In this document: positions 1 to 41,078 of the stretch, in pieces
Layout: each line of letters begins with the position of its first letter
Position numbering within the stretch: position 1 is the first letter of the stretch
Source of the DNA: a bacterium
GTDB lineage: Bacteria > Patescibacteriota > Saccharimonadia > Saccharimonadales > UBA4665
Direction: 5' to 3'
DNA: 41,078 bases
Assembly: GCA_021850365.1 (NCBI GenBank)
Contig: JAJZMH010000005.1
Location: forward strand, 1-41,078
The notes under the pieces: generated by a model
The model's input: the letters and a program-made list of their open reading frames with translations, nothing else
Database searches by the model: none
Told to the model about the DNA's origin: nothing
Program-made: the position numbers and the translations under genes

Positions 1-1026
1 TTGTTTTGTTGCATTTATGTCATCTTCATTGATATCCCCTCGTTTTATTTTTGAAATTTCCGAAATAATAACATCAAATAATGGTCCAATATTTTCTCTC
101 GATACTTGAGCTCCGAACCACCAGTTAGAAAAATATTGATTAAGAGTCAATCCAGAACTCATGTCATATATTAATCCCTTCTCTCTTGCAGTACCCAATA
201 TTTTTGAGTAAAGAGTTTCTGTCAAATAAGTGTTTACAAGACCTAGGGCAAATATTTCTCGATTATTTAATTGACGCTGCAAAAAAGTATCTACATAGAA
301 ATAAATATTATCAATACTCCTATTATTTACGCTAACTGGTACATTAATCATTCTAGGAACTTCTTTGGGAAGGGGAAATCTATTCTTACCTCTTGGTAGA
401 GCTATGCTATTTAATTTATTCTTTAAAATTAATTCTCTGGAAGGATTAATATTCCCAGCTATAACAAATCTTAAATTAGAGGTTATATGAGTTTTTAAAT
501 AATGATTTTTAATATCTTCAAGTTCAATATTTTTTATTAATTTTAAACGTTCCTGATCCGTTTTGACCAATAAACCTATTTTCTTTTTCATTCTTAAACT
601 TAGTTTCCTAAACAAATTATTTGATCTAGAAGATAATTCTTCTCTAACATTACCGATTTCGGATTTTAGTTCTTCTTTTAGAAACAAGGGTTTTGTAATA
701 GACAGAATTAATAGATCAAGAATACGATCCCATTCAAAATCAGCACATTCAGCTTCATAATCAATCTCATAAACAGATGTAGATGCATTTGAATAAGCAC
801 CGTTTTTTTCAATTTCGGCATGAAAATCATGTGCGCGAGGAATTTCTTCATTAGCCCCTAATAAAACATGCTCCATTAGATGTGGGATTTCCCATTTATT
901 TGGATCAACCAAATATTCTCCCGCTCTAAAATTAAAATTAAAATCCATAACTACAGCATCGGGCACGTTTATAAACAGTCCCTTAGCACCATTTTTTAGA
1001 GAAACTTCTTTAACAGTATGCCTCAT
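1..1026 (-). CDS. M16 (insulinase-like) zinc peptidase, C-terminally cut by window edge
   Basis: Reading frame open from an ATG at 1026 down to base 1 with no stop, so only the first 342 residues are visible. The inverted zinc motif HxxEH of the M16 family is intact (H49, E52, H53), and E130 lies 77 residues further on, the expected spacing for the third zinc ligand. Residues 1-200 resemble the catalytic M16 half. Family members degrade peptides or process protein N-termini; the substrate here is unknown. The start lies 3 bp after the secA stop, so the gene is probably co-transcribed and translationally coupled with secA. A weak AGAAG sits about 13 nt upstream. Whether the second, inactive M16 half is present cannot be seen. 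Confidence 0.9.
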   Translation of the reverse strand, partial: MRHTVKEVSLKNGAKGLFINVPDAVVMDFNFNFRAGEYLVDPNKWEIPHLMEHVLLGANEEIPRAHDFHAEIEKNGAYSNASTSVYEIDYEAECADFEWDRILDLLILSITKPLFLKEELKSEIGNVREELSSRSNNLFRKLSLRMKKKIGLLVKTDQERLKLIKNIELEDIKNHYLKTHITSNLRFVIAGNINPSRELILKNKLNSIALPRGKNRFPLPKEVPRMINVPVSVNNRSIDNIYFYVDTFLQRQLNNREIFALGLVNTYLTETLYSKILGTAREKGLIYDMSSGLTLNQYFSNWWFGAQVSRENIGPLFDVIISEISKIKRGDINEDDINATKQ

Positions 1027-1029
1027 AGC

Positions 1030-3633
1030 TTATTTTTTTCTTCTTTTAGCTAAAGTTTTCCTTTTTCTTTCATTTTTATGTATCTTTTTTAATTTTTTGG
1101 CCTTATTTTTTTGTATTGTTTTTTCTCTATTTAGATCAAAATCTTTTTCTTCAAATTCTTCTTGATTATTAACAATCTGATTCGAATTTTCGATTGAAGA
1201 TTTTGCTGCCAAAGTTAATTCCGTCTCCATTGCTCGATCGATTTCCTCTTTAGTCATTGGAGCAGCACTAAATAAGGTATGGATCACTTCAGTCCTTAAC
1301 TCATCTTGCATACTTTCAAATAATATTTGACCACGTTTTCTATATTCAACTAGAGGATCTTGTTGTCCAACTCCCATCCAATGGATACCTTCTTTTAAAT
1401 GATCCATATTTTCGAGGTGTTTCATCCATAAATTGTCTAGAATTTGAAGATATATTTCTCTCTCAACTTTTCTAATATCTTCACCAAACAATTTTTCTTT
1501 CTTTTTATACATATCTAATGAAGCATCTAGTAGATTTTTTTCAAACATATCAGAACTACTCTCAAATAAAGCATCTAGAGTCTTATCATCGAAAGAATAA
1601 ATATTTTTTAAATAATCCTCAAAGTCATCTGCTGTAACTTCTGGAGAATGAGCAATTTGTTTGGCAAGTTGTTCAATAAAAATTAAAATTCGTTTTTTTA
1701 TATTATCTGTTCTCAATATCTCCCTTCGCATTGAGTATGTAGCTCTTCTATGTCTATTCATTACATCATCATATTGAACAATGTTTTTTCTCTGATCAAA
1801 ATGATATCCTTCAACTTTTTTCTGTGCACCTTCAAGTGATTTTGAAATAATTCTATTTTCTATAGGAGTCTGATCATCGACTTTCAATCTAGACATAACT
1901 GCCGCAATTTTTTCACCTCCGAAAATACGCATTAAATCATCCTCAGTACTTACAAAAAATTGAGTTACTCCAGGATCTCCTTGTCTTCCTGATCTACCTC
2001 TCAACTGATTATCTATTCTCCTAGATTCATGTCTTTCACTTCCCAATACAAATAATCCTCCTAATTCCTTGACGTCTTCAGCAAGCACAATATCCGTACC
2101 ACGACCTGCAATATTTGTAGCGAGAGTTACTGCTCCTCGTTCTCCAGCTCTAGCAATAATACTAGCTTCTCTTTCGTTATTTTTTGCATTCAAAACTTGA
2201 TGGTCAACTCCTGCCTTTTTCAGCAAATTACCTAGTAATTCGTTTTTCTCTATTGAAACAGTTCCTATTAAAACTGGCTGTCCCTTGGTATTTAACGCCT
2301 TAATTTCGTTCACAATGGCTTTAAACTTTCCATGTTCGGTCTTGTATATTCGATCCGGTTTATCTTCTCTTTTTATGGGTCTGTTAGAAGGAATCTCAAC
2401 TACATCCAATTTATAAATTTGATGAAATTCTTCGCTTTCTGTTAATGCAGTACCTGTCATACCAGCTAATTTATCATAAAGTCTAAAATAATTTTGAAAT
2501 GAAATTGTTGCCAAAGTTTGACTCTCTTGCTGAACTTCAACCCCTTCTTTAGCCTCAATTGCCTGATGCAATCCTTCATTGTATCTACGTCCAGCTAAAA
2601 GCCTTCCCGTAAATTCATCTACAATAACCACTTCACCATCCTTTGTAACTACATAATCTTTATCTCGATGAAAAAGAGCTTGGGCACGTAGCGCTTGCTG
2701 AAGATGATAAATGGTCTTAATATTTTCAGAACCATACAAATTATCGATATTTAAAATTTTTTCAATTTTTTCCGTACCCTTATCAAGCAATATTACAGTC
2801 TTCCTTTTTTCATCAGTTTCATAATCTTCATCTTTATTAAGTTGTCGTACAATTTTAGCAAATTGCAAATACGACGTACCACTGGTTACGCTTGGGGCAC
2901 TAATAATTAATGGTGTCCTAGCTTCATCTATTAAAATTGAGTCTACCTCATCAACAATTGCATAATTTAAATCTCTCTGTCTTAATTGGTCAACTTCTCT
3001 AACCATATTATCTCGAAGATAATCAAAACCAAATTCGTTATTTGTTCCATATGTAATATCTGCTGCATATGCTTCAGTTCTAGTACATGGTTTTAAATGG
3101 TGGAATCTTTCATCTTGATGTTCGGTATTTTTATATTCTGGATCAAATATAAAGCTCTTATCGGCAATTATTACACCAGTAGATAAACCAAGAAAATTAT
3201 AAACTTGTCCCATCCAACCAGCATCTCTTTGTGCTAGATAATCATTTACGGTAACGACATGAACACCTTTTCCGGATAGTGCATTTAAATATACCGGCAA
3301 TGTTGCGACCAATGTTTTACCTTCTCCAGTTTTCATTTCGGCTACATTACCTTCGTGTAAAACTATACCTCCAATTAATTGAACGTCGAAATGTCGCTGA
3401 CCAAGAGATTGAGAGGCAGCTTCTCGCACTAATGCAAAGGCGTCTGGAAGTAACTTATCTAAAGATTCTGTCTTGAGCCTTTTCTTTAAAATATCAGTTT
3501 GGAGTAAAAGCTGTTTTGGACTTAATTTTTCATATTTTTTACTAAGTGCGTTAATTTCAACAACACGTTTTCTAAGTCTTCTTATTGTCTTTGCTTGTGG
3601 ATCCCCTAATATTTTTTTCAATACTATATTCAT
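1030..3633 (-). CDS. secA: Preprotein translocase ATPase SecA
   Basis: The 867-residue motor of Sec export, which couples ATP hydrolysis to pushing unfolded preproteins through SecYEG. Visible are Walker A MKTGEGKT (100-107), the DEVD Walker B box (228-231), the helicase region GRGTDI followed by RGRSGRQGDPG, and the C-terminal wing/scaffold with HLENMDHLKEGI. The usual C-terminal zinc-binding CxC...CH element is absent; the protein ends in a lysine/arginine-rich tail. An insertion of about 30 residues near 160-190 lies in nucleotide-binding fold 1, in a position I believe is common in CPR SecA. An AGGGG Shine-Dalgarno about 14 nt upstream supports the start. The gene has its own promoter region after hpf (93 bp gap) and probably leads the M16 gene. 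Confidence 0.97.
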   Translation of the reverse strand: MNIVLKKILGDPQAKTIRRLRKRVVEINALSKKYEKLSPKQLLLQTDILKKRLKTESLDKLLPDAFALVREAASQSLGQRHFDVQLIGGIVLHEGNVAEMKTGEGKTLVATLPVYLNALSGKGVHVVTVNDYLAQRDAGWMGQVYNFLGLSTGVIIADKSFIFDPEYKNTEHQDERFHHLKPCTRTEAYAADITYGTNNEFGFDYLRDNMVREVDQLRQRDLNYAIVDEVDSILIDEARTPLIISAPSVTSGTSYLQFAKIVRQLNKDEDYETDEKRKTVILLDKGTEKIEKILNIDNLYGSENIKTIYHLQQALRAQALFHRDKDYVVTKDGEVVIVDEFTGRLLAGRRYNEGLHQAIEAKEGVEVQQESQTLATISFQNYFRLYDKLAGMTGTALTESEEFHQIYKLDVVEIPSNRPIKREDKPDRIYKTEHGKFKAIVNEIKALNTKGQPVLIGTVSIEKNELLGNLLKKAGVDHQVLNAKNNEREASIIARAGERGAVTLATNIAGRGTDIVLAEDVKELGGLFVLGSERHESRRIDNQLRGRSGRQGDPGVTQFFVSTEDDLMRIFGGEKIAAVMSRLKVDDQTPIENRIISKSLEGAQKKVEGYHFDQRKNIVQYDDVMNRHRRATYSMRREILRTDNIKKRILIFIEQLAKQIAHSPEVTADDFEDYLKNIYSFDDKTLDALFESSSDMFEKNLLDASLDMYKKKEKLFGEDIRKVEREIYLQILDNLWMKHLENMDHLKEGIHWMGVGQQDPLVEYRKRGQILFESMQDELRTEVIHTLFSAAPMTKEEIDRAMETELTLAAKSSIENSNQIVNNQEEFEEKDFDLNREKTIQKNKAKKLKKIHKNERKRKTLAKRRKK

Positions 3634-3726
3634 TGAAATTATTTTTACCCCTAAAACTTACAAACGTTTATATAAATATTACAAATAATTATATCTAAAA
3701 ATTTAATATAAATCGAGTATTTTTAT

Positions 3727-4089
3727 CTAAGATATTTTATTTATGATCTTATGAAAGATTCTTCGATGGATTTTGGCTAAATTATGTTTATCAGAATATT
3801 GATGAATTTTAAGTTTTAACTTTGCTTCAACAATATCAATGGCAGCGTATATATTAACTGTTTTATCTTTTACATTGATTTTTTCTGAAGGCAAATATAA
3901 ATTAACTTCACAGATACAATTATTTTTATTTTTATCTTTTGTTTCTTTTAAGATAACTTCCATATGGATTGATTCTTTAATTTTATTAGATAAGTATTTA
4001 TCCAAATTACCTAATTTTTTAATAACATATTTATTTAAATTATCATCTATCTTTAAATGAACTCCTTCAATATCCAATTTTTGAATCAT
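3727..4089 (-). CDS. hpf: Ribosome hibernation-promoting factor (short HPF/YfiA family)
   Basis: A 120-residue protein matching the S30AE/HPF fold: an N-terminal MxIQKLDIEGVHLKIDD strand-helix, a central helix, and the D-xxAAIDxVxxKLKxKI helix near 80-97 that lines the mRNA channel of the 30S subunit. Family members bind the decoding centre and store ribosomes as inactive particles. Only the short form is present; the C-terminal dimerisation domain of long HPF is missing, so 100S dimers by the long-HPF route are unlikely. It follows serS by 20 bp and has an AGGAG ribosome binding site 7 nt before the ATG, consistent with a serS-hpf operon. Confidence 0.9.
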   Translation of the reverse strand: MIQKLDIEGVHLKIDDNLNKYVIKKLGNLDKYLSNKIKESIHMEVILKETKDKNKNNCICEVNLYLPSEKINVKDKTVNIYAAIDIVEAKLKLKIHQYSDKHNLAKIHRRIFHKIINKIS

Positions 4090-4109
4090 AAGTTTCTCCT
4101 ATTACTAAT

Positions 4110-5405
4110 TTATAAATAATCTCTGTTGATAAACTGCTTCAAAACATCTGGTACTTTGACCATACCTTTCTCGTCTTGATAGTTTTCAATTATAGCAATT
4201 GGTATGCGACTTAACACAATAGCCGTTGCATCATTAGTGTGAGCAAAATCTATCTCTCCAGATTTCCGTTTAATCCTAGTTTTCAGTCGCCTAGTCTGAA
4301 AATCACTCATATAATCTGCTGAGTGTGTCTCTCTATAATTATTCTGTCCGGGAAGCCATGACTCTAAATCAACTCCACGACTATTTGGAAAGCCAATATC
4401 TGCTGTGCACTTCAAAACATACCTATAGGGAATTTGTAGTTTATTTAATAAATATTCCTGTATAGCGATTAAGAATTTATGTTCATCTATGCCAGTTTCC
4501 GGTGTACTAAAAACTTCCATTTCTAATTTATCAAACTGATGAGATCTAAACATACCTTCCATGTCTTTACCGTAAGAGCCTGCTTCCCTTCTAAATGAAG
4601 TACTGTATCCAATGTAGCGAATAGGAAGCTCTTTTTCTTCCAATATTTCATCTTTATACATAGTACACAAACTATGCTCTGCACTTGCATTAAGCCAAAG
4701 TTCATCACCCTCAAGCTTATAGGTTACGTCTTTAGCATCAAGACGAGCTGAATCTTTATAAACATCGGTTTTTATGAGTGCAGGTGGCAATATAGGTACA
4801 AATGGTTTGCTTATAATATCTAGATTATTTTCTTTTATTATTGAATCAATAACATTTTGATCGATTAAATTTTTAAAAACAAACTGAATTAAAGCAAACT
4901 GTAATTCAACTAAGCCATTTTTTATATAATTAAACCTACTACCAGAGACTTTAGCTGCCCTAACCTTATCAAGCCAATCTCTTTCTAGTGCAATTTCATA
5001 ATGATTTTTAGGTTCAAAATTAAATACAGGCTTATCTCCCACTTCTTTGATTACCAAATTATCATCTTCTGATTTACCTATAGGAACATCTTCCCAAGAA
5101 ATATTTGGAACTTTAAGTAATAAATCATTAAATTCTTGATTTAGTGTATTTAACCTATCCTCTTTCTCTTCCAATTCTTTTTTGATATTTTTTACTTCTT
5201 TCATCTGTTCTTCTGTGGGTTTTTGACCACCTTTATAATTAGAGAGATCATTTCTCTTTTCTCTTAATTTTTGGACATCTTTTAAAAGTTGTATTTTTTG
5301 GGAATCAACTTCTAATAATTTTTGAACATCTACTTCATAACCCTTATTTAAAGTGTTTTTAATAACCAATTCTGGGTTTTCTCTAATTAATTTAATATCT
5401 ACCAT
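4110..5405 (-). CDS. serS: Seryl-tRNA synthetase
   Basis: Class II synthetase charging tRNA-Ser. The 431-residue length is normal. Residues 28-105 are charged heptad-like sequence forming the tRNA-binding coiled-coil arm. Motif 2 is clear (FRREAGSYG, then RSHQFDKLEME), and the serine-pocket segment TAE is SAE here. Motif 3 is divergent: the usual NGSGLAVGR is NDATAIVLSR (391-400), keeping the ATP-binding Arg400 but losing both glycines, and the preceding SSCSNC is HSADYM. No Shine-Dalgarno is present; a TATAAT (plus-strand 5414-5419) ends 8 nt before the ATG, so the mRNA is probably leaderless. First gene of a serS-hpf unit. Confidence 0.95.
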   Translation of the reverse strand: MVDIKLIRENPELVIKNTLNKGYEVDVQKLLEVDSQKIQLLKDVQKLREKRNDLSNYKGGQKPTEEQMKEVKNIKKELEEKEDRLNTLNQEFNDLLLKVPNISWEDVPIGKSEDDNLVIKEVGDKPVFNFEPKNHYEIALERDWLDKVRAAKVSGSRFNYIKNGLVELQFALIQFVFKNLIDQNVIDSIIKENNLDIISKPFVPILPPALIKTDVYKDSARLDAKDVTYKLEGDELWLNASAEHSLCTMYKDEILEEKELPIRYIGYSTSFRREAGSYGKDMEGMFRSHQFDKLEMEVFSTPETGIDEHKFLIAIQEYLLNKLQIPYRYVLKCTADIGFPNSRGVDLESWLPGQNNYRETHSADYMSDFQTRRLKTRIKRKSGEIDFAHTNDATAIVLSRIPIAIIENYQDEKGMVKVPDVLKQFINRDYL

Positions 5406-5413
5406 TTAATTTA

Positions 5414-5419
5414 ATTATA
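5414..5419 (-). promoter_or_regulatory. -10 element of serS, 8 nt from the start codon
   Basis: On the minus strand the consensus TATAAT is followed after 8 nt by the serS ATG, with no purine-rich ribosome binding site between. A start of transcription 7-8 nt after the hexamer would fall on the ATG. No good -35 is seen. Confidence 0.55.
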
Positions 5420-5422
5420 CAT

Positions 5423-6190
5423 CTATCTTTTTTTAGGTAAGTATTTTAATGTTAATTCGGTTCTTTTTTTTGAATATTCACAAAACTCGCAAATACCACC
5501 CATAGCCGATTTACCGACCTTGGGAATTTCTCCATCCAAACACTTTTTAATATTCTTAATTTCTTCCTCTATCCAATCAATATTTGTATTATGCTCAATT
5601 ATTTTCGTCTTAAATTTTAATACATCATAAAATCCATCTGAATCTATTTGAGCATTTGTATAAACAAATATAGCTTTATCACTTACCTTAAATCCATTCA
5701 TTCTTAACAACCATACATAAATTTCGACCTGCCTTTTATATCCAATTTGCCAATCAGAATCTACGTTAACTTCAGATGTCTTAGAAGTTGCCTTATAATC
5801 TACAACTATTAATTCGTCTTTACTATTGATCCATAAATCATCCACGGCACCAAAAACAAATAGATTTGTTGGTTTATCCAAATATCCGATTCCAACAAAA
5901 TTTTCTCTCCATTTATCGAGATCTGGGTGTTCAAATGGAATTGCATCTATACCATTTTCAATCATTATTGGATGTGCTTTTTTAGATTTTCTGTAAATAT
6001 CAAATTCCTTTTTAAAAAGCTGATCAACTGCGTTATTTAGATTAAAGGGTGGCATAGATGGACGCTTAATGCCCAATCTAGCATCCAACCAAAAACAACG
6101 CTGACATTGCATAAACAATTCAATTTTAGATCTACTAATTTTAAATGGCTCTTTTTGTTTAGGGACATAAATTAAATTCCTATATGACAT
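5423..6190 (-). CDS. PD-(D/E)XK nuclease superfamily protein, Cas4/RecB-like, with cysteine cluster
   Basis: A 255-residue protein carrying the signature of RecB/Cas4-type nucleases: GAVDD (D117/118), VDYK (D131, K133) and QxxxY (Q154, Y158). Cysteines at 29, 32, 234 and 237 (with an extra C217) flank the nuclease core at both ends, as in the iron-sulfur-staple nucleases Cas4 and AddB. The sequence is consistent with a metal-dependent DNA exonuclease; a DNA repair or recombination role is inference. No CRISPR array, cas gene or helicase partner lies nearby. It has its own extended -10 (TGATACAAT, plus 6200-6208) ending 9 nt before the ATG and ends 17 bp before serS starts. Gene name not assignable. 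Confidence 0.85.
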   Translation of the reverse strand: MSYRNLIYVPKQKEPFKISRSKIELFMQCQRCFWLDARLGIKRPSMPPFNLNNAVDQLFKKEFDIYRKSKKAHPIMIENGIDAIPFEHPDLDKWRENFVGIGYLDKPTNLFVFGAVDDLWINSKDELIVVDYKATSKTSEVNVDSDWQIGYKRQVEIYVWLLRMNGFKVSDKAIFVYTNAQIDSDGFYDVLKFKTKIIEHNTNIDWIEEEIKNIKKCLDGEIPKVGKSAMGGICEFCEYSKKRTELTLKYLPKKR

Positions 6191-6199
6191 AATTCATAA

Positions 6200-6208
6200 A
6201 TTGTATCA
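6200..6208 (-). promoter_or_regulatory. Extended -10 of the PD-(D/E)XK nuclease gene
   Basis: Minus-strand TGATACAAT (TGn plus a 5/6 match to TATAAT) ends 9 nt before the ATG at 6190, with no Shine-Dalgarno between. Confidence 0.5.
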
Positions 6209-6244
6209 CTATTAATTGAATATTTCTCGGTTTATACTATAGAA

Positions 6245-6859
6245 GTGAACAAAAACCAAGCTAGATCTTATAATATACTACATAAAAATTTTAGCTTATT
6301 ACCAAAGATAGTAATTATTAATAATAAAAATAACAAGATTGGATATTTAAATTTAATTTTACTAATTAAGCTATTTAAAACAATTAATGTTTATCAACAA
6401 AACTCTACTACTAAGAGTCTTTTTAAAATAAACAAAAACACTTCTAACCCCTTGGTACATTCTTATACGATTAATGGCTTTAACCCCAACACTGATATCA
6501 AAAATGTTGATATTAAACATATCGGTTATAGAAATATTTATAAGAAACATAGCTATGAGATTAAGGTAAATAATAACAAGCTTTATATGGCATATGAAAG
6601 AAGTAATAGATTAACAAAATTATCTACCCTAATTTTAATGATACCGGCAATAGGTGAGATACTGCACTATTTTCTTATTTTAATTCCACAAACTTACCAA
6701 ATTTATTATTACAATACTTCTGCTAACAAAAAGGAAATGATGGCAGATATTAAAATAAGATCAAACTTTTTTAGTAAAAATATTCAATTATTCATATCCG
6801 ATGAAAATATCAAAAATGATCTAATTTATATATCTTTTGGTATATTACTTTATTTTTAG
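6245..6859 (+). CDS. Uncharacterised basic protein with hydrophobic segment
   Basis: I do not recognise this 204-residue protein. It begins at GTG 6245. A perfect TATACT (6233-6238) ends 6 nt earlier, placing the likely transcription start on the GTG and supporting this start codon. The N-terminal 120 residues are Asn/Lys/Ile-rich with alternating beta-like stretches; a hydrophobic segment around 127-150 contains a Pro-Gln turn, and the last 12 residues are hydrophobic. A beta-barrel LURP-one/scramblase-like fold came to mind but no signature motif supports it. It runs convergently into the HAD gene and overlaps its end by 15 bp. Composition is even more AT-rich than its neighbours, consistent with weak constraint or rapid divergence. 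Confidence 0.6.
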   Translation: MNKNQARSYNILHKNFSLLPKIVIINNKNNKIGYLNLILLIKLFKTINVYQQNSTTKSLFKINKNTSNPLVHSYTINGFNPNTDIKNVDIKHIGYRNIYKKHSYEIKVNNNKLYMAYERSNRLTKLSTLILMIPAIGEILHYFLILIPQTYQIYYYNTSANKKEMMADIKIRSNFFSKNIQLFISDENIKNDLIYISFGILLYF

Positions 6860-7459
6860 TAATTCCATTGGATTATTTATTATAAAATCAGGATTATGTA
6901 ATTTTAGAACTTTAGGAGAATTGAATCCCCAAGTGACAGCAGCCACCTTAATGTTAATCTTCTTAGATGCAAGAATATCTCTCGTTTCATCTCCAACATA
7001 AATCACATTTTCTTTAGCTAATTTATTTTGTTTAATAATCTTATTTAAATATTTAGCTTTTTTAAATAAACCTATATCTCCGTAGATATCATTAAAGTAT
7101 TTTACTAAATTATATTCTTCTAAAAAATTAATTAAATTCTCCTTACTGTTATTACTTAAAATATATAAATTATGACCAGATTTAAAAAGTTTTTCTATAA
7201 CTAAATCCATATTTGATATAATCTTAACTTCTGTTAATCTACTCTTCATTTCTATTCTCCCTTTTCTTAACAACAATGGCCATCTATATTTTGGAATATT
7301 AAGCTCAGATGTTAGATCAGATAAACTATTATCTCTTAGTTTATTTATTAAATTTTTGTCCAATAACTTGGGGTGGTTAGTTAAATTATGAGCAATATCA
7401 ATGATTAGCCAAAATGAATCCGCGATAGTTCCATCGAAATCAAATATATAATTATTCAT
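6845..7459 (-). CDS. HAD-superfamily phosphatase, phosphoglycolate phosphatase-like
   Basis: A 204-residue haloacid dehalogenase-type hydrolase. Motif I DFDGT gives nucleophile D7 and acid/base D9; motif II is the Ser in ILSNNS; a lysine-rich helix supplies motif III; motif IV is GDETRD. The alpha-helical cap sits between motifs I and II, as in subfamily IA enzymes such as Gph and PpaX. These dephosphorylate small phosphometabolites; the substrate cannot be read from sequence. It lies 5 bp after the zincin gene, in a lysS-zincin-HAD operon. No strong ribosome binding site is visible, so translation may depend on coupling. Confidence 0.88.
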   Translation of the reverse strand: MNNYIFDFDGTIADSFWLIIDIAHNLTNHPKLLDKNLINKLRDNSLSDLTSELNIPKYRWPLLLRKGRIEMKSRLTEVKIISNMDLVIEKLFKSGHNLYILSNNSKENLINFLEEYNLVKYFNDIYGDIGLFKKAKYLNKIIKQNKLAKENVIYVGDETRDILASKKINIKVAAVTWGFNSPKVLKLHNPDFIINNPMELLKIK

Positions 7460-7464
7460 AATAT

Positions 7465-7839
7465 TTATCTTTGGTCCAATAAATTAATTTGTTGATGATC
7501 TAGTCCATAATAATGAGCAATCTCATGCCATAAAGTATGTCTAATATTTTCTTTTAATTCTAATAGGTTATTTGATCCACCCTCAATAGGATTTTTGAAT
7601 AAAGTTATTTTATCTGGTATGGTTTTAAGATTCCCTTGTCTTTTACTTAACGGAACGCCTTCATACAACCCATATAAAGTTTGATATTTTCCAACATTCA
7701 GTAATTTTAACTGTTGAGGACTAGGAATATCCTCTACAATAATTGCAACATTCTTTAAGTTTTGAATGTGATTTTTAGATAACTCAAGCATACTATCATT
7801 GATCATATTAATGAAAACATCTCTAGAAACATTAATCAT
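7465..7839 (-). CDS. Small zincin-type metallopeptidase-like protein (MpN / PF06262 family)
   Basis: A 124-residue protein with an extended zinc motif HEIAHYYGLDH (H105, E106, H109, H115), as in the small possible zinc metallopeptidase family PF06262 found in actinobacteria and many CPR genomes. The upstream Y-G-L-Y-E-G-x-P-L and P-D-K-I-x-L-F segments (56-82) also match that family. Catalytic activity and substrate are unknown. The start overlaps the lysS 3' end by 8 bp, so the gene is translationally coupled to lysS; a possible internal -10 (TATAGT) lies just upstream within lysS. Confidence 0.85.
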   Translation of the reverse strand: MINVSRDVFINMINDSMLELSKNHIQNLKNVAIIVEDIPSPQQLKLLNVGKYQTLYGLYEGVPLSKRQGNLKTIPDKITLFKNPIEGGSNNLLELKENIRHTLWHEIAHYYGLDHQQINLLDQR

Positions 7840-9355
7840 TTTTACTATATAATTCCGGATAAATTGATTTAGTCACTTGATCAATGTCATATCTTAAATT
7901 TGGAAACGGAACACCTTCTCTTGCCGATACACCTTCAAGTGCCCAAAATATCCTCTCAGATATCCCCCACCCACAGGTTGGTGGCATTCCATACTCCAGC
8001 ATTTCTACAAAATCTATATCTAGCATTTGTGCCTCGTTATCGCCACTATCTCTAAGTTTTTGCTGCTCAATAAATTTATTTAATTGATCAATAGGGTCAT
8101 TTAACTCTGAATAGCCATTACCCATTTCTGTACCTAAGAAGACTGGGTGAAATCGTAAACTTAATCTAGGATCTTTAGGGTTAACTTTTGAAAGTGGAGA
8201 TAAAAAAGTAGGCTCATAAATTAACCAAAATGGTCCGGCTGACTCTCTTCTGATAATTTTCCATACATTATCTAAAGCTCTAGAAATATTGATTTCGCCC
8301 TCAAGAGTAACTTTATTTTTAATTAAAATATCTTTTAGTTGATTTAAGTCAGGATTAAATACATCAATTCCGAATTTATCCCTTAATATATCTGGGTAAC
8401 TTTTTCTGGGCCATTCTTGGTCTAAGTTAATATCAAAATTCCCTATTTTAAAATCTAATCTGCCCCAAGTCGATTGAATAACCTGTTTTAACATATCCTC
8501 ATAGAATTCTAGGGCTTGTTCAAAATTTTGATAAGCCATGTAACTTTCCATAGCAATATGTTCTGGTAAGTGTTCATCTGAGTAATTTTCATTCCTAAAT
8601 CTAGGTCCTATATCAAAAACTCTCTCGTACCCAGATCCTATAAGTCTTTTTAGGGGTAATTCATGGCTTATTCTTAAATAAAAATCTTGATTTAAAGAAT
8701 CCATATGGGTAATAAATGGATTAGCATCAGCTCCACCGGTAGTATGCTCTAAAACTGGGATATTAATTTCAATGAAATCTTTTCTTAAAAGATAATCTCG
8801 TGTATTTTGCCAAAATTTACTTCTACGTATAAATCTCTGTTTGACATCATCATTTACATTAATATCTACATATCTCCGTCTTAGCCGTTCTTCTTTATTA
8901 GAAAAACCATCTTGTAATGTTGGAAGTGGCCTGAGAGATTTAGTTAAAATTCTCAAACTATTAACCATGACCGATATTTCACCAGTTTGAGTTTTATTTA
9001 CCTTACCCTTTCCTTCAATAAAATCACCAGCATCTAAAAGATTAATTAAAGAAAAATCAATTTGTGAAGGATCTAATTTATTGTCTCTATTATTTAGGGT
9101 ATTCTTATCAAGGAACAATTGAATTTTTGAACTTTGATCCTTAATAACAATAAAACTGATTTTGCCGAATTTCCGGATGTTCAGAATTCTTCCTGCGACA
9201 ACTACTTCTTTATCTTGAAATTGATCATATTTATCAGTAATATCTGAAATAGGATTTGTTCTATTCGAATTTTCAGGATACGGATTGATATCTAATTCTA
9301 GTAGGGAATTAAGTTTCTTAAGTCTCTCGTTCCTGAGTTCTTTTAGTGTAGCCAT
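7832..9355 (-). CDS. lysS: Lysyl-tRNA synthetase, class II
   Basis: A 507-residue class IIb synthetase. An N-terminal OB-fold anticodon-binding domain (about 50-150; VAGRILNIRKFGKISF) precedes the catalytic core with the motif 2 region (RISHELPLKRL, then FRNENYSDEHLPE) and the lysine-site segment NGYSELNDPIDQ. Motif 3 is odd: the usual GLGIGIDRM reads GWGISERIF (462-470), apparently one residue shorter, with the arginine kept, and the next loop to FPNLR is also trimmed. It leads the lysS-zincin-HAD operon. No Shine-Dalgarno is seen; AT-rich -10-like sequence lies directly upstream. Confidence 0.95.
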   Translation of the reverse strand: MATLKELRNERLKKLNSLLELDINPYPENSNRTNPISDITDKYDQFQDKEVVVAGRILNIRKFGKISFIVIKDQSSKIQLFLDKNTLNNRDNKLDPSQIDFSLINLLDAGDFIEGKGKVNKTQTGEISVMVNSLRILTKSLRPLPTLQDGFSNKEERLRRRYVDINVNDDVKQRFIRRSKFWQNTRDYLLRKDFIEINIPVLEHTTGGADANPFITHMDSLNQDFYLRISHELPLKRLIGSGYERVFDIGPRFRNENYSDEHLPEHIAMESYMAYQNFEQALEFYEDMLKQVIQSTWGRLDFKIGNFDINLDQEWPRKSYPDILRDKFGIDVFNPDLNQLKDILIKNKVTLEGEINISRALDNVWKIIRRESAGPFWLIYEPTFLSPLSKVNPKDPRLSLRFHPVFLGTEMGNGYSELNDPIDQLNKFIEQQKLRDSGDNEAQMLDIDFVEMLEYGMPPTCGWGISERIFWALEGVSAREGVPFPNLRYDIDQVTKSIYPELYSKND

Positions 9356-9380
9356 ATATCTTAAATATTATCCTATTTAT

Positions 9381-9456
9381 AGTTTAAGCACTACTATTTT
9401 ATGTAATGAGATAGTAAAAAAGCAGTTTAAGAAATTTCTACTATTTTATACAATGA
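9381..9456. repeat. Imperfect duplication of the greA 3' end
   Basis: Two copies of a 19-bp unit, at 9391-9409 and 9438-9456, differ at two positions. Each is preceded by the shared octamer AGTTTAAG (9381-9388 and 9424-9431). The second copy encodes the last residues of GreA; the first lies in its 3' untranslated region. The likely origin is an old partial tandem duplication. Confidence 0.55.
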
Positions 9457-9885
9457 ATTTTCTTGAGGGGTCTTAATTTCAACCATATCACCTAATTTTT
9501 TATTTATAAGACTAGAACCAATTAATGATACATCCGAAATTTTGCCATTTAATGGATCTGCTTCAACAGTTCCAACAATCTGAAATTCCCTAGTCCCTTT
9601 ACTATTTTTAATTTTTACTCTTGAACCAAGTTCAATTATTTTATTAGATTTACTTTTTTGAATTATTTCAGTATTTTGGAGAATTGCTTCAATTTCATTT
9701 ATTCTATTCTCAACTCTTTCTTGCTCTTCTCTAGCAGATTGGTATTCAGCGTTTTCAGATAAATCACCTAGCTCTCTTGCAGCTCGAATAGATTCAGATA
9801 TAACGGGTCTTTTAGCAATAAGAGCCTCTAATTCTCGTCTTAAATCTTCTATTCCATCTTTAGTTAATTTAAATAGTTTCTTCAT
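9427..9885 (-). CDS. greA: Transcription elongation factor GreA
   Basis: The 152-residue factor enters the RNA polymerase secondary channel and stimulates cleavage of backtracked RNA. The N-terminal coiled coil (about 8-75) carries the family motif RAARELGDLSENAEYQSARE with the two acidic tip residues, followed by the FKBP-like C-terminal domain (SNKIIELGSRVKIKN... and the VGTVEADP loop). Length is near the usual 158. It follows proS by 33 bp with a G-run Shine-Dalgarno (GGGGGGAT) about 6 nt before the ATG, consistent with a proS-greA unit. Confidence 0.96.
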   Translation of the reverse strand: MKKLFKLTKDGIEDLRRELEALIAKRPVISESIRAARELGDLSENAEYQSAREEQERVENRINEIEAILQNTEIIQKSKSNKIIELGSRVKIKNSKGTREFQIVGTVEADPLNGKISDVSLIGSSLINKKLGDMVEIKTPQENSLYKIVEIS

Positions 9886-9918
9886 ATTTTATCCCCCCGT
9901 ACCATTCTCTAAATAATT

Positions 9919-11166
9919 TTAATAAATAATAGACTCAAGTCTATCAAATTGAACGAATTCAATCTTGTTTTGTTTTCGATGCTTTAATTCAACTTGTTTA
10001 TCTTCAAAATTTTGGTTTACTACCACCCTATATGGAATACCGAGCAAATCCGCATCCGCAAATTTTTCGCCCGCTCTCACATCTCGGTCATCATATATTA
10101 CATCAATATTTTTTTGTGTCAATAGTTTATATATGACCTCTGTTTTTTGTTTACTTTTAGGATCTTCATTAACAGAAATTAGATACACCTTAAATGGAGC
10201 AATACAGTTCGGCCAAACTAAACCATTACTATCTGCAAAAACTTCAGCTATCACGCCCATCAATCTACTAACTCCAATACCATAACAACCCATAATAATA
10301 GACTTTTTATGGCCATTTTTATCAGTATAATATAGATCTAATGCATCTGTATATTTAGATTCTAAAGAAAATGTATTCCCTACCTCTACTCCTTTTTTTA
10401 AAACTAAACTAGATTTATCTAAAGACAGTTTTTTTAGATTCAAATCATTATATATTTCAGCATTAATAGCTATTTTTTTGACTTCATCAACATAGATATC
10501 ATCCTCACCAATCGGACTTATAGTTTGAAATTCATCACTAAAGGACTTACTAAATATCCCTCCATCTGCGTAAGTCCTGTAAGTAAAATCTCCTAGCTCA
10601 AGTTTTGAATATATATTCTGATACGATTTAATGACTTTCTCATAAAATTTTCGATGTCCTTCCTGACTTTCAGAGAAGGAGTAAAGATCTTTCATTAAAA
10701 ACTCTCTGCCCCTTAGTAATCCACTTTTAGCTCTTAGCTCATTCCTAAACTTATTTTGAATCTGATATACATAAACGGGTAAACTTTTATATGAATCTAT
10801 GTAACTTTTTAAACTATCAACAATGGGTTCTTCGTGAGTCAAACCAATCCCCAATTCCTGTCCATTATATAATTTTGTTTTAAACCAAATATCTACTTTT
10901 TTATCATCCCATCTATCTGTAATTTCCCATATTTCTTTAGGTTGTAATATACTCATCTGAACCTCAAGACATCCAAGATTATTCATTTCTTCTCTGATTA
11001 TTTTAGAAATATTATCTAAGACCCTTTTACCTAAAGGTAAATAACTATAAACCCCAGCCATTTCCTTATGTATAAAACCAGCTCGAATCAACAATTGGGC
11101 ATTAAGAGACTGTTCATCGCTAGGATTATTCTTAATTGTTTTAGTATATAAATTACTTAATCTCAT
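9919..11166 (-). CDS. proS: Prolyl-tRNA synthetase lacking the INS editing domain
   Basis: A 415-residue class II synthetase charging tRNA-Pro. It shows motif 1 (VLDNISKIIREEMNNLG), motif 2 (FRNELRAKSGLLRGREFLMKDLYSFS region), motif 3 (GCYGIGVSRLMG) and a C-terminal anticodon-binding domain (about 325-410). Typical bacterial ProRS is about 570 residues; the roughly 150-residue insertion (INS) that edits Ala-tRNA-Pro is missing between motifs 2 and 3. No YbaK/ProX trans-editing gene is visible in this window. The promoter region holds a perfect 14-bp palindrome (11171-11184) overlapping a -10-like TATAGT that ends 6 nt from the ATG; no Shine-Dalgarno. Confidence 0.95.
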   Translation of the reverse strand: MRLSNLYTKTIKNNPSDEQSLNAQLLIRAGFIHKEMAGVYSYLPLGKRVLDNISKIIREEMNNLGCLEVQMSILQPKEIWEITDRWDDKKVDIWFKTKLYNGQELGIGLTHEEPIVDSLKSYIDSYKSLPVYVYQIQNKFRNELRAKSGLLRGREFLMKDLYSFSESQEGHRKFYEKVIKSYQNIYSKLELGDFTYRTYADGGIFSKSFSDEFQTISPIGEDDIYVDEVKKIAINAEIYNDLNLKKLSLDKSSLVLKKGVEVGNTFSLESKYTDALDLYYTDKNGHKKSIIMGCYGIGVSRLMGVIAEVFADSNGLVWPNCIAPFKVYLISVNEDPKSKQKTEVIYKLLTQKNIDVIYDDRDVRAGEKFADADLLGIPYRVVVNQNFEDKQVELKHRKQNKIEFVQFDRLESIIY

Positions 11167-11170
11167 ATTT

Positions 11171-11184
11171 ATACTATATAGTAT
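11171..11184. promoter_or_regulatory. Palindromic -10 region upstream of proS
   Basis: A 14-bp perfect palindrome, ATACTATATAGTAT, begins 5 nt before the proS ATG. It contains the probable -10 (TATAGT on the minus strand, plus 11173-11178) and is therefore placed as either a symmetric -10 element or an operator. Confidence 0.35.
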
Positions 11185-11190
11185 TATATC

Positions 11191-11988
11191 TTAATGAATT
11201 CTAATAATAGCAATTATTGGGCTAATATATAAAATAAAAAAAGCTAACCCATTTTTTAGTCCATGGACAATCATTCCAGAGTATAGTCCTCCAGTTTTTT
11301 CCCTTAGGTATACCAAAACCATTGATAATGTAAAAGTATCTAGCGCACCAATCCACAAAGGACCCCCTACACCTTCCGGCAAATGAAGAGAGGCAAATAT
11401 TATACTTGTTAGAATAGCTGCCCAAAAAATAGGTAATTTACCACGAAATGTAGTATATAAAAATCCTCTAAAAAGCATTTCTTCAGCAATTGGAGCAATT
11501 ATGACCAAACTTAAAAAAGTTATCGTTAATTCTATAAAACCCGTAGCTGAGTTAAAACCCACATTTTGTTTTTGATTTATATTTAAGTTCTTAAAAACCA
11601 TGCTAATGATAAATACAACCAAGAAATATAATATAAAATAAATAAATATTCCGACAAATCCGTACAAAATATCCTTGTAAACAAATTTACGTAATCCAAT
11701 AACCTTATATTTTAATTTTTTACGTTTCAAAAAAAATAAGATAGATAAAATAATTAATAACTCAAATATTAAAACTGTAAAAAATTGAGCATATATTGAC
11801 ACTCCTAGCCAATTTAATGCTTGATGAAAAGTATAATGCTTAATTAAAACTGGATATAAAACCAAAACAATTGGAAATAATTGAGCAATTATAAATATTA
11901 ATACACTGTAAAAAAAACCAGCCCAAAAACCCCATAATTTATCCTTCTTATTATCATTTACAATTTTTGATTTATTATCTTTATCCAT
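11191..11988 (-). CDS. CPBP-family intramembrane metalloprotease (Rce1/Abi-like)
   Basis: A 265-residue polytopic membrane protein with about seven to eight hydrophobic segments. The three CPBP motifs are intact: EExxxR (E169, E170, R174), FxxxH (F198, H202) and HxxxN (H242, N246). The family includes CAAX-type proteases, bacteriocin self-immunity proteins and site-2-type regulators; the substrate is unknown. Its ATG overlaps the rseP stop by one base (TAATG), so the two membrane proteases are translationally coupled, suggesting joint work on membrane protein turnover or signalling (inference). Confidence 0.92.
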   Translation of the reverse strand: MDKDNKSKIVNDNKKDKLWGFWAGFFYSVLIFIIAQLFPIVLVLYPVLIKHYTFHQALNWLGVSIYAQFFTVLIFELLIILSILFFLKRKKLKYKVIGLRKFVYKDILYGFVGIFIYFILYFLVVFIISMVFKNLNINQKQNVGFNSATGFIELTITFLSLVIIAPIAEEMLFRGFLYTTFRGKLPIFWAAILTSIIFASLHLPEGVGGPLWIGALDTFTLSMVLVYLREKTGGLYSGMIVHGLKNGLAFFILYISPIIAIIRIH

Positions 11989-13175
11989 TAAAAAAATCTC
12001 TTAATATCTAGATAAGTAACCACACCTAATAACAACAATAAAATTAAAAAACCTGTTGCATTAAGAATTTCCTCGTTACGTTGATTTAGAGGTTTTTTGA
12101 TTGATCTAAATAGTAATGTAAACCATAATCTACCGCCATCAAGAGCTGGTATAGGCAAAATATTCATAATAGCTAAAGTCAATGAAATAATGGCTATGAT
12201 AAACAACATAAATAAAATTCCATTCGCACTTCCATCCTTTAAAATAACGAAGATTCCTACCGGACCAACTAATTGATTACTTGCTGTAGTTTGGGCATTT
12301 TTTCTAGCAATTTGATTATTTGAAATCAATCCAGAAAATATGCCAAATAAACCCTTAAGTGCATGACCCAAACCATCAAATGTAAGTACTATTATCTGTT
12401 TGGTAGTTCCAAGAGCTACGATTGGTGCAGTCCAAGTATATCTTAATACTTGATATCCCGATTGGAATTGATTTACGGCAACGCCAAGATAAAATTTCTG
12501 ATGATTTTTTGAATTATTTTGAATTTCTTGAGTACTATTCATCTTTACGAATGTAGAAGAGATCTTATTTTGATAAGAATAGTATATTTCTACTCGCTGT
12601 CCCTGATATTTCTTAGTCAAATTTTGCAAATCAATAAAAGTATATATTTTTGTCTGATCATATTTATTTATTCCAAGAGAAACAATTTTATATCCAGCTT
12701 TAAGATTTCCTTGAGCTGCAGGGGAATCTTTCAATACTTGCTGTATAACAAGATAATTATTTGGGTTAGATACAACATATTGATCACTCTTAGTTCCAAA
12801 TTGATTTGGGATTAACTGAGGTATACCTAAAAAACAAAGAATTAATAAAAATATAACGCCTAAAATAAAATTAGAAAACACTCCAGCGCTCATAATTTTA
12901 GTTTTAACCCATAAACTTGATGCACCATAACTACCAGGTTGAGTATCTGTATCATGCTCACCTTTAAGTTTTACATATCCTCCAAGTGGTAAAAGATTAA
13001 TTTTAAAAATCCAACCTTTTTTGGTTTTATGTTTGAATAAAGTTGGGCCAAAAAAAATTCCAAATTCTTCGGCCTCTACTCCATTCCGAATAGCAACTAT
13101 AAAATGCCCGAGCTCATGAACAATAATTAAACAAATAAAGAATATAATTCCTAGCACCAATACAAATAGATTCAT
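11988..13175 (-). CDS. rseP: RseP-type site-2 intramembrane zinc protease (M50)
   Basis: A 395-residue membrane protease. The first membrane helix carries HELGH (20-24), and the third zinc ligand is D346 in PALDGGRLW in a C-terminal helix. A single PDZ-like region lies around 125-210 between membrane helices; E. coli RseP has two. The family cleaves membrane-embedded anti-sigma factors and leftover signal peptides. No sigma/anti-sigma pair lies in this window, so signal-peptide clearance is as likely as signalling. An AGAGGAAT ribosome binding site precedes the ATG. First gene of the pair with the CPBP protease. Confidence 0.93.
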   Translation of the reverse strand: MNLFVLVLGIIFFICLIIVHELGHFIVAIRNGVEAEEFGIFFGPTLFKHKTKKGWIFKINLLPLGGYVKLKGEHDTDTQPGSYGASSLWVKTKIMSAGVFSNFILGVIFLLILCFLGIPQLIPNQFGTKSDQYVVSNPNNYLVIQQVLKDSPAAQGNLKAGYKIVSLGINKYDQTKIYTFIDLQNLTKKYQGQRVEIYYSYQNKISSTFVKMNSTQEIQNNSKNHQKFYLGVAVNQFQSGYQVLRYTWTAPIVALGTTKQIIVLTFDGLGHALKGLFGIFSGLISNNQIARKNAQTTASNQLVGPVGIFVILKDGSANGILFMLFIIAIISLTLAIMNILPIPALDGGRLWFTLLFRSIKKPLNQRNEEILNATGFLILLLLLGVVTYLDIKRFF

Positions 13176-13272
13176 ATATTCCTCTTTTGTTATATTAACT
13201 TAAGTCTATTATAGCAATTACATTTAAACTTATTATAATAAAAAAGAAAAATATTACAGTAACTTCTTATTT

Positions 13273-13839
13273 TCACAAAGACATTACTTCTTTTTCTTTT
13301 TGTTTAGTAAGAACTTCTATTTTAGATTTTGAAGCATTGATTATTTCATCAATTTGTTTATGATATCTTTTTGCATCATCTTCTCCAATATTTTTATCCT
13401 TTTTGCTCTGCTCGATTTTATTAATAGATTCATGCCTCAAATTCCTGATTTTTATCATAGTTTCCTCCATTTTTTGACCAATCTGTTTTGCAATTTCTGT
13501 TCTTCTCTCTTCCGTCAATGGAGGAATAGCTAATCTTACAACCCTTCCATCATCCGAAGGATTTAATCCAAGTTCTTGATGGTTTCGAATTGAAGTAATA
13601 ATTGAATTAAGGTTATTAGGATCATAAGGAGTAACCTGTAACATTTGTGCATCTATAACAACTATAGAGGCTATTTGATTAAGAGGAGTCATAACACCAT
13701 ATGCTTCAACGTTAATGTTGTTTAACATATTAGAACTTGCCCTTCCAGTTCTAATTGTATGTAGTTCTTTTTCAAAATTTTCTTCAACAATTGATAAAGA
13801 ATTATTTAGACTTTTAATTACATTATCTTCGTTATTCAT
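13273..13839 (-). CDS. frr: Ribosome recycling factor
   Basis: At 188 residues it has standard length. The family motif LHTIRTGRASSNMLNNI lies near 25-42, and the C-terminal three-helix segments include PPLTEERRTEIAKQI and R-N-L-R-H-E. With EF-G it splits post-termination ribosomes. It follows tsf by 27 bp but has its own extended -10, TGCTATAAT (plus 13851-13859), ending 11 nt before the ATG with no Shine-Dalgarno. The usual rpsB-tsf-pyrH-frr order is kept except that pyrH is missing from between tsf and frr. Confidence 0.97.
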   Translation of the reverse strand: MNNEDNVIKSLNNSLSIVEENFEKELHTIRTGRASSNMLNNINVEAYGVMTPLNQIASIVVIDAQMLQVTPYDPNNLNSIITSIRNHQELGLNPSDDGRVVRLAIPPLTEERRTEIAKQIGQKMEETMIKIRNLRHESINKIEQSKKDKNIGEDDAKRYHKQIDEIINASKSKIEVLTKQKEKEVMSL

Positions 13840-13850
13840 AGTCTATTTAA

Positions 13851-13859
13851 ATTATAGCA
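13851..13859 (-). promoter_or_regulatory. Extended -10 of frr
   Basis: Minus-strand TGCTATAAT is a perfect TGn-TATAAT extended -10 just past the tsf stop codon, 11 nt from the frr ATG. Confidence 0.55.
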
Positions 13860-13866
13860 CTTAAAA

Positions 13867-14463
13867 TTATTTAACTTCACCTAATGCAATTCGATAAAAC
13901 TTATTTATAACTATATTTTCACCCAATTTGGATATATGTTCTTTTAGTAATTCATCAATTGTAATTTTTTCATCCTTAATAAAATATTGGCTAAGAAGAC
14001 ATTTTTCTGAAAAATATTTATTAACCTGATTTTCTACAATTTTCTGAATCATTTCTTTAGGTTTATTTTCACTTAACGCTTTAGTAGAATACTCATCAAA
14101 AACTTTTGCTTTAATATCTTCTGGAACATCTTTGATACTTATATATTCTGGATCTGTAGCGGCTATTTGCATGGAAATATCTTTAACTAAATTTAAGAAT
14201 ATTTCATTTCTAGCAACAAAATCAGTTTCACAATTTACCTCAACAACTACACCTATTCTGTTATCGTGATTATACGTGTTTACTATACCTTCACGAGTTT
14301 CTTTCTCGCTTCTTTTCTCAGCTTTTGTTAAACCCTTCTTTCTCATTGTTTCTAAAGCCTTATCAAAATTTCCTTTTGAATCCTCTAAAGCTTTTTTGGC
14401 ATCAGTTAAGCCAACACCAGTTAAATCCTTTAATCTCTTAATTTCATTTAATTCAATCATCAT
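13867..14463 (-). CDS. tsf: Elongation factor Ts, short form
   Basis: A 198-residue nucleotide exchange factor for EF-Tu. The N-terminal UBA-like domain carries LKDLTGVGLTDAKKALED (about 10-27), and the core has NCETDFVARN. It is shorter than the E. coli protein (283), matching the one-subdomain EF-Ts of many bacteria. AGGGAGG lies 5 nt before the first of two consecutive ATG codons (14463 or 14460). It sits 18 bp after rpsB in the classical rpsB-tsf operon. Confidence 0.96.
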   Translation of the reverse strand: MMIELNEIKRLKDLTGVGLTDAKKALEDSKGNFDKALETMRKKGLTKAEKRSEKETREGIVNTYNHDNRIGVVVEVNCETDFVARNEIFLNLVKDISMQIAATDPEYISIKDVPEDIKAKVFDEYSTKALSENKPKEMIQKIVENQVNKYFSEKCLLSQYFIKDEKITIDELLKEHISKLGENIVINKFYRIALGEVK

Positions 14464-14481
14464 ATTTCCTCCCTATAATGA

Positions 14482-15192
14482 CTAATCTTTAGTAACTTTT
14501 GATTTAGCGGCAATAATTGTTTTCTCAAGATATTCTAAAATAAGTCGTATTGTTTTCGTAGAATCATCATTTGCTGGAATAGGATAACTTATCTTAGTAG
14601 GATCTGCGTTCGAATCAACTATAGCTACAATAGGGATATTCAATTTATTGGCTTCACTGATACAAATATGGTCAATAACAGCATCAACGACAAAAACAGC
14701 TGATGGAATATTATTCATGTTTTTTATACCAGAATAAATATCGTTTAAACGTTCAATTTTTTCTTGTATTCTCTGAATCTCCAGTTTATTAAACTTATCA
14801 TTATAGACTCCAGCAAGCATATTTGATTCTAATTCTTTTGACTTTTTGATCTGCAAACTTATAGTATTCCAGTTAGTTAACGTTCCACCCAACCATCTTT
14901 TAGATATGTATGGCATACCCGTTTTTTGAGCTACCTCTTGGATAATTTCTCTAGACTGAGGTTTTGTTCCAACTAATAAAATTTGTTTACCCTGGGATGA
15001 TATATCATAAATATAATCTAAGGCTAATTTTAAACAATCAGCAGTTTTCTCTAAATCAATGATATGAATACCCTTTCTTTTTGAGTGTATATATTTATTC
15101 ATTTTCGGGTTCCACCTACTGGTCCTATGCCCAAAATATGCACCTGATTCAAAAAGTTTCTTGACGTCTATCTCTATTACTTGCTCAGCCAT
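14482..15192 (-). CDS. rpsB: 30S ribosomal protein S2
   Basis: uS2, about 237 residues from the ATG at 15192. The early motif FESGAYFGHRTSRWNPKM, then ILLVGTKPQSREII, YISKRWLGGTLTNW and P-I-V-A-I-V-D-S-N-A-D-P are all diagnostic. The longer frame begins at a TTG (15210), but the ATG at 15192 has AAAGGA 5 nt upstream and matches family N-termini, so the shorter start is chosen. A folded leader of roughly 80 nt precedes it. Confidence 0.97.
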   Translation of the reverse strand: MAEQVIEIDVKKLFESGAYFGHRTSRWNPKMNKYIHSKRKGIHIIDLEKTADCLKLALDYIYDISSQGKQILLVGTKPQSREIIQEVAQKTGMPYISKRWLGGTLTNWNTISLQIKKSKELESNMLAGVYNDKFNKLEIQRIQEKIERLNDIYSGIKNMNNIPSAVFVVDAVIDHICISEANKLNIPIVAIVDSNADPTKISYPIPANDDSTKTIRLILEYLEKTIIAAKSKVTKD

Positions 15193-15208
15193 ATTTTCCT
15201 TTCTCTTC

Positions 15209-15260
15209 AATCGGATGCCACTTTCATTGACTAATGTAAATGGAGGATTTATTCCCGATT
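15209..15260 (-). promoter_or_regulatory. Candidate structured 5' leader of rpsB
   Basis: The transcript between a TATAAT (plus 15280-15285) and rpsB can fold. An outer 6-bp stem pairs AATCGG (transcript side 15260-15255 region) with CCGATT (15214-15209). Inside it a hairpin at 15218-15243 has a 5-bp stem with one G-U pair, a 2x2 internal loop and a 4-bp stem closing a 4-nt loop. The outer stem ends shortly before the Shine-Dalgarno. Bacterial rpsB mRNAs are known to carry S2-responsive leaders; that this is one is inference from position and fold. Confidence 0.45.
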
Positions 15261-15279
15261 TGTTTAGTTATTTAATATT

Positions 15280-15285
15280 ATTATA
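15280..15285 (-). promoter_or_regulatory. -10 element of rpsB-tsf
   Basis: Minus-strand TATAAT (in TGTATAAT) lies about 87 nt before the rpsB ATG and would start a transcript with a leader of about 80 nt. Confidence 0.45.
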
Positions 15286-15319
15286 CATAATCTAATAAAT
15301 ATTTCAAGGTGATATTAAG

Positions 15320-15356
15320 ATTGGTTATTGACCAATACAGATAAAACTTATATACT
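15320..15356 (+). promoter_or_regulatory. rpmE promoter with inverted repeat over the -35
   Basis: TTGACC (15328-15333), a 17-bp spacer and TATACT (15351-15356) form a good sigma-70-type promoter, placing the start near 15363 and a leader of about 40 nt before rpmE. A perfect 6-bp inverted repeat, ATTGGT-5nt-ACCAAT (15320-15336), overlaps the -35, an operator-like position. Confidence 0.6.
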
Positions 15357-15402
15357 GACAATCTAGATTAAATATTATTAATATATTTTAGATAAGAATA
15401 TT

Positions 15403-15723
15403 ATGAAAAAAGAGATTCATCCAGGTAATTACAGATTAGTTGCTTTTAAAGACTTAAATAATGGAAAAGTCTTTTTGACTATGTCAACGGCTCCAGCAGA
15501 AGATAAAATTACAATTGAAGGAACTGAATACCCTTTAGTAAACATACATATCAGCAGTAGTTCACATCCATTTTTCACTGGTGAGGAACGAATTGTAGAC
15601 GTTGAAGGAAGAGTAGATAAATTTAAGGCTCGGGTAGCAGCTGGAAACGCCGCTAGAGCTTCTCTTATGAGTAGTCAAAAGAAAGAAAAAGTACCGAAGA
15701 AAAAAGAAGTAACTGTTTCTTAA
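15403..15723 (+). CDS. rpmE: 50S ribosomal protein L31 with C-terminal extension
   Basis: bL31: MKKEIHPGNYRLVAFKDL opens the protein, and S-S-H-P-F-F-T-G-E-E-R-I-V-D, then G-R-V-D-K-F are the family hallmarks. The zinc cysteines of C+ L31 are absent, so it is a zinc-free form. At 106 residues it is about 35 longer than usual, with an Ala- then Lys-rich tail (75-106) probably contacting rRNA. Lack of a clear Shine-Dalgarno is notable given its leader of about 40 nt. It heads the conserved rpmE-prfA-prmC neighbourhood. Confidence 0.92.
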   Translation: MKKEIHPGNYRLVAFKDLNNGKVFLTMSTAPAEDKITIEGTEYPLVNIHISSSSHPFFTGEERIVDVEGRVDKFKARVAAGNAARASLMSSQKKEKVPKKKEVTVS

Positions 15724-15739
15724 TTACTAAAACCTTTAA

Positions 15740-15776
15740 AAGTTCTTTGAACAAATTCATTAGAACTTAATTTTGT
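15740..15776 (+). terminator. Possible terminator after rpmE
   Basis: AAGTTCT (15740-15746) and AGAACTT (15762-15768) form a 7-bp stem with a 15-nt loop, followed by AATTTTGTT. The stem is AT-rich and the loop long, so termination would be weak. The prfA -10 begins directly after. Confidence 0.35.
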
Positions 15777-15782
15777 TATAGA
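15774..15782 (+). promoter_or_regulatory. Extended -10 of prfA
   Basis: TGTTATAGA fits TGn plus a 4/6 -10 match; it ends 12 nt before the prfA ATG and no ribosome binding site lies between. Confidence 0.4.
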
Positions 15783-15794
15783 ATGTAGCTAACT

Positions 15795-16859
15795 ATGGAT
15801 ATTGATATAGATAAAATTAATCAAGAAATTTCAGAAATTGAGATCAAATTAAAAGATAGTAATTTTTTTAGAACTAAGGAATACCCACTGATCGCTAAAA
15901 AACAAGTTGAGTTATTAAAGCTTTTAGAACTTTTGAAAAAAGCTGAAAATATAAAATCTCAGATTAAATCTTCCGAAAAAATCTTATCCGATAAAGAAAA
16001 TATCGACTTACATGATTTAGCACAACAAGAGTTAATCTCCTTAAATCAAGAATTGGAAAACACTACTCAAGAAATTCATAATATAATGATCCCTTCTGAT
16101 CCGAACGACATTAAAAATGTAATATGCGAAATTAGACCTGCGGCAGGTGGCAATGAATCAAGTATCTTTACTGGTGAGTTATTCAAAATGTATTCTAGAT
16201 GGGCAGAAAATCATAATTATAAAGTAGAAATTTTATCTGAAAATATTAATGAAATTGGCGGATTTAAAGAAATAATTTTTGCTATCAACGGAGATAGTGT
16301 CTATGGCAGATTAAAATACGAAGCTGGGGTACACAGAGTACAAAGAATCCCCTCTACTGAAAGTCAAGGGAGAATTCACACCTCAACAGTAACTGTTGCG
16401 ATTTTACCCGAAGCTGAAGAAAAAGACGTTGAGATTAACCCAAATGATCTAAGGATTGATGTTTATAGATCAAGTGGACACGGTGGACAATCAGTAAATA
16501 CCACAGATTCTGCAGTAAGAATAACTCATATCCCTTCTGGAATAGTGGTATCTAATCAAGATGAAAAATCGCAAATTAAAAACAAAATTAAAGCATTAAA
16601 TATACTTCGATCGCGATTATTAGCCATTCAAATAGAAGAAAGTCAAAAGAAATTATCCGTTGAAAGAATAGCATTAATTGGAACTGGGGATAGAAGTGAA
16701 AAAATTAGAACCTATAATTTTCCGCAAGACAGAATAACCGACCATAGAATAAATTACACGAGATCAAATATAGTCCAATTCTTGAATGGTAGTATTGATG
16801 ATATGCTAGATAAACTTCATGATGCAGATATAAAATTATCAGCTAATGAAAAAAAATAA
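15795..16859 (+). CDS. prfA: Peptide chain release factor 1
   Basis: A 354-residue class I release factor reading UAA and UAG. The catalytic GGQ (230-232, in [16 protein letters not shown]) triggers peptide release. The codon-recognition tripeptide P-x-T is PST (186-188, in [14 protein letters not shown]), marking RF1 rather than the SPF-type RF2. An N-terminal coiled-coil domain spans about 1-100. It overlaps prmC by 14 bp, so the factor and the enzyme that methylates its GGQ glutamine are coupled. Confidence 0.97.
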
Positions 16860-17703
16860 GTTTAAAAAAAATCTTAAACTAGATGAATTAATAAAAATAT
16901 ACTCTAAATTATTACTGGATAATAATATTAAATCGGCTTACTTAGATGTTTTAATAGTCCTAGAAAATATCCTACATATCAGTCGTACACATATTTTACT
17001 CAATAATGATATCGTACTCAGTGAATCGCAGTTTAAGCTATTTAGAAAATATCTAAATAAACGAATAGCCCATAAACCCATTTCACAAATTCTAGGTTTT
17101 TCTTATTTTTACGATATCAAATTTATTATTAATAAAAATGTCCTACAACCTAGACCTGAAACCGAAAATATGATTACTGAAATACAAAACATTATCATTA
17201 AGGATAATACCCTCCACACAAAAAAACATATTAATATTTTAGACCTTGGAACTGGATCGGGTAATATTGGAATAACCCTATTAAAAAACATAAAAAATTG
17301 TTCAGTTGACATGATAGATATAAGCCGAAAAGCCCTTAGAATTGCTAAATTAAATGCTGTAATTCATACTACAGATTATAATATCATGCAAAATAACCTA
17401 CTGGATAATATATCTTTTAACTATGATATTATAGTCGCTAATTTACCTTACGTACCCCTTAAATATTCGATTAATAAAGATGCTAAATATGAACCTAAAA
17501 GAGCAATTTTTACGAAAAATAATGGTATTTATTTATATCAGAAAATGTTTAATTATTTAAATAAGACACCTAAACCGTTGTTTTTATTACTTGAATCCCT
17601 ACCAAACAATCAGCATCAATTGATTCAAGTGGCTAATAAAAATGGGTACATTTTATATAATATTAGCGGTTATGTTAGCGTTTTTAAGCTACTTAAATCA
17701 TAA
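16846..17703 (+). CDS. prmC: Release factor glutamine methyltransferase
   Basis: A 285-residue SAM-dependent enzyme methylating the Gln of the release-factor GGQ loop. The N-terminal helical domain (1-80) has the KPISQILG segment before the active domain; LQPRPETE (100-107) and the SAM-binding [10 protein letters not shown] (131-140) follow. The catalytic NPPY tetrapeptide is NLPY here (199-202), keeping the Asn and Tyr but not the first Pro. The start overlaps prfA, giving direct coupling with its substrate's gene. It meets htrA tail to tail with an 8-bp gap. Confidence 0.93.
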
Positions 17704-17717
17704 ACATAAATTTATGT
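17704..17717. repeat. 14-bp palindrome between convergent prmC and htrA
   Basis: ACATAAATTTATGT is a perfect palindrome just past the prmC stop, extending into the htrA stop region. It has no loop or T-run, so terminator function is doubtful. Confidence 0.3.
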
Positions 17718-19043
17718 AGTAGATCCAAGAGTAACTGAAATCGTAATAGATTTATTATTCCTAAGAACTGTTAACGTAACACTATCACCAGGAGCAAATT
17801 GGTATAATAAACTATCTAAACTATGGCCTTGATTAATTTGAGTACCATTTATTGCCGTGATTACATCTCCTGGATCCAAACCAGCCTTACTGGCAGGCGA
17901 ATTTGGAATTATTGATGGACTTGTAGAGCTATTCGTAGGCGGAATAAAAGCACCATACTGCACATTTAAGTGATATTGATTTGCCGTAGAAGAAGTTAAT
18001 GGAATATATCTAATCCCCAAATAAGGTAATGCGAACTTCCCGGTTTTTAAAATTTGATCAATTATTCCTTTCACATCATTAATGGGTATAGAAAAACCTA
18101 TATTCTGGGCATTCCCAGCAATTGCCACATTAATTCCAATTACCTGGCCATTTAAGTTTACTAATGGTCCTCCTGAATTACCTTCATTAATAGCAGCATC
18201 TGTTTGAAATAAATCGCTCAAATTCTCACTTGATGAAGAATTACTACCAACCCCAAATTGATTCAAATTAGACCCAGACGCTGATGTTGCAACTATATTT
18301 CGGCCATAACCAGATATTATCCCACTAGTTACAGTATTTTGAAACTGACCTAAAGCATTACCGATAGCAACAACAGGATCACCCACCTGCATCTCTGAAG
18401 AATCTCCTAAAACTACAGGTTTTAATTTTTGACCATTAAGGTTTCTAATTTGCAAAAAAGCAATATCCAGACTAGGGTTATTACTTCTACCAACAACAGA
18501 AACATTTTTAAAAGTATAGCCGTTACTTAAAGTTATATTTATATTAGATGATCCCGCCGGGACTACGTGCCTGTTCGTAATAATCAGTCCTGAGGATGTT
18601 AAAATTATACCTGTTCCTGCGGCTTGTTCAACTGTTTGAGGTTGAACAAATCCAAACAAACCAAAATTACTGAGACTATTTCCAGATGTATTTGAACCAC
18701 TACTTATCGTATCATTAATACTAACTACACTTGGCCCAACGGTTCTAGCAATTTCAGTTATCAACTGACTATCACTAGTAACAATCTGCTTTTGATTAGA
18801 TAGACCTCCATTTAAGACAACTTGTTGCTGACTTAAAATATGATCTTCTAACCACGCCCCAGAAAATCCACTTAAAACAGTTATAAGTATAAAGATTACG
18901 ACGAATAATACATATTTATTAATTAATTTTAATCTTTTCATTTTCGGTAATTTTAATTTTGGAATTGAAATAATATACCTTTCATTTTGTACTGATGAAA
19001 CCGTTTTTATTGAATTATTAGTAGATATGTTTTTACGTAACAT
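17712..19043 (-). CDS. htrA: HtrA/DegP-type membrane-anchored serine protease
   Basis: A 443-residue trypsin-like quality-control protease. A basic cytoplasmic N-terminus is followed by one membrane helix (about 43-62), which places the protease domain outside the membrane. The catalytic triad is H159 (TNRHV), D193 (SLDIAFL) and S290 (EGNSGGP). One PDZ domain occupies about 335-443 (PASKAGLDPGDVITAING). The Ser/Asn-rich loop around 250-278 is longer than usual. It follows the membrane-protein gene by 20 bp with a GGGGGT ribosome binding site and is probably in its operon. Role: degradation of misfolded exported proteins. Confidence 0.95.
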   Translation of the reverse strand: MLRKNISTNNSIKTVSSVQNERYIISIPKLKLPKMKRLKLINKYVLFVVIFILITVLSGFSGAWLEDHILSQQQVVLNGGLSNQKQIVTSDSQLITEIARTVGPSVVSINDTISSGSNTSGNSLSNFGLFGFVQPQTVEQAAGTGIILTSSGLIITNRHVVPAGSSNINITLSNGYTFKNVSVVGRSNNPSLDIAFLQIRNLNGQKLKPVVLGDSSEMQVGDPVVAIGNALGQFQNTVTSGIISGYGRNIVATSASGSNLNQFGVGSNSSSSENLSDLFQTDAAINEGNSGGPLVNLNGQVIGINVAIAGNAQNIGFSIPINDVKGIIDQILKTGKFALPYLGIRYIPLTSSTANQYHLNVQYGAFIPPTNSSTSPSIIPNSPASKAGLDPGDVITAINGTQINQGHSLDSLLYQFAPGDSVTLTVLRNNKSITISVTLGSTT

Positions 19044-19063
19044 AATTTACCCCCTTTTTTTAT

Positions 19064-19813
19064 TTAGATTACTTTATTTCCCCAATTGGAAAACAAAATA
19101 ATAATTCCTACAATAACTATTAACGTAAAAATTATTTCTTTTTTATAGATATTTTTTAATTTATTCTTATGATCTAGGTAGTAGATCATCGAAAGGCCAT
19201 AGCCCAATATACTTAATATCAAAGCTGGCTGAGATAAAACTTTATAATATATCAACCAATGTCCTAAAAGCCAAGCTAAACTTGCACCAAAATAGGCCCA
19301 AGAATAAGATAAAAGTTTAGAATAAGTTTCATCATAATTATCAAAAAAATGATGAGACACTAAATAACAAACAACTCCTGTTGCAAATACTAATATATAT
19401 AATGGTTCATTTATGCCTATTAAATATACCGCAGATAATCCGACTAATTGGGCTATAAATGCCTGTAAAGAGACTATTAACAGATCGAATGAAGGTTTGA
19501 TAAATATTAACCATGATATATAAATTAAGACCCAACCCAACTGATAATAAATGTTTGAGGATTGAGCCATAAAAATTACTATTGATAATCCAAAAATTAA
19601 ATCCACAGAATTTGCTCTTATATTTGCTAACCAAAATCTAGGTTTTATGGCTATCATACGCCATTTACTTATCACAACAAGACTAAATGCCAACTGATAA
19701 AAATTTAATCGAACTAATAAAACTAACATCAATGGAAACAAAAAATTTAACAATAGATGTAAAATTTTTGAGTATCCATTTAATGGCTTAACCTTTTCAA
19801 GTAATAAACTCAT
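19064..19813 (-). CDS. Uncharacterised polytopic membrane protein
   Basis: The 249-residue protein is almost wholly hydrophobic, with about eight predicted membrane segments and short loops. I do not recognise a family motif; conserved-looking polar residues inside the membrane include the HHFFDNYDE segment (about 153-161) and HW-L-I-Y-Y near 185. It may be a small sensor or transporter-like protein, but no function can be given. It precedes htrA by 20 bp, suggesting a joint transcript. An extended -10, TGGTATTAT (plus 19823-19831), ends 9 nt before the ATG; no Shine-Dalgarno. Confidence 0.8.
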   Translation of the reverse strand: MSLLLEKVKPLNGYSKILHLLLNFLFPLMLVLLVRLNFYQLAFSLVVISKWRMIAIKPRFWLANIRANSVDLIFGLSIVIFMAQSSNIYYQLGWVLIYISWLIFIKPSFDLLIVSLQAFIAQLVGLSAVYLIGINEPLYILVFATGVVCYLVSHHFFDNYDETYSKLLSYSWAYFGASLAWLLGHWLIYYKVLSQPALILSILGYGLSMIYYLDHKNKLKNIYKKEIIFTLIVIVGIIILFSNWGNKVI

Positions 19814-19822
19814 TTAATTAAT

Positions 19823-19831
19823 ATAATACCA
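19823..19831 (-). promoter_or_regulatory. Extended -10 of the membrane protein-htrA unit
   Basis: Minus-strand TGGTATTAT fits TGn-TATnAT and lies 9 nt from the ATG. It is divergent from the lepB promoter within a 66-bp gap. Confidence 0.5.
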
Positions 19832-19862
19832 GAAAAACAAACATATCTAATATAAATTGATG

Positions 19863-19871
19863 TGTTATAAT
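19863..19871 (+). promoter_or_regulatory. Extended -10 of lepB
   Basis: TGTTATAAT is a perfect extended -10; 8 nt separate it from the lepB ATG, with no ribosome binding site. The same GTGTTATnnT block occurs before parB and the ROK gene. Confidence 0.6.
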
Positions 19872-19879
19872 TGTAACTT

Positions 19880-20530
19880 ATGAATAATGAAGACAATAAA
19901 ATCAATAATACACCCGAAGACCAATCAAAAAAGCATAAAACCCTTTTTAAAATATTAAAGAATGATATTGTTTCTACAATTGGAATATTTATATTGGCAG
20001 GGTTATTTTCCTTTTTAATTATTAGCTTTGTTTTTAGATCATATCAAGTAGACGGACCAAGCATGGAAAATACTCTCCAAAATAATGACAAATTAATAGT
20101 TTGGAAACTTCCGAAAACATGGTCAGAAATTACCGGCACCCCATGGATACCAAAACGAGGAGACATTATAGTTTTCCGTGAATCAGGCCTAGCTGCATTT
20201 GGTCAGACTAATACCAAAGATCTTATTAAAAGAGTTATCGGTTTACCAGGAGATAAACTAGTATTAAGTAATGGAAAATATATGATCTATAACAAAAAGC
20301 ACCCAAAAGGGTTTGATCCTGACTTGACTCTTGCATATGGTCAAAAAGAGAAAATTCCATACACTTCAGGAAATGAAACAATTGTTCTGGGCAAAAATCA
20401 ATTGTTCGTATCTGGGGATAATAGGCCAGACTCTTTGGATTCAAGAGATTTTGGACCAATTAATGCAAACCAAATAATTGGACAATTAATAATCCGATTT
20501 TATCCATTTAATAAATTTGAGATATTTTAA
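19880..20530 (+). CDS. lepB: Signal peptidase I
   Basis: A 216-residue membrane-bound serine protease removing signal peptides after Sec export. A single N-terminal membrane helix (about 33-52) is followed by the catalytic GPSME box with nucleophile S61, and KRVIGLPGD with general base K117. Box E, GDNRPDSLDSRDFG, supports the substrate-site fold. About 30 N-terminal residues are polar and charged. The transcription start probably falls on the ATG (TATAAT ends 8 nt upstream). It shares a divergent promoter region with the membrane protein-htrA unit, so two export-related units sit back to back. Confidence 0.96.
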   Translation: MNNEDNKINNTPEDQSKKHKTLFKILKNDIVSTIGIFILAGLFSFLIISFVFRSYQVDGPSMENTLQNNDKLIVWKLPKTWSEITGTPWIPKRGDIIVFRESGLAAFGQTNTKDLIKRVIGLPGDKLVLSNGKYMIYNKKHPKGFDPDLTLAYGQKEKIPYTSGNETIVLGKNQLFVSGDNRPDSLDSRDFGPINANQIIGQLIIRFYPFNKFEIF

Positions 20531-20577
20531 GTATTAGTAAGTAGTACTGATTCAATCTATTAAGATACTGCCATTCG

Positions 20578-20586
20578 TGTTATATT
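20578..20586 (+). promoter_or_regulatory. Extended -10 of parB
   Basis: TGTTATATT (TGn plus a 5/6 -10 match) ends 7 nt before the parB ATG and no Shine-Dalgarno intervenes. Confidence 0.55.
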
Positions 20587-20593
20587 TAAGAGT

Positions 20594-21451
20594 ATGAAAC
20601 CAAAAATAGGTCTAGGTAGAGGATTTGAATCATTATTACCAAATAATTTTAATAAAGATATATTACTCACTAAAAATGACATTATCAGAAACATTGCAAT
20701 AGATGAACTTCTACCCAACCCAAATCAGCCTAGAAAAAAATTTGATCAAGTTAGTATTGATGAATTGGCGTCATCGATAAAGAGATATGGAGTTATTCAA
20801 CCAATTTTAGTTACCCCGAAAGATCAAAATCAATATTATATTGTGGCAGGCGAAAGAAGATGGAGGGCATCAAAAATAGCCGGATTGAAAATTATACCAG
20901 CCATTATCAAACAACGTAAAGAACTAGAACAAATCGAAGTCGCCATTATAGAAAACGTTCAAAGAGTTGATTTAAGCCCTATGGAACAATCTATTAGTAT
21001 TGCTAAATTGAAGCAGCAATTCAATTTTTCGTTTGAGGAAATTGCACAAAAGCTAGGAAAGGCTTTATCGACAATCATAAACACATATAGGCTTATAAAT
21101 CTACCTGAAAAAGCTAAAAAAGCCCTAATAGACAATAAAATAACCGAGGGACATGCAAGGCAAATACTAGCAATCAAAGATCCTAAAAAACAACTCTATC
21201 TTTTAAATTCAATTATAAAAAATAAATGGACAGTACGAAAAGCAGAGCAATTTGTAATTGGTTTAAAATCAAATACCGGAAAATTATCTAAAGCAAAGGC
21301 CCATACAGATATTGAAAACCAAAAAACCAGGATTCTCTCTAATAAATTATCTACAAAGGTGAGTATTAGAAGAATGGCTCATGGAGGAAAATTAGAAATC
21401 AGTTATAGCGACGAGGAAGATTTAGACAGAATTATAAGTTTATTTAGATAA
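20594..21451 (+). CDS. parB: Chromosome partitioning protein ParB (Spo0J/Noc family)
   Basis: A 285-residue CTP-gated DNA clamp that loads at parS and spreads. The N-terminal ParB/Srx domain has N-Q-P-R-K-K-F (box I), AGERRWRAS (box II, CTP binding) and ENVQRVDLSPME (box III). A helix-turn-helix domain (about 135-190; FSFEEIAQKLGKALSTI) and the C-terminal dimerisation helix follow. It is encoded tail to tail with parA and overlaps it by 12 bp rather than following it in an operon. No canonical parS palindrome is visible in the window. Confidence 0.95.
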   Translation: MKPKIGLGRGFESLLPNNFNKDILLTKNDIIRNIAIDELLPNPNQPRKKFDQVSIDELASSIKRYGVIQPILVTPKDQNQYYIVAGERRWRASKIAGLKIIPAIIKQRKELEQIEVAIIENVQRVDLSPMEQSISIAKLKQQFNFSFEEIAQKLGKALSTIINTYRLINLPEKAKKALIDNKITEGHARQILAIKDPKKQLYLLNSIIKNKWTVRKAEQFVIGLKSNTGKLSKAKAHTDIENQKTRILSNKLSTKVSIRRMAHGGKLEISYSDEEDLDRIISLFR

Positions 21452-22213
21452 TTGATTGATCCTCTTAATAATTTCTTTTGTTAATTCTTTGTAAGCTTTT
21501 GAGCCTTTACTCCATTTATCATGTTCATATATTGATAGACCAAAACTTGGAGCTTCTGCTAATCTAATATTTCGAGGTATTCTCGTCTTAAATGTTAATT
21601 CACCAAAATACTTATTAATTTCCTCCAATATCTGGTTACTCAATGTCGTTCTTTTGTCAAACATGGTTAAAATAACGCCCAAAATAAATAAATCCGGATT
21701 AGTACCATTTTTTATTAATTTAAATGTTTCTAATAATTGGCTTAGGCCTTCTAGAGCATAATATTCCGCCTGGACAGGGATAACTATACATGTAGATGCG
21801 GTTAATGCATTTATTGTAAGTAGCCCTAATGAAGGTGGGCAATCAATTAATATATAATCATACTCTAAGCCGTTTAATCTTTTTTGCAAAAAATACTCTC
21901 TATTTGTACTGTTTACTAATTCTATCTCGGCACCAGAAAGGTTATTTGTTGCATAGATCATAAATAAATTCTTGCTTCTAGTAGGATAAATACACTTATC
22001 AATATTTACGCCCGTTATAAAATCATAACTTGAGTATTTAATGTCTTGTTTTATTGCTCCAAGGCCACTTGAAGCGTTCCCCTGAGCATCAAGATCAATA
22101 ATTAATACTTTGAAGTTAAGAGAAGCTAAATAATAACCAATATTAATTACAGATGTTGTCTTGCCAACCCCACCCTTCTGATTAACAAAAGATATTATTT
22201 TTTTGTTCAACAT
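21440..22213 (-). CDS. parA: Chromosome partitioning ATPase ParA (Soj)
   Basis: A 257-residue ParA/MinD-type ATPase that moves ParB-bound origins. The deviant Walker A KGGVGKTT with signature lysine is at 13-20; D-L-D-A-Q-G-N (about 41-47) and the IDCPPSLG Walker B region follow. Length matches chromosomal Soj rather than plasmid ParA with an extra N-terminal domain. A TATACT (plus 22220-22225) ends 6 nt before the ATG and there is no Shine-Dalgarno, suggesting a leaderless mRNA. The upstream 382-bp gap holds a palindrome and DnaA-box-like sites. Confidence 0.96.
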   Translation of the reverse strand: MLNKKIISFVNQKGGVGKTTSVINIGYYLASLNFKVLIIDLDAQGNASSGLGAIKQDIKYSSYDFITGVNIDKCIYPTRSKNLFMIYATNNLSGAEIELVNSTNREYFLQKRLNGLEYDYILIDCPPSLGLLTINALTASTCIVIPVQAEYYALEGLSQLLETFKLIKNGTNPDLFILGVILTMFDKRTTLSNQILEEINKYFGELTFKTRIPRNIRLAEAPSFGLSIYEHDKWSKGSKAYKELTKEIIKRINQLSK

Positions 22214-22219
22214 TATTTA

Positions 22220-22225
22220 AGTATA
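22220..22225 (-). promoter_or_regulatory. -10 element of parA
   Basis: Minus-strand TATACT ends 6 nt before the parA ATG; the same hexamer at the same kind of spacing precedes rplU. Confidence 0.5.
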
Positions 22226-22247
22226 TCAAACCGTTAAGTATTAATAA

Positions 22248-22280
22248 AAAAGAATTCCTGATATTATCAAGAATTCTTTT
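22248..22280. terminator. 33-bp interrupted palindrome, terminator-like on the minus strand
   Basis: Arms AAAAGAATTC (22248-22257) and GAATTCTTTT (22271-22280) are exactly complementary. After one mismatch the inner TGATA/TATCA arms pair around a central T. On the minus strand the stem runs into six Ts and AT-rich sequence, as in an intrinsic terminator. The nearest upstream minus-strand gene is rplU, over 300 bp away. It also lies 35 bp before parA, so an operator or origin-associated role is possible. Confidence 0.5.
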
Positions 22281-22577
22281 AGATATATTTTTTGTGTGTT
22301 TTTAACTTTTTTATTAGCTACAGAGATCATATTTTTTCAACTATTTTCCCTGTAACATACAGTATGCCGAGAATTTTTTAATATTTCAAGGGTTTTTTGA
22401 ATAATTTTTATATCCAATATATATGTATAAAATAAGCTTATTTTATATTATTTATGTTGTTATCCATACTACAAAACTTAATTTAAACCTGTTTTATAGT
22501 ATTTTATCTGTAAAATTTGATTAAAAAAGTAAAATTATCATAGTAACAAGAACAACATGTCTAAAATCAAATACTAT

Positions 22578-22586
22578 TTATCCACA
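22578..22586 (+). promoter_or_regulatory. Consensus DnaA box
   Basis: TTATCCACA matches the high-affinity DnaA box exactly. It is 9 bp beyond the rplU stop-codon end. A degenerate partner lies 118 bp away at 22460-22468. Confidence 0.5.
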
Positions 22587-22595
22587 ATCTTTTAT

Positions 22596-22904
22596 TTAAG
22601 AAATTTTTATTACTTTTAGTGTCGACAATTTTTGTCGATGTCCTCTAACAGTATTAACGCGTTTTTTAGCCTTATATCTAATAGATCGGACTTTAGTATC
22701 CAATTTTGAATCAACTATAACCTCACATACAACTTTACTACCATTAACTTCAGGGGTGCCGATGTCAATTTTATCACCTTCATATAACAATAACGGGGTT
22801 ATCTCTAATTTCTTCTGCTCATTTTTAAGAAAATTAACATCAAACTCAAGTCCTTCGTGAACTAAATACTGACTACTACCAATTTTTATTACTGCTTTTT
22901 TCAT
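22596..22904 (-). CDS. rplU: 50S ribosomal protein L21
   Basis: bL21, 102 residues, normal length. MKKAVIKIGSSQYLVHEG opens the family domain, and R-Y-K-A-K-K-R-V-N-T-V-R-G-H-R-Q is the conserved C-terminal rRNA-binding signature. It stands alone: the usual partner rpmA (L27) is not downstream. TATACT (plus 22910-22915) ends 5 nt before the ATG and no Shine-Dalgarno is seen, so the mRNA is probably leaderless. Confidence 0.95.
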   Translation of the reverse strand: MKKAVIKIGSSQYLVHEGLEFDVNFLKNEQKKLEITPLLLYEGDKIDIGTPEVNGSKVVCEVIVDSKLDTKVRSIRYKAKKRVNTVRGHRQKLSTLKVIKIS

Positions 22905-22909
22905 GATTA

Positions 22910-22915
22910 AGTATA
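22910..22915 (-). promoter_or_regulatory. -10 element of rplU
   Basis: Minus-strand TATACT ends 5 nt before the rplU ATG, too close for a leader with a ribosome binding site. Confidence 0.5.
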
Positions 22916-22965
22916 TAGGTTATCAAATTTTAAGATATCTGTAAAGAATTAAATATTTATATAGA

Positions 22966-23238
22966 TTATGATAAAGCATAAGCTTTAACTTCATCGATTA
23001 TTGGGAAGCTCTCGCCCTCCCAAGATTTTTGAACACTACCATCATTTCTAAGTACGAGCACTGCAGGAAACGAAAATATATCGTAGATACTAGCCAAAGC
23101 ACTTCCATCTCTAGTATCTGCTGAAAGCGTCTCAATACGAACACTTGATCCCTTAAGTTCAGTATTGAGTCTTTCAATAAACTGATCAAGGCTTGAAAAG
23201 TGTTCTGAATTTTTCTTATAAAGTACTAATATCTTCAT
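22966..23238 (-). CDS. Thioredoxin-fold protein without the CxxC active site
   Basis: A 90-residue protein with the beta-alpha-beta pattern of thioredoxin: a first strand KILVLYKK, a helix, the strand RIETLSADT, and the cis-proline loop FSFPAVLVLRNDGS (about 54-67), followed by W-E-G. The CxxC redox pair is absent and the protein has no cysteine at all, so it cannot be a thiol donor. It could be a binding or scaffold version of the fold. It lies between nrdJ and rplU with its own -10 (TATAAA, plus 23247-23252) ending 8 nt from the ATG. A partnership with nrdJ is only a positional guess. Confidence 0.75.
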   Translation of the reverse strand: MKILVLYKKNSEHFSSLDQFIERLNTELKGSSVRIETLSADTRDGSALASIYDIFSFPAVLVLRNDGSVQKSWEGESFPIIDEVKAYALS

Positions 23239-23328
23239 ATATACGTTTTATAGGATACTAAAATAACCATAATCATGTCAAACTAATATTTAGAAAATTT
23301 CTCTGCTATTTCTATATTACCTTAGAAT

Positions 23329-26076
23329 CTAGCTACAACCCGTAGTCGATCCACACGATGTGCAAACAAAACACGATCCAGATCTTTGAGTTTGATTACC
23401 ACAATTAAAACAAAGTGGTGCAGTATTGCCCGAATTATCCACCTTTATCGCCACACTCTCGATATCATTTTTATTTTTTAAAAAGTTAGCTTCTATAGTT
23501 TTTGTTTTATTTTCTAAAGTTTCGTTCAACAAATCTAATTGATTTTGATTATCATCTAAATTTATTAAGCCGAGTTCTAATTTATCTTCGAAATCTAAAT
23601 AATCTGCACCTAATCGACGTACTATATAATCTGTTATTGAACTTGCATTTGGTATCTCAGGATCATTAGTAATCCCAAACGGAGCAAATGCAGTGCCCCT
23701 AAATGCTTTAACGTACATTTTTAGTGGAACCCCAAACTGTAACCCGTGGCTCATGCTCATTGCAAATGAATCCATCAAACCAGAAAGTGTTGAACCCTGT
23801 TTACTAACATTAATAAATATCTCTCCTGGAGTGCCATCTTCATATTCCCCAACAGTAAAATAACCCTCAAGATCAGAAATTTGAAATTTATATGTCTTTG
23901 AATTCCTAATTCTTGGTAATTTATGTCTAATAGCTCCCTTTAGAATTATTTTATCTTTAGAATCTACTTCTTCATCTGTTTTGCTTGAAGCATTATCCTT
24001 TTTAGCCATACTTAATGGTTGAGCAACTTTACAGTTATCCCTATAAATTGCTACCGCCTTAAGACCCATCTTCCAAGCATCAATATGAAGCTTTTCAATC
24101 TCTTCAACACTTACCTCTTCGGGCATGTTCACGGTTTTACTTATTGCTCCAGACAAGAAAGGTTGTACTGCGGCCATCATTTTAACATGACCCAAATAAG
24201 ATATTGGATTATCACCCATTGAACATGCAAATACATTTTCATGTTCAGTCTTTAAATCAGGGGCACCAATTATAGTTTTTTCGGTATCTATGTATTTAAT
24301 AATATTATCAACTTGTTGTGGACTATAACCTAATGCTTTCAAAGCTCTAGGGACAGTTTGATTAACAATGTTCATATATCCACCGCCAACTAATTTCTTG
24401 ACTTTAACAAGTCCTAAGTCAGGTTCTATTCCTGTAGTATCACAATCCATCATTAATGCAATTGTTCCAGTAGGTGCCAATAGACTAGCCTGGCTATTCC
24501 TTACACCGTAAAGTTCTGCTAAACCTAATGCCTCATCCCAGCTACTTAAAGCAGCATCTAGCAAATCTTCACTAACGAAACTTGCATCAATTTTTAAAAC
24601 TTCATCTCTATGCATTTTTAAGACATTTAGTGTAGATTTTTGATCTTTAATATAACCTTTAAATGGACCTACCTTTTTAGCTATTTTGGCACTCACTGAA
24701 TATGCATGCCCTGTCATTAAAGCCGTAATTACTGCAGCTTGTGCTCTTCCTTCCTCACTGTCATATGGTAAACCTTGAGCCATTAATAAGGCTCCAAGAT
24801 TAGCATATCCTATACCTAGCTCTCTAAAAGCTTTTGCATTTTTGGCAATTTTTTCGGTAGGATATTCACTATATCCTACTAATATCTCCTGAGCCGTAAA
24901 AATTATTTCTACTGTGTGTTTAAATTCATCAATTGAAAAACTAAAATCATCATTCAAATACTTTAAAAGATTTATTGATGCTAAATTACATGCAGAATTA
25001 TCTAAATGCATATATTCACTACATGGATTACTTCCATTAATCCTCCCTGCACTGGGTGTTGTATGCCATTTATTTATAGTTGTATCAAACTGCATGCCCG
25101 GATCAGCACATTCCCAAGTAGCTTCAGCAAATTGCCGAAATATATCTCGAGCCTTAACAGTTTTGATCACTTTCCCATCTTTGACCGCTTTTAGGTCCCA
25201 ATTATCATCTGACTCTACTGCTTTCATGAAGTCGTCTGTCACGCGCACTGAAATATTAGCATTTTGATATTGAACGCTAAAAGAATCCTTACCATTCAAA
25301 CTCATATCCCATCCTAAAGATTGTAAGTCTCTCGCCTTTCTTTCCTCTAGTGCTTTACTCCAGATAAATTCTTCAATATCTGGATGGTCTACATTCAATA
25401 TAACCATCTTCGCGGCTCTTCTTGTTTTACCACCACTTTTAATTGCTCCCGCAGATGCATCAGCTCCTCTCATAAAACTCAATGGTCCGCTGGCTGTACC
25501 AGCACTCTTTCCAAGACTTTCAAACGAAGAACGAATTGGACTAATATTAAGTCCAGAACCACTTCCACCCTTAAAAATCATTCCTTCTTCAACATACCAA
25601 TTAAGTATAGATGGCATTGTATCCTCAATCGATAATATAAAACATGCACTTGCTTGTTGAGATCTTCCGATTGCTCCTATATTGAACCAAACAGGAGAAT
25701 TAAATGCAGCTCGCTGAGTTGCTAAAATATATTTCAACTCTTCTTTAAAATTATCTGCTTCTTCACTATCCTCAAAATATCCTTCTTGTAATCCATGTCT
25801 GGTTATCGTATCAACGACTCGATTAATTAAATCTTTAAGAGATTTTTCCCTATCATCAGTACCTGGGGTACCGTTAAAATATTTTTGGGCAACGATGTTG
25901 ATAGCATTTTGAGACCAAAAATCTGGAAATTCAACATTTTTCTGTTCAAAAACAGGTTTTTCATTTGCTGGATTTGTAATCAATGCATCTCTTTTTGTCC
26001 ATTTTAATAAATCATATCCCTTTTTACCTTTTGTCGTAAACAATCTATTAATTTTTAAATTGATGGTTTGTTTCAT
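23329..26076 (-). CDS. nrdJ: Adenosylcobalamin-dependent (class II) ribonucleotide reductase
   Basis: A 915-residue B12-dependent enzyme making deoxyribonucleotides without oxygen or a radical-generating subunit. Redox cysteine C145 (ASACFIL), thiyl-radical C352 in NPCSE (350-354) and partner C363 (SACNLASINL) are all present, as are the substrate loop GGSGSGLN and APTGTI. The C-terminus carries a cysteine-rich tail (CFNC, CFVC, CGS) typical of long NrdJ for thiol relay or zinc. No N-terminal ATP cone is seen, so overall activity control probably rests on transcription. AAGGAG lies about 7 nt before the ATG; nrdR is 73 bp upstream on the same strand. Confidence 0.97.
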   Translation of the reverse strand: MKQTINLKINRLFTTKGKKGYDLLKWTKRDALITNPANEKPVFEQKNVEFPDFWSQNAINIVAQKYFNGTPGTDDREKSLKDLINRVVDTITRHGLQEGYFEDSEEADNFKEELKYILATQRAAFNSPVWFNIGAIGRSQQASACFILSIEDTMPSILNWYVEEGMIFKGGSGSGLNISPIRSSFESLGKSAGTASGPLSFMRGADASAGAIKSGGKTRRAAKMVILNVDHPDIEEFIWSKALEERKARDLQSLGWDMSLNGKDSFSVQYQNANISVRVTDDFMKAVESDDNWDLKAVKDGKVIKTVKARDIFRQFAEATWECADPGMQFDTTINKWHTTPSAGRINGSNPCSEYMHLDNSACNLASINLLKYLNDDFSFSIDEFKHTVEIIFTAQEILVGYSEYPTEKIAKNAKAFRELGIGYANLGALLMAQGLPYDSEEGRAQAAVITALMTGHAYSVSAKIAKKVGPFKGYIKDQKSTLNVLKMHRDEVLKIDASFVSEDLLDAALSSWDEALGLAELYGVRNSQASLLAPTGTIALMMDCDTTGIEPDLGLVKVKKLVGGGYMNIVNQTVPRALKALGYSPQQVDNIIKYIDTEKTIIGAPDLKTEHENVFACSMGDNPISYLGHVKMMAAVQPFLSGAISKTVNMPEEVSVEEIEKLHIDAWKMGLKAVAIYRDNCKVAQPLSMAKKDNASSKTDEEVDSKDKIILKGAIRHKLPRIRNSKTYKFQISDLEGYFTVGEYEDGTPGEIFINVSKQGSTLSGLMDSFAMSMSHGLQFGVPLKMYVKAFRGTAFAPFGITNDPEIPNASSITDYIVRRLGADYLDFEDKLELGLINLDDNQNQLDLLNETLENKTKTIEANFLKNKNDIESVAIKVDNSGNTAPLCFNCGNQTQRSGSCFVCTSCGSTTGCS

Positions 26077-26149
26077 TTTATCTCCTTTTTAAATATTTTA
26101 GTGGATTAGTTTTTTTTATAAGCCACCCTTTTTATCTTTAACTACTTTT

Positions 26150-26614
26150 TTAAGTATTCAATTGACGATCTTTAAATATATTTAATTCTTTTTCGAAACT
26201 CTCAATATCTTTAAATCTTCTATAAACACTTGCAAATCGTACATAGGCTACTTCATTTAATTCTGACAAAAACTTCATTACTATCTCGCCTACAGCATTA
26301 GAACTTATTTCAGATTCTCCTATATCATACAATTCCTGCTCAATTTTATTAATTAAATTATCAATCTGAATAGATGTTACAGCAGTCTTATCGCATGCCC
26401 TATAAATACCGCTGAGTAGTTTTTGTCGATTAAACAATTCCCTACTATTATCTCTTTTGATAATAATTAACTGTGGCCGTTCAATTCTTTCATAAGTAGT
26501 AAATCGATAACCACATTTATTGCACATTCGTCTTCTTCGGATCGCCTGATCATCAACAACATCACGAGATTCAATGACTTTTATGTCACTTTCATTGCAC
26601 CTGTTACACTTCAT
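26150..26614 (-). CDS. nrdR: Transcriptional repressor NrdR
   Basis: A 154-residue regulator of ribonucleotide reductase genes. The zinc ribbon uses C3, C6, C31 and C34 (MKCNRC, RRRRMCNKCGYRFTTYE), and an ATP-cone domain (about 46-136) senses ATP/dATP. The frame extends upstream to a TTG (26641), but the ATG at 26614 has GGGAG about 7 nt upstream and gives the exact family N-terminus MKCNRC, so it is chosen. It is the first gene of an nrdR-nrdJ unit with two NrdR boxes at its promoter, implying autorepression. Confidence 0.96.
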   Translation of the reverse strand: MKCNRCNESDIKVIESRDVVDDQAIRRRRMCNKCGYRFTTYERIERPQLIIIKRDNSRELFNRQKLLSGIYRACDKTAVTSIQIDNLINKIEQELYDIGESEISSNAVGEIVMKFLSELNEVAYVRFASVYRRFKDIESFEKELNIFKDRQLNT

Positions 26615-26691
26615 ATAATTCTCCCTGATTGTTACTAACAAAAAATAATTTTTATTTTAATGTTCGCTAGAGCACTTTACTTGTTATAAGA

Positions 26692-26707
26692 TTGCTACAT
26701 ATAGCGC
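26692..26707. promoter_or_regulatory. NrdR box 2 (promoter-proximal)
   Basis: A 16-bp site whose ten-base core CTACATATAG matches the NrdR-box core CwAtATaTwG at all strongly conserved positions; the flanks are degenerate. Its centre is 33 bp from box 1, about three helical turns, the arrangement usual for paired NrdR boxes. Confidence 0.7.
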
Positions 26708-26718
26708 TTAGTATGCTT

Positions 26719-26747
26719 AGAATAACACTACAAATAGTGTATTACAA
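26719..26747 (-). promoter_or_regulatory. nrdR-nrdJ promoter
   Basis: On the minus strand, TTGTAA (plus 26742-26747), a 17-bp spacer and TATTCT (plus 26719-26724). NrdR box 1 fills the spacer almost exactly, so repressor binding would block RNA polymerase. The leader to the nrdR ATG would be about 100 nt. Confidence 0.6.
26725..26740. promoter_or_regulatory. NrdR box 1
   Basis: ACACTACAAATAGTGT is a 16-bp inverted repeat (ACACTA / TAGTGT) matching the published NrdR-box consensus acaCwAtATaTwGtgt closely, including full outer arms. It lies between the -35 and -10 of the nrdR-nrdJ promoter. Confidence 0.85.
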
Positions 26748-26775
26748 CTATATTATGCTGTATTATTTAGTACGT

Positions 26776-28110
26776 TTATTTATCTAAATTATCTTTTTTT
26801 CTTCTTGCCAATCTTCTTAGAAATGAAGGTTTCTCTAAATCTTCCTCTAGACTTGACGCAGTTATCTTTTCGGCATCATCAGATTTTTGATCATTAATAG
26901 TTTCGAAAGAGTCTGATTTATTGTTAAGATCTTTATCATCTTCATCTGTTTCGTTATCCTCATCTATTGACCAAATATTCGTGGACCCTTCGTTATCAAA
27001 ATCGTGACTAGGTTTACTTTCTAAATTCATGTTAAGGTCAGAAATAGTTGTATCATTTCCAAAATCTGAATCATCACTATAACCACCGACTGCTTCATCT
27101 TCTCCTGAATGTGAATTTTCGGCTTTACTAATGTTTTTCTTATTTTTGAAATAAGAATCATCAAAACCTGTTGCAACAACGGTTACAATAACCTCACCTT
27201 CTAATTCTGGGTTGATAGTTGCTCCAAAAATAATGTTAGCTTCCTGATCAGCTGCCGAAGTTATTGTCTCAGCTGCAGTATTAATTTCGTGCATAGAAAG
27301 ATCATTTCCACCAATTATATTAAATAATATTCCTCTTGCTCCATCGATAGACACCTCCAATAGAGGGGAATCGATTGCTTGTTGGGCGGCGGAAATAGCT
27401 CTATTTTCACCACTTGCTCTACCGATACCCATCAAAGCTGTTCCAGCATTTTTCATAACAGTTTTAACATCCGCAAAATCTAAATTTATAAGTCCATGTA
27501 CTGTTATTAAATCAGAGATACCTTGTACCCCCTGACGCAAGACGTCATCAGCAACCTTAAATGCTTCTATTAAAGGAGTATCCCTCTCTATGGTCTGAAG
27601 TAACCTATCGTTCGGTATAATGATTAAAGTATCAACGTTATTTCTGAGCTTATCAATTGCTATATCTGCATTTCTTTTTCTTTTTTCTCCCTCAAAAGCA
27701 AATGGTTTAGTAGCAAATCCAACTACCAAAGCATCCTCTTCTTGAGCGATCTTAGCAACTATATGCCCTGCGCCACTTCCAGTACCGCCTCCTGCACCGA
27801 GTGTTACAAAAACCATATCAGAACCCTTAAGTGCTTCTCTAATGACTTCAGATGATTCTTCGGCTGCATGTTGACCTACGGATGGATCAGCTCCAGAACC
27901 TAAACCTCTCGTGGTATCTTTACCAATGTGAATTTTATGATTTGCCTTGGAATGATGTAATGCTTGAGCATCTGTATTAATTGCAACAAAATCTACACCA
28001 GTAACTCCTGCATCAACCATCCTATTAACTGCAGCACCTCCGGCACCTCCTACCCCAACAACTTTAATTTTTGCGAATGTTTCTATAACAGGTTCAATAA
28101 TTTGTGACAT
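26776..28110 (-). CDS. ftsZ: Cell division GTPase FtsZ
   Basis: The 444-residue tubulin homologue forms the Z-ring. The GTP-binding region includes [11 protein letters not shown] (21-31), the signature loop GGGTGSG (107-113) and the T7 loop [11 protein letters not shown] that completes the neighbour's active site. The signature loop has Ser as in tubulin where most FtsZ have Thr. An acidic, Asp/Ser-rich linker (about 325-425) leads to the conserved C-terminal peptide [14 protein letters not shown], which binds FtsA. GAGGT lies 7 nt before the ATG; ftsA is 72 bp upstream in the same unit. Confidence 0.97.
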
Positions 28111-28182
28111 ATTTACCTCATAATAAATGATTTATACACAAAGTATAACTTATTTATTAAAAAAATAAAATTATTATCTTAA

Positions 28183-29406
28183 TTAAGAATTACGTTTAAC
28201 TTTCTTTAAAAATGTATTCAAGAACTCTTTCGGATTCCAATTTTCTCTTATTTTTTCCATCGGTAATGCTGGTAACAACAGCATATCTAAAAGCATTAAG
28301 CCGACTACAACACTATACGATTGATCTTCGACTACATCAACTAAACCACCGACTTCCCTTAATTTTGATATTCTGCAAGCCAATTCTAATCGATCTTTAA
28401 CGTAATTTACAATACCAGGTAACTTCGATGACCCTCCAGTTAAAACAATACCTCCGGGTAATTTTTTAGCTTTTTTGATCTTATTTAATTCTTTTTGAAC
28501 GAATTCTAATAATTCATCAATTCTAGCTCCGACTATCATATCTATTTCATCGACATCAAACTTCATTTTCTTATTATTAATCTCAAGATTAATATTTTCA
28601 CTTCTTGATGCACCTAGTTTACTATGTTCTATTTTAATTTTTTCAGCAATCTCAAGATCGGTCCTGAGCCCAATAGCTAAATCATTTGTTATGTGTTGTC
28701 CACCAATCGGAATTACGGCAACATGCTGAACCTCACCATCCTCAAAAACAATAAGATTTGTTGTCCCTGCTCCAATATCCATTAATAATGTCCCTGCTTC
28801 TTTCTGATCTCTTGTTAGTAATGCTTCAGCAGCTGCTAAACTTGAAACAGTGTAATGATTTACTACTATATCGGCCTTTTCCATAACCATATTCAAGTTT
28901 TTTAAATTAGGTGTCGATGCTGTTACCATATGTGCCTCAACTTCAAATCTAATACCGTGCATACCTATTGGATCTTTGATGTTTTTTTGGCCATCTATGC
29001 TATAACTTTTAGCAAAAAATTGAATAATTTCTCTATTCTGAGGTAAATTTACTATTGTGGCGGCTTCTTCCACCCTATCTCTATCTTCTGGAATAATCTC
29101 TCTATTTGCTGAAGAAATTGCAATTACTCCATGCGAATCAATCCCCTCAACATGAGCCCCATTAACATTAATAGTAGCGCTTCTTATAGATACTCCTGCT
29201 ATTCTTTCAGCTTCTGTAATAGCCTTAATTACGGCTTCAGTGACATCATTAACATGAACTACTGATCCTCTTCTCATCCCACTATTTTTTGAGCTTCCAT
29301 ATCCAATTATCGAAGGACTATTATTCTGATTTGGATCGAACATACCTATTACGCATCTGACTGTACTTGTACCTATATCAATTCCGACAAAATGTTCTGG
29401 CTTCAT
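28183..29406 (-). CDS. ftsA: Cell division protein FtsA
   Basis: A 407-residue actin-like protein that ties FtsZ to the membrane. ATPase motifs: FVGIDIGTSTVRCVIG (6-21), TLLMDIGAGTTNLIVF (phosphate 2, about 200-215) and VLTGGSSKLPGI (adenosine). The SHS2/1C domain is present between. A basic, amphipathic C-terminus (NTFLKKVKRN) serves as the membrane tail. Promoter TTGATG-17-TATACT ends 10 nt before the ATG, leaving almost no leader. First gene of ftsA-ftsZ; the usual ftsQ and mur genes are not upstream here. Confidence 0.97.
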   Translation of the reverse strand: MKPEHFVGIDIGTSTVRCVIGMFDPNQNNSPSIIGYGSSKNSGMRRGSVVHVNDVTEAVIKAITEAERIAGVSIRSATINVNGAHVEGIDSHGVIAISSANREIIPEDRDRVEEAATIVNLPQNREIIQFFAKSYSIDGQKNIKDPIGMHGIRFEVEAHMVTASTPNLKNLNMVMEKADIVVNHYTVSSLAAAEALLTRDQKEAGTLLMDIGAGTTNLIVFEDGEVQHVAVIPIGGQHITNDLAIGLRTDLEIAEKIKIEHSKLGASRSENINLEINNKKMKFDVDEIDMIVGARIDELLEFVQKELNKIKKAKKLPGGIVLTGGSSKLPGIVNYVKDRLELACRISKLREVGGLVDVVEDQSYSVVVGLMLLDMLLLPALPMEKIRENWNPKEFLNTFLKKVKRNS

Positions 29407-29416
29407 ATATTACCTA

Positions 29417-29445
29417 AGTATACTGCTTCAGCTTTTTATCATCAA
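29417..29445 (-). promoter_or_regulatory. ftsA-ftsZ promoter
   Basis: Minus-strand TTGATG (plus 29440-29445), a 17-bp spacer and TATACT (plus 29417-29422). The predicted start is 2-4 nt before the ATG. Confidence 0.65.
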
Positions 29446-29466
29446 GTAAGCTATTCTTTATTTTAG

Positions 29467-30222
29467 TTAAATCTCAGTTATAATTTCGAATCCATTTTCG
29501 GTTATTAATACCGTATGTTCAAAATGAGCAGACAAACTTCCATCCATGGTCAAAATTGTCCAATTATCAGACGCCAACTTAACTTCACCTCTTCCAAGAG
29601 TCGTCATCGGCTCTATTGCAATTGTCATATTTTTATATAACCAAGGACCTGTATTTTTTCTTCCATAATTGGGAATATTAGGATCTTCATGAAGAAAATG
29701 GCCAACCCCATGACCAACTAAATCTCTAACAATACCATAATGATTTTTATTTAATTCTGATTCAATAGCATATCCAATATCTCCTGTTCTTACCCCTGAA
29801 TGAAGCACAGAAATACCCTTATATAGCGCAATCTCAGTGTTCTTAACTAAATTCAAAATCTTTTTGTCAATGTTATCCCCGATTACTACACTTTTAGCTG
29901 CATCAGTTATCATGCCACCATAATTTACTCCAAAATCTAAACTAACAATATCTCCATCGTGAATAATCTTATCTTTCTTTGGTATTCCGTGAACGACCTC
30001 ATCATTTATAGAAACACACAACACGTCAGGAAAATTTTGGTAACCTAAGAAAGCTGGCTTGCCTCCTAATTTTTGAAGCTCTTTTTCTGCTATTCTAGCA
30101 ATATCATTTGTGCTCATTCCTACCTTGGTTGAAATAATCAAATGATTAAGTATAGTAGCCAGCATTTTGCCGGATTCCCTAATATAATTAATCTCGGTTC
30201 TTGTTTTTGATCTAGTCTGCAT
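29467..30222 (-). CDS. map: Methionine aminopeptidase, type I
   Basis: A 251-residue dinuclear metalloenzyme removing N-terminal methionine after deformylation. Metal ligands are visible in order: D in SLDFG, D in MITDAAKS, H in LVGHGVGHFLHE, E in AIEPM and E in HFEHTVLI; substrate-binding His is in VVHGIP. The lack of an N-terminal extension marks the short bacterial type Ia. The ATG overlaps the adk end by 11 bp. Last gene of the rpsU-yqeY-adk-map unit. Confidence 0.97.
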   Translation of the reverse strand: MQTRSKTRTEINYIRESGKMLATILNHLIISTKVGMSTNDIARIAEKELQKLGGKPAFLGYQNFPDVLCVSINDEVVHGIPKKDKIIHDGDIVSLDFGVNYGGMITDAAKSVVIGDNIDKKILNLVKNTEIALYKGISVLHSGVRTGDIGYAIESELNKNHYGIVRDLVGHGVGHFLHEDPNIPNYGRKNTGPWLYKNMTIAIEPMTTLGRGEVKLASDNWTILTMDGSLSAHFEHTVLITENGFEIITEI

Positions 30223-30769
30223 TTCGACGTTCGATTTTATTTAACTCTTTTAAAATATCATTATGAACTTCATTTGGGTCATTATCTCCATTAATATCAA
30301 TTATATCGATGTTATTAGCTTTCATAAGCTTAATTATTGGCATAGTATTTAATTTAAATTGTTGAAATCTTTTTTTGATTATTTCAGGTTTATCGTCTTC
30401 TCTACCCCTTGATAATAACCTTTTAGTAACAATATTTTCTGAAGCGTGTAAAAAAAATATTCCCGTTAAATCAATTCCTTTATTTTTTATTTGTCTTATT
30501 AACCACTTTGCCTGACCAATAGTTCTGGGAAATCCATCAATAACAATTTGTTGGTTTTTGGGCAATGATTCCTTAAATACATTTTCAACTAAATCAATAA
30601 TCTGATTATCATTTAATAACTTACCCTGTAAAACATTCTCTTTGGCTTCTTCGCTCATTTTTTCACGAATTAAGTTGCCTATTGATACCCAGTAATACCC
30701 CTCTTTTTTTGTGAATAATTGTCCTTGAACGCTTTTTCCTACTCCTGATATACCTATTAAGATAATCAT
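30212..30769 (-). CDS. adk: Adenylate kinase family protein with minimal LID
   Basis: A 185-residue nucleoside monophosphate kinase. P-loop GISGVGKS (6-13), NMP-binding helix with G-N-L-I-R-E-K, and DGFPRTIGQAKWL give the adenylate kinase signature. After L-L-S-R-G-R-E-D-D the long zinc-type LID insertion is replaced by a short loop, as in short-form kinases. AMP as acceptor is likely from the DGFPRT motif and the pairing with map, although UMP/CMP use cannot be excluded. Start overlaps yqeY by 4 bp (ATGA). Confidence 0.9.
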   Translation of the reverse strand: MIILIGISGVGKSVQGQLFTKKEGYYWVSIGNLIREKMSEEAKENVLQGKLLNDNQIIDLVENVFKESLPKNQQIVIDGFPRTIGQAKWLIRQIKNKGIDLTGIFFLHASENIVTKRLLSRGREDDKPEIIKKRFQQFKLNTMPIIKLMKANNIDIIDINGDNDPNEVHNDILKELNKIERRNAD

Positions 30770-31215
30770 TTAGTAAGTTTCTCCTTAATTATTTTGGCTA
30801 TACTTGAAAGATCTGCTTGACCTAAGGTTTTTAGTTTTATGGCTTGGATAATACTTCCTAATTTAGCTATATCTTTGCCTTGTAAACTTATCTCCTTATC
30901 AATAATCTCCTCGAGTTCTTTAGAACTTAATTGTTCGGGAAGATAGCCTTCAATTATCTTTTTTTCGTATATCTCTGCATCAGCCTTTTCAGGACGATCA
31001 CCTTGAATATATAAATCTGCACTATCTTGTCTTTTTTTGGCTTCTTTAGATAAAAGTTCAATTATTATCTTGTCATCTAGAACATCTGCTCTATTATTAA
31101 GTTCAATTTTCTTATTCAAAATAGTTGCCTTAATGTTTCTTAAGGCACTAATTAGAGACTTATCCTGAGCCAACATTGCTTTTTTCAGGTCATTTTCAAT
31201 TTTTGATTCAATCAT
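30766..31215 (-). CDS. yqeY: YqeY-like protein (GatB/YqeY domain)
   Basis: A 149-residue helical protein matching YqeY: K-K-A-M-L-A-Q-D-K near the start, L-R-N-I-K-A-T-I, K-R-Q-D-S-A-D-L-Y, and E-G-Y-L-P-E-Q-L-S, with the two-domain fold related to the tRNA-binding tail of GatB. Its biochemical role is unresolved; it may act on aminoacyl-tRNA. It lies 5 bp after rpsU, a pairing seen across many bacteria, and overlaps adk. Confidence 0.93.
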   Translation of the reverse strand: MIESKIENDLKKAMLAQDKSLISALRNIKATILNKKIELNNRADVLDDKIIIELLSKEAKKRQDSADLYIQGDRPEKADAEIYEKKIIEGYLPEQLSSKELEEIIDKEISLQGKDIAKLGSIIQAIKLKTLGQADLSSIAKIIKEKLTK

Positions 31216-31220
31216 TATTT

Positions 31221-31439
31221 TTAGAAATTTTGTCCTAGTTTAATCTTATTTAGTTTAATACTACGACGTTCTTGACGAACAATAGCTCTTTTTCTCCTGT
31301 CTCTTTTAGAAATAGGCTTTTCGAAAAATTGATCTTGCTTTACTTTAGTCAAAATCCCTGATTGCTGAACCTTTCGATTAAATCTTCTTAATAAATTATC
31401 GACCGATTCTTTGTTGTCTTTTCTTGTTACTTGTATCAT
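31221..31439 (-). CDS. rpsU: 30S ribosomal protein S21
   Basis: bS21, 72 residues: MIQVTRKDNKESVDNLLRRF, then SGILTKVKQDQFFEKPISKRDRRK and a basic tail, all typical. It lies near the mRNA exit site and anti-Shine-Dalgarno region of the 30S subunit. Its leader contains a perfect 8-bp hairpin. First gene of the rpsU-yqeY-adk-map operon. Confidence 0.96.
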   Translation of the reverse strand: MIQVTRKDNKESVDNLLRRFNRKVQQSGILTKVKQDQFFEKPISKRDRRKRAIVRQERRSIKLNKIKLGQNF

Positions 31440-31447
31440 TAAATGAA

Positions 31448-31468
31448 TTTTACCTTACAGAGGTAAAA
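31448..31468 (-). promoter_or_regulatory. Hairpin upstream of rpsU
   Basis: TTTTACCT and AGGTAAAA are exact complements around a 5-nt loop, 8 nt before the rpsU start codon. The 3' arm on the minus strand contains AAGGT, the only Shine-Dalgarno-like sequence, so folding would hide it. No U-tract follows, arguing against a terminator. Confidence 0.45.
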
Positions 31469-31491
31469 AAATCAAACTAAAAATTTATTTT

Positions 31492-31779
31492 CTAATAAAT
31501 AGTCTTTTTTTGAGCAGTTTTTTGGGATTTTAATACTATACTTTGTAATTCTTTAAAGATTGGAAAATGCTTATTGGCAGAATAAACTTTTGTGTTACCC
31601 TGTTTCTCAGAAATTAAAAGTCCAACTTTTTCTAATCGCTTTAATTCCCGCTGAATATTACCAGCATCTTCTTTGATTAATTTAGCTAAACCTCGTACAT
31701 GAGTTTTAAAATCTGGATACTTTGCATAAATAACCACAATTTTTCTTCTGACCCTAGATGTAATAAATATATCTAACAT
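31492..31779 (-). CDS. Winged-helix transcriptional regulator (ArsR-like fold)
   Basis: About 95 residues. A helix-turn-helix (F-K-T-H-V-R-G-L-A-K-L-I-K then A-G-N-I-Q-R-E-L-K-R-L-E) is followed by the wing L-L-I-S-E-K-Q-G-N-T-K-V-Y, typical of one-domain winged-helix regulators. No metal-sensing cysteines are present, so the signal is unknown. The frame has an earlier ATG (31791), but the ATG at 31779 is preceded by GGAAGGAAAT and starts MLDIF like related proteins, so it is chosen. Divergent from priA. Confidence 0.82.
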   Translation of the reverse strand: MLDIFITSRVRRKIVVIYAKYPDFKTHVRGLAKLIKEDAGNIQRELKRLEKVGLLISEKQGNTKVYSANKHFPIFKELQSIVLKSQKTAQKKTIY

Positions 31780-31878
31780 ATTTCCTTCCATTGTACTTCG
31801 AACAACGTATTAATTAGTATATTTCAATAATTTTATAATTACAACGCTTTTTTGTAAATTTAAAATCCAATTAAGACA

Positions 31879-31884
31879 TATAAT
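31879..31884 (+). promoter_or_regulatory. -10 element of priA
   Basis: A perfect TATAAT ends 9 nt before the priA ATG; no Shine-Dalgarno lies between. Confidence 0.5.
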
Positions 31885-31893
31885 CTAGATATA

Positions 31894-33825
31894 ATGCATT
31901 ACTATCAGATAATCGTTAGGAATAATCGGGTTAATTTAAATAATCCTCTGATTTATCACTCCAATATATTTATTAAAAATGGGTCATTGATTTGTGTTGA
32001 ACTCCAAAAACAAGAATGTATTGGAATAATAATAAGCTCAACTAAAAAACCCAAATTTAAAACTAAGCCCATTCTTTCTGTCTATAATCTTCCAGGACTA
32101 AATAAATCAACCCTTCAATTAATCAAATGGCTAAAAATGTATTATCCATCCACCTATAGTGCCGTGCTTAAACTTTTCATTCCCAATAAAATTAATGACC
32201 AAGATACAGCTGATGATTTAAATCTCAATTCCAGAAAATCATCTCATTTGGTAAATTTAACACCTGAACAAAGTGAAACTATAGCTAAAATAAAATTTAA
32301 TCAAACTTATTTATTACACGGAAGAACCGCAAGTGGGAAAACAAGAATATATCAAGAATTGGCCGTTCAGGCTATTGGCAATACTAAATCTGTTATAATT
32401 TTAACACCAGAAATATACCTAACTAACCAACTCTACGATGCGTTTCAAAACATTACAAACTCAAAAGTATACTTAATTCACTCAAAACTGAACTTAAATA
32501 AGAAACAAAAAATATGGGTAGAGATCATGAAATCAAAGAAACCTATTATTCTGATAGGTCCGAGGTCAGCTTTATTTTACCCAGTGAATAATTTAGGTTT
32601 AATAATTATAGACGAGTTCCACGACAATTCATATAAATCTGAAAGTCATCCAAAATATCAAACAGTACGAGTTGCCAGTATGCTTAGAAGATACACTGAC
32701 TCTAAATTAATTTTAGGTAGTGCTACACCTAACGTAGCTGAGTATTATTTAGCAAAACATAAAAATATACCTATTATAGAATTAAAAAAAACTGCAATTA
32801 AACAAGACAATGCTGAAATTGATTTTGTTATAGTTGACTTAAAAGATAACCAAAATTTTAAAAATTCTAAGATCATTAGTGATCAATTAATCAATTCAAT
32901 AAATCAATCAATGTCTAAAAATGAACAGTCCTTAATTTTTTTAAATCGAAGAGGTACCTCTAGATTAATTTTATGTAAAGATTGTGGCTGGGAAAATTTA
33001 TGTAAAAATTGTAATCTACCGCTTATTTACCACAAGGATAAGAACTATCTAATCTGCCATTCCTGTGGGAGAATATTTAAGGATATCCCGTTTTCTTGTC
33101 CAATCTGTAATAGCACCAACATAATTTATAAAACTCCTGGCATTAAGGCAGTTGAAGAAGAGTTCCAAAAAATATTTTCTAACTCAAAAATAGCTCGCAT
33201 TGATAGCGATAGTAAAGTTACCGAAACACTTATGTCATATGAGGCTATTAAAAAAAATGAAATCGATATCATTATAGGAACACAACTCATAACAAAAGGT
33301 TTGGATCTGCCTAATCTCTCTACAGTGGGCCTAATTCAGGCCGATAGCAGTTTATACATTCCGGACTATACTTCGAAAGAAAAAACTTATCAACTGCTAA
33401 CACAGGTCTTAGGAAGAACAAATAGAGGCCATAAAAAAGGAAGATTAATTATTCAATCATATAACATTAAAAGCAACTTACTAGAAAATGCCATTTCTCA
33501 AAACTATATAAATTTTTATAAACAAGAAATTGTTGATAGAAAGAAATATCAATTTCCTCCATTTTATAATTTGTTAAAATTAACTAATCAAAAATCTACA
33601 CCTTTAAGTGCTAACAATAAATCTAATGAATTAATAACTAAAATTAATAAACTTTATAATAATATTATAATTGAAGGTCCATCACCATCATATCGTGAGA
33701 GAATAAATAATAAATATGAATCTCAAATAATAATAAAATCTAAAAATAGATCAGTCTTAAATGAAATTATATCTATACTCCCTTCAGGCTGGGATTATGA
33801 TATTGATCCAAATAATCTTCTCTGA
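31894..33825 (+). CDS. priA: Primosomal replication-restart helicase PriA
   Basis: A 643-residue superfamily 2 helicase that reloads the replisome at stalled forks. Walker A GRTASGKT (143-150); Walker B reads DEFH (240-243) where PriA normally has DEEH; motif III GSATP (275-279). Eight cysteines in four CxxC pairs (361/364, 370/373, 388/391, 402/405) form the two-zinc wrench, and motifs V-VI follow (GTQLITKGLDL, QVLGRTNR). The N-terminal 3'-binding domain is shortened. It ends in TGA. Its start is supported by the TATAAT ending 9 nt upstream. Confidence 0.95.
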   Translation: MHYYQIIVRNNRVNLNNPLIYHSNIFIKNGSLICVELQKQECIGIIISSTKKPKFKTKPILSVYNLPGLNKSTLQLIKWLKMYYPSTYSAVLKLFIPNKINDQDTADDLNLNSRKSSHLVNLTPEQSETIAKIKFNQTYLLHGRTASGKTRIYQELAVQAIGNTKSVIILTPEIYLTNQLYDAFQNITNSKVYLIHSKLNLNKKQKIWVEIMKSKKPIILIGPRSALFYPVNNLGLIIIDEFHDNSYKSESHPKYQTVRVASMLRRYTDSKLILGSATPNVAEYYLAKHKNIPIIELKKTAIKQDNAEIDFVIVDLKDNQNFKNSKIISDQLINSINQSMSKNEQSLIFLNRRGTSRLILCKDCGWENLCKNCNLPLIYHKDKNYLICHSCGRIFKDIPFSCPICNSTNIIYKTPGIKAVEEEFQKIFSNSKIARIDSDSKVTETLMSYEAIKKNEIDIIIGTQLITKGLDLPNLSTVGLIQADSSLYIPDYTSKEKTYQLLTQVLGRTNRGHKKGRLIIQSYNIKSNLLENAISQNYINFYKQEIVDRKKYQFPPFYNLLKLTNQKSTPLSANNKSNELITKINKLYNNIIIEGPSPSYRERINNKYESQIIIKSKNRSVLNEIISILPSGWDYDIDPNNLL

Positions 33826-33855
33826 TTGAAATAAAAGTATGTTTCCGTATATACT
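33826..33855 (+). promoter_or_regulatory. def-fmt promoter
   Basis: TTGAAA (33826-33831), an 18-bp spacer and TATACT (33850-33855). The predicted start lies within 2-3 nt of the def ATG. Confidence 0.6.
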
Positions 33856-33864
33856 TTATAAAAT

Positions 33865-34440
33865 ATGACAAAAGAAGACATAATAATAGTTCCTCATCCA
33901 TCTTTAAGATTAACGTCTAATGAAATTGATGAGATTAATGACAAAATAACTTTAACTATAGATAATATGGTTAGTGCAACACTGGATTGGGAAAAAAGCA
34001 GAAACCATGAAGTAGGTGTAGCTCTAGCAGCCGTACAGATTAATCAATTATTAGACCTTATTATTATTAGAAATAATTATGAAGATAAAGATGATCTAAA
34101 ATTTAATGTTTATATAAATCCTAAAGTAATAAAAAAATATGGTAACCTAATAGAAGACTATGAGGGTTGCTTAAGTGTTCCAGACATTTATGGTAAAGTT
34201 CCGAGATTTTCAAAAGTTAAGATCAAGTATTTAGATATAAATGGTGTTGAACGGCAAAAAACTTTTTCAGATTTTTACGCTCGAATCATACAACACGAAA
34301 TAGATCATACAAAAGGAATTTTATTCATTGATAAGATCAAAGAACGAGAAGATGCATTTTATATACTAAATAAAAGTGGCAAATTGGAGGCCTTGAAATA
34401 TGAAAAAGATATCAAGAAAAATCCTATTCTTTGGAAATGA
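33865..34440 (+). CDS. def: Peptide deformylase
   Basis: A 191-residue metalloenzyme removing the formyl group from nascent chains. Three motifs are in order: GVALAAVQ (motif 1, usually GxGLAAxQ), EGCLS with the metal-binding Cys, and QHEIDH with the two His ligands and catalytic Glu. It ends in TGA and overlaps fmt by 41 bp. Formylation (fmt), deformylation (def) and methionine removal (map) are therefore all encoded in this window. Confidence 0.96.
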   Translation: MTKEDIIIVPHPSLRLTSNEIDEINDKITLTIDNMVSATLDWEKSRNHEVGVALAAVQINQLLDLIIIRNNYEDKDDLKFNVYINPKVIKKYGNLIEDYEGCLSVPDIYGKVPRFSKVKIKYLDINGVERQKTFSDFYARIIQHEIDHTKGILFIDKIKEREDAFYILNKSGKLEALKYEKDIKKNPILWK

Positions 34441-35335
34441 AAAATTAGCCACTGGTACGAGTACGAATCTCCGGATAATCAAGACCCTAATCGATATGGA
34501 TTATAAGATATCAGCTATAGTCTTGCCTTCACTTAAAAGTGCCTTATCGACTCAAAAACTGGAAATAATATCTTTTGGGCTTGAAAACAATATTCCAATT
34601 GTAGATTTTAATGATTTCCAGAAAATAAATCAGATTATCAAACAAGATGATCTAAAAATTGCTCTATTAGTTTCATTTGGTAAAATTATTCCCTCAAATA
34701 TTTTAAATTTGTTTGAATATGGGATAATCAACGTTCATCCCTCTTTATTACCAAAACACCGAGGAACAACCCCAATTGAAAGTGCAATACTAGATGGAGA
34801 TACGGAAACGGGAATAAGTATAATAAAATTAGTTCCTCAAATGGATACTGGTCCAATATATTTAAAACAGAAACTTGATACAAAAATAACTAATCTTTCT
34901 AAACAACAAATTGTCTCTAAATTAGATGAGTTAGCAAGTAACTTAATTAAAAAAAATTTTAATAAAATTTATGATCAAGAAATTATTCCAAAAGATCAAA
35001 ATCATTCTGAAGCAACTTACGATAAAATGATTTCAAAAAAAGACATTCCTTTCTTAGATCCATCTAACAAAACAGCACAACAACTTATAAACGAAGTTAG
35101 AGCATACTCTGGATGGCCGAGATCTAGGATAGTAATAGGTAACAAAGAATATATTGTAACTAATGCTTCAATTAAAGCAGGTGCTTCTGTTCCAGGTAAA
35201 ATATTTTTAGATCATAATACTTTTGGTTTTTATACGTTAAAAAATATTTTTTTGATTAAAACAATAATTCCACCAGGCAAAAAAGAAATGGATTCAAAAA
35301 ATTTCTTGGTTGGATATAAGAATAAATTTTATTAA
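34400..35335 (+). CDS. fmt: Methionyl-tRNA formyltransferase
   Basis: A 311-residue enzyme formylating initiator Met-tRNA with 10-formyl-THF. K-I-L-F-F-G-N begins the Rossmann core; the catalytic segment is N-V-H-P-S-L-L-P-K-H-R-G-T-T-P-I, with the catalytic Asp in Q-M-D-T-G-P-I. A C-terminal OB-like domain binds tRNA (about 210-305). The start lies inside def; GGAGG about 9 nt upstream and the need to keep the K-I-L-F-F-G strand leave no later start, so the 41-bp overlap is real. Confidence 0.95.
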   Translation: MKKISRKILFFGNEKLATGTSTNLRIIKTLIDMDYKISAIVLPSLKSALSTQKLEIISFGLENNIPIVDFNDFQKINQIIKQDDLKIALLVSFGKIIPSNILNLFEYGIINVHPSLLPKHRGTTPIESAILDGDTETGISIIKLVPQMDTGPIYLKQKLDTKITNLSKQQIVSKLDELASNLIKKNFNKIYDQEIIPKDQNHSEATYDKMISKKDIPFLDPSNKTAQQLINEVRAYSGWPRSRIVIGNKEYIVTNASIKAGASVPGKIFLDHNTFGFYTLKNIFLIKTIIPPGKKEMDSKNFLVGYKNKFY

Positions 35336-35340
35336 AAATT

Positions 35341-35357
35341 AAAAGATATGATCTTTT
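35341..35357. terminator. Hairpin between convergent fmt and the DUF5663 gene
   Basis: AAAAGAT and ATCTTTT pair around a 3-nt loop. It is AT-rich; on the minus strand T-rich sequence follows, so it could end the rpsA-infB-DUF5663 transcript, while on the plus strand it could end def-fmt. Confidence 0.4.
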
Positions 35358-35697
35358 ATTGATTATTACTTTGATTAACAGAATCTTGACCTAAAGATTC
35401 TAAAATCTTAGCTGCCGAGTTTTTTAACTCATCTTTAAGTAAATTAAATTGTTCTTGAACAATATCCTTATAATTAGGAAAGTTGGATTCGAGCCATATG
35501 AATGCCCCTTTTTCATCTTTTGCTTGAAAATATTGATCGAACTCATTCAATTGGCTATCACTCATTAAGCTAGCTAATTTCTTACCGACGTTTAGTTCAA
35601 GAGTCTTGTAAAGCTTAGTTAATAAATCTTTTTTGTCTTCTTCGCTTAAACTACCTAAACCTATTTCATCTAACAATGCATTGTTTATTTGTATCAT
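35356..35697 (-). CDS. DUF5663-type small helical protein
   Basis: A 113-residue acidic, helical protein with the opening L-L-D-E-I-G-L-G-S-L-S-E-E-D-K and a central F-D-Q-Y-F, resembling the DUF5663 family that is common in Saccharibacteria and other CPR. Its function is unknown. It lies 26 bp after infB. A TACAAT (plus 35708-35713) ends 10 nt before the ATG, suggesting its own near-leaderless transcript in addition to readthrough. Confidence 0.75.
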   Translation of the reverse strand: MIQINNALLDEIGLGSLSEEDKKDLLTKLYKTLELNVGKKLASLMSDSQLNEFDQYFQAKDEKGAFIWLESNFPNYKDIVQEQFNLLKDELKNSAAKILESLGQDSVNQSNNQ

Positions 35698-35723
35698 AAT
35701 GTTTTACATTGTAACATATTTCA

Positions 35724-37499
35724 TCAAATTTTTCTAGATATAGTTTCTTCAGTAAAAAATTTTATCGTATCTTTTTCTAGTATATTAATCTTTGAAGTTA
35801 AAGCTAGATTTATACCACACATTTCTCCCTTATTGACAGTGTCGACACTAATATTTCCCCTTTTAATCCCAGTTAATGTAGCAATGCCAATAAAACTTTT
35901 ATCTCGATATACTTTAGAAATCATCGGACTAGTTATAGATCCAGAAATAACTTCACCACCACATATAATTTCATCCTTCGTTGTTTTAAAAATTCCCAAA
36001 ACTTTTAAAGATCCTCTTTCTGTTTCAACGATTTCGGGTTTCAATAATCCACTCATTTCACTTTTTACGTCATCAATCAATTCATAAATTACTTTAAAAA
36101 CTCTTATATTTACATTATTTCTGTAGGCCAATAATTCACTACTCTTTGGGACCAATACGTTAAAACCATAGATTATAGAATTTGAACTAGTAGCTAATTG
36201 TATATCGTTTTCAACTATTTGACCAACTCCACTACCCACAACTCTAATAGCAACTTCTTCGGTGTCTAAATTTCTTAGACTATCTATAACTGAAGTTAGC
36301 GAACCTTTGACATCTGCCTTAATAATCACATTTAATTCGGTTAATTTATTATTTCTGTTGATTATCCTAAGTAAATCATTGCTATTAATTGAATTTTTGG
36401 TTTTAACACTATTCAATTTTGTGTACTTATTTACAATATCTTTTGCCATTTTTTCGTTGTTAGCCACCTTAAATACCTCTCCAAATTCAGGTAAGCTTTT
36501 AAATCCGGATACTTCTACAGGAGTTGAAGGATTTGCTGTTTTAATCTTTTCATTTTTATCATTCATTAAGGTTTTGATTTTAGCATACGTACTATTTGTA
36601 ACTATAAAATCATTCTCTCTTAATATTCCGCCTTGTACTAAAAGCTTTGCAACTGGCCCTTTTCCCTTTTCTATATGAGATTCTATTACTAATCCAGTTC
36701 CAGGGCATTCTTCATCAGCTTTTAAATCTTCAACATCTGCTACTAATAGAATCATATCTAAAAGTTTGTTAATTCCTTCTCCAGTTTTAGCAGAAACTTC
36801 GCAAATTATTGTATCACCTTTCCATTCTTCTGGTACTAAGCCTTGTTCACTAAGCTGTTGTTTTACCCTGTTTATATCTGCACCCGTCTTATCTATCTTA
36901 TTAATAGCTACAATAATTTTAGCATTAGCTTTCTTTGCATATCTTATTGCTTCCAATGTTTGTGGTTTTATGCCATCATCTGCAGCAACAACTATTATAA
37001 CTATATCCGTTAATCTTGCGCCATGTTCTCGAATCGCTGCAAATGCCTCATGTCCTGGCGTATCCAAAAATGTAATTAAACGTTTACTATGTTCTACTTG
37101 ATATGCAGAGATATGTTGAGTTATTCCTCCTGATTCAGTTTTTACGATATTACTTGATCGAATAGCATCTAGTATAGATGTTTTTCCATGATCAACATGC
37201 CCCATAATTGATACTACTGGTGGTCTATCTTTTCCATTAACTAATGTACTTTTCTTTATTTTTGATTCTTGATCTTCAATTGAACTATTTGGAATATCCT
37301 TACTTTGAATTATTTCGACTCCTAGATCTAGATCATCAACAATAATTTGAGCAGTTTCGAAATCTATTTTTTCATTGACAGTTGCAAAAACACCATTTTT
37401 CATTAATTCAGTTATTAGTTTACTTACAGGTATCAATAATTTTGAAGCTAGAGCACCAACAGTAATAGTTTCTTCAATCTCTATTTGTGATTTTTCCAT
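35724..37499 (-). CDS. infB: Translation initiation factor IF-2
   Basis: A 591-residue GTPase that brings fMet-tRNA to the 30S subunit. G motifs: GHVDHGKTS (G1), DTPGHEAF (G3) and NKID (G4); then domain II, the connecting helix and the C-terminal tRNA-binding domain. The N-terminal extension is much reduced, keeping only one IF2N-like module (about 10-60). AAGGAG lies 8 nt before the ATG. It follows rpsA by 49 bp on the same strand. Confidence 0.97.
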   Translation of the reverse strand: MEKSQIEIEETITVGALASKLLIPVSKLITELMKNGVFATVNEKIDFETAQIIVDDLDLGVEIIQSKDIPNSSIEDQESKIKKSTLVNGKDRPPVVSIMGHVDHGKTSILDAIRSSNIVKTESGGITQHISAYQVEHSKRLITFLDTPGHEAFAAIREHGARLTDIVIIVVAADDGIKPQTLEAIRYAKKANAKIIVAINKIDKTGADINRVKQQLSEQGLVPEEWKGDTIICEVSAKTGEGINKLLDMILLVADVEDLKADEECPGTGLVIESHIEKGKGPVAKLLVQGGILRENDFIVTNSTYAKIKTLMNDKNEKIKTANPSTPVEVSGFKSLPEFGEVFKVANNEKMAKDIVNKYTKLNSVKTKNSINSNDLLRIINRNNKLTELNVIIKADVKGSLTSVIDSLRNLDTEEVAIRVVGSGVGQIVENDIQLATSSNSIIYGFNVLVPKSSELLAYRNNVNIRVFKVIYELIDDVKSEMSGLLKPEIVETERGSLKVLGIFKTTKDEIICGGEVISGSITSPMISKVYRDKSFIGIATLTGIKRGNISVDTVNKGEMCGINLALTSKINILEKDTIKFFTEETISRKI

Positions 37500-37548
37500 A
37501 TAAACTCCTTTTCGGGGATATTAATTGCTGAAACTATAATATCTAAAA

Positions 37549-38649
37549 CTATACTTTGGACTTCGAGGTTTTCTTCTTAGGGGTAGCATCCTTTAGTGAA
37601 AGTGCAATTTTCCTATTATCCTCATCTATATCTATAACTTTAAACTCTTTAATTTCATTCAATCGAAATATTTTTTCAGGATCAATACTCTCGTCATCAC
37701 TCATTTCAGATACATGTACTAAGGCTTCCACGCTAGAACTCAGTTGAACGAACGCTCCGAAAGGCGTAATTCTTGTTACTTTCCCCTTAACAATTTCTCC
37801 CTTCTTATATGCCTTTATTTGTTCCATCCATGGATCTTTTGTCATTTGTTTAAGACTTAACGATAATCGATCTTTATCAATTGCAATAATCTTTGCCTTA
37901 ATTTTATCACCAACTTTTAGATAATTTTTTGGATCATCTACTCTCTCCCAAGATATTTCTGAAATATGTATTAATCCCTCAATTCCATCTACATTAACAA
38001 ATGCACCAAAATCTATAACCCCAGTAACAACTCCATCAATCTCGTCTCCAATTTTTAAATCCGTAAACTTGTTTTGCATATCTTCTTTAGTAGCTTCTCT
38101 CTCAGAAAATATTAATTTATTATCTTTTCTATTAATATCCAAAACTCTTACTTTTAATACTTCTTTTGTTAATCTATTAAGTTTCTGCAATATTTCTTCT
38201 TTATCTGCTCCATTTACTCTAGGATAATGAACTGCGGATAATTGCGAAACTGGCAAGAATCCCCGTATTCCTTCTAATTCGACGAGTAATCCACCCCTAT
38301 TGGCATCGTATGGAGTAATGTTAATAGTTTCCTGAGATTCATACAATCTTTGAATCTCGTCCCATCCTTTATCTTTTGAAGCTTTTCTAGTACTTAATAA
38401 AACCTGTCCGTTATCCATTTCAGGATCAATAACACTTACGGTTACCTTATCCCCAGCAGGAATAGTTCTAATACTATTAATTTCTTTCTTTGAAATTATT
38501 CCAAATCCATTTGATCCCAAATCAATTGTAATTTCATTCTTTTTAGTCGAAATAATGGTACCATCCAAGACATCGCCTACCTCTAGTACTTTAATATCAT
38601 TTTTGGATAACAAATCATCCATACTGATTTTTTTAGTAACTACACTCAT
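37549..38649 (-). CDS. rpsA: S1 RNA-binding domain protein, ribosomal protein S1
   Basis: 366 residues with four S1 repeats (about 20-85, 102-172, 197-265 and 282-350). The third and fourth carry the strongest signatures (G-V-V-T-G-V-I-D-F-G-A-F-V-N-V-D and G-K-V-T-R-I-T-P-F-G-A-F-V-Q-L). E. coli S1 has six domains; four is common in Gram-positive and CPR relatives. A lysine-rich tail closes the protein. AAGGAGAT lies about 12 nt before the ATG. Confidence 0.92.
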   Translation of the reverse strand: MSVVTKKISMDDLLSKNDIKVLEVGDVLDGTIISTKKNEITIDLGSNGFGIISKKEINSIRTIPAGDKVTVSVIDPEMDNGQVLLSTRKASKDKGWDEIQRLYESQETINITPYDANRGGLLVELEGIRGFLPVSQLSAVHYPRVNGADKEEILQKLNRLTKEVLKVRVLDINRKDNKLIFSEREATKEDMQNKFTDLKIGDEIDGVVTGVIDFGAFVNVDGIEGLIHISEISWERVDDPKNYLKVGDKIKAKIIAIDKDRLSLSLKQMTKDPWMEQIKAYKKGEIVKGKVTRITPFGAFVQLSSSVEALVHVSEMSDDESIDPEKIFRLNEIKEFKVIDIDEDNRKIALSLKDATPKKKTSKSKV

Positions 38650-38803
38650 ATTTAAATTAATCTCCTTTTTTTCGTTCCAATTTTAGATAAAAGTCAATCT
38701 GCGATTACAACACATCAAAACTACTTATCTATACTCGAACGATTTAGTACCTACTATACACTTTTCTTCATCTACAGTAAAGATTTTTGAGTTTAACTTA
38801 ATG

Positions 38804-38812
38804 TGTTATGAT
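38804..38812 (+). promoter_or_regulatory. Extended -10 of the ROK gene
   Basis: TGTTATGAT ends 6 nt before the chosen ATG (38819), and TTTTGA (38785-38790) could serve as a poor -35 at 16 bp. The upstream ATG at 38801 would lie within the promoter, which favours the later start. Confidence 0.5.
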
Positions 38813-38818
38813 TTAGTT

Positions 38819-39625
38819 ATGTATTTGGGAATAGATATAGGGGGAACAAAAACACTTATCGCAAAAATAAATAATGATGGAGTAATTATCAAAATAGATA
38901 AATTTCACACTCCTCAACAATATAGTGAATTTATAGAATATCTAAAAAATACAACTTATAAAGATACTGATTATCTAGGAGCAGGGGTTGCTGCACCAGG
39001 AAATATTGATAGAGAAAATGGGGTAATTGTAAATCTAGGAAATTTAAAGTGGAAAAATGTCCATCTAGCAAGAGATATTGAACAAATTTTTCAATGTCCT
39101 ACCCTTATAGAAAACGATGCGAAGCTAGCTGCACTTTCAGAAGCAATGTTGGTTAAGTCTAAATATAAAAGAGTCCTATATATTACGGTGAGTACTGGAA
39201 TAGGATATGCATTTGTTAATGATCTTAAAATTGATACAAATGCTGGAGATACTGGTGGTAAAGGAATATTATTTAGTAAATACGGTAAACAAACTCCTTG
39301 GGAGGATTATGTATCTGGACGAGCAATCGTGAATCGATTCGGTCAAAAGGCAAAAGATATTAATGATCCGAGCATTTGGAAAATTATTTCCAAAGATTTA
39401 AGTGAGGGAATAATAGAATTGATTGCTGTATTTGAGCCAGAAATTATTATTATAGGTGGAAGTGTAGGTGTATATTTTGATAAATATAGCACTTTTTTAA
39501 AACAATATATTTCAAAAGCACATATTCCTATGATTACATTGCCTGAAATCATAAAAGCTCAAAGACCTGAACAAGCAGTAATATTTGGATGCTATGATTA
39601 TGTTAAACAATATCTAAAGCATTAA
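38819..39625 (+). CDS. ROK-family sugar kinase-like protein without the zinc motif
   Basis: About 268 residues from the ATG at 38819, which gives the standard N-terminus MYLGIDIGGTKT (phosphate 1). The catalytic Asp is in ENDAK, and phosphate 2 and adenosine motifs follow (V-S-T-G-I-G-Y, I-I-I-I-G-G-S-V). The ROK zinc signature (His plus CxCGxxGC) is replaced by a segment with no cysteine or histidine before the W-E-D-Y-V-S-G-R-A. Glucokinase-like activity is possible, but the substrate is unknown. It is followed by a metallopeptidase gene after 2 bp. Confidence 0.87.
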   Translation: MYLGIDIGGTKTLIAKINNDGVIIKIDKFHTPQQYSEFIEYLKNTTYKDTDYLGAGVAAPGNIDRENGVIVNLGNLKWKNVHLARDIEQIFQCPTLIENDAKLAALSEAMLVKSKYKRVLYITVSTGIGYAFVNDLKIDTNAGDTGGKGILFSKYGKQTPWEDYVSGRAIVNRFGQKAKDINDPSIWKIISKDLSEGIIELIAVFEPEIIIIGGSVGVYFDKYSTFLKQYISKAHIPMITLPEIIKAQRPEQAVIFGCYDYVKQYLKH

Positions 39626-39627
39626 AA

Positions 39628-40098
39628 ATGAATACTCTAATTACACAACTTCAACAGTTATATCCAAAATTAGGCTTTGAAGAATCTAATTTGTTTTATT
39701 ACTCTGCCTCAAAAAATATAATTTATCATTCAATATTAAATCACGAAGAAGACGATTGGGCTCTGCTACATGAAGTTGGACACTCCATATCAAATCACGA
39801 AACATACAATAGTGACTATAGTCTTTTAAAAATGGAGGTTGAGGCCTGGGAGGTAGCTAAAACAATCGCTCAAAAACTAAAAATTAAAATAGACGATAAT
39901 CATATTCAAGACTGTTTAGATTCTTATCGGGATTGGATATATAAACGTAGCCTATGTCCAATTTGTAAGACTAGCAGTTTTCAAGATAATTTAAATAACA
40001 ACTATTTGTGTATTAACTGTAATACACGATGGAAAACAAACAAATCTAAATTATGTAGATTATATCGTAAGAAAATTGAGTCGCGTACTATTAATTAA
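39628..40098 (+). CDS. HExxH metallopeptidase (ImmA/IrrE-like) with C-terminal zinc ribbon
   Basis: A 156-residue protein. The zinc motif HEVGH (H48, E49, H52) is followed by a helix with E70 and E72 (KMEVEAWEVA), the layout of ImmA/IrrE gluzincin-like peptidases. The C-terminal third adds CPIC (110-113) and CINC (128-131), a zinc ribbon. Such peptidases usually cleave a transcription regulator; none is adjacent. It starts 2 bp after the ROK stop, so the two are co-transcribed, and its end overlaps the KGG gene by 8 bp in convergence. Family placement is by motif only. Confidence 0.75.
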   Translation: MNTLITQLQQLYPKLGFEESNLFYYSASKNIIYHSILNHEEDDWALLHEVGHSISNHETYNSDYSLLKMEVEAWEVAKTIAQKLKIKIDDNHIQDCLDSYRDWIYKRSLCPICKTSSFQDNLNNNYLCINCNTRWKTNKSKLCRLYRKKIESRTIN

Positions 40099-40288
40099 TT
40101 TTAGCGACACGTCTCGAAATTCGACCACCTTTTGCGCCAGCAATTCGAGCTAATTCACGATTAGCAAAAAATCCACCTGTACGTCCAATTTTTCCACCTT
40201 TTGCGCCAATTTTAGAATAAAAATCTGCACCATATTTTAATTTATTAGTATTTGCTGCTGCTTTTCCACCTAATTTAGTTCCGGCCAT
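40091..40288 (-). CDS. KGG-repeat small basic protein (stress-protein Con-10/GsiB-like)
   Basis: A 65-residue Gly/Lys/Arg/Ala-rich protein with repeats of the KGG motif (I-G-A-K-G-G-K-I-G-R and I-A-G-A-K-G-G-R-I-S). Relatives in Bacillus and fungi accumulate in stress or sporulation; a role in nucleic-acid binding or dehydration tolerance is inference. Unlike most first genes here it has a full promoter, a leader of about 45 nt and a strong AAGGAG, suggesting high expression. Confidence 0.8.
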   Translation of the reverse strand: MAGTKLGGKAAANTNKLKYGADFYSKIGAKGGKIGRTGGFFANRELARIAGAKGGRISRRVAKIN

Positions 40289-40342
40289 TTTTAACTCCTT
40301 GTATTACTAAAATCTAGTTTCCCACCAAAACTTAATACATAT

Positions 40343-40371
40343 ATGTTATCACGCTATTGTTTTATTGTCAA
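40343..40371 (-). promoter_or_regulatory. KGG-protein promoter
   Basis: Minus-strand TTGACA (perfect -35, plus 40366-40371), a 17-bp spacer and TAACAT with an extended TGA just before it (plus 40343-40348). It is the closest match to a consensus promoter in the window. Confidence 0.65.
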
Positions 40372-40450
40372 TGTAATATTATAATCATAAATATTCTTCG
40401 TCAAAATTAAGATTACGCTTAAAATATATTTAAAACTAGCCTTATAATAC

Positions 40451-40480
40451 TAAAACAGCCCCTTAATAGGAGCTGTTTTA
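40451..40480 (-). terminator. Intrinsic terminator of the rRNA operon
   Basis: A 9-bp stem, TAAAACAGC/GCTGTTTTA, continues after one mismatch into CCT/AGG around a 4-nt loop. On the minus strand the stem ends in TTTTA directly after 5S rRNA. Confidence 0.8.
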
Positions 40481-40487
40481 TATAAAA

Positions 40488-40597
<110 letters not shown>

Positions 40598-40754
40598 AAT
40601 AAATATCACAAATTAAATTTTTAATATCTATTGATGTCCAAATAAATTAAAGAATATAACAATCAAACTAAATGGTTGATAAATATAAATAACCAGTCAA
40701 TACGCACTAAATAGAATTACAGGTTTCTAATAAATTAAATACTTGTAAAACCAT
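40598..40754 (-). other. 23S-5S internal transcribed spacer
   Basis: About 157 nt of AT-rich sequence between the 23S and 5S genes. No tRNA-like cloverleaf is seen. It probably holds processing stems that pair with sequence outside the window. Confidence 0.7.

Positions 40755-41078
<324 letters not shown>

Follow-up and report, generated by a model that had tools for sequence, protein, structure and literature searches.

The window analysed here, a stretch of 41,078 nucleotides of Candidatus Saccharibacteria (Saccharimonadales) DNA, carries on its minus strand the gene for ribosomal protein S2, rpsB (14482–15192; PF00318 Ribosomal_S2, E 7.8e-81), followed in the same operon by tsf, the gene for elongation factor Ts (13867–14463, minus strand; PF00889), which has its own Shine–Dalgarno (SD) sequence; the gene order is rpsB, tsf, frr. 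A probable −10 box of the rpsB promoter, TATAAT, can be read from the sequence at 15280–15285 (minus strand), and transcription is expected to start near 15273, giving a leader of ~80 nt. The MFE fold of the minus strand across 15193–15285 agrees with the original prediction of a leader of about this length with an outer stem and an inner hairpin ahead of the SD: a 7-bp stem, P1, pairs AAUCGGG (15260–15254) with UCCGAUU (15215–15209), and encloses a hairpin, P2 (15243–15218), built from 6 bp, a 1x1 A.A loop (the symmetric internal loop that had been predicted), a further 4 bp and an AGUC loop. Both P1 and P2 rest on covariation (see below) as well as on the MFE fold.

Several unpaired elements, all on the minus strand, surround these stems. 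A conserved 5′ flank, ACUAAACA (15261–15268; family consensus AUUAAGCA), sits directly 5′ of P1 and is separated from the TATAAT box by 14 nt; in relatives, a ATCTGTTAnAAT-like box mostly lies 15–18 nt upstream of the conserved AAGCA flank, and its position predicts a leader of ~80–110 nt in most of them. Within P1, directly 5′ of P2, is an anti-SD-like UCCU strand (15244–15247), and immediately 3′ of P1 comes a conserved purine-rich linker, GAAGAGAA (15201–15208), the 8 nt of which bridge the end of P1 and the SD, AGGA (15197–15200). This AGGA can form 4 bp with 15247–15244, and is thus both the SD and the 3′ strand of a pseudoknot for which we present comparative evidence (invariance of UCCU and a pairing test).

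The original prediction also set this leader against a genome in which most first genes seem to have none, a contrast that is fair in kind and overstated in degree. By raw count in this AT-rich DNA, nine of the 24 probable first genes of the window lack an SD-like stretch and have a −10-like box 6–11 nt upstream of the start codon (5423–6190, 7832–9355, 15795–16859, 19064–19813, 19880–20530, 20594–21451, 21440–22213, 22966–23238 and 31894–33825), signs of leaderless transcripts; an SD-like stretch is present in six of the 24, rpsB included.

The rpsB leader is conserved across the order and its stems covary

The relatives of the window have small genomes (0.5–1.6 Mb), and the S2 gene could be located in 56 of the 59 genomes of the order. 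The usual design upstream of it reads AUUAAGCA, P1, AUCCUCC, P2, GGcac, P1′, GAAGAGAAAGGA, start. From 50 leaders located by text pattern we took 26, picked for good alignment (alignment A1), to build a covariance model, R1, which matches the rpsB leader in 52 of the 56 order-level loci (E ≤ 1, 248 kb searched); in the four missed (L034, L044, L052, L054), P1 and a 7-bp knot can be made out by eye. Four matches fall beyond these loci (L072, L075, L079, L080), and the 56 R1 matches at E ≤ 1 among 83 loci in all make up a second alignment, A2. Against 75 loci of other lineages R1 gave a single match (L126). In a phylum-wide sample of 286 genomes, searched with stricter filters that miss divergent leaders, all nine matches (E ≤ 0.1) lie directly before rpsB. 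In the genome of the window R1 finds the rpsB leader and, beyond it, two weak matches (45–46 nt, E 0.22 and 9) that were taken as chance.

Folding of the 26 A1 leaders by RNAalifold, unguided, yields P1 and P2, and each of the 16 pairs carries compensatory changes. In A2, two-sided changes occur at all 17 P1/P2 pairs across the 56 sequences, a result in favor of the original prediction, which had staked itself on compensatory substitutions among relatives. Overall, 90.6% of the cells of A2 are paired (94.1% for the 7 bp of P1, 83–90% for P2), and the covariation score of 0.582 compares with 0.189 in shuffled alignments and at most 0.090 when pairing partners are slid. These compensatory changes thus show selection on the structure, and the comparison confirms the rpsB leader fold as real, with conservation and covariation far beyond chance. 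The energy of the single copy in the window lies within the range of chance (15193–15285, z −1.18, 22 of 200 shuffles as good), as does that of a 231-nt stretch (z +0.73 relative to shuffles).

A few loci depart from the usual arrangement. In L020 (1501–2438, minus strand) a short ORF beginning ATGGCAAGAGTTCATG lies between the conserved leader and rpsB and ends just before rpsB, as if a small unknown gene had slipped in between; in L051 (1128–1357) ~130 nt separate the end of the leader from the rpsB start, and by eye no clear ORF lies in this gap. A SAM riboswitch (RF00162, 48.4 bits) is found near rpsB in another Saccharibacteria relative (L057, 1165–1270). The P2 apex is CCGUGUAGG or CCGUGCAGG in many species, and is replaced (e.g., by CCUUGAGCGGAC) or missing elsewhere, the window included; where conserved, it is a possible protein contact.

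Comparative support for a pseudoknot at the Shine–Dalgarno sequence

The UCCU strand inside P1, invariant in all 26 A1 leaders, pairs with a stretch 3′ of P1 that in most species is the rpsB SD (AGGA) itself. The invariance of UCCU/AGGA proves little, because AGGA is the SD in most leaders; the proof of a pseudoknot rests instead on exceptions in which a separate SD lies further downstream, since the knot upstream of it there drifts in sequence with its pairing kept. Examples are the strand pairs GCGUUCCU/AGGAGCGC (L106), GCGUUUCU/AGAAACGC (L111), GCGGUUCU/AGAAUCGC (L114), GGAAUUCU/AGAGUUCC (L014) and GGUUCU/AGAACC (L007). For 12 such SD-distal leaders, chosen by eye, the mean helix score is 6.79, relative to 4.89 ± 0.29 when 3′ partners are exchanged among species, and for a set of 72 leaders (the 56 R1 matches and 16 parsed by hand) it is 5.52, relative to 4.77 ± 0.09; none of 5000 permutations, in which relatedness is uncorrected, reached the observed value in either case. 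The 72 omit L078 and the hairpin-only leaders described below, and L019, with three copies of AGGAUAAA, was kept out of the SD-distal set; in L033 the best match is the SD-proximal copy.

The helix is 92.2% paired in A2, an alignment that was not fitted to the knot. At the pair adjoining the UCCU/AGGA core, A-U, U-A, G-U, U-G and G-C are all seen, and 21 of 48 cells are unpaired. Taken together, the comparison shows pairing of the UCCU strand with the stretch 3′ of P1. The core in the window and its close relatives amounts to 4 bp only, and the invariant UCCU/AGGA of this close group could be conserved for other reasons; two members of the same genus (L003, L004) have three extra pairs past an A.A mismatch, as read from sequence. 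Given the separate SD 3′ of the knot in the 12 leaders, capture of the SD is not universal. By eye, the leader of L022 resembles the 16S 3′ tail; pattern searches for the 16S 3′ end found no match in 1, 13 and 7 genomes, presumably because the rRNA is absent or withheld from their sequences.

In eight relatives (L115, L117, L118, L119, L121–L124) only a short hairpin is kept, so that the knot can evidently be lost. In all of these except L124, one short hairpin stands between a 5′ flank resembling AACGAAUCAG and a 3′ flank rich in purines, with no visible pseudoknot, and some of these relatives are recorded as coming from rumen, gut or faeces; in L124, a scan for the frame CA-P1-GRRG gave a mere 4-bp match. 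The pattern has the appearance of a stepwise loss of the element.

Relation to known S2 leaders

The rpsB motif described in 2009 (Meyer et al, 2009; RF01815 by name) comprises P1, variable stems, and an inner strand pairing with a 3′ extension after P1, and was reported from Proteobacteria, Cyanobacteria and some Firmicutes (excerpts of PMC2704228). The Saccharibacteria leaders likewise stand directly before rpsB, first gene of rpsB-tsf, and share both P1 with one or more variable stems on top and the pseudoknot between an inner strand and the 3′ extension. They differ in the flanks, AAGCA/GAAGAG (consensus AUUAAGCA-P1-GAAGAG) as opposed to CACAC/GGAGG in the Rfam consensus, and in the 3′ strand of the knot, which, unlike in the rpsB motif, is usually the SD itself. 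The E. coli member (t44, RF00127) has the same first-gene position, an upstream structured operator and an S1 protein present; it answers to S2 together with S1, which repression needs (PMC10931766, in excerpt). Both the SD and the start codon of the E. coli gene reportedly fall outside the S2 operator, and the position of the SD is the reason given for calling the mechanism unclear (same excerpts of PMC10931766); in most Saccharibacteria, by contrast, the SD is a strand of the pseudoknot.

The comparison with known S2 leader models that the original prediction proposed was negative. Neither RF00127 nor RF01815 matched at gathering score in the window or in 15 loci, and permissive scans of 15100–15420 and of nine R1 loci gave no relevant match. 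RF00127 exceeded its cut-off in none of 39 relatives (its matches there were weak, E 2 to 9, and none lay at rpsB); in 14 control genomes it matched in five and exceeded the cut-off in one. RF01815 touches one leader from another phylum (L171) below cut-off, at 35.8 bits.

A looser frame, CA-P1-GRRG, is found in six of 24 upstream regions of other Patescibacteria (0.25 in dinucleotide shuffles) and in 11 of 54 from other phyla (0.85 in shuffles), the latter including one misplaced partial gene match to be discounted (L152); the frames in L127 and L172 seem fortuitous. A still looser version of the scan gave 37 of 108 regions, Saccharibacteria included, where five single-base shuffles gave 3 to 10. 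Generic pseudoknot permutation was marginal for the six other Patescibacteria (44 of 2000) and not significant for those other-phylum regions (463 of 2000). One leader of the same order (L074) combines ACA-P1-GAGG with an AACUCCU/AGGAGUU knot. On these likenesses, common descent of the Saccharibacteria leader with the known rpsB motif is likely; it would work like that motif and is probably a divergent branch of it, lying outside the Rfam families in their modeled form.

The 20 candidates of PMC7247131 are of the same class, short structured 5′ leaders of ribosomal protein operons; a search of its passages turned up a single mention of rpsB, where it lies downstream of an L13 leader, and none of Saccharibacteria, Patescibacteria, TM7 or CPR. 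In the literature searched, most subscription papers aside, an S2 leader from Saccharibacteria or Patescibacteria is nowhere described.

Discussion

The position before rpsB-tsf and the topology shared with the S2-regulated leader of E. coli and alphaproteobacteria make S2 autoregulation the likeliest reading of the Saccharibacteria rpsB leader. We propose that it acts in cis as a translational operator of rpsB-tsf, with S2 as ligand and masking of the SD as the switch, and assign this whole reading a probability of roughly 0.7. P1 would close a domain containing the P2 hairpin and, left unpaired, the UCCU strand, which could reach across to the stretch 3′ of P1 and base-pair there to give the pseudoknot. 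In the knotted RNA the SD would be hidden and the 30S subunit unable to bind, and in the open RNA binding could proceed. Free S2, in excess of ribosome assembly, may bind and stabilize the knotted form, probably with help from S1 (a bS1-like protein with four S1 domains, encoded elsewhere in the window at 37549–38649, minus strand, is a possible co-repressor partner), such that S2 would repress its own synthesis and, by coupling, that of tsf. The stems, the knot and the position before rpsB are established by comparison of sequences; ligand, switch and coupling are what we infer from them. Autoregulation had been suggested in the original prediction, which overlooked the pseudoknot with the SD, the part that would explain possible control.

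A static role for the leader is unlikely. In such a scheme P1 and P2 would shield the 5′ end and position the SD, enhancing translation or stabilizing the mRNA with no protein-dependent switching, as would suit a leader that in almost every species sits close to the predicted start of transcription, and the persistence of hairpin-only forms in some relatives; yet a co-varying pseudoknot over the SD would lower translation, not raise it, and a simple stabilizer needs no conserved unpaired flanks.

We consider it quite unlikely that the operator answers to another ligand, be it S1 alone, EF-Ts, another ribosomal protein or a small molecule. Binding of S2 is here a prediction, tsf is the second gene, and the dependence of E. 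coli S2 repression on S1 (PMC10931766, in excerpt) would fit such a ligand; however, the nine phylum-wide R1 matches lie before rpsB only, and the ribosomal protein leaders characterized up to 2009 are stated each to bind a protein encoded by the transcript they belong to (PMC2704228, in excerpt).

The way in which S2 would recognize the proposed operator invites a more specific suggestion. S2 has been proposed to stabilize the SD helix on the 30S subunit (PMC10931766, in excerpt), and the internal SD/anti-SD helix of the leader, formed by the UCCUCC-containing strand and the rpsB SD, might mimic that helix, so that S2 recognizes the mimic and locks the SD; knots of unrelated sequence among the 12 SD-distal leaders count against this, and we find it distinctly doubtful. 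That the inner fold arose by chance, with conservation confined to promoter and SD, would suit the shuffle-range fold energy of the copy in the window and is refuted by the compensatory changes in all P1/P2 pairs, lost when partners are slid.

The operator reading, if correct, would add a new twist relative to E. coli, namely direct capture of the SD by the operator knot. An SD inside the operator pseudoknot gives a direct and testable mechanism for control by S2, and sister species with the SD outside the knot provide a natural experiment. The leader makes a sequence-based case for a ribosomal protein leader in Saccharibacteria, and a model of the R1 type could extend the S2 leader families of Rfam.
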